The translations under genes and the position numbers were made by a program. Under the pieces are notes generated by a model. The model was not told the DNA's origin, searched no databases, and saw only the letters and a list, made by a program, of their open reading frames with translations. A DNA stretch of 46,704 nucleotides from Lachnospiraceae bacterium (GTDB lineage: Bacteria > Bacillota > Clostridia > Lachnospirales > Lachnospiraceae): the NCBI GenBank assembly GCA_014804365.1, contig JAAUZX010000021.1, positions 1 through 46,704 on the forward strand. Reading direction: 5' to 3'. The first letter of the stretch is position 1; every line of letters starts with the position of its first letter. Shown in pieces: positions 1 through 46,704 of this stretch.

Positions 1-460
1 CTTCCATAAGTGCATATCCCAAAAGATTCTGTCCACGCCACTCCCTCACATCAAACCGGCGCTCATCCTTCATGGATAATCCTATCCCCCAGATACGATC
101 CTGCACCGCACATTCCGCCAACATAGCATCTCCTGTAGCCAATAACGCCTCTTGCAGTGCCGGATTCTGCATAAATTTCTCTATCAAACCGCGATACACT
201 ATGATCTGCCGGCAGCCGGACCATATATGCTCTTCATAATGACGCACACTTCTCCCCAATGCTTTAATTGCCCCAACCTGATTCGTATTTAAAATCTGCT
301 CCGCAATCTCCGAGTCGTGAAAGAGAACTGCTTTCCGGTGCATCATATACTGTTCCATGGAAGAATACATAACGTGGTCAATCTGAAAATCCGACAGATA
401 CCAATTACTTAAAAATCCGTATTCTTCTTCCGGATTATGAAATCCTATCACTTGCCTCAC
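1..460 (-). CDS. NADAR (YbiA-like) family protein, 3' end outside window
   Basis: NADAR domains are N-glycosidases; members remove ribose-linked or ADP-ribose adducts, and some act as antitoxins to ADP-ribosyltransferases. The visible ~150 residues show the family pattern in order: FLSNWY near the N-terminus, SSMEQYMMHRKA, IKALGRSVR, LLATGDAML, then IWGIGL and WRGQNLLGYALME close to the expected C-terminus, so only a few residues are lost at the edge. The start is GTG; the GTG at 460 has an AGGTG Shine-Dalgarno-like element 6 nt upstream, while a GTG at 469 follows directly on an in-frame TAG. The 5' end overlaps the tail of another reading frame ending at 435, which suggests translational coupling. 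The family call is firm; the substrate is unknown. Confidence 0.88.
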   Translation of the reverse strand, partial: MRQVIGFHNPEEEYGFLSNWYLSDFQIDHVMYSSMEQYMMHRKAVLFHDSEIAEQILNTNQVGAIKALGRSVRHYEEHIWSGCRQIIVYRGLIEKFMQNPALQEALLATGDAMLAECAVQDRIWGIGLSMKDERRFDVREWRGQNLLGYALME

Positions 461-692
461 ATTGCTCACCTACTTTTCTTACGGCTAATTCCAGATCTAA
501 ATCATGCAGTCCGCGATAGCCTGCAATTCGGACTTCCATGATATCATCCCATACTTTACTTTCACCATTTTGCTTGTATCCTTTTAATCTAAAGAGAGAG
601 TAATAACACCACTGTGCTATATACTCTCCCTTAGTGGCTAATTTTAGTGTTGTCTGCCAACGATCAAGTGAATGTTGATAATATATCGGATT
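435..692 (-). pseudogene. C-terminal fragment of an unidentified protein upstream of NADAR
   Basis: An open frame of 85 codons ends in TAA at 435-437, inside the start of the NADAR gene. It begins directly after an in-frame TAA (693-695), with no usable start until an internal ATG that lacks a Shine-Dalgarno. The predicted sequence looks like real protein: a Trp/Tyr-rich stretch (GEYIAQWCYYSLFRLKGY) followed by VWDDIMEVRIAGYRGLHDL. I do not recognise the family. The overlap with the NADAR start suggests the intact gene was its coupled upstream partner. The upstream edge runs into the repeats at 641-765, where the reading is broken by stops. It is either a decayed gene or a protein with an unusual start; the first is more likely. 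Confidence 0.4.
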
Positions 693-765
693 TTAGTGTT
701 GTCCGTCAACGGTCAATTCCTTGATTGACAAGCATATCAGATTTTAGTGTTAGCCCACTAGAAAA
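641..765. repeat. Three direct repeats spaced about 50 bp
   Basis: ATTTTAGTGTT occurs at 641, 690 and 741. The first two copies extend to about 27 bp (ATTTTAGTGTTGTC, then a small dyad GTTG-N5-CAAC, then RTCAA). The third copy diverges after 11 bp. The first copy lies in the coding fragment ending at 435; the second reads like a decayed duplicate of the same codons, with TGG changed to TGA. They may be a degenerate coding duplication or tandem operator sites; the spacers (about 21-23 bp) are too short for CRISPR. Confidence 0.5.
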
Positions 766-864
766 ACACGCTTTTCTTCAAACATTATTATATGAAATAA
801 CATTTTTTATGTCAAGCAGGCTGTACAAAAAAGTACGACCAGCCTTTCAAATCAAATTTCTCAA

Positions 865-1788
865 TCAGCAAGTTCCTAATCTAAGTTCCCGCCCGATCCA
901 GATCCCTTTCGCATCCGTCCCGTGCCCGATCTGCTCCGTTACCGCAATCGGCAGGTCTTTTCCGGCAAACTTCCGAACAAGCGTCTCTATGTCCGGCACC
1001 GCATTTTTCTCCTGCATTTCAGTAAAGGTTCCCAGCAAAATGCCCGCCACTTTCCGAAAAGCTCCGAGCTGTTCCAACTGGCATAAATACGTCTCCATTT
1101 TCGCGGCTGTCCCTGTGTAGCCTTCCAAAAGCAATATTTTATCGGTAAGCTCCGGCATATACTCCGTTCCTGCTAGTTTCAGGAAACATCTGATATTACC
1201 GCCTACTACGATTCCATGCATCGCTTTAGATTTTTCCGAAGAGATCAACTTATAATCTATTCGGAACAAATCATCGGTATGATTTATGACAGTATTCTCG
1301 AAATCCTCGATCTGCTGTGCTCCATGATCGTAAAGTACATTCCGTATCTGATACAGTACCGACGCCTTACCTGTCTTTGCATAAATAGCATTGAGCACTG
1401 TCGTCAAGTCGCTGTAACCCCAAAAAGTCTTATCGCTGCCTGCTATCACGTCGTAATCCAGATAAGGAAGTATGCCATTTGCGATATCACCACCCGAAAT
1501 ATCAAATATTCCCTTTATCTCATCGTCCTGATAGAACTCCATGAGAGACCGCGCACGTTCCTTAGCTGTACCGCTGAAAACATCTTCTTTAGCATAGATA
1601 TAATCGCTGAATACAGGCTGAAGCCCAATGCTTCTTAAGATTTCTTCCAAACGCCTGAGTTTTTCGGAATATTCTTTTTTCTGTCCGTTTGAACAACAAA
1701 CGATGCCTATTTTGGAACCGGTAGTTATCATACTAAACATATCCTCATTTTTATTGTTCATCTGTACGCCATATTTCCCTAAATCCAA
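865..1788 (-). CDS. LD-carboxypeptidase (peptidase S66 family)
   Basis: S66 peptidases cleave the bond between L- and D-amino acids in cytoplasmic muropeptide tetrapeptides during cell-wall recycling; MccF-type members instead inactivate microcin C-like peptides. The catalytic triad is visible: Ser126 in GYSD, Glu222 in LLEGYTGT and His289 in GHGTDAKG. The usual ISGGDIANGILPYLDYD segment lies at about 98-113. Length (307 aa) is normal for the family. The ATG at 1788 adds about 20 residues before the first strand, so a later ATG (residue 10 or 20) may be the true start. No signal peptide, consistent with a cytoplasmic enzyme. It stands alone between the NADAR region and a terminator-bounded flavin reductase gene. 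Recycling versus MccF-like immunity cannot be separated from sequence alone. Confidence 0.9.
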   Translation of the reverse strand: MDLGKYGVQMNNKNEDMFSMITTGSKIGIVCCSNGQKKEYSEKLRRLEEILRSIGLQPVFSDYIYAKEDVFSGTAKERARSLMEFYQDDEIKGIFDISGGDIANGILPYLDYDVIAGSDKTFWGYSDLTTVLNAIYAKTGKASVLYQIRNVLYDHGAQQIEDFENTVINHTDDLFRIDYKLISSEKSKAMHGIVVGGNIRCFLKLAGTEYMPELTDKILLLEGYTGTAAKMETYLCQLEQLGAFRKVAGILLGTFTEMQEKNAVPDIETLVRKFAGKDLPIAVTEQIGHGTDAKGIWIGRELRLGTC

Positions 1789-1820
1789 CTGTGATCTGAT
1801 ATTTTTATGGATAATTTAAA

Positions 1821-1848
1821 CAAGGTCTCTCATTACTAAGAGACCTTG
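1821..1848 (-). terminator. Rho-independent terminator of the flavin reductase gene
   Basis: A perfect 10-bp stem (CAAGGTCTCT / AGAGACCTTG) with an 8-nt loop lies 14 bp after the stop codon of the minus-strand flavin reductase gene. On the minus strand it is followed by TTTAAATT, a weak U-tract. Confidence 0.75.
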
Positions 1849-1861
1849 CGATGTGCTGATA

Positions 1862-2428
1862 CTATTTTTTGAGCTGCATACCGTCCTTGAATGCTTCGCC
1901 GACTCTTTCTGTCACCTTATAGTAGCCATGCGTGTACGGGTCAAATGCGATAGCGTTTACTAAAGACATATCAATTTTGTCACCAATCATAACGCTTTCA
2001 TCTGCTGTAACATTTACTACCTTACCGATCACACCACAACCGTATTTGTCGTCCTGATATTCGATAAACTCACACTCTAAGCAAATCGGAAATTCGTTGA
2101 TCATCGGTGCGTTCACCATTTCGGCTTTGCTCGCGGTAAGACCACTGTTTTCAAACTTATCTGATACATTGTTGCCTGATACAACACCAAAGTAATCTGC
2201 TTCCACTACATGATCCGCATCAGCAATGCTTACCGTAAATGCACCATTTGCCTTGATATTTTTTACCGTCTTATGTGTCTCTGTCAAATTGAGAGCAACA
2301 TTACCTCTCTCCTGCATTGTGCCCCATGCGGCATTCATAACATTGACGCTGCCATCTTCATTGTAAGTTGCCACCATCAAAACCGGCATCGGGAAAATCC
2401 CCTCTGTTATGTTGAGTTTCTTTCTCAT
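1862..2428 (-). CDS. Flavin reductase-like FMN-binding protein
   Basis: The protein belongs to the flavin reductase/pyridoxamine-oxidase-like split-barrel family, which binds FMN and often reduces flavins or quinones. N-terminal MPVLMVATYNEDGSVNVMNAAWG (in two parts, residues ~14-36) and the segment LNLTETHKTVKNI match the FMN phosphate-binding part; length 188 aa is typical. It is transcribed divergently from an HxlR-type regulator whose promoter carries YodB-like half-sites, an arrangement seen for redox- or quinone-responsive flavoenzymes. A strong terminator follows it. Electron donor and physiological substrate cannot be read from sequence. Confidence 0.88.
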   Translation of the reverse strand: MRKKLNITEGIFPMPVLMVATYNEDGSVNVMNAAWGTMQERGNVALNLTETHKTVKNIKANGAFTVSIADADHVVEADYFGVVSGNNVSDKFENSGLTASKAEMVNAPMINEFPICLECEFIEYQDDKYGCGVIGKVVNVTADESVMIGDKIDMSLVNAIAFDPYTHGYYKVTERVGEAFKDGMQLKK

Positions 2429-2455
2429 AATGATTACCTCGCTTCTTGAATAGGA

Positions 2456-2540
2456 TTGACAGAACTTTTTTCTGTATATATAATTGTAGCAGGTAACAGA
2501 AAAACTGCAAGTACTATCTTATTTAACATGTACTATCTTA
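2456..2540 (+). promoter_or_regulatory. Consensus sigma-A promoter and HxlR half-sites
   Basis: TTGACA (2456-2461), 17-bp spacer, TATAAT (2479-2484): a perfect consensus promoter for the HxlR gene. Downstream of the expected start point are two copies of GTACTATCTTA (2511-2521 and 2530-2540), 19 bp apart. TACTAT is the half-site type of YodB, an HxlR-family repressor of Bacillus, so these are good candidates for autoregulation. Confidence 0.75.
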
Positions 2541-2554
2541 CAGGAAAGTGTAAA

Positions 2555-2887
2555 ATGATAAAGAACTATATCGAGAAAGCCAATTTTGAAGATACAGGAT
2601 TCAGTTATACGTTGTCACTTATATCCGGCAAATACAAGATGATTATCCTTTATTGCCTGATGGAGTTTGAAATTGTACGCTTCAATGAACTAAAGCGATA
2701 TTTGAAAAACGTGTCGGACAAAACACTCAGCAGCAACTTGAAAGAATTGGAAGCAGACCGGCTCATAATCAGAAAAGAATATCCTCAGATACCGCCGAAG
2801 GTTGAATATAGATTAAGCGACAAAGGTAAATCTCTAATGGAAGTTTTGGACCAATTATGTGTTTGGGGCGAAAACAATAGAGAATAA
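2555..2887 (+). CDS. HxlR/MarR-like winged-helix transcriptional regulator
   Basis: HxlR-type regulators are ~110-residue winged-helix dimers that often sense quinones, aldehydes or oxidants through a cysteine. The sequence shows the family core: TLSLISGKYKMIILYCLM, then RFNELKRYLKNVSDKTLSSNLKELEADRLI (recognition helix and wing start), then YRLSDKGKSL. I start at the ATG at 2555, preceded by AGGAAA with 7-nt spacing. The longer open frame from 2456 is impossible as a gene start because it begins in the -35 box of the promoter. That leaves 110 residues, normal for the family. It has Cys near position 10 of the dimer-forming helix region, which may be the sensor, but this is inference. The likely target is the divergent flavin reductase gene and itself. 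Confidence 0.9.
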   Translation: MIKNYIEKANFEDTGFSYTLSLISGKYKMIILYCLMEFEIVRFNELKRYLKNVSDKTLSSNLKELEADRLIIRKEYPQIPPKVEYRLSDKGKSLMEVLDQLCVWGENNRE

Positions 2888-2962
2888 TGCAGTGGTACGT
2901 TCATCCTTCGGCCTTCACGCCACATTGCATAGCTTTTAGCATTATACACTTTATGAATTTTT

Positions 2963-4030
2963 CTATTTTGGGGTACTGAGCTTTCCACTTGCAATTCTAT
3001 GTACTATCTTTGAAAATTCTTCGGATTTCGATTCAAGCAAACCATGTGTAGTATTTTCCATTATAAACAATTCTTTATATGGCGCCTCTATACTGTCAAA
3101 ATACTCCCCTGCCAGTTTATAGTTAGTCTGATAATCCATATTTCCATTGATGTTATAATAAGGAACTTTATACTCTAATCTTCCTTTTAATGAAAATGAT
3201 TGAAATTCTTCTGATTGGAAAAATGCTAAATATACGCTCATATCCCTTGAAAAATATTTTGCCCAGTCAACAATTGAATAATTGGGATTGAAAATAATCG
3301 TTGTTATGAGATTATAATCAGAACCGTCCTTCATCATGTTGTAACCGTATTTTTCCATCAAGGCGTTTCTTGCCAGAATGTGATTCATAGTCATGCTCTC
3401 CGGTGTCAATTGCCTGACAAGTTCTAAAGCTTCATCGTCACCCTCAGCCCAAGATATCGCCTCTTCCTTAAATGCCTTCTCGTTATCAATTGAATCCACA
3501 AGCTGCCCTGTACCTATGAAACATTCATAATATTCCGGATATTCCAATACAAGATTTGCTCCATAAATCGAGCCCCATGAATGACCAAGTATAGTTATCT
3601 GATCTACTGATAAATAGTCTCGTATAAACTCCGTCATTTCCTTTCCGTCTTCTAAAAACATATCCCGTGTCAATTCAATCTCATTCTGCCCGGCATCATA
3701 GCTCTTTCCACAGTTTCTCTGATCCCACGTTACCACTGTATAGACGTCTGCCCATTTTCTTGTGATCACATAATCAATATCGCTTGTCGCAGAACCCGGT
3801 CCGCCATGCAAATACAGTAAAACCGGATTATTAATATTTTCACCATAAATGTTGATCCATTGCTTTGTTCCGTTTATATCCACATACATGGACTCATTTA
3901 TACCGCCTTTAGGTGTTCTTCTGTTAATACCTACTCCAACTGCTCTTACAACAAAAAACAGGATTATAAATGCAATAATGGCTAAACCGATTGACTTTAT
4001 GATTTTGAATATTCTTCTTTTCATTACCAA
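2963..4030 (-). CDS. Membrane-anchored alpha/beta hydrolase (proline iminopeptidase-like)
   Basis: An N-terminal transmembrane helix (residues ~8-30, GLAIIAFIILFFVVRAVGVG) anchors an alpha/beta-hydrolase domain. The oxyanion-hole motif LHGGPG is at ~74, the nucleophile elbow is GHSWGS with the catalytic Ser in the middle, the acid is probably in GNMDYQT, and the catalytic His is in NTTHGLL near the C-terminus. HGGPG plus GHSWGS is the pattern of proline iminopeptidases and related S33 enzymes. Length (355 aa) fits one anchor plus the ~300-aa domain with cap. The domain would face the outside if the helix acts as an uncleaved signal. Substrate unknown; peptide or ester are both possible. It is preceded on the same strand by a gene remnant and the MATE exporter. 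Confidence 0.87.
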   Translation of the reverse strand: MVMKRRIFKIIKSIGLAIIAFIILFFVVRAVGVGINRRTPKGGINESMYVDINGTKQWINIYGENINNPVLLYLHGGPGSATSDIDYVITRKWADVYTVVTWDQRNCGKSYDAGQNEIELTRDMFLEDGKEMTEFIRDYLSVDQITILGHSWGSIYGANLVLEYPEYYECFIGTGQLVDSIDNEKAFKEEAISWAEGDDEALELVRQLTPESMTMNHILARNALMEKYGYNMMKDGSDYNLITTIIFNPNYSIVDWAKYFSRDMSVYLAFFQSEEFQSFSLKGRLEYKVPYYNINGNMDYQTNYKLAGEYFDSIEAPYKELFIMENTTHGLLESKSEEFSKIVHRIASGKLSTPK

Positions 4031-4081
4031 TCACCCTTCTGAAAATTCTGATTCTACAAAGTGCTAAACTTGCCGATAAGC

Positions 4082-4123
4082 TTACCCTAAAAATCCGCTT
4101 GCACCTATAATCAAATATCTCAT
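4082..4123 (-). pseudogene. N-terminal remnant of a Rossmann-fold (RmlD/epimerase-like) gene
   Basis: ATG at 4123, with GGAG 7 nt upstream, starts a 13-codon frame reading MRYLIIGASGFLG and then TAA. This is the first beta strand and glycine-rich NAD(P)-binding loop (GASGFLG) of extended short-chain dehydrogenases such as RmlD or NAD-dependent epimerases. Nothing of the remaining ~270 residues is present before the hydrolase gene. It therefore looks like the 5' stub of a deleted gene with its ribosome-binding site intact. Confidence 0.6.
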
Positions 4124-4170
4124 TTCAAATCTCCGTTTCATCTATACCTTTGTATTTTAGTAACAACAAC

Positions 4171-5523
4171 TCAATGCAACAAATTCAAGCTTATAATCCG
4201 TTTTACACAGGTAATCCCCAGAAACACATCCGCCCCGACCCACGCAAGCACCTCTCCCCAGAAAACTCCTTCATTCCCGATCACTCGTGTCAGGAACAGG
4301 GCACACATCATCCGCATAAATACCTGCATAAAACTGGATAACATAGGCATTACCGAATCTCCCATGCCCTGAATACATGCTCTGAGCACATAGAGACAAT
4401 ATAGCAAAGGAAAACCTACAGCCAGAACACACAGATAGCTATATCCTACCCGAATCATCTCGCCTGTACCGCTTTCTGTCTCCTTGATAAAAAGCCCCAA
4501 AATCCCCTGTCCTGCAAAAAACATGACCGCGGACATCATAAGTGCCGTAACTATTCCGATCGCCAATGCCGCAAATAATCCGTCCCGTATTCTCTTATCA
4601 TTGCCAATCCCTTTATTCTGCGCCGTATAGGTGAGAATGCCGTGTCCGTAAGAAGTCGCCGCAATCTCTAACAACACATACACCTTATTTGCCGCCGCAT
4701 ATCCCGTCAGAAACAGGATTCCGAAACCATTGACCGTAGCCTGCACCACCAGACCTCCGATAGCGGTAATGATGTTCTGCAAGCCCATAGGCATGCCCAT
4801 CCGAATCTGCTCCCGCAGAATACTTCTGTCCGGTACCCTGTTCTCCCTGTCGATCCGGCACACCTCAATCTTCCTTATGGCAATAACACAGTAAACCGCC
4901 GCTAAAGCCTGCGCCAGTACAGTGCCGTATGCCGCTCCCGCGATCCCCATACCCAGTCCCGCCACAAAAAGCAGATCCAATACAATATTTCCGAGGGACG
5001 CTATGATCATCGCATGAAGCGGTTTCTTACTGTTTCCCAGCGCGCGCAGTATGGCTGCAGCAATATTGTACAGGAAAGTAATCGGAACTCCCGCATACAG
5101 AATCCGCAGATATGTCTGCGTCAGATCAAAAACTTCCGGCGGCGTCCGCAACAACCTAAGTCCCGGCACGATTGCGAGCTGCCCTACCATGGTAAATCCT
5201 GCTGCGCCCACCCCCGCAATGAGACATCCGCCGTAAATGGCACGTTTCAACGCGTCTATCTGCTTTTCTCCGAAAAATCCGGCAATCACCACAGAACACC
5301 CTTGAGTAATCCCCGAAATGACGCCAAACATGATAAATGTCAGCCATTCCGTCGCTCCAAGCGCTGCCAGCGCATTGGAGCTCACACACTGTCCCACGAT
5401 AAGCGCATCCATGAAAGTATATAATTGTTGAAACAAATTCCCCAACATAAGCGGCATGGAGAATGCCAGCAATAAGCGGGCGGGATTACCTGTTGTCATG
5501 TCTTTAGTGTCGGTCGCTGCCAC
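4171..5523 (-). CDS. MATE family multidrug/Na+ antiporter
   Basis: Multidrug and toxin extrusion proteins export cationic drugs or metabolites using Na+ or H+ gradients. The 450-residue protein has the MATE layout of twelve hydrophobic segments in two halves; the start shows the family signature (NPARLLLAFSMPLMLGNLFQQLY followed by DALIVGQ) in helix 1, and the second half starts near residue 225 (MGMPMGLQNIITAIGG). The start is GTG at 5523, with AGGAG 8 nt upstream. It appears monocistronic, with the Rossmann-fold gene stub and the hydrolase gene following on the same strand. Substrate cannot be predicted. Confidence 0.92.
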   Translation of the reverse strand: MAATDTKDMTTGNPARLLLAFSMPLMLGNLFQQLYTFMDALIVGQCVSSNALAALGATEWLTFIMFGVISGITQGCSVVIAGFFGEKQIDALKRAIYGGCLIAGVGAAGFTMVGQLAIVPGLRLLRTPPEVFDLTQTYLRILYAGVPITFLYNIAAAILRALGNSKKPLHAMIIASLGNIVLDLLFVAGLGMGIAGAAYGTVLAQALAAVYCVIAIRKIEVCRIDRENRVPDRSILREQIRMGMPMGLQNIITAIGGLVVQATVNGFGILFLTGYAAANKVYVLLEIAATSYGHGILTYTAQNKGIGNDKRIRDGLFAALAIGIVTALMMSAVMFFAGQGILGLFIKETESGTGEMIRVGYSYLCVLAVGFPLLYCLYVLRACIQGMGDSVMPMLSSFMQVFMRMMCALFLTRVIGNEGVFWGEVLAWVGADVFLGITCVKRIISLNLLH

Positions 5524-5633
5524 TTCAATTTCTCCTCATTCTAACTTTCTTCTTCAATTTGTTTCCTGTTTCGCTCCCTCCCCAAGTTCAAATACGCACT
5601 CATTCTATCATAAATTCCCATGCTTTGTCCTGT

Positions 5634-6422
5634 TCATTTTATGTCCTGTCTCTGAAAAAGCATCGTAGTCGTGAACATGATGAGCGCTGTCAACGCTGCT
5701 GTAAAGCATACAGAGATAACCACAGACATAACAGATACCGTTCCATTTAGCATAAGCTGATTGCTCCAATACGCCGGAAGCAGCTTAGAAACAAAACTTT
5801 CAGCGCCGGTTAAGTAATTTCCTATATACATAATCACCATCGTCAGAATGAAGGTAACAAAGGGATTTGCAAACATCCCGATCAAAAAGGTGATCCCGAT
5901 CAAGATGAAATACATTAAAACCTGTAAAAGAATACAAGCCCAAATATTCCATGTAGAAAGCCCCTCTATTGTTGCTGCAAACAAACCCGTTCCCATGGAC
6001 GAACCGGATACGAACAAGTAATAAGATGCGATACATACCAAAAGCGTTCCTATGATTGATACACCCGCTACAATGATTGCCGCCAGATATTTTCCGAGCA
6101 TTACGGTTGATCGTTTTCCGATCCGCAGTAACATCAGCTTGATTTGTCCACGCTCAATCTCCCCTGAAAATTGGAAAGCTGCAAATAGAATCAACAAAAT
6201 ACCCACAATTCCCAGTCCCGACAGTACATTCCAGACAATGAAAATAAAGTCCATACAGGAAAATACCTCTGTGCCGCCCACAGTCAGATCAAGCCTAATC
6301 ATTCCCTGTGAGTACCCGAATGTGATAACGAATGCCAACAGCATTGGGATGAACAGCATCAGACTGCTTTTTCGATGGCTGTCCTTATAAAGTTCCGTTT
6401 TGATTACTTGTACTAAACTCAT
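5634..6422 (-). CDS. ABC-2 type exporter permease
   Basis: A ~262-residue membrane protein of the bacitracin/lantibiotic-exporter permease type (ABC-2). Six hydrophobic segments are visible, the first right after a short basic N-terminus (SSLMLFIPMLLAFVITFGY) and a gap of a soluble loop (~45-60) before the second. The start is the ATG at 6422, preceded by AGGAGG with 9-nt spacing; this overlaps nothing of importance, whereas the longer frame from 6440 starts within the end of the ATPase gene. It follows the ATPase gene within 15 bp, so the two form one transporter. The adjacent GHKL/LytTR pair suggests regulation by peptide or envelope signals, but this is inference. Confidence 0.88.
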   Translation of the reverse strand: MSLVQVIKTELYKDSHRKSSLMLFIPMLLAFVITFGYSQGMIRLDLTVGGTEVFSCMDFIFIVWNVLSGLGIVGILLILFAAFQFSGEIERGQIKLMLLRIGKRSTVMLGKYLAAIIVAGVSIIGTLLVCIASYYLFVSGSSMGTGLFAATIEGLSTWNIWACILLQVLMYFILIGITFLIGMFANPFVTFILTMVIMYIGNYLTGAESFVSKLLPAYWSNQLMLNGTVSVMSVVISVCFTAALTALIMFTTTMLFQRQDIK

Positions 6423-6436
6423 ATTATCTATCCTCC

Positions 6437-7150
6437 TCATCTCATTAACTCCACCATGGAGATATTACTGTTTTTCATATTTTCATAGGTGTCGGAATAC
6501 TTAATCATGCCGTCACTCAAAACCACTATATCATCCGCCAGATCGCAAACTTCCGTGAGCTGATGACTGGAAAAAATAATGGATGTTTCATTTTCACGGC
6601 AGAGCTGACGAAGCAGACTCTTTACCTCTTCAATCCCGATGGGATCAAGCCCTACAAAGGGTTCATCCAGAATCAGCAGAACCGGTTTTGTAATGAGCGC
6701 CTGTGCCAGTGCTAAACGCTGCTTCATTCCGAAAGAAAATGAACGGACACTCTTATTAGCGGACGTTTCCAGACCTACAAAAGAAAGCAGTTCACGGATA
6801 CGTTCATCCTGTTCAGAGCCATGAATTGCCTTTGTCAACATCATGGCTACCTTCAAATTCCGGTAGGCTGTCATATCATCATAAAAATTTACATCTACGA
6901 GAGAACCGATTTCTGATTTCATCGTTTCGTTCGAAGCTGTCATTTTTGCACCATGAAAAATGATTTCTCCCTGATAATTTGTGTTTAACCCAAGAATAGA
7001 TTTCATAAGGGTCGTTTTCCCGGCGCCGTTTTTGCCGATCAGTCCAAGAATATGCCCCTGCTTGATTTGAAAAGATACATCTTTCAATACGGGGAATTTC
7101 TTATATCCCTTTTGCATATGCCTGACATCCAGAATAATGTTTTCACTCAT
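6437..7150 (-). CDS. ABC transporter ATP-binding protein
   Basis: ATPase subunit of the exporter with the downstream permease. Walker A (GKNGAGKTT), ABC signature region (FSFGMKQRLALAQAL), Walker B (LLILDEP) and the switch His (SSHQL) are all present, as in bacitracin-type (BcrA-like) ATPases of about 235-300 residues. I choose the ATG at 7150, giving 237 aa, because AGGAGG lies 9 nt upstream and the domain starts immediately (ILDVRHMQKGYK). The 60 extra residues of the longer frame fall within an inverted repeat and look non-coding. Confidence 0.93.
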   Translation of the reverse strand: MSENIILDVRHMQKGYKKFPVLKDVSFQIKQGHILGLIGKNGAGKTTLMKSILGLNTNYQGEIIFHGAKMTASNETMKSEIGSLVDVNFYDDMTAYRNLKVAMMLTKAIHGSEQDERIRELLSFVGLETSANKSVRSFSFGMKQRLALAQALITKPVLLILDEPFVGLDPIGIEEVKSLLRQLCRENETSIIFSSHQLTEVCDLADDIVVLSDGMIKYSDTYENMKNSNISMVELMR

Positions 7151-7184
7151 ATTTTGTTTCCTCCTATCCCTCTCCGATTTATCC

Positions 7185-7243
7185 ATACTTGTGCCCCATT
7201 TCTGCCTCGACACAGATGACTCATGAAAAATGGGCACAAGTAT
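7185..7243. repeat. Long inverted repeat in the leader of the ABC transporter gene
   Basis: Arms of about 16-17 bp (7185-7201, ATACTTGTGCCCCATTT, and 7228-7243, AAATGGGCACAAGTAT) are complementary apart from one bulged base, with a ~26-nt loop. It sits about 35 bp upstream of the ATPase start codon, so the mRNA leader would fold into a long stem. It could be a protein-binding operator, an attenuator-like structure or the ends of a small mobile repeat; the sequence does not decide. Confidence 0.7.
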
Positions 7244-7340
7244 AATTATGCACACATGCTGCAAGCAGTATGGCGCGTGTACGCTCAGCGCAGTAAGTGC
7301 GCAGAGCTGTGTTTCAGGTGTTCTTTTCATACTTTAGCAC

Positions 7341-7366
7341 AAAAAAAGACAGCTGCCGCAACTGTC
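7341..7366 (-). terminator. Terminator of the two-component operon
   Basis: On the minus strand, GACAG...CTGTC (inner TTGC/GCAG can extend the stem to 9 bp with one wobble) is followed at once by seven T residues. It lies ~35 bp after the histidine kinase stop codon. GAGGACAGTT occurs twice just before and within the stem. Confidence 0.85.
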
Positions 7367-7399
7367 CTCAAAACAATGGGTAACTGTCCTCTAAATATA

Positions 7400-8704
7400 C
7401 TATTGATAAAAAAGCATAACACTCACGGTAAACATATTTTCACAATATTCATATTCGATTGCTCCGTGATACTTCTCTACGGCTGATTTTACATTCCTCA
7501 TTCCCCATCCGTGATTCCGTCTGTCCTGTTTGGAAGTCAGAAAGTTTCCTTTATTAATAACCGGCTCTTCGATACTGCTGTTTTCAATGCGTATAATAAT
7601 GAATCGCTTGATACGACGAATCGTCACAATCAGTTTTTTGTCCGATCCTTCCGGCATTCTCCCACACGCTTCGATCGCATTGTCCAACAGATTCGTCAGA
7701 ATGGTGCATAAATCAACAGGGTCTATATTGCAATCCTTCGGATATTCTGCATGGATAGTTGTTTCTATATTATGCTGCAAGGCAACTTCCATCTTCTGAC
7801 TCAGAATATAATCGACAGCCTCTATACCCGTCCTGCATTCTACGGAATAAGCTGCCCTGTCGCCGCTGATTCTCTTAAGATATGCCTGTGCCTCCTCTAC
7901 CTTGCCGTCTGCCAGATAGTTTTGAAGCATGGAAAAATGATTGCCCATATCATGATACAGTCGTGCATTTGATTCATAAGAAGTCTTTGCCATCTGATAG
8001 TTTTTAGTCAAGAGCCGATTCTGCAGGGCGGTATTTTCCTGTTCCTGACGTATCCGTCTTATCTGATCATAAAAATAAACGGAACAGAGGATAAAAACAA
8101 AAGCAAGCGCTAATATCGTCTGAATCATATCTATTTTAAAATTCGTCATAGTAGTTATTGCCGACAACCAGTAACCTGCACATAAAAATCCTAATACAGC
8201 GCCTATTAATGCTTTTTCTGACTGCTTCAATGTCACTTTGGCTTTTTTCAATATAAAGTGAACCACTAACATAACCAGACTGTCTATCAACTTAAGCACA
8301 ATAAGTATATAGATACGCAAGGTACTGAATGATTGGTATTGTTCCGAAAATCCTTGATCGGAAAATCTCTCGATCAATCCTAAAACAGAACCTTCGACAA
8401 GCCCCAAACCGGTTAAGTAAATCACGGATACCGAGAGAAAACCGACAAAATTCCCACGAAATAGTATGCAGGCGCCAAAGGAAAGCGCGAGACAGAAATA
8501 GATGATTGTCGCAAGGCTGAAAGAAAGATCGATTAAATTCAATAAAATGATACCGGTAGTAATTACTGACGCAACCGCAAAAAATAAAAAAGCCTGCTTT
8601 TTCCGCTTAAATTGTTCCGGTGCTAATGCACGAACAATGGAAAAATAGAATGCGTTTTCAATGAATGTTACCAGCCACTCCACACATATTTGGACTGCAA
8701 TCAT
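7400..8704 (-). CDS. GHKL-domain sensor histidine kinase (AgrC-like)
   Basis: Sensor of a two-component system of the AgrC/VirS class. Residues ~1-215 hold six hydrophobic segments; a coiled-coil follows (QEQENTALQNRLL), then the phospho-acceptor region LYHDMGNHFSML with the His, and the HATPase with N-box LTNLLDNAIEAC and G-box GWGMRNVKSAVEKYHG. Length ~434 aa is typical. The start is ATG 8704, which overlaps the regulator's TGA as ATGA and has GGAGGG 7 nt upstream. AgrC-like kinases usually detect peptide pheromones; no agrD/agrB-like genes are visible here, so the ligand is unknown. The neighbouring ABC exporter is a plausible target. Confidence 0.92.
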   Translation of the reverse strand: MIAVQICVEWLVTFIENAFYFSIVRALAPEQFKRKKQAFLFFAVASVITTGIILLNLIDLSFSLATIIYFCLALSFGACILFRGNFVGFLSVSVIYLTGLGLVEGSVLGLIERFSDQGFSEQYQSFSTLRIYILIVLKLIDSLVMLVVHFILKKAKVTLKQSEKALIGAVLGFLCAGYWLSAITTMTNFKIDMIQTILALAFVFILCSVYFYDQIRRIRQEQENTALQNRLLTKNYQMAKTSYESNARLYHDMGNHFSMLQNYLADGKVEEAQAYLKRISGDRAAYSVECRTGIEAVDYILSQKMEVALQHNIETTIHAEYPKDCNIDPVDLCTILTNLLDNAIEACGRMPEGSDKKLIVTIRRIKRFIIIRIENSSIEEPVINKGNFLTSKQDRRNHGWGMRNVKSAVEKYHGAIEYEYCENMFTVSVMLFYQ

Positions 8705-9420
8705 ATCTGTTCCCTCCAAAAGCAAAGCATCGTTGTTTTGAAATCCGGAACATTAGCTTTACTGATCGTAATACGCTGATCATCCGCCAGAAATATTTCG
8801 GTATCATTCATGCCTTCCACATTTGCCAGATTGACAATACATCCCCTGTCCGCAAAATAAAAATATTTTTTATTTATTTCTTCAAAAACATGAGCCAACG
8901 TCTTTCTTACCGATCGTATTTTTCCCTCTGCCAAATGAAATATGGCATACTTCCCATCCTTCAGAATGTACAGTATTTCTCTATACGGAATCTGCTCCAC
9001 ATGATTTTTTACCTCAATCGTGTAAAATTCATTTCTTTCCAGACGATACAGCTTATAGAAATCTTCCAGCGCAAGCGGCAGCTTCTCGTCTATTATCGTT
9101 TTCGGAATATATCGAAATACAGAAAACTCATATGCTGATATAGCATATTCTAGATGAGAAGTAATGAAAATAATCTTTGCGGCAGGCATAGTGTCATAAA
9201 CAACTTTAGCTAAATCCATTCCGCCGATTCCGGGCATTTCTATATCCAAAAGGAACAAATCAAAATACATCCCATCTTGCAGATCGTATCGCAGATTTTC
9301 ACTGACCTGATAGGTTTGTATTTTGCAGTCCACACAATGCGAACTAAAAAATCTGTCAATAGCGTTTTCTACTTGAAAAACCATCGCTTCGTTATCGTCG
9401 CAAACCGCTATATGTAGCAC
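8701..9420 (-). CDS. LytTR-family response regulator (AgrA-like)
   Basis: A receiver domain (residues ~1-120) shows the acidic pocket (VCDDNE), the phospho-acceptor Asp in LFLLDIEMPG, the Thr/Ser of FITSH and the Lys of YIPK. A C-terminal LytTR DNA-binding domain follows (YTIEVKNHVEQIPYREILYI, KTLAHVFEEINKKYFYFADRGCIVNL). I place the start at the GTG at 9420, with GAGGGG 7 nt upstream and the first beta strand (LHIAVCDD) directly after it; the ATG at 9453 would add 11 residues without function. It is translationally coupled to the kinase gene. Confidence 0.92.
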   Translation of the reverse strand: MLHIAVCDDNEAMVFQVENAIDRFFSSHCVDCKIQTYQVSENLRYDLQDGMYFDLFLLDIEMPGIGGMDLAKVVYDTMPAAKIIFITSHLEYAISAYEFSVFRYIPKTIIDEKLPLALEDFYKLYRLERNEFYTIEVKNHVEQIPYREILYILKDGKYAIFHLAEGKIRSVRKTLAHVFEEINKKYFYFADRGCIVNLANVEGMNDTEIFLADDQRITISKANVPDFKTTMLCFWREQI

Positions 9421-9603
9421 AGCATTACCCCTCTTTCCAAATCTCTGTTCCACATTATACTATATTTTGTACTCGTTCTCAATGATTGCATGAATCCCGC
9501 AAATTAATTTCCCACCATAAATACCTATAGTGTGCTATAATAAACGTGAGCTTGACAGCTTCATTTCAAGCATACTATTTTACAATGATTGGGCAATGAG
9601 AAA

Positions 9604-10839
9604 ATGACATCAACAAAAGACATCAGAACTACATGGGAAAAACAGCCGGATGGCTTTCCGGATTTTCTAAAGGAAAACTCCGACCTTTTTCCCATAATTG
9701 AATACGCACGCAAAAATGAAAACGAAGCGCTTGTACAAGAATTCTCCCAGAGAATCCAGAAGAAACTACGTCAGAAACCGAAAGATAAAAAGCGTCAAAA
9801 ACAGTGGGAACAGAAACTTGAGCAGGAACTGGAACAAGATTTCACGGAGTTCTTAGAAAGAGAAAAAATACTATCCCTTTCCGAATGGATGAGCCCCGAA
9901 CTGCTTAATGCATTTAAGCGCGAGACAAAGCATTTCATAAGCAGGGTCAGGGAGTTTGATGAAACGCTGACTCCGGCACAGATCTGGCAGACATTGCGGA
10001 ACTATTTTATCTATGCCATGATCGTAGATATGCAGGGAAGGGAACAGCATGCGGGAGACCCGATTCTGGCGTACAGTCTGCTCTATCCTTATACTGACAA
10101 TTATATTGACGATGGTCAGATTGCAAAACAGGAGAAAGCGCGATATAACCGAATGATCGCATTGAAGCTACAGGAAGAAACCACCACACCTCATAACTTA
10201 TTGGAGGAAAAAACCTGCTGCCTTTTGGATATGATTCTGGACGCATACGATGGCGCAGAAAAGAAGAAAGTCGCGGGAACGCTGTTACAACTGCTGGAAG
10301 CTCAGAATAACAGTATCGGACAACAGCAAAAAAGCGTGACGGAAGAACAGATTCTGGAGATTTCAATCCGTAAAGGAAGTACTTCCGTACTGGCGGATTA
10401 TCTTTTTGCAACACCAGACTGGACAGAATATGAGGAAAGCTTCTATTTGAAATTCGGGTTTATCCTGCAGTTGGTGGACGATCTGCAGGATATCGAAGAG
10501 GACCGGAAGTCAGGGAGCCATACGCTGATGACGGAATCCGAAAAGCAACAGAAATTAGAACAATGCACCAATCATCTGCTTTGTTTCACATGGAATGTGA
10601 TTCGTGAATTTGAACCGGTCAACCCGGAGTTAAAAGGATTCGTCCTGAAATACTGTGTAGAAATCTCCCTTCTGACAGCAGCCATGAATCAGCAATTCTT
10701 TCCCATGAAATACTTGAAAGCATTGGAGCCATATCTGCCGTTTTCGATTGATTTCCTAAAGAAGAGGAAGAAGCAGCAGGAAAAACTTATTAATACATAT
10801 CAGAGCGGCAACATAAATCCGGAAGGCGTAACAAGATGA
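9604..10839 (+). CDS. Class I isoprenoid-synthase-like protein
   Basis: The all-helical protein carries two Asp-rich segments placed as in class I terpenoid/prenyl synthases: DNYIDD at 170-175 (numbered from the TTG at 9589) and QLVDDLQDIEEDRKSGS at 295-310, with the second followed by a helix typical of farnesyl/squalene synthases. Such motifs bind Mg2+-diphosphate of allylic substrates. The first ~120 residues are charged, with Lys/Gln-rich coiled-coil character, and are not part of the usual fold. The start is uncertain: ATG 9604 (GAG close upstream) or TTG 9589. Its stop overlaps the ATG of a Fic gene (ATGA), so the two are made together. Enzyme activity is inference; the reaction, substrate chain length and the role next to Fic are unknown. 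Confidence 0.72.
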   Translation: MTSTKDIRTTWEKQPDGFPDFLKENSDLFPIIEYARKNENEALVQEFSQRIQKKLRQKPKDKKRQKQWEQKLEQELEQDFTEFLEREKILSLSEWMSPELLNAFKRETKHFISRVREFDETLTPAQIWQTLRNYFIYAMIVDMQGREQHAGDPILAYSLLYPYTDNYIDDGQIAKQEKARYNRMIALKLQEETTTPHNLLEEKTCCLLDMILDAYDGAEKKKVAGTLLQLLEAQNNSIGQQQKSVTEEQILEISIRKGSTSVLADYLFATPDWTEYEESFYLKFGFILQLVDDLQDIEEDRKSGSHTLMTESEKQQKLEQCTNHLLCFTWNVIREFEPVNPELKGFVLKYCVEISLLTAAMNQQFFPMKYLKALEPYLPFSIDFLKKRKKQQEKLINTYQSGNINPEGVTR

Positions 10840-11594
10840 CAGATTATGAAAAAGCCATTGCCCTGTGGCAGCAAAAAAATATAACAACGGATGCTGAACT
10901 GGCTGAAGCATTAAACGGACACAGTATTGCGTTCGCATATCATTCTGGCAAAATCGAAAATGAGAACATTACGTATCATGATACCAGAGAGATCTTTGAA
11001 CATGACGGAGTAACTTCTTACACCGGAGATCTGCGGACATTGTTTGAAATCCGCAATGCCAAAGATGCGAACGAACTGCTTCTTACTTCGTTCCATGAAA
11101 AACGCGCTTTCGATGAAGCATTTATAAAAGAATTGCACCTGTTCTTAACCCAGAATACTTATGACACGCGCAGATGGCAGCTGGGCGAACGCCCCGGAGA
11201 ATACAAACGGCACGACTATGTCACCGGCAAAGAAGAGATTGGCGCCGCACCGGAAGACGTATCGGAAGAAATGAATGAACTGCTCTCGGAGCTTACAGAC
11301 GTGGCAGACCGTAATGCACTGACTGCCGCGGCATACTTCCATGCAAAATTTGAAAATATTCATCCTTTTGCTGACGGCAACGGTCGCGTCGGCCGCTTGG
11401 CAATGAATTACTTTCTGATCCTGCACAATCATCCACCTATCATCATCCACGAAGAAGACCGTAAAAATTATTACGTGGCATTGGAGGCATGGGATAACCG
11501 GCAGGATCTTGATCTACTTTGTATTTTTTTAAAGGAACAAACGGAGAAAACTTGGGCAAAACAGATTGCGCGTACCCAGAAACACAAAACCTGA
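10836..11594 (+). CDS. Fic family protein (AMPylase-type) with N-terminal inhibitory motif
   Basis: Fic proteins transfer AMP or other nucleotides/phosphates to target proteins. The full active-site loop HPFADGNGRVGR is at residues 176-187, with the catalytic His176. The N-terminal SGKIEN (37-42) matches the class II inhibitory motif (S/T)xxxE(G/N), whose Glu blocks ATP binding until relieved. The beta-hairpin flap region lies around 113-130. Length 252 aa fits a short Fic protein. The gene overlaps the isoprenoid-synthase-like gene by 4 bp, and strong hairpins follow. It is likely self-inhibited; the target may be the partner protein or a cell component, which cannot be told from sequence. 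Confidence 0.93.
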   Translation: MTDYEKAIALWQQKNITTDAELAEALNGHSIAFAYHSGKIENENITYHDTREIFEHDGVTSYTGDLRTLFEIRNAKDANELLLTSFHEKRAFDEAFIKELHLFLTQNTYDTRRWQLGERPGEYKRHDYVTGKEEIGAAPEDVSEEMNELLSELTDVADRNALTAAAYFHAKFENIHPFADGNGRVGRLAMNYFLILHNHPPIIIHEEDRKNYYVALEAWDNRQDLDLLCIFLKEQTEKTWAKQIARTQKHKT

Positions 11595-11608
11595 CCTTTA
11601 CTTACGAC

Positions 11609-11696
11609 CTCATACGGAGAATGCCTGTTTTTGGTATTTTCCGTATGAGCATTTAGCAGTCTCGTAGGCGGCGTTCTTTGACGCCTTAGAGCTGCT
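11609..11696 (+). terminator. Two consecutive hairpins after the Fic gene
   Basis: Hairpin 1 pairs CTCATACGGA (11609-11618) with TCCGTATGAG (11640-11649), extended by AATGCC/GGTATT. Hairpin 2 pairs AGCAG..CTC..GGCG with CGCC..GAG..CTGCT (11655-11696) and is followed by TAAGCTTTTATT. They separate the Fic operon from the convergent lipoprotein gene and may terminate both. Confidence 0.6.
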
Positions 11697-11703
11697 TAAG
11701 CTT

Positions 11704-12852
11704 TTATTCTCTTATAGTCATCTCATAACTTCCCGATATCCCATATCCGATTGCATTTTCTTCCGCTATCTGATGATCCAGAACTTCCACATTGATCTGA
11801 TTGGGAAGAAACATAATATGGAGTGTTCCTGTCCCGCCCCAGCCGTCGTCTGTATATTCAAAAAACAGTTCACCGTTTTGAATCGTGCCGACAATATCAT
11901 CCACCGATGCAATCCGCTCCGTTATTCCCTGTTCGGTAAAAAGGCTTCCGGAAAATTCATTACCGTTACTGATACTGCATGTCAGTTCATTTCTACTCGT
12001 GGGCATGGGATCTTCATATGCCGCAACATATCCGGGGCCTACGCACCATTTTCCTGTATAGCTTTCGTAATCTGTAAGAGGTTCATTCCCGTTTGTCAGT
12101 TGAAGCAGTCTTTTTATATCTTTCGCCAGTACATTGCTTTCCCATGGAAGATATTCGTTTATTTTATCGCTGAGCTCCTCATTATAAGTAAAATAGTTCC
12201 CGTTATCTTCATAGATTCGCACCACCGTATGCGGAATCGCTCCCTGCGGTCCGGCACCCGTCATATACTCCGCCCCTATCACTACATCCTCTTTCTCATC
12301 AGCGTTCGTGTCCGTAAACATGACAAACTTCACATCATAATACATACCATAATCGCTGGTATGATCTTCGCTGATATACGGGAATTGATAGAGTATCTTT
12401 TCATCTTTTAACAGATAGAAAGTAACATCCTCTTGCGGATCTGCTCCTCCCGCAAAATCAGGTTTGTATGATACAATCTTCACTTCTCCCCAGTCATTCA
12501 ATTCCACCTGAAAAGACTGCTCCTGTATGATTCTATCTGCATTCAATTTGTCCTGCACTTGGGTACCGGACGGCTCGTCCAATATCTGTTCCGGCTTCTC
12601 TGATTGTTCCTGTTGCTCCGGCTCATCCAATTGCTCTTGCTGTTCCGGCTGTTCCGGCTGTTTCGTTTGTTCCGGCGACAATCCTCCCAACAAGTCCTGC
12701 TCTTCCACATTCTGCTGTGATTGCGAAGCAACATCCGGCTCTTCCTGCTCTACCCGGTCCTGTATGTCCCGTTCTTCACATCCTGCAAGCAGCATGAGCG
12801 CCGCCGCAATTCCTAACGTACCCATAACTTTCTTTTTGTTCATACAATGCAT
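11704..12852 (-). CDS. Secreted lipoprotein with Pro/Glu/Gln linker
   Basis: N-terminal signal with lipobox LLAGC (Cys about residue 25) predicts lipidation and anchoring on the outer face of the membrane. Residues ~45-105 form a low-complexity linker rich in P, E and Q (repeats of PEQ, EQQEQ). The C-terminal part holds an EF-hand-like loop DTNADEKED at about 200, as in VCBS/FG-GAP-type proteins, and a W/Y/G-rich beta domain (DDGWGGTGTLHIMFLP). I do not recognise a named family. The start may be ATG 12852 or the ATG 9 nt later (MNKKKVMG). The Gln/Glu linker is compositionally unusual beside its neighbours. It is convergent with the Fic operon. Confidence 0.8.
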   Translation of the reverse strand: MHCMNKKKVMGTLGIAAALMLLAGCEERDIQDRVEQEEPDVASQSQQNVEEQDLLGGLSPEQTKQPEQPEQQEQLDEPEQQEQSEKPEQILDEPSGTQVQDKLNADRIIQEQSFQVELNDWGEVKIVSYKPDFAGGADPQEDVTFYLLKDEKILYQFPYISEDHTSDYGMYYDVKFVMFTDTNADEKEDVVIGAEYMTGAGPQGAIPHTVVRIYEDNGNYFTYNEELSDKINEYLPWESNVLAKDIKRLLQLTNGNEPLTDYESYTGKWCVGPGYVAAYEDPMPTSRNELTCSISNGNEFSGSLFTEQGITERIASVDDIVGTIQNGELFFEYTDDGWGGTGTLHIMFLPNQINVEVLDHQIAEENAIGYGISGSYEMTIRE

Positions 12853-12854
12853 TT

Positions 12855-12944
12855 CTATTTTTCCCGTTCCTTTCTTTTCTCACTGATATAGTTCTCCAGC
12901 TCGTTCAGTTCCTCATCGGAAAGACTGTTACCGTCATTCTGCGC
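12855..12944 (-). other. Short coding-like remnant (coiled-coil tail)
   Basis: Thirty codons without a start, bounded by an in-frame TAA and ending in TAG at 12855-12857, read as the tail of a charged helix (SLSDEELNELENYISEKR, ending KEREK). This resembles the C-terminus of a small protein and suggests a lost gene upstream of the lipoprotein. The evidence is compositional only. Confidence 0.3.
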
Positions 12945-12973
12945 TTACCAAATGTATATGTCAAGACAGATTG

Positions 12974-13002
12974 TTGCGGGTCGGGCGGGCGTTTGATATA
13001 AT
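12974..13002 (+). promoter_or_regulatory. Promoter of the first Nudix gene
   Basis: TTGCGG (12974-12979), a 17-bp spacer, then TATAAT (12997-13002). Just downstream, CGCAAGC...GCTTGCG forms a 7-bp hairpin at the start of the transcript. Confidence 0.6.
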
Positions 13003-13096
13003 AAGCGCAAGCTTGTCTGCTTGCGGCATAATAATTGCATTGCAATTCCCAGAGAATCGTGTTTGAAACAGCAAATTGGATTTGGAGAGAGGATAC

Positions 13097-13549
13097 ATGT
13101 CAAGAACGGAAGAAGTTACTTTAACAAATATGTGTATGATATATGATGGTTCTAAAGTTTTAGTGCAGGAACGGATAGATGACGACTATGGTGGAATTAC
13201 ATTTCCCGGAGGTCATGTTGAAAAGAGTGAGTCATTTACAGACGCAGTAATTCGAGAAGTATTTGAAGAAACAGGCTTGAAAATATCTGCGCCTAAATTA
13301 TGTGGTATTAAAGACTGGATAAACGATGATGGTTCAAGATATATGGTTTTGTTTTACAAAACCGATCAATTTGAAGGTGAGCTTATATCTTCTGATGAAG
13401 GAGAAGTATATTGGCTTGAATTAGAAGAAATGAAGCAGATCCATTTGGCTGAAGGAATGGATAAAATGTTAGAAGTTTTCTTAGATGATAATATAAGTGA
13501 GTATTTCTTTTATAAGGAAAATGGTGAGTTGATGGGGATGTTAAAGTAA
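13097..13549 (+). CDS. Nudix hydrolase (MutT/8-oxo-dGTP diphosphatase-like)
   Basis: Nudix enzymes hydrolyse nucleoside diphosphates linked to another group. The complete Nudix box GGHVEKSESFTDAVIREVFEETG matches G-x5-E-x7-REUxEExGU at about residues 35-57 of the chosen product. The segments CMIYDGSKVLVQER and DDGSRYMVLFYKTDQFEGEL match the MutT/YtkD-type fold, so sanitising oxidised nucleotides is a reasonable guess. I start at ATG 13097 (GAGAGG upstream), giving 150 aa. It is monocistronic, with its own promoter and a terminator at 13562. Confidence 0.9.
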   Translation: MSRTEEVTLTNMCMIYDGSKVLVQERIDDDYGGITFPGGHVEKSESFTDAVIREVFEETGLKISAPKLCGIKDWINDDGSRYMVLFYKTDQFEGELISSDEGEVYWLELEEMKQIHLAEGMDKMLEVFLDDNISEYFFYKENGELMGMLK

Positions 13550-13561
13550 CAGAACAATACA

Positions 13562-13584
13562 GGGAGGCTCATAATGAACCTCCC
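13562..13584. terminator. Bidirectional terminator between Nudix and aldo/keto reductase genes
   Basis: GGGAGG (13562-13567) pairs with CCTCCC (13579-13584), with an inner TCAT/ATGA pairing. It lies between two convergent genes; on the minus strand it is followed by TGTATTGTT. Confidence 0.65.
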
Positions 13585-13596
13585 GCTTATATCCTC

Positions 13597-14775
13597 TCAG
13601 CTCTTTAACTTTTTAGCCGCCTCGGCTCTCTCCTTGCAGATGTCCGCCCAACTTGGAAGCTGTGACAAAGCAGTTGCAAATTCCTCCATTGCCAGTGGAA
13701 TATCTATATGCTGTGGACAGATCTGTTTGCACTTTCCGCATTTCACACAGGCTGAAGGCTGATGCTCTTTGTCGATTGCATCCATGGCCATCCCTATATT
13801 AAAAGATGCCGCGAACCGCATTTCATTGTAATATACGATCAGCTTGGGAATATCCAGTTTTTTAGGACATCCATCACAGCAATAACGGCAGGCTGTACAG
13901 GGAAGCGAGTTTTTCATGGTTTCCGCGATTTCCTCAAGCAGCTTCTTTTCGGCCTCGCTTAAGGGATTTCTCTTTTCAAATGTATGAACATTATCCTGCA
14001 TCTGTTCCATATTGCTCATACCGCTCAATATCATTTTTACATTAGGCAGGCTCTGCAGCCATCGAAATCCCCATGCCGCTGAAGAATCCTCCGGCCTTAA
14101 TTCCTTTAACTGTTTTTCATACTTCTCGTCTAAAGAGGCCAGTTTTCCACCCCGTACAGGTTCCATCACCCACACAGGGATATTCCGCTGTGTCAGCAGT
14201 TCATATTTTCCTTTTGCATCCTGTAATGTCCAATCCAGGTAATTCAACTGTATCTGGCAAAACTCCATTACATCACCATACTGATCCAGAAATTCTCTCA
14301 TCATTTCCGTACTTCCATGGCTGGAAAAGCCAAGATGCCTGATCCTCCCAAGTCTTTTTTGCTCTATAAAGTAATCAATAATTCCCCACTTGGGATCTGT
14401 GTAAACCTGAATGGAATTTTCGTATACATTATGTAAGAGATAAAAATCAAAATATTCTACATCACATTTTTGCAACTGTTCCTCAAAGATTTCCGCCGGA
14501 TTATAACTGCTGCTGATCTGATGTCCCGGATATTTGTCCGCCAGGTAATAGCTTTCCCTTGGAAGCTGCTTTAATGCCTTTCCTAAAACAATCTCCGAAT
14601 TTCCCTGATGATATGGATACGCTGTATCATAATAGTTCACGCCATTTTCACTGGCATATTTCACCATATCGAATACTGTTTTTTCATCAATGTATCCGTC
14701 CTCACCAACCGGCAGACGCATTGCCCCAAAACCTAATAATGCTAAATCTTTTCCCTGAAAATCACTTATGATCAT
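13597..14775 (-). CDS. Aldo/keto reductase with C-terminal 2x[4Fe-4S] ferredoxin domain
   Basis: The N-terminal ~270 residues form the aldo/keto reductase barrel: GFGAMRLP, then DTAYPYHQGNSE with catalytic Asp and Tyr, Lys in ADKYPG and His in FYLLHNVYE. The C-terminal part adds two cysteine clusters, CTACRYCCDGCP and CVKCGKCKQICP, typical of two [4Fe-4S] clusters. This fusion is common in Clostridia and is annotated as a ferredoxin-linked oxidoreductase; its substrates are mostly unknown. Length 392 aa is normal for the fusion. Monocistronic, convergent with the Nudix gene. Confidence 0.93.
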   Translation of the reverse strand: MIISDFQGKDLALLGFGAMRLPVGEDGYIDEKTVFDMVKYASENGVNYYDTAYPYHQGNSEIVLGKALKQLPRESYYLADKYPGHQISSSYNPAEIFEEQLQKCDVEYFDFYLLHNVYENSIQVYTDPKWGIIDYFIEQKRLGRIRHLGFSSHGSTEMMREFLDQYGDVMEFCQIQLNYLDWTLQDAKGKYELLTQRNIPVWVMEPVRGGKLASLDEKYEKQLKELRPEDSSAAWGFRWLQSLPNVKMILSGMSNMEQMQDNVHTFEKRNPLSEAEKKLLEEIAETMKNSLPCTACRYCCDGCPKKLDIPKLIVYYNEMRFAASFNIGMAMDAIDKEHQPSACVKCGKCKQICPQHIDIPLAMEEFATALSQLPSWADICKERAEAAKKLKS

Positions 14776-14875
14776 TTACTGATATACCTCCTGCCTTGAA
14801 AAATTTATATTTCCATATCTTTTAATAATAGTATAACAGCCGATAGTAGGAACCAGTCAATATAAAAATAAAAGC

Positions 14876-14904
14876 TTGACTTTAAAATAGGTTCATGATA
14901 ATCT
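14876..14904 (+). promoter_or_regulatory. Candidate promoter ahead of the remnant and GNAT genes
   Basis: TTGACT (14876-14881), 17-bp spacer, TAATCT (14899-14904). It would transcribe the 42-residue remnant and probably the GNAT, GyrI-like and Nudix genes that follow on the same strand. Confidence 0.45.
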
Positions 14905-14936
14905 TGTAAAAATTTCTTGGACAAAGTGGCAGATTG

Positions 14937-15065
14937 ATGACAATCCAGAAGGAATTTAAAACTGTTGCCGATTGTGTCACATTATCAAATGATGAGGACG
15001 GTGTGGCAGATTGGATTGAAAAGAATATATTTTTTCCGATTAGAAGGCTGCAAACAAATTTTTAA
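14937..15065 (+). pseudogene. Remnant sharing its end with the downstream GyrI-like gene
   Basis: A 42-codon frame from ATG 14937 ends with IFFPIRRLQTNF. The GyrI-like protein encoded 700 bp downstream ends in MFFPIRRL, and the DNA around both ends is nearly the same (TTTTTTCCGATYAGAAGGCT). The rest of this frame does not match, so it looks like a duplicated gene whose 5' part was deleted or replaced. Apart from this, the 14776-15082 interval holds only the promoter above. Confidence 0.5.
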
Positions 15066-15082
15066 TTTATGGAGAAGTTAGA

Positions 15083-15625
15083 ATGGAGCAAATTGTATTA
15101 ATAGAACCGCAAAAGAAGTATGCAGATGATATATGGAAATTCCGCCAGGAAATTTTAGAATGTGATGTAGAGAATGAAGACCAATTTGCAGGTTGTATAT
15201 CACTTGATGTAAGTAAGTCTGCTGAAGAGTGGATAAAAATATGTGAACTTAGAAAAAGCGAAGAAACGTGTGGTGAGGTAGGCACAACGGTTCCTTCGCA
15301 TATGTACTTAGCTGTGCGCAAGGGAGATGACAAAATTGTAGGTGTGATAGATTTGCGTCATCATATAAATCATCCTATTCTTGGAACGTGGGGAGGACAT
15401 TGTGGATATTCAGTGCGTCCTTCTGAACGAGGCAAAGGTTATGCAAAAGAAATGCTTCGCTTAAATATCCAAAACGCAAAATCAATGGGAATAGAAAAAC
15501 TTCTTGTCACTTGTGATGTTAAGAATGAAGCCAGTGAAAAAACAATACTTGCTAATGGCGGAATTTATGAAAAAACCATAGATGTTGATGGGTGCAAGAT
15601 GAAAAGATATTGGATTACAGTTTAA
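15083..15625 (+). CDS. GNAT family N-acetyltransferase
   Basis: GNAT enzymes transfer an acetyl group from acetyl-CoA to amines. The acetyl-CoA-binding motif A is clear: YSVRPSERGKGYAKEML (about 112-128), with RGKGYA as the pyrophosphate-binding turn. The IVGVIDLRHHIN strand precedes it, and the C-terminal LATGG-like ILANGGIYEKTI motif follows. Length 180 aa is typical. GGAGAAG lies just upstream of the ATG. It is the first of three plus-strand genes with short gaps. The substrate is not predictable. Confidence 0.9.
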   Translation: MEQIVLIEPQKKYADDIWKFRQEILECDVENEDQFAGCISLDVSKSAEEWIKICELRKSEETCGEVGTTVPSHMYLAVRKGDDKIVGVIDLRHHINHPILGTWGGHCGYSVRPSERGKGYAKEMLRLNIQNAKSMGIEKLLVTCDVKNEASEKTILANGGIYEKTIDVDGCKMKRYWITV

Positions 15626-15695
15626 GAAATAGAGAATTCCAGTTTTTAGAGCTGAACAAATCGGGATTTGAAAGAAACAGTGATGGAGGTGTTGT

Positions 15696-16157
15696 ATGAA
15701 AATTGAAAAATGTGAAAAAGATTCCTTTGTCGTAATCGGCAAAGAAGGTTCAACATTAGACGGCTCAGGATTTATACAAAAGCTATGGGACGATGCAAAC
15801 TCCCATTTTGACGAAGTCAAGCATTTAGCAAAAAAAGATGAAAACGGAAATATAGGCGGCATATGGGGTGCAATGTCTGATTTCTCCCGCTCCTTTAACC
15901 CATGGGAGGACTTCAACAAAGGACTTTATCTTGCCGGAGTGGAATGTAGTGATAACGCAGAAGCCCCCGACGGTTGGACGAAGTGGATCATTCCCGGCTA
16001 CGAATATATTTATATAGAATGTGAAAATGATAATACCTTCTCAGAGACAATAAAATATCTGGAAGATAATGATATTCCATTGGCAGGAGCTGTACACGAT
16101 TTCACCTGCCCCCAGACAGGGAAAAACTATATGTTTTTTCCGATCAGAAGGCTATAA
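15696..16157 (+). CDS. GyrI-like / AraC effector-binding domain protein
   Basis: A stand-alone effector-binding domain, as in BmrR and GyrI (SbmC), which bind small hydrophobic or cationic molecules; stand-alone versions can sequester drugs or hydrolyse ligands. The 153-residue sequence shows the internal pattern of two beta-alpha-beta-beta units: KIEKCEKDSFVVIGKEG at the start, a WDD..SHFDEV helix, the GIWGAMSDF strand, then WTKWIIPGYEYIYIECE and the C-terminal YMFFPIRRL strand. GGAGGTG lies 4-5 nt before the ATG. The same C-terminal residues occur in the remnant at 14937. Confidence 0.8.
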   Translation: MKIEKCEKDSFVVIGKEGSTLDGSGFIQKLWDDANSHFDEVKHLAKKDENGNIGGIWGAMSDFSRSFNPWEDFNKGLYLAGVECSDNAEAPDGWTKWIIPGYEYIYIECENDNTFSETIKYLEDNDIPLAGAVHDFTCPQTGKNYMFFPIRRL

Positions 16158-16185
16158 GCAAATCACAAGTTGGAAGGGCAAATAA

Positions 16186-16677
16186 ATGATTTATAAATAT
16201 TGCGCAGAATGTGGTCATAAGTTAGAAGATATTAAATGTGGTGATGATGATTGTAAGATTTGTCCAGCATGTAAAAAAATATATGGTAGTAGTCCTTTTC
16301 CCGTTGTAGAAGTGTTAGTAGTCAATGAGTTTAATGAAATACTTCTACTAAAGCAGAATTACATATCAGATACTAAATGGACAGTCGTGTCCGGCTATAT
16401 GATAGATGGGGAAACGATTGAGGATGCTGTTGCACGTGAAGTAAAAGAAGAAACCGGACAAGATGTAATTAGGTGTAAATATATATCCAGTTATTACTTT
16501 GCACCTAAGCAGCTTATTATGATTGGATTTATCGCTTATGTAAAGAAATCACAATTTACAAACTCTGATGAAGTAGATGACATTAAATGGTATAAAATAG
16601 ATGAGGTAAATGATGTCATAGCTCGCGAAAATAATTGCTCTGGTATGCATTGGGATAAATGCAAAGAGTTTTTATAA
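16186..16677 (+). CDS. Nudix hydrolase with N-terminal zinc ribbon (NudC-like)
   Basis: Residues 1-35 contain a Cys4-type zinc ribbon (YCAECGHKL, CKICPACKKIYG), followed by a Nudix domain with GYMIDGETIEDAVAREVKEETG (complete G-x5-E-x7-REUxEExGU). The zinc-ribbon/Nudix order is that of NADH pyrophosphatases (NudC) and related NAD-cap hydrolases, but at 163 aa it lacks the N-terminal NudC domain and the SQPWPFPxS motif, so the substrate may differ. GGAAGGG precedes the ATG. It ends about 50 bp before the promoter of the type III toxin-antitoxin locus. Confidence 0.88.
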   Translation: MIYKYCAECGHKLEDIKCGDDDCKICPACKKIYGSSPFPVVEVLVVNEFNEILLLKQNYISDTKWTVVSGYMIDGETIEDAVAREVKEETGQDVIRCKYISSYYFAPKQLIMIGFIAYVKKSQFTNSDEVDDIKWYKIDEVNDVIARENNCSGMHWDKCKEFL

Positions 16678-16727
16678 CAGGACTATTTGATGTAATATTC
16701 TTAGTATATAATTTTTTTAGGAAGCAG

Positions 16728-16756
16728 TTGCTATTTTTTGTCTGTTTGAGTATACT
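16728..16756 (+). promoter_or_regulatory. Promoter of the ToxI/ToxN locus
   Basis: TTGCTA (16728-16733), a 17-bp spacer and TATACT (16751-16756) lie directly upstream of the antitoxin repeats. Confidence 0.65.
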
Positions 16757-16762
16757 AAATAT

Positions 16763-16921
16763 AGGTTAATGCTTTTGGCTTAACAGTAGGCATATCTCGA
16801 CCTTTAACGGAGACAGTTATAAGCGGGCATATCTCAGCCCTAAGCGAGACAGTTATAAGTGAGTGTTTCGCCACTCGAAGTGCGAACCTAACAGTGGGAC
16901 GGATTTTCCGTCCCATTTTTT
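16763..16921 (+). ncRNA. toxI: Type III antitoxin RNA (ToxI-like), 36-nt repeats
   Basis: In type III systems an RNA made of pseudoknot-forming repeats is cut by the toxin and binds it. Here two full 36-nt units (16813-16848 and 16849-16884) both start ACAGTTATAAG; a shorter first unit (from ~16782) shares GGCATATCTC with the second, and a fourth partial AACAGTGGG runs into the terminator. GAGACAGTTATAAG recurs at exactly 36 bp. The unit length equals that of known ToxI (36 nt) and is close to AntiQ (35 nt). The third unit is diverged in its second half (GAGTGTTTCGCCACTC instead of GGGCATATCTC), which is unusual. The RNA boundaries are inferred from promoter and terminator. Confidence 0.85.
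16895..16921 (+). terminator. Terminator between ToxI repeats and toxN
   Basis: TGGGACGGA-TTT-TCCGTCCCA, a perfect 9-bp stem with a 3-nt loop, followed by six T residues. In type III systems such a terminator sets the high antitoxin-to-toxin ratio by letting only some transcripts reach the toxin gene. Confidence 0.92.
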
Positions 16922-16938
16922 CAAAAGGAGGATATAAA

Positions 16939-17433
16939 TTGGCAATAAAATTATATGAGGTCAATCCACAATATATTGATTATCTTGTTCCCCATGCTCC
17001 TCACCTGTTCCAAAATAAACAACCCGGACAGCACAATGAAAGAAAGTATATCGGTATTGTCTTAAATGTAAACAATATGAATTATTTTGCACCATTATCC
17101 TCCTTTAAATTAAAACATGAAAAAATGAAAAACAGTCTGGATTTTATTAAAGTCGGAAATTATGCAGTAATAAATATCAATAATATGTTTCCAGTCCCTG
17201 ATGGGGAGTATACATATGTAGATATTCCAAAAGTGAAGAATACACAATACAGAAAACTATTAACAACAGAATACCGTATCATAAGAAGATTACAGGATAA
17301 GATAAAAAATAATGCATCAGAGGTTTATAAACATAAAATAACCAATGGTAACACAACAGCATTAGCAAAAAGATGTAATGATTTTGTGCTATTAGAAGAA
17401 AAATGCAGTCAATATAACAGTATAAAACCATAA
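16939..17433 (+). CDS. toxN: Type III toxin, ToxN/AbiQ family endoribonuclease
   Basis: Toxin of a type III toxin-antitoxin and phage-abortive-infection module. The family core is visible: KYIGIVLNVNNMNYFAPLSS, with the conserved Lys and the Ser-rich turn used for catalysis, then SLDFIKVGNYAVININNMFPVP and a C-terminal helical region (YRKLLTTEYRIIRRLQDKI) ending at 164 aa. The start is TTG at 16939 with a perfect AGGAGG 7 nt upstream; the longer frame from the GTG at 16894 starts inside the terminator stem and cannot be right. The gene follows the ToxI array and terminator exactly as in ToxIN and AbiQ loci. The repeats and toxin should be a matched pair. Confidence 0.92.
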   Translation: MAIKLYEVNPQYIDYLVPHAPHLFQNKQPGQHNERKYIGIVLNVNNMNYFAPLSSFKLKHEKMKNSLDFIKVGNYAVININNMFPVPDGEYTYVDIPKVKNTQYRKLLTTEYRIIRRLQDKIKNNASEVYKHKITNGNTTALAKRCNDFVLLEEKCSQYNSIKP

Positions 17434-17490
17434 GGTTTGAAATTCCCCTTAAAAACCAACAAGTCACAATCAGAATTCACGAGGTATTTT

Positions 17491-18054
17491 ATGGACAGAA
17501 ACACTGCAGAACGATTACTTATAGAAGCAAAATCTATGAATGAAAGCGCATGGATACAGCACTCATATCATGTGGCACGCTTAGCAGAAAAGATCGCAAA
17601 TAAAGCAGGTATGGATCATGAAAAAGCGTATATTTTGGGCCTGCTTCACGATATTGGCAGAAGAAACGGCAATATGCAGGCCCGGCATGCACTAGAGGGT
17701 TTTCGATTCTTATCCGATATAGGGTTCGATGAAGGTGCAAGAATCTGCCTCACACATACATTTCAATACAAAGACATTGAAGCAATTTATGATACTTGGG
17801 ATTGCACCAACGCGGAAAAACATTTTATGGCAGAATATTTAAACGATGTTACCTATAACGATTATGATAAGTTAATCCAATTATGTGACGCTTTATCCTT
17901 AGCGAACGGCTATTGCTACGCCGAAAAAAAGATGGTAAACAGCGTGTTGAAATTCGGTTTTAAAGACACCACGATAAGCAAATGGAAAGCAATCCTTGAA
18001 TTGAAAGAATATTTTGATACAAAAATTAACGGAGATGTGTATTTACTATTTTAA
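17491..18054 (+). CDS. HD-domain metal-dependent phosphohydrolase
   Basis: HD proteins hydrolyse phosphate esters of nucleotides using a His-Asp metal site. The order of ligands fits: His in QHSYHVARLAEKIA, then HD in LGLLHDIGRRNG, then the later H and D residues in LTHTF and KLIQLCDALS. I start at ATG 17491, with GAGG upstream, giving 187 aa; the frame before it lacks a good start. It follows toxN by about 60 bp on the same strand and may be co-transcribed. The exact substrate is unknown. Confidence 0.85.
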   Translation: MDRNTAERLLIEAKSMNESAWIQHSYHVARLAEKIANKAGMDHEKAYILGLLHDIGRRNGNMQARHALEGFRFLSDIGFDEGARICLTHTFQYKDIEAIYDTWDCTNAEKHFMAEYLNDVTYNDYDKLIQLCDALSLANGYCYAEKKMVNSVLKFGFKDTTISKWKAILELKEYFDTKINGDVYLLF

Positions 18055-18093
18055 ATTATTAATATTACGCTCTTAATATGGAGGCAAACCGCA

Positions 18094-18993
18094 ATGAGAA
18101 TACATGATAAATGTATACCTTGTACCGTTAATCAGACAATTAAGGTTGCAGATATAGTTGGATTAAAAGAGAAAGACAACTTGCTGAGAAATGTATTTAC
18201 TTATTTAAGTAAGGTCGATTATAAGAGTACCTCTACTCCGGAATTAATCGGAGAAATTTTCTCGTTATTAAAAACCGAAACCGGTAATGATGATCCTTAT
18301 CAGGAAACAAGAACTCGTTACAATAAGATGTTTTTAGAACGGATTCCTCAATTAGAACAGGAGATCAATGCATCGGATAATCCCTTCTTGGAAAGTATCA
18401 AATATGCGATTATAGGAAATATTATTGATTTTAATCCCATTCATGACTTGTCCCTCTCAGATATAGAATCCTGCTTTGCAAAATTAAAAGAAGAATCGTT
18501 GGAATTGGACGATTCTGCTCTTTTGTTCCAAGAGATATATAAAGCAAATACACTACTCTATCTGGGAGATAATTGTGGTGAAATCTGTCTTGACAAAATA
18601 CTGATTAAAAAAATCAAGGAAATAAATCCGTTATGCCATGTTTTCTTTGCTACAAGAGGGGCCGCCGTTGTGAATGACTCGGTGGAAGCAGATGCTTATA
18701 CTGTAGGTATGGATGCTTATGCAACGATAATCAGCAACGGCGATTATTCATTGGGCACTGTTTTATCCAGAACTTCAAGGGAATTTCAAGAAGTTTATCA
18801 GAATGCGGACATTGTCATTGCAAAGGGACAGGCAAATTATGAGTGTTTAAGTGAAGAAAAAAAGAACATATTTTTTCTTCTCATGACGAAATGCAAGGTA
18901 ATTGCAGACGATATCGGAGTCCCTGAAATGAAAATGATCTGCATGAAAAACAAATATCTTCCCCTTTGTCAAATGCAAACAGCGTCACACTGA
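18094..18993 (+). CDS. DUF89/ARMT1-like damage-control phosphatase, altered 3' end
   Basis: DUF89 proteins are metal-dependent phosphatases that remove phosphate from damaged metabolites. The sequence has the N-terminal CIPCTVNQ, the metal-binding LGDNCGEICLDK, VNDSVEADAY, the KGQANYE motif (usually KGQGNYE) and the late LLMTKCKVIADDIGV segment, so the domain is complete up to about residue 285. The last ~13 residues (KYLPLCQMQTASH) are encoded by the antisense of a cupin gene, so the native stop was lost in a deletion joining the two 3' ends near 18950. GGAGG precedes the ATG. The enzyme may still be active, as the altered part lies beyond the motifs. Confidence 0.85.
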   Translation: MRIHDKCIPCTVNQTIKVADIVGLKEKDNLLRNVFTYLSKVDYKSTSTPELIGEIFSLLKTETGNDDPYQETRTRYNKMFLERIPQLEQEINASDNPFLESIKYAIIGNIIDFNPIHDLSLSDIESCFAKLKEESLELDDSALLFQEIYKANTLLYLGDNCGEICLDKILIKKIKEINPLCHVFFATRGAAVVNDSVEADAYTVGMDAYATIISNGDYSLGTVLSRTSREFQEVYQNADIVIAKGQANYECLSEEKKNIFFLLMTKCKVIADDIGVPEMKMICMKNKYLPLCQMQTASH

Positions 18994-19093
18994 CCGCATC
19001 ATTCTGGGCCAGCGTCTTACTAACAACCTGTCCCTCCTGATAAGACACCTGATTCTTTAGAATTAATACTTCTGATTTGTTGATGTTTTTCAT
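18953..19093 (-). pseudogene. Truncated cupin-domain gene
   Basis: A minus-strand frame from ATG 19093 encodes 47 residues that match the start of small cupins: KNQVSYQEGQVVSKTLAQND, then VSVTLFAFDKGEDI. In intact homologues this continues with the metal-binding GxxHxH strand; here it runs directly into the antisense of the DUF89 gene. About half of a ~110-aa cupin is missing. It is a deletion remnant rather than a working gene. Confidence 0.7.
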
Positions 19094-19111
19094 TATTTTC
19101 TGTCCTCTTCT

Positions 19112-20224
19112 CTAAAAAAATATTCTGGTATTATCGGTATATACCCCGATTCCTTTCTCTCGATACGCCTCAATCTCATCATCATCATTTACTGTATGTA
19201 CAAACATATGTATCCCATACCATTCACATATATCCGATAATCCGTCCTGATAATACCTCGCATTCATTGTGATTACATCGATATCATGAAGCATGCAGTA
19301 CTCTGCATACTGTTGCATTCTATCCTCCTCGCCCTTGTATCCCTCTAAGTATAATGTAAAAATATAATTTGGAAACAAATAAATCACATCCACAATATCA
19401 TGCATATACATATGATAGATCTGAACAACGAAACGATCCAACATCTCCTCACAGTCATTCCTTGCCGCTGCATCAACCAAAGCATAAAATTCTTCTTTAA
19501 TCTCCTCAGGTTTCGAATGCTTCGTATCTGTGATAATATACATATCCGGGTGCTCTTTAAGAAACTGCATAATATCATCTACTGACAACGGAGTGTATTT
19601 TCCCATCACCTTATGACTCATAAAATCATCCAATGTAGGAATATAGTCCTCGTCCCTGGAAGAATCCTGATTCGTCTCTCTGTTCCATAATTTCCAGTCA
19701 TGACATGCTACCATCTGCTTATCAGCCGTCATGATAAGATCACATTCAAACAAGCGCTTTCCCGCCTCATAGTTGTATTCCAACGCTTCCTTTGAGTTCG
19801 TGTATGTGACACCGTCAATACTTCCCAGTGCATGTACCACGACATCATCAGTATTATACCACTGCCGCCCGGCCAATCTGTACTGACGTCCTAAATAAGA
19901 ACCCACGTCCAATATCATTACTGCGGCGCAAACTGATAATCCCAATAAAAATGCAGAAATATACGCTGCTCTCCGCTTGTTCATTTCTTTACACACAATA
20001 TGAGCAATGAGCAAGATAACAAATATAACGGACGTTGGCAATACAACATATGTGGCAAACAGCATACGATTATTCTGCAATCCGTTTCTGAATGATTCAT
20101 TCACCATGGCAAAGGTCAAGGTTCCATATGTTCCCCGAATCCATAAAGCCGCCGTTATCACAAATATCATAATGCATAGAAAAACCACCCATGCCGCATT
20201 CCCGATTTTCGCCCGTATTCTCAT
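19112..20224 (-). CDS. Membrane glycerophosphodiester phosphodiesterase
   Basis: Residues 1-120 hold three hydrophobic segments (WVVFLCIMIFVITAALWI; MLFATYVVLPTSVIFVILLI; AAYISAFLLGLSVCAAVMIL). A GDPD domain follows: VHALGSIDGVTYTNSKEAL (HxxG start), FECDLIMTADKQMVACHDW with Glu, Asp and the second His, and the C-terminal FVHTVND and GVYTD segments. GDPDs release glycerol phosphate from phosphodiesters such as lipid head groups or teichoic acid. HALG instead of HRG at the first motif is a variant. Length 370 aa suits a membrane-linked form with an outward- or inward-facing domain. The gene is preceded by a palindromic element. Confidence 0.9.
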   Translation of the reverse strand: MRIRAKIGNAAWVVFLCIMIFVITAALWIRGTYGTLTFAMVNESFRNGLQNNRMLFATYVVLPTSVIFVILLIAHIVCKEMNKRRAAYISAFLLGLSVCAAVMILDVGSYLGRQYRLAGRQWYNTDDVVVHALGSIDGVTYTNSKEALEYNYEAGKRLFECDLIMTADKQMVACHDWKLWNRETNQDSSRDEDYIPTLDDFMSHKVMGKYTPLSVDDIMQFLKEHPDMYIITDTKHSKPEEIKEEFYALVDAAARNDCEEMLDRFVVQIYHMYMHDIVDVIYLFPNYIFTLYLEGYKGEEDRMQQYAEYCMLHDIDVITMNARYYQDGLSDICEWYGIHMFVHTVNDDDEIEAYREKGIGVYTDNTRIFF

Positions 20225-20258
20225 TCTTTATACTAATACCCATGCCCTTCTCACAGCC

Positions 20259-20305
20259 TGCGAATTTGTGAGCCAAGACGCTAACAGCGTCGGCACAAAT
20301 TTGCG
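20259..20305. repeat. Palindromic element A upstream of the GDPD gene
   Basis: An outer 12-bp helix (20259-20270 with 20294-20305, two wobbles) encloses a perfect GACGCT-AAC-AGCGTC hairpin (20277-20291). The start CAGCCTGCGAATTTGTGAGCC and the end GGCACAAAT resemble element B at 38931 (CAGCCTGCGAGTTTGTAGCC, GGCACAAAT). It is in the 5' leader of the GDPD gene. Apart from this the 20225-20475 interval holds only the doubtful small frame at 20375. Confidence 0.7.
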
Positions 20306-20374
20306 CTCATGCAAATATTATACTATATATTGAAAACAAATCAATCCTACTAAATTTATGACTTTTAACATCTG

Positions 20375-20530
20375 ATGGATGAATTTCTGCTGCAATTTGC
20401 CAATTACGAGAAAAGCACCCGCAAGCTTGATGGAGATACTTACGAGTGCCTGATTTATTATAATATGGATACGGCTTATGAAGCAGGCGGCGCTGTAACT
20501 TGTGGTGAACCACCACACTTCCAGGCCTGA
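20375..20530 (+). other. Doubtful small open frame overlapping the ABC ATPase end
   Basis: A 51-codon frame begins ATGGATGAATTTCTG and reads MDEFLLQFANYEKSTRKL at its start; the composition looks coding, but there is no convincing Shine-Dalgarno. It ends in the antisense of the last codons of the ABC ATPase. The ATPase tail (after VITQLYQAW) is itself longer than usual, so this may be a fragment of a lost gene joined there. I cannot name a family. Confidence 0.25.
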
Positions 20531-21528
20531 TACAACTGCGTGATTACCTGCTCAATAGGCGCTTTCCTGATTTCAACATCCATGATCCCATCAGTATGCG
20601 ACAACCTCTCCAGCAATACTTGAATGGACAAACTTGACAGATCCACTTCATATTCAAAAACCCCGTGTTGTCCGCCAAGAAGTCTGCACCCTTCAAGTTC
20701 GGGGATTCTGCCGTCTGTAGTAACCGTAAAATGCGTCAGATTTCCTGTGATCTCGCGCAAGCCATTGAAGCTGCCGTCATAGGCCAGCTTTCCCTTCGAA
20801 ATCATCAGGATTCTCTGCGCCATCTCCTCGAGATCATCCATATCATGACTCGTCACCATGATCGTCACACCGGCCTCCTGATTGATCTTTTTCAGGAAAT
20901 CTATCATCTGGCGCTTCGCAACTACATCCAGTCCAAGTGTCGGCTCATCCAGCAGAATCAGCTCCGGTGAATGCAGCAGCATCATTGCCAGATCCGCCCG
21001 CATCCGCTGCCCCAGAGACAGTTCTCTTGCAAAAGTATTCCTGATCTCGCCGATATCCAACAGTTCCGTCACCATATCCAGATTACGCCTGTACGTTTCA
21101 TCTGTGATGTTCCACACCACCTTTTTCCACTCAAAGCTCTGTATAACCGGATGATCCCACCAAAGTTCCGTCCGGTTTCCGAATAATACGCCAAGCTTTT
21201 TCATAAGTGTTATTCTGTCCTTTTCCGGTGACATTCCAAGTACTGAGACGCTTCCCTCCGTAGGCTGAAGCATGCCCGAGAGAAGCTTCATGGTCGTACT
21301 CTTGCCTGCACCGTTTGGCCCGGCATACGCCACAAACTCGCCATGTCTGATTTGGAAAGAAACATTATCAATGGCTGTCACAATTTTCTTTTCCTGATTG
21401 AAAATACCTCTCTTTCCTTCTTTTCTATGCCACTGTGTAAATGATTTACTCACACAGTCCATCTTTACCGCAATATCATCAAGCGCGGTGGCCTCCTGAA
21501 ACATATCTGTTGATTCCTTTTTGAACAT
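20476..21528 (-). CDS. ABC-2 exporter ATPase (COG4586 type)
   Basis: ATP-binding subunit of a three-gene exporter. Walker A (GPNGAGKST), signature (LSLGQRMRADLAMML), Walker B (LILLDEP) and switch His (SHDMDDLEE) are complete. The N-terminal extension with KRGIFNQEKKIVTAIDNV and the C-terminal regulatory part (VTTDGRIPELEGC, APIEQVITQLY) are typical of COG4586 ATPases paired with COG3694/COG4587 permeases. The start is uncertain: ATG 21528 or nearby; the gene overlaps the permease gene by about 50 bp. The tail after VITQLYQAW looks replaced. Confidence 0.9.
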   Translation of the reverse strand: MFKKESTDMFQEATALDDIAVKMDCVSKSFTQWHRKEGKRGIFNQEKKIVTAIDNVSFQIRHGEFVAYAGPNGAGKSTTMKLLSGMLQPTEGSVSVLGMSPEKDRITLMKKLGVLFGNRTELWWDHPVIQSFEWKKVVWNITDETYRRNLDMVTELLDIGEIRNTFARELSLGQRMRADLAMMLLHSPELILLDEPTLGLDVVAKRQMIDFLKKINQEAGVTIMVTSHDMDDLEEMAQRILMISKGKLAYDGSFNGLREITGNLTHFTVTTDGRIPELEGCRLLGGQHGVFEYEVDLSSLSIQVLLERLSHTDGIMDVEIRKAPIEQVITQLYQAWKCGGSPQVTAPPAS

Positions 21529-22321
21529 AATATCTAAATCCTTTCCTAAAGAAATAAGCTGCGGCAAGCGATATCAGCAGTGCAAATACCGCAGGATAAA
21601 AGTTTTCAAGTGTCGTCGTCTTCCCAAACAGGATCATCGTCGGAAACCATGCCGTAAGACCTGCCGGGAAAATAGTCAATAAGGGGTATCTGATATACAC
21701 CGGCATACCGGATAATGGAAATGTCATGGTATGCTCTACACTGTAGATCACTGTACTGGATATCTCCTCACACTGCACCGGCGCATAAAAAGCAAGACTG
21801 GAAAACAGGTACGAGCATGCCACCACGATCACCATACTGATCATCAATTGAAGAATCAGCATACCCGGCCACCACCACGGCAGGGTCATTTCCATCTTAC
21901 ATACGGCCACGCACAACAGTGCAATTCCTGACAGGAGACTGCTGGAGCAGGTAAACGGAAATATTCCGACTGTCAGTTGCACTGCATACGGAAGCGGCAT
22001 GATAAACATGTGCTCCCACTGCCCTCGTCCTATGATCCTGCTTGGAAACAGCGCATTACAGCCACCCATCATATTGAGAAAACCCATCACAATATTGCCA
22101 TATGCCAGCATGAACAGAACTTCATACCGATCCATTCCACCGATTCCGCCGAACTTCCATGCCAGAAGAAATATTCCGGAAATCGACGATATATTGGAAA
22201 CAATATCGGCAGTGATGGCAATTACCATAAACTTAGTGTCCCGCAGCAACGAAGCCAAATCCATCCGGGCATATATCCCAAGCAGCTCAAAATATCTCTT
22301 TATCTTTACTTTACCCACCAA
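21479..22321 (-). CDS. ABC-2 exporter permease (COG3694 type)
   Basis: A 280-residue membrane protein with six hydrophobic segments, starting with a short basic N-terminus and YFELLGIYARMDLASLLRD, typical of COG3694 permeases. It overlaps the second permease gene upstream by 11 bp and the ATPase gene downstream, so the three are translationally coupled. The cargo of this class is not established. Confidence 0.85.
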   Translation of the reverse strand: MVGKVKIKRYFELLGIYARMDLASLLRDTKFMVIAITADIVSNISSISGIFLLAWKFGGIGGMDRYEVLFMLAYGNIVMGFLNMMGGCNALFPSRIIGRGQWEHMFIMPLPYAVQLTVGIFPFTCSSSLLSGIALLCVAVCKMEMTLPWWWPGMLILQLMISMVIVVACSYLFSSLAFYAPVQCEEISSTVIYSVEHTMTFPLSGMPVYIRYPLLTIFPAGLTAWFPTMILFGKTTTLENFYPAVFALLISLAAAYFFRKGFRYYVQKGINRYVSGGHRA

Positions 22322-23084
22322 AACTCACCATCCTCTCTCTGTATCTCCGAAACCATATGACTGCGGCGAGCCATGTCACAATATTCCAGAAAAACTGTAC
22401 CGGAATAATCTCCAAAGCCTCCGCACTTCCCACATACAATGACAAAAATGCTCCTCCCAGACTGCCAAAGGGCTGATAGCTGATCCACCTGTCCATACCA
22501 AAGGGCAGTATTTTGAACGGAATCACCGTGCCCGAAAAAAAAGATACAACAGCATTCCTGATCACATATGTCAGCCATGAAACATTGCGCAACCTGACAG
22601 TAACGCAGTAAAACAGAATTTCAAATGCAAATCCAAGTGATACACTTAATACCAGTGACGGAATCACCCACAATGTCTCCGGCATAACACGAATCTTAAA
22701 AAGAGACGCAGCCAAAAACATGGGCAGTGAAAACAAAAGAAACATCGGCATCCACTCCCCGACCGTCCTTGCTATCACCTGACCGAACACGGGTATCGGA
22801 CGGGTAAACATCTCCATACTTCTGGTATCGTAATCCCATGCTGACAGAAAAGTATTCACAATCATCATATCTGTCAGCAGAGCATTGACATAAGTGTAAG
22901 TCATAAGCTGAGAAACCGACAATTCCACCTCATATCCGTTTTCCGCCAAAGATCTCCAGATAAACATTACCGGCACCAGATACACAATCTTCATAATCAT
23001 ATCCGGAAACATATATAACACGCCTCCGTTCGTTTTTTCCTGCACCGCCATTCGGGCGGTTGCCATATATTTACTAATCATCAT
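22311..23084 (-). CDS. ABC-2 exporter permease (COG4587 type)
   Basis: The first gene of the exporter operon. Six hydrophobic segments follow the typical MATARMAVQEKTNGGVLYMF start. I place the start at ATG 23084 (or 23081), because GAGAGG lies 4-7 nt upstream; the frame extended to 23174 begins in a poorly conserved, Arg-rich stretch. It ends in an 11-bp overlap with the next permease gene. The cysteine-rich small ORF at 23413 lies upstream in the same orientation. Confidence 0.85.
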   Translation of the reverse strand: MMISKYMATARMAVQEKTNGGVLYMFPDMIMKIVYLVPVMFIWRSLAENGYEVELSVSQLMTYTYVNALLTDMMIVNTFLSAWDYDTRSMEMFTRPIPVFGQVIARTVGEWMPMFLLFSLPMFLAASLFKIRVMPETLWVIPSLVLSVSLGFAFEILFYCVTVRLRNVSWLTYVIRNAVVSFFSGTVIPFKILPFGMDRWISYQPFGSLGGAFLSLYVGSAEALEIIPVQFFWNIVTWLAAVIWFRRYRERMVSFGG

Positions 23085-23236
23085 TTTTCCTCTCATTCTG
23101 CCGTACACGGCACTTTTATTTACGACCCTGTTTTTGGGCATAAAAAATCCCCGTACAGACTGTTTTGTCCGCACAGGGTCCTCGTCTTCGACTGAAAAAT
23201 GTCACAGCTAATTTGTGATATTCCATAAGCAGTTTA

Positions 23237-23413
23237 TCACAAAACTGCCATGCTTCCGGTCAACTCGTCACGTGGTGAGCAGCATACAAAACAATCCGTT
23301 TTTCCAAAAAAGGGCATAGTTGTCCCCAGCAGCTCTGTTTTGTAAGTAAATCTGCGCACAATATCACTACCGGCAAATAGCTCCTTAACTGCCATAACTT
23401 CGTATCGTTTCAT
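23237..23413 (-). CDS. Small cysteine-containing ORF upstream of the ABC exporter
   Basis: A 58-codon frame starts at ATG 23413, four nt after AAAGGTGGTGAG, one of the best Shine-Dalgarno sequences in the window. The peptide begins MKRYEVMAVKELFAGSD, and its second half holds CFVCC and several Gly/Ser/Thr residues. No signal peptide or transmembrane segment is obvious. I do not recognise a family. Its position, in the same orientation as and ~150 bp before an ABC-2 exporter operon, would fit a leader or an exported peptide, but no modification enzyme gene is nearby. Confidence 0.5.
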   Translation of the reverse strand: MKRYEVMAVKELFAGSDIVRRFTYKTELLGTTMPFFGKTDCFVCCSPRDELTGSMAVL

Positions 23414-23596
23414 GCTTCTCACCACCTTTCATAAATTGAACTTGCGCTTATTATACAATATCATTTGAAAGTTTACAACAGTTTATCTAATTTTATACCA
23501 TACAATGCTTTGGCGAGAGCGTACAATACTGCAATTTAGGAGATTGTTTACATATTTTCGTTATCTTCGCATGATATGTATTAACTTCGGTTATAC

Positions 23597-23625
23597 TTGA
23601 AAATGCCCCTTGCATATGCTATAGT
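23597..23625 (+). promoter_or_regulatory. Promoter of the short RNA facing the hydrophobic peptide gene
   Basis: TTGAAA (23597-23602), 17-bp spacer, TATAGT (23620-23625). No open frame with a ribosome-binding site follows before the terminator. Confidence 0.65.
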
Positions 23626-23631
23626 ATGTGT

Positions 23632-23715
23632 AGGCAAAGAACGAAATGAATGGTTCTGGTTCAGACCAATCGAAATCCCATAGAGTTGCAGCTCTATGGG
23701 ATTTCTTTTATGTTT
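23632..23715 (+). ncRNA. Candidate antisense RNA of a type I toxin-antitoxin-like pair
   Basis: The promoter above and a very strong terminator define an RNA of about 80 nt. The terminator is a perfect 14-bp stem (23672-23685 with 23692-23705, 6-nt loop TTGCAG) followed by TTTT and, after ATG, TTTTT. It is convergent with the small hydrophobic peptide gene ending 25 bp further on, so the peptide's mRNA 3' end would overlap it in antisense. That is the layout of bsrG/SR4-type systems. Nothing else is seen in 23426-23739. Confidence 0.6.
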
Positions 23716-23739
23716 TTGAGTTACACTAAACTAGGCTAA

Positions 23740-23832
23740 TTACCGCTTTTGATTGTCGTCTAGCCATTTGCAAATGAGATGGCAAACCACACCTGCCATG
23801 ACGGCAATAATAAACGAAATGAATAATTCCAT
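23740..23832 (-). CDS. Small hydrophobic peptide, candidate type I toxin
   Basis: A 30-residue peptide starts at ATG 23832, with AGGGGG 7 nt upstream. It has one membrane-spanning segment (ELFISFIIAVMAGVVCHLI) followed by a short charged tail containing CKWLDDNQKR. Small peptides with this pattern (an ME start, one helix and an ICKWLD tail) are common next to short RNA genes in Clostridia, and resemble Fst/BsrG-type membrane toxins in design. Toxicity is inference. The gene is usually missed because of its size. Confidence 0.65.
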   Translation of the reverse strand: MELFISFIIAVMAGVVCHLICKWLDDNQKR

Positions 23833-23924
23833 GCTCAGACCCCCTTCCTGTCACCAGTTTAGGGGCGGTAACAAATAGATTATATCATTATTCATTTCAT
23901 TGTAGAACGTTTTTTAATAATATT

Positions 23925-24824
23925 TTACATGAATTTTTGAATTCTATTTTCCTGCCGCTTTACAAATTCATAAATCTCAAAAGCGTTCTGTGCACAGCGC
24001 ACATCCTGTATCTCTTCAAAATAAGCTACAAAAAGCAGCTCAATGCACTCCATCACATAAGGAACCGCCCGTTTCTCTGCTACTGATAATTCCAACTTAC
24101 TGCCATACCCCGTAAAAACATTTTTCACCATTTCAAACCACTGTTCCTGTGTAATCCCCAGCTTCTCTTCTTCCGATAATAGGCCAAGAAGAAAATAACA
24201 CAGATCAAAAATCCGTATATTCCTCTGGCTTAGATCAAAGTCGATATATCCGCAAAACTCACCGTCCGCAAACAGGAAATTTCCAAAATGAACATCTCTG
24301 TGGATCAGTTGTACTGGCAGTTGGTCATACACGCTTTCTAAACGTGATACCGTTCCCTCATATGCCTCCTTATCTATATAACTCCAATGATTTTTCTCGA
24401 AATTATTCTTTACCCAGCCGTTCATCTCCTCCAATAAACTGTTATTCCAAAATACGTCTTCGGATTCACACTTTTGAAACGCTATGTGCAGATCGGCAAT
24501 TATTTCTCCCATCTTTACGGCGATTTTTTCCACATCATTAATTTGTACGACATTCTTCCCCGGAAGTTTTTTAGACAGGAAGCAAAAAATATCATCATAT
24601 GCTGCATATCGTTCATGACTCCTTGTCAAAACAATTTCCCCAACCGGAATGGTCATTTCGCTCAAAATCTGCAGGATTCTCAGGTTTCGCTCCAACATCT
24701 CCACGTCATGATATACTTTCAAAACATAATCGTCGCCCACCTGCCATGCCGTATCATAGATTTGTTTTATCTCTCTTTCTTCCAATCCCCACTGATAAAG
24801 AATCTCTGTAATTTTAATATTCAT
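23925..24824 (-). CDS. Aminoglycoside phosphotransferase (APH) family protein
   Basis: A kinase-like fold with the APH catalytic signature: IHRDVHFGNFLF (catalytic Asp, Asn) at about 193-204 and the metal-binding GYIDFDLSQRN that follows. N-terminal strands (WQVGDDYVLKVYHD with the Lys) match the ATP-binding lobe. The family includes antibiotic kinases and kinases for choline, homoserine and sugars; here the neighbouring serine hydrolase and BlaR-like genes hint at a stress or resistance role, but the substrate is unknown. Length 299 aa is typical. Confidence 0.88.
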   Translation of the reverse strand: MNIKITEILYQWGLEEREIKQIYDTAWQVGDDYVLKVYHDVEMLERNLRILQILSEMTIPVGEIVLTRSHERYAAYDDIFCFLSKKLPGKNVVQINDVEKIAVKMGEIIADLHIAFQKCESEDVFWNNSLLEEMNGWVKNNFEKNHWSYIDKEAYEGTVSRLESVYDQLPVQLIHRDVHFGNFLFADGEFCGYIDFDLSQRNIRIFDLCYFLLGLLSEEEKLGITQEQWFEMVKNVFTGYGSKLELSVAEKRAVPYVMECIELLFVAYFEEIQDVRCAQNAFEIYEFVKRQENRIQKFM

Positions 24825-24889
24825 GACGGTATATTCCTTTCGCTGATTGATAATGATTCTTCTGATACTTGACTCCGATAAATGATATC

Positions 24890-25897
24890 CTAATAAAGAA
24901 TTTCCCTAATCTTCCTCATTTCCGACCAGACATTATCACCGTAATTACTTACTAATACCGAAATAATCCCTTTATCCCGATTATACTCCGATATAAAACT
25001 GACTCCCGGATCGCACCCTTGAAAATATGCAAAATCCATGCCATCGGGATTGTCAATAATCCAGACACCGTAGCCGTAATATCCTTCCTCTTTATCAACT
25101 CCTTCTCCGCTCTGTTTACTGAGCATATCGGATACCATTGCCTTTGAAATCAATTTTCCTTCCGATAAACCGATCCAAAAATTCACGATATCTCTTACCG
25201 TAATAAATGCACCGCCCGCACCGGTACCTTTTGCATCCACAGAAAATATATTTGTACGATAATCATTCGTATCGGCACAATAAATATAGTGATTGGCGCA
25301 GCGAGCCGGTAATCTGTCCAACTCAAAATAACCGGTCGATTCCATACCGCACACATCAAAAATATTGGCTTTCAGATATTCGTCAAAATCCATTCCCGTG
25401 ACTTTTTCAATGATCATTGCAAGTAATACATACCCAGAATTGTTATACTGAAATTTTTCACCTTTCGGATACATCATGGGCTTATCAATCATTAACGGAA
25501 GCAGATCACTATTGCGCCTGATTTTATAATTGGGAAAATCAATCCACAACTCCTCATATTCGTCCATAACACTTTCATCAAAATAATCCGGAACACCCGA
25601 CGTATGAGTCAAAAGCTGCCTGACCGTAACATCCCGGTCAATATCCTTCCACTCTATGTCGACTAGTTTTCCTATAGTATCATCAAACTTAACTTTTCCC
25701 TGTTCAATTAACTGTAAGATTCCTACTGCCACAAAAATCTTTCCCGCCGAAGCACTGGCAAATCTGGTCTCTGGCGTGTTCGGAATTTCGTTGGGCAGGT
25801 CGGCGAATCCGGATGACTGCTCAAGCAAGACTTCGTTATTTTGAACAATGTATATATTTCCTCTGAAATTACTGTCAAACATTTCTTGTATATTCAT
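24890..25897 (-). CDS. Serine hydrolase of the class C beta-lactamase/PBP family
   Basis: Active-site motifs are in order: SAGK (SxxK) in FASASAGKIF, YNNSGY (YxN) and GTGAGGAF in the KTG-like position. Such enzymes include D-peptidases, esterases and beta-lactamases. There is no signal peptide, so the product is probably cytoplasmic and not a classic beta-lactamase. The stop codon of the BlaR1-like gene lies one base before its ATG, so it belongs to the blaI-blaR1 operon. Length 335 aa. Confidence 0.88.
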   Translation of the reverse strand: MNIQEMFDSNFRGNIYIVQNNEVLLEQSSGFADLPNEIPNTPETRFASASAGKIFVAVGILQLIEQGKVKFDDTIGKLVDIEWKDIDRDVTVRQLLTHTSGVPDYFDESVMDEYEELWIDFPNYKIRRNSDLLPLMIDKPMMYPKGEKFQYNNSGYVLLAMIIEKVTGMDFDEYLKANIFDVCGMESTGYFELDRLPARCANHYIYCADTNDYRTNIFSVDAKGTGAGGAFITVRDIVNFWIGLSEGKLISKAMVSDMLSKQSGEGVDKEEGYYGYGVWIIDNPDGMDFAYFQGCDPGVSFISEYNRDKGIISVLVSNYGDNVWSEMRKIREILY

Positions 25898-25898
25898 A

Positions 25899-27299
25899 TT
25901 ACCAGATCTCCTCTCCCATGTTATTCACCACCACCAAATCCGAACGAATATAGTAATCTTCTACAGATGATACCTCCATATCCTCCGATAAAGACTCCTT
26001 ATCAATTCTATACCACGTTTGATCGTCCTTTCCCTCAGCCGCCTCCAATACTATGAGTTTTTCTCCCTCTGACAACAGACCGACAACATCAAACTCTTCT
26101 CCTGCACCGGCTCTGATTCTGCTTACATGTGCGCCTACACTCACTAACCGGGGAAATTCCTGTAGCTGTTCCTGTGCATCGGAAGAAATCTGATCCTCCG
26201 CTGCATACGCTTCCAATTTCTCTGTATTCATGCTGTCTGCATTTCGATTTGTATGCAAATAAGCTCCGATCGTGACTGCACCGACACCTAAAAAGATAGT
26301 GACCAAAATCATTGCCACTGTTGATTTCTTTGACATCTTTTTAAAATCCATAATTCTTTCCATCCTTTCCTTTAATACTTTTCCGTTTTCACTCAATGTA
26401 AAAGAGGCAATCGAATTTTTATACATTCCACCGCTTCCAAGAGAATTGATCAGTGTATCACCATATTTTTGACGCTCGTCCTTATCTAGGTATCTAATCA
26501 CAGATTCATCACAGGCAAACTCACATAATCTGCCAATGTCTCTGCACATAAAATACACCAACGGATTAAACCAATGCAGACAAACCGTAAATTGAACAAG
26601 CCACTTGTAAAACATATCGCCATACTTAAAATGTGTCAGTTCATGCAATATCGTATATTCAAAAGCGTCTTCTTCCAGATCCGTTGTCGGAAGTACAATA
26701 CAAGGATGCACAAATCCAATAAGTAGCGGCGAAGAAACAAGATTATTGGTATATAACTCAACCTGCCTTTTTATTCCGGCATTCTCTGCGACCTGTGCCA
26801 GTCGGTTTAAAAGCGCAGGATCTGATACTTCCATTTTTCCGGCCTTAACATATCGTACAAAGCTCTGATAGATCGTCACTTTCCTCACTAACATAAATCC
26901 GGCAATCATAAACCAGACATACCACATATTTTTCAGACCAAATTTGAAAATATCCGATGAACAAAGGACCGAAAACCGCGATGAATCTTTATCATGCACC
27001 AACGTATAAAATATATTATCATCATTCACCACCGGCTCTGCAATTGTACCGGCCTGCTCCATTGACCCAGTGAAAGTTGATTGTGTAACAATACTATCCA
27101 TTTTTGAAAACATAATACCGCCAAAACTTGTCCGCGGAGAAAAAGGAAGGAGCAGACGCAAAACCACAATCAGCCACAGATAATACTGCCAACGTTTACT
27201 AACCCTGTTTCTAAAAAAGACCTTCAACCCAAACATCAAAATCGCTAAAATGCTTCCTGCAAAAGAGAGCGATATAACAACTTTCAGCAGATTATTCAT
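25899..27299 (-). CDS. BlaR1/MecR1-like M56 peptidase with SH3-like sensor end
   Basis: M56 membrane peptidases sense cell-wall stress and cut the BlaI repressor. Here: hydrophobic segments at ~5-28, 40-55, 125-140 and ~328-348, and the zinc motif HELTH at 219-223 with downstream Glu. Classical BlaR1 ends in a penicillin-binding domain outside the membrane; this protein instead ends in about 75 residues (~383-455) that look like a bacterial SH3 domain (ARIRAGAGEEFDVVGLL, IVLEA, WYRI). It overlaps blaI by 8 bp. The sensor is therefore likely to bind wall fragments or peptides, which is inference. Confidence 0.9.
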   Translation of the reverse strand: MNNLLKVVISLSFAGSILAILMFGLKVFFRNRVSKRWQYYLWLIVVLRLLLPFSPRTSFGGIMFSKMDSIVTQSTFTGSMEQAGTIAEPVVNDDNIFYTLVHDKDSSRFSVLCSSDIFKFGLKNMWYVWFMIAGFMLVRKVTIYQSFVRYVKAGKMEVSDPALLNRLAQVAENAGIKRQVELYTNNLVSSPLLIGFVHPCIVLPTTDLEEDAFEYTILHELTHFKYGDMFYKWLVQFTVCLHWFNPLVYFMCRDIGRLCEFACDESVIRYLDKDERQKYGDTLINSLGSGGMYKNSIASFTLSENGKVLKERMERIMDFKKMSKKSTVAMILVTIFLGVGAVTIGAYLHTNRNADSMNTEKLEAYAAEDQISSDAQEQLQEFPRLVSVGAHVSRIRAGAGEEFDVVGLLSEGEKLIVLEAAEGKDDQTWYRIDKESLSEDMEVSSVEDYYIRSDLVVVNNMGEEIW

Positions 27300-27669
27300 C
27301 CCGTTTTCCTTCCCAAAATCTTTTTAATTCTTCACAGTCATTCGGTGTCAGCATTTCCCTTTGTATCATGGTAGCAATTAAACCTTTTGCATTTCCCTCA
27401 TACAGCTTATTGAGAAAATTTTGAGTCTGCACTGCCTGATAATCAATTTCTGATATCAGTGCAGTGTACTCATTGCGTCTACCCATTTTATGTGACTTTA
27501 TAAAACCCTTGCTAATCAATCGGGATAAAAACGTCATAATCGTATTTTTCTGCCATATCCGATCCGTTTTCTCCAGTTCAGCCATAATCTGCGCATAATA
27601 AGCAGTCCCTCCGTTTGCCCAGATAATTTTCATTAATTCCAATTCAGAGTCCGAAATCTGTACTATCAT
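27292..27669 (-). CDS. BlaI/MecI/CopY-type repressor
   Basis: Winged-helix repressor that dimerises and is inactivated by cleavage. The sequence shows the start ISDSELELMKIIWANGG, the recognition part (TIMTFLSRLISKGFI) and the C-terminal dimerisation helices. I start at ATG 27669 (GGAGAG upstream), giving 125 aa, which is the usual length. The 84 nt before it contain the operators. It should control the three-gene operon with the BlaR1-like protease and the serine hydrolase. Confidence 0.92.
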   Translation of the reverse strand: MIVQISDSELELMKIIWANGGTAYYAQIMAELEKTDRIWQKNTIMTFLSRLISKGFIKSHKMGRRNEYTALISEIDYQAVQTQNFLNKLYEGNAKGLIATMIQREMLTPNDCEELKRFWEGKRDE

Positions 27670-27699
27670 AGTGTCTCTCCATTTTAAAAGCAAGCAAAG

Positions 27700-27753
27700 G
27701 ACAACGTAGTGTCGTCTTTTATTTAGGCTAACACTATGTTGTCCTTGTGTCAA
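27700..27753 (-). promoter_or_regulatory. blaI promoter with two inverted operator copies
   Basis: Minus-strand TTGACA (27748-27753), 17-bp spacer, TAGCCT (27725-27730). Two copies of GACAACRTAGTGTY (27700-27713 and, inverted, 27730-27743) contain ACA-N6-TGT dyads like the BlaI/CopY operator type. One lies between -35 and -10, the other just downstream, so occupancy would block transcription. Confidence 0.75.
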
Positions 27754-27806
27754 GACTATTTTTCGTAATATTCCCTATGCTTGATGGTAGATTGGAAAAT
27801 TCATCT

Positions 27807-27914
27807 AGTTACTTTTCACACATCGGCCAACCCGATCGCTCAAAGGGGAGTTAATATCTGCGTCACCGCGCTCCCCTCTGAACTTAGGCTGTGGTATGGG
27901 TTTGAAAAGTAACT
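27807..27914. repeat. Structured palindromic element R1
   Basis: Outer arms AGTTACTTTTCA / TGAAAAGTAACT (12 bp, perfect; 27807-27818 and 27903-27914) enclose ATCGG/CCGAT and AGGGGAG/CTCCCCT hairpins, a multi-branched fold of ~108 nt. It fills the gap between blaI and the Xre triad. The outer arm resembles GTAACTGTTCAGAA of elements R2 and R3, so a shared family is possible. I see no match to a known riboswitch class. Confidence 0.55.
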
Positions 27915-27929
27915 TCATGTAAACTTTGC

Positions 27930-27982
27930 GTCATATTTTTCAGGATAATTTTATTGAAAATATGACACAATTAATATATAAT
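27930..27982 (+). promoter_or_regulatory. Promoter and dyad of the Xre triad
   Basis: TTGAAA (27954-27959), 17-bp spacer, TATAAT (27977-27982). GTCATATTTTTCA (27930-27942) and TGAAAATATGAC (27955-27966) form an inverted repeat over the -35 box, a likely Xre operator for self-repression. Confidence 0.7.
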
Positions 27983-28010
27983 TTAAGCAGATGGGGAAAG
28001 GAGAGATATT

Positions 28011-28349
28011 ATGGCTGCTGTATGCGAGAAATTAAAATTACTGAGAGAACAAGCTGGTTTAAGACAAGGGCAGATTGCTGAATATTTGGGTGTTACCCAA
28101 ACTTATATATCCAAAGTTGAAACCGGTGAAAGAAATCTTACAGTAGATCAATTAGAAAACCTTGCCACTCTTTATGGGTATAGTCTGCCATCGTTTGTTG
28201 ATGCACAGAATGACATTCGTCCTATTCAATTTGCATTCAGAGCTCAGGAAGTTAGCCAAAACGATCTTAAAGTTATTGCAGATATTGGACGGATTGCACT
28301 AAACAGCCGCTTTATGACAGAGATGTTGGAGGGCACAAATGATCGATAA
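28011..28349 (+). CDS. Xre family HTH regulator of a three-gene module
   Basis: A 112-residue protein with an N-terminal Xre helix-turn-helix (LKLLREQAGLRQGQIAEYLG, TQTYISKVETGERN; ~9-62) and a C-terminal helix that may bind the next gene's product. GGAGAG lies upstream of the ATG. It overlaps the ImmA/IrrE gene by 11 bp. In such pairs the Xre protein represses the operon and is the target of the protease. Confidence 0.9.
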   Translation: MAAVCEKLKLLREQAGLRQGQIAEYLGVTQTYISKVETGERNLTVDQLENLATLYGYSLPSFVDAQNDIRPIQFAFRAQEVSQNDLKVIADIGRIALNSRFMTEMLEGTNDR

Positions 28350-29088
28350 ACTTGATCTTAATACAAAAGCACAGGAATTAAGAGAATTATTTGGTGAGGA
28401 TGCCAATTCTCCGTTAGATATTTTTTCTCTTGCAGGTCAGATTGACGGTTTAACCATTGTATACTATCCTTTGGGGGAAAATATCAGCGGTATGTGCGTT
28501 AAAGATGATAAGGTTCAATTGATTGCAATTAATTCGACGATGTCCTATGGCCGACAAAGATTTTCTCTCGCACATGAATTTTACCACCTGTATTTTGATG
28601 ATTTATCCGGTTTTAATGTTTGTGCGAAGAAATTTGATCCCAAAAATGAAGTTGAAAAAAAAGCTGATCAGTTTGCTTCATATTTTATTGCGCCCTATAA
28701 ATCATTGAGAGCAATGATTAAAAAAATCTGCGGAACAGATTCCTATTCATTACAGAATATCATTGCAATTGAGCAATATTTTGGGATGAGCCACCAAGCG
28801 ACGCTTTGGAGATTAATCACCGAAGGTTATTTGACAAAAGCCGATGCTGAAAAATACAGTATTGGCGTAATCTCTGCTGCAAAGAGCCTTGGATACGATG
28901 ATAAACTATACAAACCGACGCCTGTAGAATTACAGAAAAAAACTTACGGGCATTATTTAAAGCAAGTAGAAGAATTACGTCAAAAGGACATAGTATCATC
29001 AGGAAAAATAGACGAGTTGCTTTTAGACGCTTTTCGTGATGATATAGCGTTTGGAGATGATGAAAACGGAGGAGAAGCGATTGACTGA
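28339..29088 (+). CDS. ImmA/IrrE-type metallopeptidase (COG2856)
   Basis: The HExxH motif HEFYH at 79-83 lies in RFSLAHEFYHLYFDD, the typical COG2856 surroundings, and the downstream EKKADQFASYFIAP supplies the third ligand Glu and helix. These proteases cleave Xre-type repressors after stress or phage attack. The C-terminal region (~170-249) is longer than in minimal ImmA proteins. It overlaps both neighbours (11 bp with xre, 8 bp with the PIN-like gene). Confidence 0.92.
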   Translation: MIDKLDLNTKAQELRELFGEDANSPLDIFSLAGQIDGLTIVYYPLGENISGMCVKDDKVQLIAINSTMSYGRQRFSLAHEFYHLYFDDLSGFNVCAKKFDPKNEVEKKADQFASYFIAPYKSLRAMIKKICGTDSYSLQNIIAIEQYFGMSHQATLWRLITEGYLTKADAEKYSIGVISAAKSLGYDDKLYKPTPVELQKKTYGHYLKQVEELRQKDIVSSGKIDELLLDAFRDDIAFGDDENGGEAID

Positions 29089-29611
29089 CAGACTTTTTTT
29101 CGATACCGATTGCCTATCCGCCTTTCTATGGGTACGCGGCGAAAGCATATTGTCACAGCTTTATCCCGGGCGTATTATTCTACCTGCCCAAGTATATGAT
29201 GAATTAAAGAGGGTTCCTCATCTATTGGCAAAAGTTGACGTAATGAAAAATGCAGGAAATCTTATAGTTGACAGTATGGAAGTAGGTTCTGCAGAATATC
29301 ATGACTATCTCCAAATGATAACAGCACCGGATACCGGAATGCGAATTATAGGCAAGGGAGAAGCGGCTGGTATTGCCATGGTAAAAGAACGCGGCGGAAC
29401 CTTAGCCAGCAATAATTTAAGGGACATATCTACCTATGTTGAAAAATACGGATTAAAACATATCACAACAGGCGACATTCTCATAAAGGCAATGAATACG
29501 GGCATAATCTCCGAGACTGACGGCAATGATATTTGGGCTAATATGATCCGCAAAAAACGAATGTTGCCAACTGCAACATTTACAGTCTATATTAAAAGCA
29601 AAGAAACATAA
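29081..29611 (+). CDS. PIN-domain-like protein (putative RNase toxin)
   Basis: The sequence starts with FFDTDCLSAFLW (first acidic residue of PIN domains), then IILPAQVYDELKR (second acidic), and GKGEAAGIAMVKERGGTLASNN, the GxGE..A... and N-D motif of DUF3368-type PIN proteins. PIN domains are Mg2+-dependent RNases. Best start: TTG 29081, 8 nt after GGAGG, overlapping the protease stop; upstream TTG/ATG codons (29051-29062) are less well placed. That gives 176 aa. As third gene of the operon it is the likely effector of the Xre/ImmA module. Confidence 0.8.
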   Translation: MTDRLFFDTDCLSAFLWVRGESILSQLYPGRIILPAQVYDELKRVPHLLAKVDVMKNAGNLIVDSMEVGSAEYHDYLQMITAPDTGMRIIGKGEAAGIAMVKERGGTLASNNLRDISTYVEKYGLKHITTGDILIKAMNTGIISETDGNDIWANMIRKKRMLPTATFTVYIKSKET

Positions 29612-29648
29612 TAGATAATTCAAGCTCAAATATGCGGAATACGCCGTG

Positions 29649-30173
29649 CTATTTCTTCATCCTCTCAATCGTTTCATCCAGTGAAATGCATTCCGCATAT
29701 CTGCCCTTCCACATAAATTCATTATAATATTTGTAGCTGTCTTCCGCCGACACAAACGCATTATCGAACGTAGAATTAGCATATTTCGTTACGACCATAT
29801 TAAAACCATGTTCAAATCCGCATTTAACGGTTGCGTCAATACAATAGTCCGTCTGCAATCCGACAACAATCACCGTCTGTTCATTCTTCCCTTGCAAGTA
29901 CTCTAACAATCCCGTATCTTTAAAAGCGCTGTTTACCGTCTTGTCAAAAATAAGTTCACCCTGCTTCGGCTCAAAGCCTTCATAAATTTCAAATCCGTCT
30001 GCTCCCTTTGTCAATTCTGTACCCGCACCGTCATCATGCCTTATATATATAACTTCGACCCCATTTTCTCTCGCCACAGCAATCAACTTTTTAACGCTAT
30101 TTTCAAACACATCAAAATTATATAAATCTGCGTTGGTTATTGCTTTTTGTGTATCGACCACTAATAATACCAT
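29649..30173 (-). CDS. Isochorismatase-like cysteine hydrolase
   Basis: The catalytic triad of the family is visible: Asp7 in VVDTQKA, the Lys in FDKTVNSAF and the Cys in GLQTDYCIDAT, with the cis-peptide GLQTDYC context. Members hydrolyse amides or related bonds (for example nicotinamidase-like). At 174 aa it is a normal single-domain member; substrate unknown. GAAAGGAG lies upstream of the ATG. It is convergent with the PIN gene with 37 bp between. Confidence 0.9.
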   Translation of the reverse strand: MVLLVVDTQKAITNADLYNFDVFENSVKKLIAVARENGVEVIYIRHDDGAGTELTKGADGFEIYEGFEPKQGELIFDKTVNSAFKDTGLLEYLQGKNEQTVIVVGLQTDYCIDATVKCGFEHGFNMVVTKYANSTFDNAFVSAEDSYKYYNEFMWKGRYAECISLDETIERMKK

Positions 30174-30219
30174 CTTGTTCTCCTTTCAAAATCCTCACAC
30201 CTTTATTACGCATAGTCAA

Positions 30220-31074
30220 TTATGAACAGGCTACCCGTTTCTTTTTATCCCAAACATATGCCTGATATCCCAACAGAGCTGACATGCATATTTTCCCTAC
30301 CATATGCGCGGTCGTAACAACAAAACCCAAATCAGTGAAGCGCATGAATCTGTTTTTATAACCCAAAATCAGATAGCCAACTGTAACCAGGCATATTCCC
30401 ATAATCATTCCCGCCGGCATCATACGCTCCTTTAGAACAAAAAACAATAGAATACATGCTGCAAACATGAGCGGTACTGCAAAATCCATAAACCATCCGA
30501 AAACATCCATGTAACCATTTTCATTTATCCGCATATCAACATATGTTGCAAAAAACGATAAAGCCGCCAGAACATACGGCATGCACATAATGTATCCGGT
30601 TATTTTAGCTGTTAATTTATTTTTTACAGATAAAAATAAGCCAATAGCCGCAACGATCAGATGAATTACTCTGATTGCATCCGAACTGATTGCTATCAGG
30701 GTAATCCTACCTGCCGGAGTACCAATCAATGCCTTATTCGGTCTTAATAAAGAATACGCACTGAAAATGCACAACAGCAAATATATAATTACCGCAATCG
30801 TATATAACATGGTTTGCACAATATTCTCTATCGGCTGCGTCAGAATCGGCTCCTTTTCAATGTTTTCCTTCAATTCTTCACCTGATAATAACTCATCTAA
30901 GGAGACATTTAAGACTGTGGCAATTTTCTTAGCTGTCAAAAGTTCCGGATACCGCGCTCCACGCTCCCAGCGCGAAACAGCCTGCCTTGTAACATATAAT
31001 TTCTCCGCTAATGTCTGTTGCGTCATTCCCCGCTCTTCTCTGACCTGCTTTACTTTTTCTCCAAACTCCACCAT
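30220..31074 (-). CDS. Xre-type regulator fused to a membrane domain
   Basis: An N-terminal Xre HTH (VKQVREERGMTQQTLAEKLY, TRQAVSRWERGARYPELLTA; ~8-62) is followed by about six hydrophobic segments from residue ~88 to 275. Such membrane-anchored Xre proteins are common in Firmicutes; they may report on membrane state. The start has GGGAGGAG upstream. It is read alone, with no obvious partner gene. Confidence 0.88.
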   Translation of the reverse strand: MVEFGEKVKQVREERGMTQQTLAEKLYVTRQAVSRWERGARYPELLTAKKIATVLNVSLDELLSGEELKENIEKEPILTQPIENIVQTMLYTIAVIIYLLLCIFSAYSLLRPNKALIGTPAGRITLIAISSDAIRVIHLIVAAIGLFLSVKNKLTAKITGYIMCMPYVLAALSFFATYVDMRINENGYMDVFGWFMDFAVPLMFAACILLFFVLKERMMPAGMIMGICLVTVGYLILGYKNRFMRFTDLGFVVTTAHMVGKICMSALLGYQAYVWDKKKRVACS

Positions 31075-31395
31075 AAATTATACTCCTCCCTTTGTTCACT
31101 TTCATCCCGTCGGTATATTCAGTGTAACCCATTATATCGAATTCATAAAGAAACCTCTCGGACTACCATGTAAACAAGATGGTGACAGGGCGGAGTTCTC
31201 CCTCTTTCATGATCATTATCGACCGAATAAAGTTCTTAAGCTTTCAGCAGATGCATATTACAAATTTTAAGCAATTAAGAAGCCGCAACCCTCTGATTAC
31301 TCAAAGAATTGCGGCACTTATTTTAATATTTGACTTTACATCTTTGATTACTCAATAACCGTTTCTACAATCAGAATTACCGATTCTGACAGACT
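31075..31395. other. Intergenic gap between membrane Xre and chemoreceptor genes
   Basis: The interval contains two hairpins at its right end, described as the chemoreceptor terminator. TTTGATTACTCAA occurs twice (near 31295 and 31342). At 31150-31260 there is coding-like composition on the plus strand, but no complete gene. Nothing else seen. Confidence 0.4.
31270..31389 (-). terminator. Hairpins ending the chemoreceptor transcript
   Basis: TCAGAAT/ATTCTGA (31371-31389) lies just after the chemoreceptor stop codon. Further on, GCCGCAA (31282-31288) pairs with TTGCGGC (31309-31315) and is followed on the minus strand by TTCTTAATT. Confidence 0.55.
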
Positions 31396-33102
31396 TTACA
31401 TTTTCAGCGTAAACTTACCAACTATTTCATCCATAGAAATAGCCTGTGCTGATAATTCTTCACTTGTAGCTGATGTCTCCTGTGCAGTAGCAGAGTTAGA
31501 CTGTACAACCTCTGAAATTCGGATAATACCCTGATCCGCCTCTTTTACAGATTCTGCCTCCCTTGCAACCATTCCACTGATATCCTTGGAATTTTCAGCA
31601 ATCGAGTGCATTAAATCTACTACATTCATTAAAGATTCAGAAGTTTTAACTGCTGCCTGACTACCCATCTCAACTTTGGCCATAGATTCTTCAATCAATT
31701 GCTTTGTGTTGACTGCCGATTTTGCACTCTGATCTGCTAAATTACGAATCTGATCAGCCACAACCGCGAATCCTCTTCCTGCCTCTCCAGCACGAGCCGC
31801 CTCAATTGCTGCATTTAATGAAAGCAGATTTGTCTGACTTGCAATATCTTCAATCTCTACAATAATCCTACCAATGTTCTGCGATGTCTCGCTGATTTTA
31901 TCCATTGCCTCTACCATAACTTCCATCTCGCTATGGCTCTTCTCTACTTCCTGTGCACACTGTGTTGCCGTTTCATATGCGCTGTCTGCTTTATCTGTTG
32001 TTCTTCCCAGACTTGATGAAATCTCGGAAACCATAGCCTGTAACTCTTCAATAGAAGCAGCCTGATCCGTCGCACCCTCTGCAAGAGTCTGAGAAGCCTC
32101 TGCAAGGTTTGTAGAACCTGCGGAAACCATAGCCGCCGCATTCTTCATATCATTCAATGTTGCACTGATCTGATGATTCATCTTCCGTGTTGCATCCAAA
32201 AGCCCAAGGAACTCGCCTACATATTCTTCTTTGCAGGATGAATGAATATCAAAATTTCCCACAGCCATTTCTCCAAGCATCTCGTCCATGTCAAGAACGA
32301 TCGTCTGAATCTTTTGCGTAGTACTGCTGACACTCTTTATCATATCGCCTATTTCATCATCCTTATCAGTATCCGGGAACGGGGATGAAATATCGCCCTG
32401 TGCGAATCCTTCCAGTCTTACCATAAGATGATTCATCGGCTCTATGATTCCTTTGGCTGTTGTGGTGCTCAGATTGTTTGAAACAACAGCCGCACTTGCG
32501 ACCAATAACACAATTACAATGATAAGCACTACAGACATCGTCGTCAGCTGTTTTTGTACCGCGTCACCTTTCTGCACATTAATATTCATCAATTCGGTAA
32601 ACGCCTCGTCTGCCGCATCATAAAGCGGTGTCAGCTCCTCAATCATCATTTGCTGAGCAATGGCACTCTGCTCCGGATCTGTAGTTCCGCCTACTTCAAT
32701 GACTTTCGAGTCTACCTCATAGTAGGCTGCTAATGCATTGCTCATCTTCTGGAATGCAGCCTTTCCCTCCGAAGTGACGAGAGTGTTCTGAATCTCAACC
32801 ATACGCTGTTCCACTGATTGCAGCGCCTCATCATGCTGCGCCTTAACCGACTCAATGGCAGCTTCGTTCGTATATCCGATAATCGCCCGTGTTGCACTTC
32901 TTACCTCCGCATAGTCGTTCATGGCAAGTGCAATATCTCCCTGCGGGAAAGCATAATATGTAAGAGCATAGTTATATCTGAATATAATAATACCCATGAC
33001 AATAATCGCTATTACTGATGCTACCGCTGATAAGAGCAATGTAATAAGTGAACTTTTCCTCAGTCTTTTCTCAATCCTTAGCTTCTGCAAATCTTTAAAC
33101 AT
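31396..33102 (-). CDS. Methyl-accepting chemotaxis protein
   Basis: A chemoreceptor: transmembrane helix ~17-43, an extracellular four-helix-bundle sensor (~44-185), second helix ~187-208, HAMP (~210-265), and the cytoplasmic signalling helix with the invariant tip ([20 protein letters not shown], then [15 protein letters not shown]). Ends in a normal methylation/adaptation region. Length 568 aa is typical. It implies flagellar motility in the organism. Its ligand is unknown. A GAGAGGTGG precedes the ATG. Confidence 0.96.
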
Positions 33103-33174
33103 TGTTTTCCACCTCTCACAAAATAGTAATTATACATCTTCTGCAATAAGTTGCAAATACAACCCGCTACTACT

Positions 33175-33202
33175 AGTATACTTGATCTTGAGAATTTTTC
33201 AA
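33175..33202 (-). promoter_or_regulatory. Promoter of the chemoreceptor gene
   Basis: Minus-strand TTGAAA (33197-33202), 16-bp spacer, TATACT (33175-33180), about 65 bp before the start codon. Confidence 0.5.
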
Positions 33203-33258
33203 GCAGAAACTCACTTTTACCATACAAATTTGCCATACAAAATATGGAACAGCGATTT

Positions 33259-34395
33259 TCACAAAACGGAGCGGACAAAAACCGCTGCCGGACCGATATA
33301 TTTCTCCTTATCCGCTAACGTGGAATACAGGATACGTTCCGCATTATACTTCGGATCATACCCGCTGCATGTCTCAATCAGCCTGTCTCGGACTGCCCGG
33401 TCACGAAACAGGCTTCCGCACAGCACTACCCGGTTCGGCGCTAATATGGTCATGGAATTAACAATTGTTCTCGCAAACAGTTCGATCGCCTCCTGAAAGA
33501 CCTCATCCTGCTCCTCCTCCACAGCCTTCTGATAGACAGTTCCGAACTCTTCTTGTACAAACGGAATCGTGCGGGCTAACGCCTGATAAGATACCTTGGT
33601 TTCTAAGCAGCCTCTCCGTCCGCAGCTGCACAGTTCACCGTTCCTCTCAACAATAAAATGCCCTAACTCGCCGGCCTTTCCGTGCCGCCCTTCATACAAC
33701 TGATTATCAATGATAATCGCACTTCCCACTCCCGGTCCCCACTTGATGAGCAGCAGATTGTCATATCTGCGTCCGAATCCATACAGAAGCTCTGCCATTG
33801 CAAGGGCATTCACATTGTTTTCGATCCACACCGGATACCGCAGCTGTTCTTCTAATATCCTGCATACTTCTACTTCCCGTGACCATACGCCGTAAGCATG
33901 TACGCTTGTTCCTTTTTCCCTGTCCACTACCCCGGGAACCGCCACGCTGACTCCGGCGATGCGTGGCAGCAGGTCTGCGTGATTCTCCGCCATCTGCCGG
34001 CAGATTCCTGCGATCTGTGTAAGAAATGTTTCCGGATTCTCCCGGCGGTCTGTGACGATCGTCTGCTGTTCGACACAGTCGCCCTTCATATTTACAATGG
34101 CTAAAAATGTATTTTCCGATTCAATGTTGACCGTAATCACATAATAGCAGTTATAGTTCAGATTCAAAAGAACCTTCTTACGACCGGCTCCCACAGACTG
34201 TGTCTCAAATCCCTGCTCCTCTAACAGCCCTTCCTGTATCAATTCACTGCAGATCTGTGTGACAGCGGCAGGTGTCAGTCCGATCAGATCCGCGATATCT
34301 TTTCTGGATACCGGTTCGCACTCATTGACACAATTCAATATCGATGAGCGGTTCTGCTTTTTCACCTGCGCCATATTCATTCCAGCTTTTCTCAT
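33259..34395 (-). CDS. ROK family transcriptional repressor of the sulfoquinovose operon
   Basis: An N-terminal winged helix (VSRKDIADLIGLTPAAVTQICSEL in two parts, ~25-60) is followed by a sugar-kinase-like ROK domain with the Gly-rich IKWGPGVGSAIIIDNQ, ELGHFIVERNGELCSCGRRGCLET (zinc-binding CSCGRRGC). ROK repressors bind a sugar or phosphate and release DNA. It lies at the end of the sulfoquinovose operon, 22 bp after the isomerase gene, and most likely binds the palindrome at 42579. Start choice: ATG 34395 or codon 6/8 (MNMAQ). Confidence 0.9.
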   Translation of the reverse strand: MRKAGMNMAQVKKQNRSSILNCVNECEPVSRKDIADLIGLTPAAVTQICSELIQEGLLEEQGFETQSVGAGRKKVLLNLNYNCYYVITVNIESENTFLAIVNMKGDCVEQQTIVTDRRENPETFLTQIAGICRQMAENHADLLPRIAGVSVAVPGVVDREKGTSVHAYGVWSREVEVCRILEEQLRYPVWIENNVNALAMAELLYGFGRRYDNLLLIKWGPGVGSAIIIDNQLYEGRHGKAGELGHFIVERNGELCSCGRRGCLETKVSYQALARTIPFVQEEFGTVYQKAVEEEQDEVFQEAIELFARTIVNSMTILAPNRVVLCGSLFRDRAVRDRLIETCSGYDPKYNAERILYSTLADKEKYIGPAAVFVRSVL

Positions 34396-34417
34396 CCGGC
34401 CCGTCCTTTTACAGAAA

Positions 34418-35758
34418 TTAATAGTTATTCACTTCTATATTAAGCATATTTCCTAATATTTCAAGTTCTTTTTTTACATTTCCGTAGATTACGACAAAAT
34501 GCGGCTCCCAGCCTGCCAGTATACTGTTTTCCACGATCTCCCTTGCAGGATTGCGGGTTTTCACGACAATCGAAGTTCCGTTAAACTGCTTCGGTGTATC
34601 CAATGCCTCCCCTTCTGTAATAAAGAAGCGGAACGTCCCGTCCGGTTTCCTTCCTATTCGGAATACTGTAACATTTTCCGCTGCCCTGCAGGCGAAATCC
34701 AGTGTCGGACCGATCTTCCTGTTGCAATGCACATCCGCGCATGCTCCCGATTCTTCCTTTGCCAGAGAACATGCCGCCGTCCCACAGTGCCAATATGTGA
34801 TCGTGTTCTCTTTCTCATCCATGGACACCGGATCTCCGAAGAATACCGGCTTGTCTGTCAGACGCATCCCCAGATACATCGATAAAGCTCCATAAGTGTC
34901 CGCTTCACAGCTTGCAGCCACCCCGAGATCATTCAACATTGCCAGAACAGCACATACCGGTGTTCCAAACGCGGTAAAAAAGTCCGGCCAGCAGCGGGAA
35001 GCGACCGCACCCACATGGTTTTCTTCCACATACTCCTTATATGCCTTATACAGCCTGGCAAAATTCAAGACATTCTCCTGTGCAATATGCTCTAATCCGC
35101 ATATGCGGCTCTGTGCATCATCCAGATACTCCGCTACTTCCTCATCGGAATAAGTTTTCGCTCTGTCGATCAATTCCCTTGCCTCGATAGACTCCAGCCT
35201 CACACCAAATGTTTTTAAGAGCTCCGAATCCAGTGCACGGCCAAAGCCAAATCCCTGCGGCGTATGCCCGATTGCCGTTAATTTCAGATTCTTCATATCA
35301 TATCTCAACCTGGCCGCACGCACGGTAGAAGTCACCGCAGCGATTACATCCGCTTCCTGCGGCGCACCGAATACATAGGTAAACGGCTCCTCGCGAAAGG
35401 CTTTAATCGTATTTGCCGCAGAATAGGCGCCTGTCAGGGAATTCAGACGAAGCCTTCCGCCGTCTATCACCGGCTCCCTGAGCGTCCAGAGCAGTATCGG
35501 ACAATCGAATGCCGCCAGCACCTCCGAAGCATAGGCTGAGTTTGCAAACGTAATATTCTGCAGCACAATCAGATCCGGCTGTATATCCTTCATAAATTCT
35601 TTCAAGAGGTCTAACGACAACAACATCTCATCAGGGACCCTCACATCTTCCGTGACGGACCGTAACAAGGCGATCGACTTCTCGAATTCTTTACCTGCAC
35701 TTTCCAAATGAAAGGTGGGAACTCCCACCGGTATATATGCAACTTCAAATTTCTTCAT
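34418..35758 (-). CDS. sftI: Sulfoquinovose isomerase (L-fucose isomerase family)
   Basis: The 446-residue protein belongs to the L-fucose/L-arabinose isomerase family (PDLIVLQNITFANSAYASEV, ILLWTLREPV, IGHTPQGFGFGRALDSE, NHVGAVASRCWPDF). In transaldolase-type sulfoglycolysis an enzyme of this family converts sulfoquinovose to sulfofructose. The assignment to that sugar rests on the operon; the family alone would also allow fucose or arabinose. It lies between the TauE exporter and the ROK gene. Confidence 0.82.
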   Translation of the reverse strand: MKKFEVAYIPVGVPTFHLESAGKEFEKSIALLRSVTEDVRVPDEMLLSLDLLKEFMKDIQPDLIVLQNITFANSAYASEVLAAFDCPILLWTLREPVIDGGRLRLNSLTGAYSAANTIKAFREEPFTYVFGAPQEADVIAAVTSTVRAARLRYDMKNLKLTAIGHTPQGFGFGRALDSELLKTFGVRLESIEARELIDRAKTYSDEEVAEYLDDAQSRICGLEHIAQENVLNFARLYKAYKEYVEENHVGAVASRCWPDFFTAFGTPVCAVLAMLNDLGVAASCEADTYGALSMYLGMRLTDKPVFFGDPVSMDEKENTITYWHCGTAACSLAKEESGACADVHCNRKIGPTLDFACRAAENVTVFRIGRKPDGTFRFFITEGEALDTPKQFNGTSIVVKTRNPAREIVENSILAGWEPHFVVIYGNVKKELEILGNMLNIEVNNY

Positions 35759-35804
35759 TATAATACACTTACTCCTTTCTCAACCTTATCCCGGGTTTTC
35801 TGTG

Positions 35805-35865
35805 ACTTCCGCTTACGCTTCCCTCACAAAAAACCACCTCGCGGAAGCACCTTCTGAACAGTTAC
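35805..35865. repeat. Palindromic element R2
   Basis: TTCTGAACAGTTAC at 35852-35865 is identical to the motif in R3. CTTCCGC (35806-35812) pairs with GCGGAAG (35841-35847). It lies in the gap between the TauE and isomerase genes. Confidence 0.5.
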
Positions 35866-35883
35866 CCTTCTCCTTTTATCTTC

Positions 35884-36627
35884 CTATCTGCAAAACAATG
35901 TCACGCCTGAAATCAGCAGCAGAACATATGTCAGAATCATGAAAAATCTCTGGCTCATACTCTGATACAGTTTCCCGCCTGCAAACATTCCGGCCATTAA
36001 AACCGGAAAAGAGATACCCAGAATGCACAGATTGCCTTTATTCCACATTCCCGCATGGATATCCCCAATCAATATAATGGTATTCAACAAAATCCAGACA
36101 GTAGAAATCGTAGCCCGAAAAGACCTTTTGTCAGATATCCTGCCAGTCAGATATCCAATCAGCAACGGACCTCCTGATACAAAGATTCCGTGCACGATTC
36201 CCGCCGTAGTCAAGAGCAGAAATTCCCTCAGGCGGTGTTCTTTTGGCCCGTCCTCTTCCCGCCTGTTCCTGACTGCCGTCATCCGATACAGCCCATGTAC
36301 GGCAAGCAGTACCACAAAGATTCCCAATGCCTGATATAAAATCATTTCGTTTGTTCCGACAAAATGTTTCAGCCCCATGCCTGCAAAGATACCGATTACC
36401 ATGACCAGAACAATCCGTTTCAATTCTTTCCGGTTCACATACTCACGGTTACCCAGAAACACGTAGATGCCTGACAATAATCCCAGTACATTCAATACCG
36501 GCTTTGCCACATCATATCCCACCAGCATAATACCAAACGGCATCGCAAGAATGGTTCCCGCAAATCCTGTGATTCCCTGGATAATATTTGCAAGGAAGAT
36601 TGTCACAAAGAATAATAATTCTTTCAT
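35884..36627 (-). CDS. Sulfite exporter TauE/SafE family permease
   Basis: A 247-residue membrane protein with the repeated FxG/AxxP-type helices (IIQGITGFAGTILAMPFGIML, VHGIFVSGGPLLIGYLTG) of the TauE/SafE family, which exports sulfonates or sulfite. In this operon it most probably exports dihydroxypropanesulfonate, the end product, as in other sulfoglycolysis clusters. Eight hydrophobic segments are seen. The start is ATG 36627. Confidence 0.86.
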   Translation of the reverse strand: MKELLFFVTIFLANIIQGITGFAGTILAMPFGIMLVGYDVAKPVLNVLGLLSGIYVFLGNREYVNRKELKRIVLVMVIGIFAGMGLKHFVGTNEMILYQALGIFVVLLAVHGLYRMTAVRNRREEDGPKEHRLREFLLLTTAGIVHGIFVSGGPLLIGYLTGRISDKRSFRATISTVWILLNTIILIGDIHAGMWNKGNLCILGISFPVLMAGMFAGGKLYQSMSQRFFMILTYVLLLISGVTLFCR

Positions 36628-36645
36628 TTTTCTTCCGTACTCCTT

Positions 36646-37329
36646 TTAATAAAACAACTCCTTGTTCTCGCCGATGACGCCGGGATATGCTCCCTGACTA
36701 ATCAACGGTTCTCTGTCCGGATGCGCTAACACCCATTTATTGCGCATAAGCAGAAGCTCTTTCTCCCTGTCACCCATGCTTAAGCTTTCTCTTTCCTCTT
36801 CCGCCAGCGGGGTATTGGTGCCTTTGGGCAGAATTACGATATCCTTAAAGCCTTCCTCCGTCACACGCAGCGGCGAAAGGTGCAGGGTTGACTGATACAT
36901 CTCAATAGCGGTTCCTTTTTGCAGGAAAAAGACCTGCGCATCCTCATTCCGGTAGTGGTTGTCCCGAATATCCCAGACATGCCCGAGCACCAGCATAAAA
37001 TCCGTAACCGCTATGTTGACTTCGCTTCCTTTATGATACTCAAAACCATTATATGTACTGTTTCTTCCGTTACAGTATCCCGCCTGAACCGGCATCCCGC
37101 CGTAAAGCAGGCGGGATATGTTCTGAATAACGGGAAGCGCTTCCAGTTCCTCCTGTGAAGCAATATAGATATTTCCGTTCTGCGGAACGGCAGTTTCCTT
37201 TTCCATATAGGAAATGGCTTCCGAAAAATCATATCCGTGAAGAATCCTTCCGTAACTTGCAAATTCTTCCGATTCCACCGGATAAACTTTCACATTATTT
37301 ACCTGATTCAGGCGTTCTAAACATTCCAT
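36646..37329 (-). CDS. DUF4867 family protein, cupin-like, role unknown
   Basis: A 227-residue soluble protein. The C-terminal half has cupin-like beta strands with possible metal ligands: YHKGSEVNIAVTDFMLVLGH, then VFFLQKGTAIEMYQSTLHLSPLRV, with spaced His/Glu residues. It is known only as DUF4867 and occurs in sulfoquinovose-type clusters. Its ATG overlaps the TAA of the reductase gene (TAATG), so it is expressed with the pathway. A role as mutarotase, isomerase or binding protein for sulfoquinovose would fit but is not shown by the sequence. Confidence 0.8.
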   Translation of the reverse strand: MECLERLNQVNNVKVYPVESEEFASYGRILHGYDFSEAISYMEKETAVPQNGNIYIASQEELEALPVIQNISRLLYGGMPVQAGYCNGRNSTYNGFEYHKGSEVNIAVTDFMLVLGHVWDIRDNHYRNEDAQVFFLQKGTAIEMYQSTLHLSPLRVTEEGFKDIVILPKGTNTPLAEEERESLSMGDREKELLLMRNKWVLAHPDREPLISQGAYPGVIGENKELFY

Positions 37330-38189
37330 TATTTCTGCTCCCTGACAACTTTGACTGTAGCACAGAAGTCCTCTTTCCCGTAGCCGGCTTCCATGGCTGT
37401 ATCATAGACACGCTTTACATTCGCCGCGCCCGGCATGGATACCTGGCACTCTTTCGCAAGCTCCATGCAGATATTGATATCTTTGGACATATTTTCCACG
37501 GAAAATGCCGTCGTGTAATCTTCTTTGGAGATAACTTCTTTTTTCGAATCCAGATAGAAGTTCTGCCCTCCGCCGTAAGAAATTGCCTGGGCAAAGGTCA
37601 TAATGTCTATACCGTTTGCCGCCGCTAATACGGAAGTCTCGTTAACTCCGTTCTGAATCTGCGCCACCAGCGCATTGTGACAGATCTTCATGACCAGTCC
37701 TTTTCCGTTGTCACCCATGCGGATTACATTTTCTCCCATATAAGACAGAATCGGTTTGATCTGCTCATAAGCCTCTTCATCGCCGCCCACATAGATGCCA
37801 AGCTTTCCGGCAATGGCAGCCGGTTTGCTCTTTACGACAGGAGCATCCAGGAATTGTGCGCCGGTTGCTTTGACCATCTTCGATATCTCCACGGAAACGG
37901 CCGGATCAATCGTGCTCATATCGATACATGTCTTTGATTCGTTCAGTACCGGAAGGATCTCTGTGTAGACACTTCTAGAGTGCTCTGATTTCGGAACCAT
38001 GGAAATAATCACCTGCGACTGCTTTGCCACTTCCGTTGAATTCTTGCAGGCTACAGCTCCTTTATCGGCCAGCAGTTTTACTTTCTCTTCCACAAAATCA
38101 AATACAAATACCTGATCGTCATGCTTATTGATGATATTCTCGCACATGGATTCACCCATGATACCCAAACCTATAAATCCAATTTTCAT
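37329..38189 (-). CDS. 3-Sulfolactaldehyde reductase (beta-hydroxyacid dehydrogenase family)
   Basis: The NAD(P)-binding start KIGFIGLGIMGESM and the helical C-terminal domain with the catalytic Lys (GKGLVMKICHN) define the 6-phosphogluconate/3-hydroxyisobutyrate dehydrogenase family. The usual substrate loop DxPVSGG is replaced by DAPVVKSKPAAIAG; the added Lys residues could bind a sulfonate. It should reduce sulfolactaldehyde to 2,3-dihydroxypropanesulfonate, regenerating NAD+ in fermentation. I start at ATG 38189, with AAAGGA 8 nt upstream, giving 286 aa; the longer frame overlaps the transaldolase end. Confidence 0.87.
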   Translation of the reverse strand: MKIGFIGLGIMGESMCENIINKHDDQVFVFDFVEEKVKLLADKGAVACKNSTEVAKQSQVIISMVPKSEHSRSVYTEILPVLNESKTCIDMSTIDPAVSVEISKMVKATGAQFLDAPVVKSKPAAIAGKLGIYVGGDEEAYEQIKPILSYMGENVIRMGDNGKGLVMKICHNALVAQIQNGVNETSVLAAANGIDIMTFAQAISYGGGQNFYLDSKKEVISKEDYTTAFSVENMSKDINICMELAKECQVSMPGAANVKRVYDTAMEAGYGKEDFCATVKVVREQK

Positions 38190-38217
38190 TTTCCTCATCC
38201 TTTCCCTGTCTCTTCTA

Positions 38218-38916
38218 TTACTCTGTTGCAGTGTGATCCCATGCATCCACAAACGTATCAATGCCCTGTCTGGTATATGCATGTTTCATGCTGTCGCGAT
38301 ATACATCAAGTCCCGCCGTCACAATATCGGCTCCCGCTAACGCACAGTCCACAAACTGTTTGGGCGTGCGCACTGCTGCACATATAATTTCTGTTTTGCC
38401 GTAAAATCCGTAATTTTTGTAGATTTTTACGATATTCTCGATATATTCCTTACAATCCTCTCCGTTTGCCTCCTTCCAGCCGATAAACGGAGATACGAAT
38501 TTCGAACCGTTCTTCGCCGGCAGGATTGCCTGTGCCGGGGAAAAGATCAATGTCACATTGGTACGGATTCCCTTTGCTTCTAATTTTCTCGCTGCGGTGA
38601 CTCCTGCCTCCGTTGCCGGAATCTTAATGACAAAATTACTGCTGATTGCCGCAATTTTCTCCGCTTCGGCAACCATATCCTGCGCATTATCAATATGCGG
38701 ATTGATCTCCACAGAAACCGGGAATTTCTCATAACCCTCTAATCCCTGCTCCTTAATCCAATCTGCAATATCCGTAACCGCATGCAGAAACGATTTGCCG
38801 CTCAACATGATATGTCTCGGATTCGTTGTCACACCGTCAATTCCGAATGTCTCATAAGCATATTTAATTTCATCCATTTTTGCGCTGTCTAAAAAATATT
38901 TCATCTCTATATCCAT
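38218..38916 (-). CDS. sftT: 6-Deoxy-6-sulfofructose transaldolase
   Basis: A small transaldolase/FSA-type barrel: catalytic Lys in FVIKIPATEAG, the start YFLDSAKMDEIKYAYETFG and DGVTTNP, and NVTLIFSPAQA. In this pathway the enzyme transfers the C3 part of sulfofructose to glyceraldehyde-3-phosphate, giving fructose-6-phosphate and sulfolactaldehyde. At 232 aa it has the length of this family. The start is uncertain: AAAGGAG is too near ATG 38916 and far from the ATG four codons later. Confidence 0.86.
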   Translation of the reverse strand: MDIEMKYFLDSAKMDEIKYAYETFGIDGVTTNPRHIMLSGKSFLHAVTDIADWIKEQGLEGYEKFPVSVEINPHIDNAQDMVAEAEKIAAISSNFVIKIPATEAGVTAARKLEAKGIRTNVTLIFSPAQAILPAKNGSKFVSPFIGWKEANGEDCKEYIENIVKIYKNYGFYGKTEIICAAVRTPKQFVDCALAGADIVTAGLDVYRDSMKHAYTRQGIDTFVDAWDHTATE

Positions 38917-38932
38917 GCTCCTTTCTCAGCCT

Positions 38933-38991
38933 GCGAGTTTGTAGCCGTAAGGCACAAATCTCGCGGTTGAAAGAATGTAATTCTTTCAACC
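38933..38991. repeat. Palindromic element B and second hairpin upstream of sftT
   Basis: GCGAG-TTTGT-GCC pairs with GGC-ACAAA-CTCGC (38933-38964), like element A at 20259. A second perfect 11-bp hairpin, GGTTGAAAGAA/TTCTTTCAACC (38965-38991), follows directly. It lies just before the transaldolase gene and could set mRNA stability between transporter and enzymes. Confidence 0.65.
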
Positions 38992-39027
38992 TTCTCTCCT
39001 TTGATTTTTAATTTGATTTTATTTATT

Positions 39028-40506
39028 TTATTTAAATTTTAATGCATTCTCTTTATTCCAAAATCTGTCGTAAGAATAGCCGGTTACCTTCTCACAGATC
39101 GCAATCTCCTCTGCACTGATCTTACTGTTATCCTCGCCTTTTCTGCGGGCAATTTCTCTCTTGATCACTTCAAATTCAGCCTTGTTCATGGGAAATATCT
39201 TAGCAAATATCAAGGCTGCCGCCATCAGTACGATCGGGGCAAATACATAAATGTATGCTATCCCGGTCTGCGTTGCCGCACTCTGCCTTCCGCCTGAAGA
39301 GGCAATGACCTCATTGTATCCGACCCATCCGAGCAGAATACCAATCACGGCGCTTGATAGACCGGTAGCAATCTTTCTCACAAAAGTTGCCATCGCAGAA
39401 CAGGTAGCCGGTCGGTTGATGGACGTAATCAGCTCATCCACATCCGCTAAGTCCGCCAATATCGCATAGATACTGGTGGAGGAACCCGCCATTCCCAGGC
39501 CGATAACAAACGACAGTGCCAGAATGATCGTGAAGTTTGCCCCCTCATGAGAGAACAGAAGCATAGCCAGTGTCGCCGCAATTCTCACAGGAAACCCTAC
39601 CATAATAGGAAACTTCTTGGATGTCTTCGCCATGATCGGCGTAAACAGGATGGTTCCTACAAACTGTGACAGCAGAATAACCGCCATCAGATAAGTAAAC
39701 CTTCCGCCTCCGTAAGCGTTGAGCACATCATCCACATAATATACGGCAAGCCCCGTCACGAAATCCGCCGCGCCCTGACCACACAGGAAAATCGCAATAA
39801 ACAGCCGGAAACTTCTGCTCTTATATACCGTAAGTGACTGTACAAAACTCTGCGCAAAGCCGATCTTCACTACTTCTTTTTCACGCTCCCACGTTCCGAG
39901 GAAAGTCAGCAGAATCGTAATAAAGAAAATGATTCCGAAAATTACCGCCACCCGCAGGTAAGCCGCCGCGTCCGTATTGTCTTTGACCATCAGCGTCGGA
40001 ATCAATCCGGCTAAGATTGCCCCGAATGTCGAAAAGATCATCCGCACACCGGAAAACTGGCTACGCAGTGTATAGTCATCCACCATATCCGGAAGCAGTG
40101 CGTTATAGGGAACCATTACAATTGTAAAACCAGTCGAGAACAGCATATACATCAGCATATAGAAGAAATACTGTCCTCCGGTCGTGTTTCCCGGAAAAGT
40201 GATCCACATCAGCACGAATGTAATCGCCGATATCACACTTCCGATCAATATGTACAGTCGCTTAGCGCCAAACCGGCACTTGGTTCTGTCGCAGATATTG
40301 CCCATCAACGGATCTGTGATTGCATCCCATACTTTACCGATCAACGGAATGGTTCCCGCCAGTGCCGTAGACATTCCCAGTGATTTCGTAAGAAATACGG
40401 TAAAAAAGGTACTGATAATGACGAAGGCGCCGCCTCCGTAGATATCCGCGAAGCCGTAGGCACATTTGGCACGCATGCTCCGCTCTCTCTTTTCCTTCGT
40501 GTTCAT
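39028..40506 (-). CDS. GPH-family sugar:cation symporter, probable sulfoquinovose importer
   Basis: A 12-helix major facilitator of the glycoside-pentoside-hexuronide family: YGFADIYGGGAFVIISTFF, GKVWDAITDPLMGNICDRT (a signature loop), PYNALLPDMVDDYTLRSQF and the matching second-half loop. In the operon it most likely imports sulfoquinovose or its glycerol glycoside with Na+ or H+. I start at ATG 40506, with GGAGGG 5 nt upstream, giving 492 aa; the longer frame overlaps the R3 element. Confidence 0.9.
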   Translation of the reverse strand: MNTKEKRERSMRAKCAYGFADIYGGGAFVIISTFFTVFLTKSLGMSTALAGTIPLIGKVWDAITDPLMGNICDRTKCRFGAKRLYILIGSVISAITFVLMWITFPGNTTGGQYFFYMLMYMLFSTGFTIVMVPYNALLPDMVDDYTLRSQFSGVRMIFSTFGAILAGLIPTLMVKDNTDAAAYLRVAVIFGIIFFITILLTFLGTWEREKEVVKIGFAQSFVQSLTVYKSRSFRLFIAIFLCGQGAADFVTGLAVYYVDDVLNAYGGGRFTYLMAVILLSQFVGTILFTPIMAKTSKKFPIMVGFPVRIAATLAMLLFSHEGANFTIILALSFVIGLGMAGSSTSIYAILADLADVDELITSINRPATCSAMATFVRKIATGLSSAVIGILLGWVGYNEVIASSGGRQSAATQTGIAYIYVFAPIVLMAAALIFAKIFPMNKAEFEVIKREIARRKGEDNSKISAEEIAICEKVTGYSYDRFWNKENALKFK

Positions 40507-40533
40507 AAACGCCCTCCTTACTCTGTTATTTTC

Positions 40534-40591
40534 GTAACTCTTCAGAAGCCTGTTCCTCACAGTTACGAAGATGCACATTCTGAACAGTTAC
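40534..40591. repeat. Palindromic element R3 with alternative pairings
   Basis: GTAACTCTTCAGAA (40534-40547) can pair either with TTCTGAACAGTTAC (40578-40591; 13 of 14) or, through CGTAACT, with AGTTACG (40561-40567). The element runs into the end of the GH31 gene and encodes its last ~9 residues (SNCSECASS), which have no parallel in the E. coli enzyme. Confidence 0.6.
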
Positions 40592-42548
40592 TTATTTTCA
40601 TTAATTCTTCAAATCTCTCACTATTTCTGCGGATAAATACAGGCGGCTGCCCGATCGGCGCCTGTACAGTTACCTTTCCGCCGCCATATTCCTGCCCGGT
40701 AAAAAGGTGCACCCATCGCTCTGAAGGCAGGAGACAAGTTCTCTCACTAACGCCTTCCTTCAGTACCGGAGCCACCAGGATATCCCTGCCTAACAGGTAT
40801 TCTCCCTTTTCCTGATACAGTTTCTCCTCGTCGTAATGATAGAAAAGAGGCCGCATCACAGGAATACCTTTCTGCACTGCTTCCGCAACACAATCCTTAA
40901 TATATTTTTTTAAGGAAACATGGATTGCCATGCATTTTGCCAGATGGGCGAGCAGCTCCGCATCGTTGTCAAACTGCACATTATTTACCGGTTGATTTCC
41001 CTCGTGGGTCCGAAACAGCGGAGAGAACGCATTCATCTCTTCCCACCGCATCAGAAGTTCTTTGCTGCGGCGCATATGCATGATCGTCGTATAACCTCCG
41101 GCGTCGGAATGGGTAATCCCGAATCCGCTCATCGCCAGCGAAAGAGTGGCCGGAATAACCGACGGCAGCCCGTCGTCCACCGACCAGTCCACATGCTGGT
41201 CTCCGGTCCACATCATATCCGAGTGGGCGATCGTCCCCGTATGCCCTGCACGGGTGAAAAAGAAAATCTCCTCCTCCATGTGACATTCCCGTATCGCCTC
41301 TCTGTTGAGCTTCGCCCAGATGGCTGGCCACTGGTTATGCACCACTTCCGGATTCTCACCGCTGTAGAGCACACAGTCTATCGGCAGATATTCCCCGAAA
41401 TCCGCCATCCAGCCGCTCATCCCGATACCGATCATATTTTCCTTGATCAGATTCTTATACCATTCATAGGCCTTTGGATTCGTAAAATCTATCATCGCCG
41501 CCGGGAAGGTTGTGATCGTTACCATGTAGTCCTCCCCTTTTTTATTTTTCACGCAGTAGCCTTTTTCGGAAGCCTCCCGATAAATATTTTTCTCAATGGC
41601 AAGGAACGGATTGATATATCCCAGAAAGCGTACACCCTTTTTCTTCCATTCAGCTATCTTATCAGGCAGTTTCGGATACAGCTCATCGTCCCGCTGCCAG
41701 TTCCACATCACCTGATATCCAAACCCGGTTCTTCTGCATCCGGACCAGTCCTGACACCAGACCGCGGTTATTTTCACGCCTGCCCTCTGTGCCGTTTCAA
41801 TCTTTCTGTCAACTGTATCGCAGCCTTCCTGCACGGCCAGAATCCCACCGTCATAAATCCAATCCGGCAATGCCTTCTGCCTGCCTAACACATCACTTAA
41901 TCCCTCAGAAACCGCCTCAAAACTGTCTCCCCATCCAATCGTAATCTCCGGCTCTTCCTGAAGCTCCAGCACAATCTGTCCTCGATTGCTGAAATCAAAC
42001 TCGGCAAAGGCATTCGTATTGACATGGACAAAATATTTATCACTGGAAACGAAGGTCGGTTGTGCATAATAGGACTCATATGCAGAAAAAGCCAGCGTTC
42101 TCTCAGGGTGCTTTCCCAGCAGCTTCTCGCGAAGAATTTTACCCGATATTCGTCTGGTATTCTGGTGCTCCGCCACCCAGATCCGCACCTTCTCACCTTT
42201 TAAGTCCAATTTGGAATAAGTCTCTCCGCAACCGTAAATATGCTCCCACTGATTCGTCGGAAATATCAGCCTGTAGCGGTTCACTTTCTCGAAGGGCATG
42301 TCTCTACAGACTATCTGCAGCCTGTTTTCATGCAGTTTTACGCATATTTTCCCTGCATATTTTCCTGCCTTACTCTCATAGTGCAGTTCAAATCCATCCG
42401 GGAGTGCTACTTTTTTCCTCAAATACAGCTTCTGCATTCTTACATTCTTCTGCCTATATACAAAACTGCCACGTTTCATGGAAAAACAGTTCTTGCCCGT
42501 GCCGATTTCCAGTCTTATATCCTCAAATCTCTTAATATCAAACTGCAA
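40563..42548 (-). CDS. sftG: Sulfoquinovosidase (GH31)
   Basis: A GH31 alpha-glucosidase-type enzyme that frees sulfoquinovose from sulfolipid-derived glycosides. Aligning it to E. coli YihQ, as I remember that sequence, gives a constant offset of 22 through the active site: nucleophile Asp383 in WMADFGEY, acid/base Asp450 in WTGDQHVDW, Gln240, Gln266 (WCQDW), Trp282 and Tyr486 (GGYTT) match the YihQ residues Q262, Q288, W304 and Y508. Residue 279 is Gln (codon 41712-41714) where YihQ has sulfonate-binding Arg301. Length 661 aa is normal. First gene of the operon. Its tail comes from the R3 repeat. Confidence 0.9.
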   Translation of the reverse strand: MQFDIKRFEDIRLEIGTGKNCFSMKRGSFVYRQKNVRMQKLYLRKKVALPDGFELHYESKAGKYAGKICVKLHENRLQIVCRDMPFEKVNRYRLIFPTNQWEHIYGCGETYSKLDLKGEKVRIWVAEHQNTRRISGKILREKLLGKHPERTLAFSAYESYYAQPTFVSSDKYFVHVNTNAFAEFDFSNRGQIVLELQEEPEITIGWGDSFEAVSEGLSDVLGRQKALPDWIYDGGILAVQEGCDTVDRKIETAQRAGVKITAVWCQDWSGCRRTGFGYQVMWNWQRDDELYPKLPDKIAEWKKKGVRFLGYINPFLAIEKNIYREASEKGYCVKNKKGEDYMVTITTFPAAMIDFTNPKAYEWYKNLIKENMIGIGMSGWMADFGEYLPIDCVLYSGENPEVVHNQWPAIWAKLNREAIRECHMEEEIFFFTRAGHTGTIAHSDMMWTGDQHVDWSVDDGLPSVIPATLSLAMSGFGITHSDAGGYTTIMHMRRSKELLMRWEEMNAFSPLFRTHEGNQPVNNVQFDNDAELLAHLAKCMAIHVSLKKYIKDCVAEAVQKGIPVMRPLFYHYDEEKLYQEKGEYLLGRDILVAPVLKEGVSERTCLLPSERWVHLFTGQEYGGGKVTVQAPIGQPPVFIRRNSERFEELMKISNCSECASS

Positions 42549-42578
42549 CGCAATCCCCCTCTCATCTTCACTTCGAAT

Positions 42579-42630
42579 TAATTAATTAAATATTTTAATT
42601 AATTATACAGCCTATGACCTTACTTTACAA
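42579..42630 (-). promoter_or_regulatory. Operon promoter with perfect palindromic operator
   Basis: TTGTAA (42625-42630), 17-bp spacer, TATAAT (42602-42607) on the minus strand. A perfect palindrome, TAATTAATTAAA-TAT-TTTAATTAATTA (42579-42605), overlaps the -10 box and the start point. It is the best candidate site for the ROK repressor encoded at the operon's end. Confidence 0.72.
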
Positions 42631-42695
42631 GTACTAAATTGATCCTAAGCCTGCTTAATCGCTTTCGCAGTTACAGAAAAATTAATTTTCTTGTT

Positions 42696-43046
42696 TTAAT
42701 CAAAAAACTTACCCTTGAAAAAGTTTTGGTTCCCCAGTGGTTTCGCTGTCAGTCTGAACAAAACGCAGCCGTCCGGACACATAATAACCTTACTGTACTT
42801 ACTGTCTCCGCCTATATTCTCTAAATCTCCGCCGCTTCTGACAGCTTCCATAATGGGATACATCATCATCATGACTTTAGAACAAATTCCCTGTCCTTGT
42901 GCATTTACCGGACAACCGTAAGTACAGGTATATTTATCTCCGATCTCCTCACCATTCCGGCAGAATCTTTCTGTTTCTTCATTGTCTTTATTAAACCCTA
43001 TCACTTCTATTTCCCATTCGTATTCTTCATCGTACCATTTCTTCAT
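42696..43046 (-). CDS. TIGR04076 family protein
   Basis: A small cytoplasmic protein (about 116 aa from ATG 43046) with several conserved cysteines: FCRNGEEIGDKYTC, then GCPVNAQGQGICSKVMMMMYP, then MCPDGCVLFRLTA. The pattern is that of the TIGR04076 family, of unknown function, common in anaerobes and often suspected of metal binding. It follows no obvious operon. The frame extension to 43079 adds 11 residues without support. Confidence 0.8.
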   Translation of the reverse strand: MKKWYDEEYEWEIEVIGFNKDNEETERFCRNGEEIGDKYTCTYGCPVNAQGQGICSKVMMMMYPIMEAVRSGGDLENIGGDSKYSKVIMCPDGCVLFRLTAKPLGNQNFFKGKFFD

Positions 43047-43137
43047 GTTAGTTTTCTCCTTGCCAGCATTAAGCAACAAGCTAAGATCTCCTAAATATGA
43101 TTTTCATATTGCATAGGGACATATCAGGCTAAAGTTA

Positions 43138-43977
43138 TCACTGTATCTTCTTTTTTGCATAATCATTGCGATATACCGTGATAAATCCAAGCTCGTCATA
43201 TAATTGCTTCGCACGATTATTTCCAACAACACAATATAGAAAAATATTTGTATATCCGTTATTTATAAGCATATTGACAATATATTTCACAAAGACTTTC
43301 CCTATACCCTTGCCCTGACAATCCGGCTTAACAGACACACTGCCGATCTCACTTCCTTCTATGTGGGCATATCCAACAATTTCTTCTCCGTTTAGAAAGA
43401 CCAGACGCTCATTTTCCGTATCCGACCAATATTTCCGCCCTTCCTCACTTGCGGGTTCCGGAACTGAATCCTGAAAACACCCGGTACTAAGACGCATCAA
43501 ATGAAAAGCCTCGGCATACATTGAATGTGCCTCTGGATAATCTTCATCCTTATATTGTCTGACAGGAACTGTCATCGGCTCAAAACACGGTCCTGAATAA
43601 ACCATGTAATCAGATGAAAATTCTTTTATATAACCGTAGTCTTTTGCAAATTTATTCGCTATGCAATTATCGGTGCGGTAATAGGTTGAAATATTTACAG
43701 GATTGCAAGTATACAATTCCTGCTCAAGCAGCAGAGCTGCAACCCTACCAAATCCTCTGTGTCGGTAAGCCGAGAAAATATATATGTACAAAAATGCATA
43801 TCTGCCTTTCTCCGACAGAGCCAGACCAACCGTCGATTCCTGATACAAAACAGAGTAAATGTTTTCATCATTTTCAGATACCGCATTGATAAAATCAGTG
43901 TCAGCATCATTCATATCAATTTGCTTCAAGTATTCCTCGGGATTTAAAGTTTTACATATTGTAATTTCGGCTGCCAT
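43138..43977 (-). CDS. Tandem GNAT-domain acetyltransferase
   Basis: Two GNAT domains in one 279-residue chain. The first (~1-135) has a weak acetyl-CoA motif (YRHRGFGRVAALLLEQE). The second (~136-279) has a strong one: SVSVKPDCQGKGIGKVFVKY with QGKGIG, followed by the NNRAKQLYDELGF segment. Tandem GNATs often acetylate bulky amines or act as single active units with one catalytic half. Substrate unknown. Monocistronic. Confidence 0.88.
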   Translation of the reverse strand: MAAEITICKTLNPEEYLKQIDMNDADTDFINAVSENDENIYSVLYQESTVGLALSEKGRYAFLYIYIFSAYRHRGFGRVAALLLEQELYTCNPVNISTYYRTDNCIANKFAKDYGYIKEFSSDYMVYSGPCFEPMTVPVRQYKDEDYPEAHSMYAEAFHLMRLSTGCFQDSVPEPASEEGRKYWSDTENERLVFLNGEEIVGYAHIEGSEIGSVSVKPDCQGKGIGKVFVKYIVNMLINNGYTNIFLYCVVGNNRAKQLYDELGFITVYRNDYAKKKIQ

Positions 43978-44289
43978 TTCATTGCCCTCTGTCAGAAATC
44001 AATATCTCCCATATCTTTATTGGAAATTTCATGTTTGCTTCTTATCTGATTGTACCACACACGTTCCCTATTAAGGAATATAAATTTTTACAATCACATC
44101 ACTGACGAAGTAGAATTTAACCTCGACTAAGAGGTCTGTATACCAACATCGGTAGATTTTGAAAATGCACCCTTGGGGGAGCTTTATTAAAGTTACCCTT
44201 TTTTACCACCGATACGAAAAAGAAATTTTTTGCTAATTTAGGATTGACTCTTGGTCTCCATTTCAAATAATCTTATTATAATTTAGTAC
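43978..44289. other. Gap with an unassigned open frame on the minus strand
   Basis: A minus-strand frame without stops runs from 44273 to a TAA at 44117-44119 (51 codons; possible TTG start at 44267; contains KLAKNFFFVSVVKKGNF and VHFQNLPMLVYRPLSRG). It has no Shine-Dalgarno and could be part of a repeat. ATCGGTA and TACCACCGAT form an imperfect inverted repeat in the same region. No known gene seen. Confidence 0.3.
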
Positions 44290-45186
44290 CTAATCCCAAA
44301 TACCTTCATTCGCATTCCATTTCTTTTCAAATGCACGTCCATTCATAACAGCAGTATAAGGTTCGCACAAAAAATCATTAATGTCCTGCAAGATTGTTGA
44401 AAATCCATCTGTTTTAGCATCAATCTTCTTCGTAAATGCCTTCCATTTCTTCTGCATCCCGTCATCAGAATCAAATGTCATAATTTGCTGAAACTGTTCT
44501 AATGTAAAACCATGCTCGCGATTCGTAAATGTCCTATCCAATGCTTCGCATAAAACCTTTCCATCAAAATCAAATTTATGTGAAAGATAGTAGATATCAT
44601 AGTAATCTTTCATTCTGCTGGAAAATTCCATTAAAGAAAGAATCGCATCTATTTTTTCTGCTACCGTAGTCTCGATAGAATATGTATTAATAATAGGTGC
44701 GTCAAAATCATCCAGTTGTGTGGGTATTCTACGTTTTTCCTGTTTAGGGACAATAACATCACCCACCCCAAAATCGATGCTAAATGGTGTCCGCGTATTC
44801 TTAATCGTTGACTGTATTGTCACCCCAATACCAGCATATTTTTTAGCCACAGCAATCGGTGCAACATCCTTTATTTCAAAGGATATAAAATCATTGCCTG
44901 TACTAACTGCTATAATTTCTTCGACAACGTCCCTTAACTGCTCTGGGGTGTTGGGTATTTTCCTTAACAGAAAATCTATGTCTACAGTTACTCTGCTGTC
45001 AAACTCTGTCAATGAATATATAAACAAACCACCTTTTAAAACCAAATTATCTACATATTTTGATTTTTCAAGCCTCCTAAGAAATTCTTCCTGACAAAAC
45101 AGTTGCAGACACAATTGATAACTTCTTCCACTTTCCTTTGCCTTATTTTTTAATCTTGCAAGCACTGAAGCTGCTACATCACCCAT
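44290..45186 (-). CDS. abiEii: AbiEii-type nucleotidyltransferase toxin
   Basis: Toxin of the AbiE type IV system. The nucleotidyltransferase core is seen: YVDNLVLKGGLFIYSL, then VTVDIDFLLRKIP with the DxD-type acidic pair (DIDF), and FSIDFGVGD with a further Asp. These enzymes add nucleotides (to tRNA 3' ends in studied homologues) and cause abortive infection or growth arrest. Length 298 aa matches the family. It overlaps the antitoxin gene by 8 bp. Confidence 0.9.
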   Translation of the reverse strand: MGDVAASVLARLKNKAKESGRSYQLCLQLFCQEEFLRRLEKSKYVDNLVLKGGLFIYSLTEFDSRVTVDIDFLLRKIPNTPEQLRDVVEEIIAVSTGNDFISFEIKDVAPIAVAKKYAGIGVTIQSTIKNTRTPFSIDFGVGDVIVPKQEKRRIPTQLDDFDAPIINTYSIETTVAEKIDAILSLMEFSSRMKDYYDIYYLSHKFDFDGKVLCEALDRTFTNREHGFTLEQFQQIMTFDSDDGMQKKWKAFTKKIDAKTDGFSTILQDINDFLCEPYTAVMNGRAFEKKWNANEGIWD

Positions 45187-45784
45187 TCAGCATTACCTCC
45201 ATTAACTCAGTAACTCTTTTATATACTTTCATTTCTCTTGCATATTTAGAAAGATTCCCCAGATTTTTCTTTTCATCTGCAACATAAGCATTTATTGCCT
45301 TATTAAAAATTTCATTGTCCATTTTAGATCTATATTTAAAACAGTCACAAACTGTACGTTCTCTATCATAAACAGGAAGTTTTATTCCATTAAACATACC
45401 TTGGGTTTTTCCTAATTCCAGCTTATCATTTTGGACAAAATAAATTTTATATGCAAAGTTATCAATTTTGATTTTTGTCCGAGTTATTGTTCTTGGTACT
45501 GCAATGGTCCATTCTAAAGGCGTTTTATCACTATATCCATAGTAAAATAAAGCAGATTCCATGCATATGATGCCTTCCTCAAAAAAAGTAGCAATCATCT
45601 TTTCCTCAGATATTTCCATTCTATCAGCTATTTGGTAATATCCATGTTTGACTCTCTCAAGTTCTCCACTTTCACACATTTTTATAATTTCAGAATTTCG
45701 TATTCCCACTTCATTTAACTTTGCTGTTTTTGCTATGCCGCCATTATTCATTATAACTGATTTTGCAATGTCCAATTTTTTCAT
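45179..45784 (-). CDS. abiEi: AbiEi-type antitoxin with winged-helix domain
   Basis: Antitoxin of the AbiE type IV pair; it does not bind the toxin but represses the operon and counters its effect. The N-terminal winged helix (SVIMNNGGIAKTAKLNEVGI, IIKMCESGELERVKHGYYQI) and the conserved C-terminal domain (ALFYYGYSDKTPLEWTIAVP, YDRERTVCDCFKYRSKMDN) match AbiEi_4-type proteins. Length 201 aa. It should bind the palindrome at 45822. Confidence 0.9.
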   Translation of the reverse strand: MKKLDIAKSVIMNNGGIAKTAKLNEVGIRNSEIIKMCESGELERVKHGYYQIADRMEISEEKMIATFFEEGIICMESALFYYGYSDKTPLEWTIAVPRTITRTKIKIDNFAYKIYFVQNDKLELGKTQGMFNGIKLPVYDRERTVCDCFKYRSKMDNEIFNKAINAYVADEKKNLGNLSKYAREMKVYKRVTELMEVMLNG

Positions 45785-45821
45785 AAATTCACCATTCTCA
45801 TTAACAAATTCGAAGCTTCTT

Positions 45822-45859
45822 TTATTATATAGTATACATTATGCTATATAATAATTCAA
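45822..45859 (-). promoter_or_regulatory. AbiE promoter with perfect inverted repeat
   Basis: Minus-strand TTGAAT (45854-45859), 17-bp spacer, TATACT (45831-45836). Perfect 11-bp arms TTATTATATAG (45822-45832) and CTATATAATAA (45844-45854), 11 nt apart, span the spacer and -10, consistent with cooperative AbiEi repression. Confidence 0.75.
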
Positions 45860-45951
45860 TAACAAGAATATTTTTTTGTGTTCGAAAAATTATATTTTGC
45901 ATATATTCAGAAAGATTCTACTTTTTATAATTTTATTTCTTTTTTGCAAAA

Positions 45952-46147
45952 GGCGTTGCACCCAACGCCGCAAGATACGCATTTCGTGGGCACGAAATGC
46001 TAAATCTTATCGGGGAGTACCCCGAACCCCCTTAAAAACTGCTAAATTACAAGGAGTATTGGGTTGGCATGCTTTGCTATCGTCTGAATATTCTTGTGCG
46101 ATGAAATCGCACTTCCGGAAATCTGGAAATCAGATGTCCGGGAAGTG
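45952..46147. repeat. Cluster of perfect hairpins between AbiE and the IS21 element
   Basis: Successive dyads: GGCGTTG/CAACGCC (45952-45969), GCATTTCGTG/CACGAAATGC (45979-46000), CGGGG/CCCCG (46011-46024), TGCGAT/ATCGCA (46097-46111), and CACTTCC..GGAAGTG with inner TCTG/CAGA (46110-46147). GC-rich hairpins ending in TACCCCGAACCCCC resemble regions upstream of mobilisation genes on conjugative elements. No gene found in this stretch. Confidence 0.6.
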
Positions 46148-46166
46148 GAAATCATCTTATGCGAGT

Positions 46167-46704
46167 CTACTCGCGTATTGTTTTGTCTAATCCATAGACC
46201 TCACGCATTGAGATGTCATGCTCGGCATCTATGCTTGTGATGTTAATGCGATAACTATCATGGGCAATGCGATCAATGATTGCATCTGCCAGAGGGCTGT
46301 CATCTCCACCCAGCTGGTCATACCACCCCTCGAATTCATACTGGGAGCAGAAAATCGTTGAAGATTTCTTGCGTCTCCGGTGGAGCAGTTCGAAGATATC
46401 CCTTTGTTCTGAATCCATTGGTTTCAATAGAAGCCATTCATCCAGAATCAGGACTACAGGATTGGCATACTTAGCCATGACTTTTTTGTAGCTGCCATCT
46501 GTCCGTGCCATCTCTAAGTCAATAAGCAGGTCGGGAAGGCGGACATATCTGGTGTTGAAATACTGCTTACAAGCCTCCATGCCAAAAGCACAGGCCATGT
46601 AAGTTTTGCCACAGCCTGTGGCGCCGGTAATAAAAAGATTCCGGTGTTCAGATATATATTCGCAAGTGGCAAGTCTGCGAATCAGTTCCTTGTTCAACTT
46701 GCGC
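46167..46704 (-). CDS. istB: IS21-type transposition helper ATPase IstB, 5' end outside window
   Basis: AAA+ ATPase that helps the IstA transposase of IS21 elements. Walker A (GATGCGKTYMA) with ATPase core, and Walker B (VVLILDEWLLL), plus the sensor-type C-terminal region (FELLHRRRKKSSTIFCSQYE, ADAIIDRIAHDSYRI) are typical. The gene continues past the right edge (a TTG at 46697 is not the true start). A GCGAGT/ACTCGC hairpin overlaps its stop codon. The istA gene should lie to the right, outside the window. Confidence 0.92.
   Translation of the reverse strand, partial: RKLNKELIRRLATCEYISEHRNLFITGATGCGKTYMACAFGMEACKQYFNTRYVRLPDLLIDLEMARTDGSYKKVMAKYANPVVLILDEWLLLKPMDSEQRDIFELLHRRRKKSSTIFCSQYEFEGWYDQLGGDDSPLADAIIDRIAHDSYRINITSIDAEHDISMREVYGLDKTIRE

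What the first reader, a model, noticed from the sequence alone, without database searches (positions are those of the whole stretch)
9604..11594. Class I isoprenoid-synthase-like protein coupled to a Fic AMPylase
A protein with two Asp-rich motifs like those of prenyl/terpene synthases overlaps a self-inhibited Fic gene by ATGA. I know of no described system pairing these. Options: Fic modifies the synthase; the synthase makes a ligand that relieves Fic inhibition; or both act in a defence or toxin-antitoxin module.
Basis: partly seen in the sequence, partly recalled or inferred. Interest (0 to 1): 0.75.

Follow-up and report, generated by a model that had tools for sequence, protein, structure and literature searches.

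The report
Young overlapping isoprenoid-synthase and Fic genes
Two gut-bacterial genes that usually live apart, one encoding a predicted isoprenoid-making enzyme and the other a predicted self-inhibited Fic enzyme (which would tag proteins with AMP), overlap by four bases in a few related Lachnospiraceae; they are likely made together, and the pair would let one test whether isoprenoid diphosphates control a bacterial Fic.

Summary
Window 9604-10839 encodes a 411-aa protein with two invariant Asp-rich motifs, and 10836-11594 a 252-aa Fic with an intact catalytic motif and an N-terminal SGKIEN inhibitory motif; they overlap by ATGA. AlphaFold2 gives the first protein a class I isoprenoid-synthase fold (pLDDT 88; 49 of 50 structural matches shown are named class I synthases). 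It has no Pfam or NCBIfam match over cut-off.

The coupling is local. A Fic lies beside 4 of 23 synthase loci examined; none of 7 stand-alone close Fic loci has a synthase. One relative with the same flanks has lost the Fic by deletion and kept the synthase; another has the Fic in a like neighbourhood without the synthase. The paired Fics fall in one clade. The end of the synthase is encoded in what looks like the Fic's own leader, so the overlap probably arose when the genes were brought together. Best reading: a young operon of two independent enzymes.

One point keeps a functional link alive: the Fic model's best structural matches are human FicD, which geranyl and farnesyl diphosphate inhibit (PMC12974487). 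A toxin-antitoxin or defence role is not supported.

The parts
9604..10839 (+). CDS of the class I isoprenoid-synthase-like protein, 411 aa
   Evidence: homologues; AlphaFold2; fold matches
10096..10110 (+). first Asp-rich motif DNYID (D165..D169)
   Evidence: invariant aspartates in A2
10477..10503 (+). second Asp-rich motif DDLQDIEED (D292-D300)
   Evidence: invariant aspartates in A2; aligns with the second motif of H. pylori IspA at a non-significant E = 0.41
10810..10835 (+). stretch shared with the leader of the stand-alone Fic of L051; here it encodes the end of the synthase tail
   Evidence: (homology with L051 starts at 10810)
10821..10826 (+). GGAAGG, Shine-Dalgarno-like site of the Fic inside the synthase frame
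   Evidence: position; read from sequence; the leader of L051 has GGAAAGG at about the same place
10836..10839 (+). ATGA overlap of synthase stop and Fic start
10836..11594 (+). CDS of the Fic protein, 252 aa
   Evidence: Pfam Fic 1.3e-21; PADLOC PDC-S04 4e-43; AlphaFold2; FicD-like fold
10944..10961 (+). N-terminal inhibitory motif SGKIEN (S37xxxE41N42)
   Evidence: aligns with the S..EG motif of BT_2513 (3cuc)
11361..11396 (+). Fic catalytic motif HPFADGNGRVGR
   Evidence: core residues invariant in A3
9552..9581 (+). promoter-like site TTGACA-18-TATTTT upstream of the synthase (pattern match only)
   Evidence: 7 sites found in 9400-11750, 4.7 expected in shuffles

Best explanation
Two genes that usually live apart overlap here by ATGA; the first encodes a predicted class I isoprenoid synthase and the second a predicted self-inhibited Fic AMP-transferase, and they likely share one mRNA rather than one biochemical task. 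Shown: the overlap, the motifs, the fold predictions, the loss of the Fic with the synthase kept, and the Fic without the synthase in a like neighbourhood. Inferred history: a stand-alone synthase gene was brought in between a Fic gene and its promoter, its frame ran on into the Fic leader, and the first stop there is the TGA of the Fic's own ATGA. The Fic kept its ribosome-binding site and would now be translated by coupling to the synthase. Inferred chemistry: the synthase would hold Mg2+ with D165/D169 and D292/D293/D296/D300 and ionise a prenyl diphosphate of unknown length to an unknown product. The Fic would stay largely off, with Glu41 held against its second motif arginine (R187) as Glu234 is against Arg374 in FicD, and would transfer AMP to (or remove it from) an unknown target when released.
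Against: The overlap has persisted: it is intact in four genomes, each the one held for its species. A fifth genome (P0004 with P0243) carries both genes on contigs of identical length, 14,864 bp, with the same kind of tail, although its synthase groups outside the window's clade. The paired synthases are not one clade: the label needs two changes on the tree, with unpaired rows between, so a single origin asks for further losses of the Fic or for exchange. In the genus, genomes holding both genes hold them adjacent (4 of 4), and co-occurrence is slightly above expectation (4 against 1.9; P = 0.083, not corrected for kinship). Direction is not proved: L051 could have lost a synthase instead. 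The promoter match between L010/L011 and L051 is short (28 nt, 86%), and such promoters look alike.
Confidence: 0.6

Rival explanations
1. Metabolite-regulated pair: an isoprenoid diphosphate that the synthase consumes or makes would compete with ATP in the Fic active site, so the synthase sets how much of the Fic is free to act.
Against: The genes separate in both directions. The contact residues are part of the general Fic motif and are not diagnostic; the paper found no inhibition of VopS or AvrB and describes the effect as specific to the metazoan enzymes it tested. All 25 genomes searched have a polyprenyl synthase of their own, so prenyl diphosphates would be present without this gene. 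Substrate and product are unknown.
Confidence: 0.14
2. The Fic modifies the synthase or another isoprenoid enzyme to tune isoprenoid flow.
For: Adjacent genes, probable translational coupling.
Against: The close Fic occurs without the synthase in 7 of 77 genomes of the genus, and the synthase without it in 9 of 77. Known bacterial Fic targets include GyrB and ParE (PMC7479194, abstract read).
Confidence: 0.07
3. A toxin-antitoxin or phage-defence module with the synthase-like protein as antitoxin.
For: The Fic matches the PADLOC candidate family PDC-S04, E = 4e-43.
Against: The inhibitory motif is inside the Fic itself, and the window's synthase has no S/TxxxE(G/N) motif (27 of the 63 aligned sequences hold such a pattern somewhere, so its presence would mean little). 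The Fic lives alone elsewhere. Of ten neighbours scanned, two matched another PADLOC candidate family (PDC-S07) and one had weak Cas3-model hits. One published study that tested a PDC-S04 reported no evidence of defence activity (PMC12409345, two passages read).
Confidence: 0.05
4. The first protein is not an enzyme but a fold relative that binds a prenyl ligand.
For: No curated family model fits; the first motif is DNYID, not DDxxD.
Against: All six motif aspartates, K257, Q289 and other polar residues are invariant in the window protein and 62 relatives at 31-83% identity to it.
Confidence: 0.12

Closest known systems
Class I isoprenoid synthases (MoeN5, pimarane-type diterpene synthases, polyprenyl/geranyl(geranyl) diphosphate synthases)
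   Different: 7-15% sequence identity over the structural matches; no Pfam or NCBIfam match over cut-off; in many rows the match starts only at residue 74-107, leaving an extra N-terminal part; first motif DNYID; no RRG and no NSE-type motif.
FicD and other Fic proteins with an N-terminal inhibitory helix (BT_2513 3cuc, C. difficile Fic 4x2c-e)
   Same: Fic motif, N-terminal S/TxxxE(G/N), fold over residues 1-252.
   Different: No TPR or membrane part (recalled for FicD); bacterial, target unknown.
FicTA toxin-antitoxin pairs (EcFicT/EcFicA, VbhT/VbhA, Fic-1/AntF)
   Same: A two-gene unit that contains a Fic.
   Different: Here the inhibitory motif is in the Fic itself and the partner has none.
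Inhibition of FicD by isoprenoid diphosphates (PMC12974487)
   Same: The same two chemistries meet: an autoinhibited Fic and prenyl diphosphates.
   Different: There the link is biochemical, in an animal protein; here it is only a gene overlap in bacteria.

Membership tests
Class I isoprenoid synthase superfamily | class I all-helical terpenoid-synthase fold | tested here: met
   AlphaFold2 pTM 0.88; 49 of 50 VIA rows shown are named class I synthases; Foldseek best E only 2.1e-3, TM (target) up to 0.62
Class I isoprenoid synthase superfamily | two Asp-rich Mg-binding motifs, conserved | tested here: met
   both patterns in 63 of 63 aligned sequences; invariant aspartates
Class I isoprenoid synthase superfamily | motifs face each other across one cavity | tested here: inconclusive
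Class I isoprenoid synthase superfamily | turnover of a prenyl diphosphate | not testable with these tools
   needs enzyme assay
Chain-elongating polyprenyl synthase (PF00348) | Pfam match over cut-off | tested here: not met
   no hit for the window protein at E <= 1; 10 of 63 aligned sequences weakly, best E 0.0064
Chain-elongating polyprenyl synthase (PF00348) | DDxxD followed by RRG (recalled) | tested here: not met
   DNYIDDGQIAK, no RRG
Canonical bacterial terpene cyclase | NDxxSxxxE-type second motif (recalled) | tested here: not met
   pattern absent; DDLQDIEED instead
Squalene/phytoene synthase (PF00494) | Pfam match | tested here: not met
   not listed at E <= 1 for the window protein
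Fic protein with N-terminal inhibitory helix (class II, name recalled) | HPFx(D/E)GNGRxxR | tested here: met
   HPFADGNGRVGR; Pfam Fic 1.3e-21
Fic protein with N-terminal inhibitory helix (class II, name recalled) | S/TxxxE(G/N) N-terminal to the Fic core | tested here: met
   SGKIEN at 37-42, aligned with 3cuc; that stretch is in a low-confidence part of the model
Fic protein with N-terminal inhibitory helix (class II, name recalled) | AMP transfer to a protein | not testable with these tools
   needs assay
FicTA toxin-antitoxin module | separate antitoxin bearing S/TxxxE(G/N) | tested here: not met
   no such motif in the window's synthase
Phage-defence system | match to a defence-candidate model (PDC-S04) | tested here: met
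   E = 4e-43; candidate family, no curated cut-off given
Phage-defence system | lies in a defence island | tested here: not met
   ten neighbours scanned (not the cassette 5634-9453 nor 11704-12852): two PDC-S07 candidate hits and weak Cas3-model hits to one protein
Conserved two-gene system | partners kept together across genomes and contexts | tested here: not met
   4 of 23 synthase loci and 0 of 7 stand-alone Fic loci; Fic deleted in L011

The most novel reading that the evidence does not exclude
A natural bacterial isoprenoid-Fic switch: an uncharacterised class I prenyl-diphosphate enzyme and a FicD-like autoinhibited Fic are translated as one unit, and the prenyl diphosphate handled by the first occupies the ATP site of the second, so AMPylation of a housekeeping target follows isoprenoid supply. 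This would be the bacterial, cytosolic counterpart of the FPP inhibition found in human FicD.
Probability: 0.12. Interest if true: 0.82.

Novelty: new variant of a known kind. Interest (0 to 1): 0.42.

Why it matters
There are two separate gains. First, a large but patchy and uncharacterised family (at least 1,292 relatives at E <= 0.001) appears to be a class I isoprenoid synthase outside the Pfam and NCBIfam models searched. It occurs in gut Lachnospiraceae and their kin, where the housekeeping polyprenyl synthase is general (25 of 25 genomes) and squalene/phytoene synthases are rare (1 of 148 genomes of the class). Second, the authors of the FicD work (PMC12974487, discussion) found no apparent biological reason for FPP binding in the ER lumen and pointed to bacterial autoinhibited Fics. 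This locus is a concrete bacterial pair on which that open question can be tested directly.

Tried and rejected
Profile comparison of the synthase family with 25 IspA-type sequences from relatives: the full-length run gave nothing; cut to residues 100-362 it gave 20% probability, E 0.0011, with the motifs in the expected register, so it is suggestive only. In the same script the extraction of a squalene-synthase sequence failed (length 0), and the lines printed under that label are repeats of the IspA result; I do not use them. PDB sequence search with A2: only IspA at E 0.41. Foldseek gave no PDB match at E <= 0.001; the stronger statement rests on VIA-align.

Rejected: phage-defence or toxin-antitoxin reading; a conserved synthase neighbour, since neighbours differ from locus to locus (compared by eye and by BLAST to window proteins, not by a family scan). 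A two-gene mobile unit is not excluded: P0010 (tail of the P0004 type on another branch) hints at exchange near the 3' end. I first took the pair to be confined to one clade of four genomes; the tail search (6 of 120 listed relatives) and the matching contig length made me widen that to at least one further lineage. Comparing all 120 x 120 contig lengths gave five coincidences, 1.1 expected: besides P0004/P0243, two are of contigs under 1.7 kb, too short for both genes; one (3,124 bp) has different sources; one (P0095/P0308, 3,176 bp, both ENA) is unresolved, and P0095 lacks the tail.

Paper searches listed no paper on a synthase-Fic gene pair or on this protein family; the library lacks most subscription papers. 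I judged them from listings, except PMC12974487 (abstract, sections 7 and 9, part 1 of section 11, passages), PMC12409345 (two passages) and PMC7479194 (abstract).

Rows dropped before counts: in the 23-locus count, copies of one locus fetched twice (L001 and L019 = window, L002 = L013, L003 = L014, L004 = L055, L005 = L015, L006 and L018 = L057, L007 = L056, L085 = L017, L093 = L008, L094 = L010, and other short loci replaced by longer ones) were counted once. The contig of L009 ends inside its Fic, L087 has about 0.5 kb after its synthase, and L015 starts at its synthase, so a Fic further off in these would be missed. Ends were read in 17 of the 23 loci (not L056, L086, L087, L090, L091, L092). 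The alignment A2 uses 63 sequences chosen by me; the synthase tree uses P0002-P0060 of 120 listed plus 17 loci, the Fic tree P0241-P0301 of 120 listed plus 10 loci, without L053. In that Fic tree 4 of the 9 rows of the paired clade are of unknown context, and the tool counts three changes of the 'paired' label. L056 encodes a short relative (304 aa) that may be a broken gene; it was not mended.

Full report
Observation. The first runs from ATG 9604 to a stop at 10839 (411 aa), the second from ATG 10836 to a stop at 11594 (252 aa), and they share ATGA. The first has DNYID at residues 165-169 and DDLQDIEED at 292-300; the second has HPFADGNGRVGR and, ahead of it, SGKIEN with Glu41.

Are they a system? 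In the genus, 13 of 77 genomes hold the synthase, 11 of 77 hold a Fic at E <= 1e-60, i.e. 72% identity or more, and 4 hold both, adjacent in all 4. More distant Fics are common: 39 of 61 genomes hold some Fic match at E <= 0.001. Over 23 distinct synthase loci a Fic lies in the fetched flanks in 4 (window, L008, L009, L010), and over 7 stand-alone close Fic loci none has a synthase. Neighbours of the other synthase loci differ from place to place, for example after a hemZ-like and before an ispG-like gene in L013, beside trp-like genes in L017, and beside a thioredoxin-like gene in L091 and L092 (gene names from my reading of the protein starts, not from a search). In wider samples the synthase is rare: 9 of 397 genomes of the family and 3 of 295 of the order with a distant query, the own genome included in each.

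How the overlap arose. L011 has the same flanks and a synthase at 83% identity, but after ATGACAGAT (start and two codons of the Fic) the sequence goes straight on to what lies downstream of the Fic in the window: a deletion of the Fic with the synthase kept. L051 (genome G013) has a MATE gene (73%), a Fic (86%) and the lipoprotein gene (59%) in the same order and relative strands as the window, with no synthase and with an extra 948-aa ORF between Fic and lipoprotein. Its DNA matches the window from 10810 onward, so the last codons of the synthase correspond to the leader of a stand-alone Fic. A tail of this kind (EGxTx at the very end) occurs in 6 of 120 listed relatives (P0001, P0002, P0004, P0007, P0009, P0010) and, of 13 unpaired loci whose ends were read, in L011 only. 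The simplest reading is that the synthase was placed upstream of a resident Fic and its frame now ends at the first stop in the Fic leader, which is the TGA inside ATGA. Loss of the synthase in G013 is the alternative. A 28-nt, 86% match between the promoter region of L051's Fic and the region upstream of the synthase in L010 and L011 fits insertion, but such promoters resemble each other.

How far the pair reaches. The paired Fics (window, L008, L009, L010 and P0243) lie in one clade of 9 rows with support 95/91; the context of the other four rows is unknown, and L051 is among the nearest outside kin. P0243 and the synthase P0004 are both on contigs of 14,864 bp from a Lachnospiraceae MAG. 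A jitter test gives about a 1% chance of any such coincidence among contigs over 10 kb; over contigs of all sizes five coincidences were seen with 1.1 expected, two of them too short to hold both genes. The shared tail type makes P0004 the convincing one. P0004's synthase is outside the window's 17-row clade, so the pair is older than the four close genomes, or has moved. P0010 has the same tail on a third branch, perhaps by recombination. On the synthase tree the paired rows are not one clade (two changes at least), so Fic losses or exchange must have happened more than once. Both genes are under purifying selection in the pair-bearing genomes (dN/dS 0.17-0.22 for the synthase, 0.09-0.14 for the Fic); the synthase of L011, which lost the Fic, shows a similar value against them (0.20-0.21), and two unpaired synthases (L012, L013) a lower one, 0.10.

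Mechanism. My best reading is two independent enzymes on one likely transcript, with the Fic translated by coupling and from its own GGAAGG site (10821-10826). A metabolite link is the rival worth testing. GPP and FPP, but not DMAPP or the alcohols, inhibit both AMPylation and deAMPylation by human FicD; FPP sits in the ATP pocket on D367, N369 and R371; the authors suggest that other autoinhibited Fics may behave alike, while VopS and AvrB were not inhibited (PMC12974487: abstract, sections 7 and 9, part 1 of section 11 and search passages read). The window Fic has the equivalent motif residues D180, N182 and R184, but they belong to the general Fic motif, so this is permission and not evidence. 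Against it stand the two-way dissociation and the presence of ordinary polyprenyl synthases in genomes that lack this gene.

Defence and toxin-antitoxin. The Fic matches the PADLOC candidate PDC-S04. Of ten neighbours scanned (not the cassette 5634-9453 nor 11704-12852), two matched another candidate family (PDC-S07) and one had weak Cas3-model hits; the other seven had none at E <= 1e-5. One study that tested a PDC-S04 found no evidence of defence activity (PMC12409345, two passages). The window's synthase has no Fic-inhibitory motif. I consider this reading unlikely.

Verdict. The overlap is a young arrangement in a few related Lachnospiraceae; the synthase family is the more durable discovery; the isoprenoid-Fic link is a low-probability, high-value test.

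Noticed in passing
window 5634-9453: A cassette of ABC-2 permease, ABC ATPase, GHKL sensor kinase and LytTR regulator lies between the MATE gene and the synthase in the window, L008 and L009 but is absent from L010 and L011: probably a recent insertion next to the pair.
   Followed up: partly
window 11610-11705: Short palindromic, REP- or MITE-like repeat just after the Fic; six partial matches elsewhere in the window's genome. It is missing between Fic and lipoprotein in L010, and the Fic deletion of L011 ends inside a copy.
   Followed up: partly
synthase relative P0010: Body groups with P0018 and P0021 but the tail is that of P0004: possible recombination near the 3' end, or the pair moving as a unit.
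   Followed up: no
L016 and L058: Synthase relatives at 60-63% identity: in L058 between an XRE-like regulator and a 784-aa ORF, in L016 two ORFs after an RlmH-like gene (names from reading the protein starts). The gene seems to enter many unrelated sites as a single ORF.
   Followed up: no
window 13076-13549 and 16186-16677: Two proteins match the PADLOC candidate PDC-S07; the first reads to me as a NUDIX hydrolase (not tested), so this is probably a general enzyme family match.
   Followed up: no
genus of the window: Of 77 genomes none was found to hold the synthase and the close Fic (E <= 1e-60) apart from each other; the 4 that hold both have them adjacent.
   Followed up: yes
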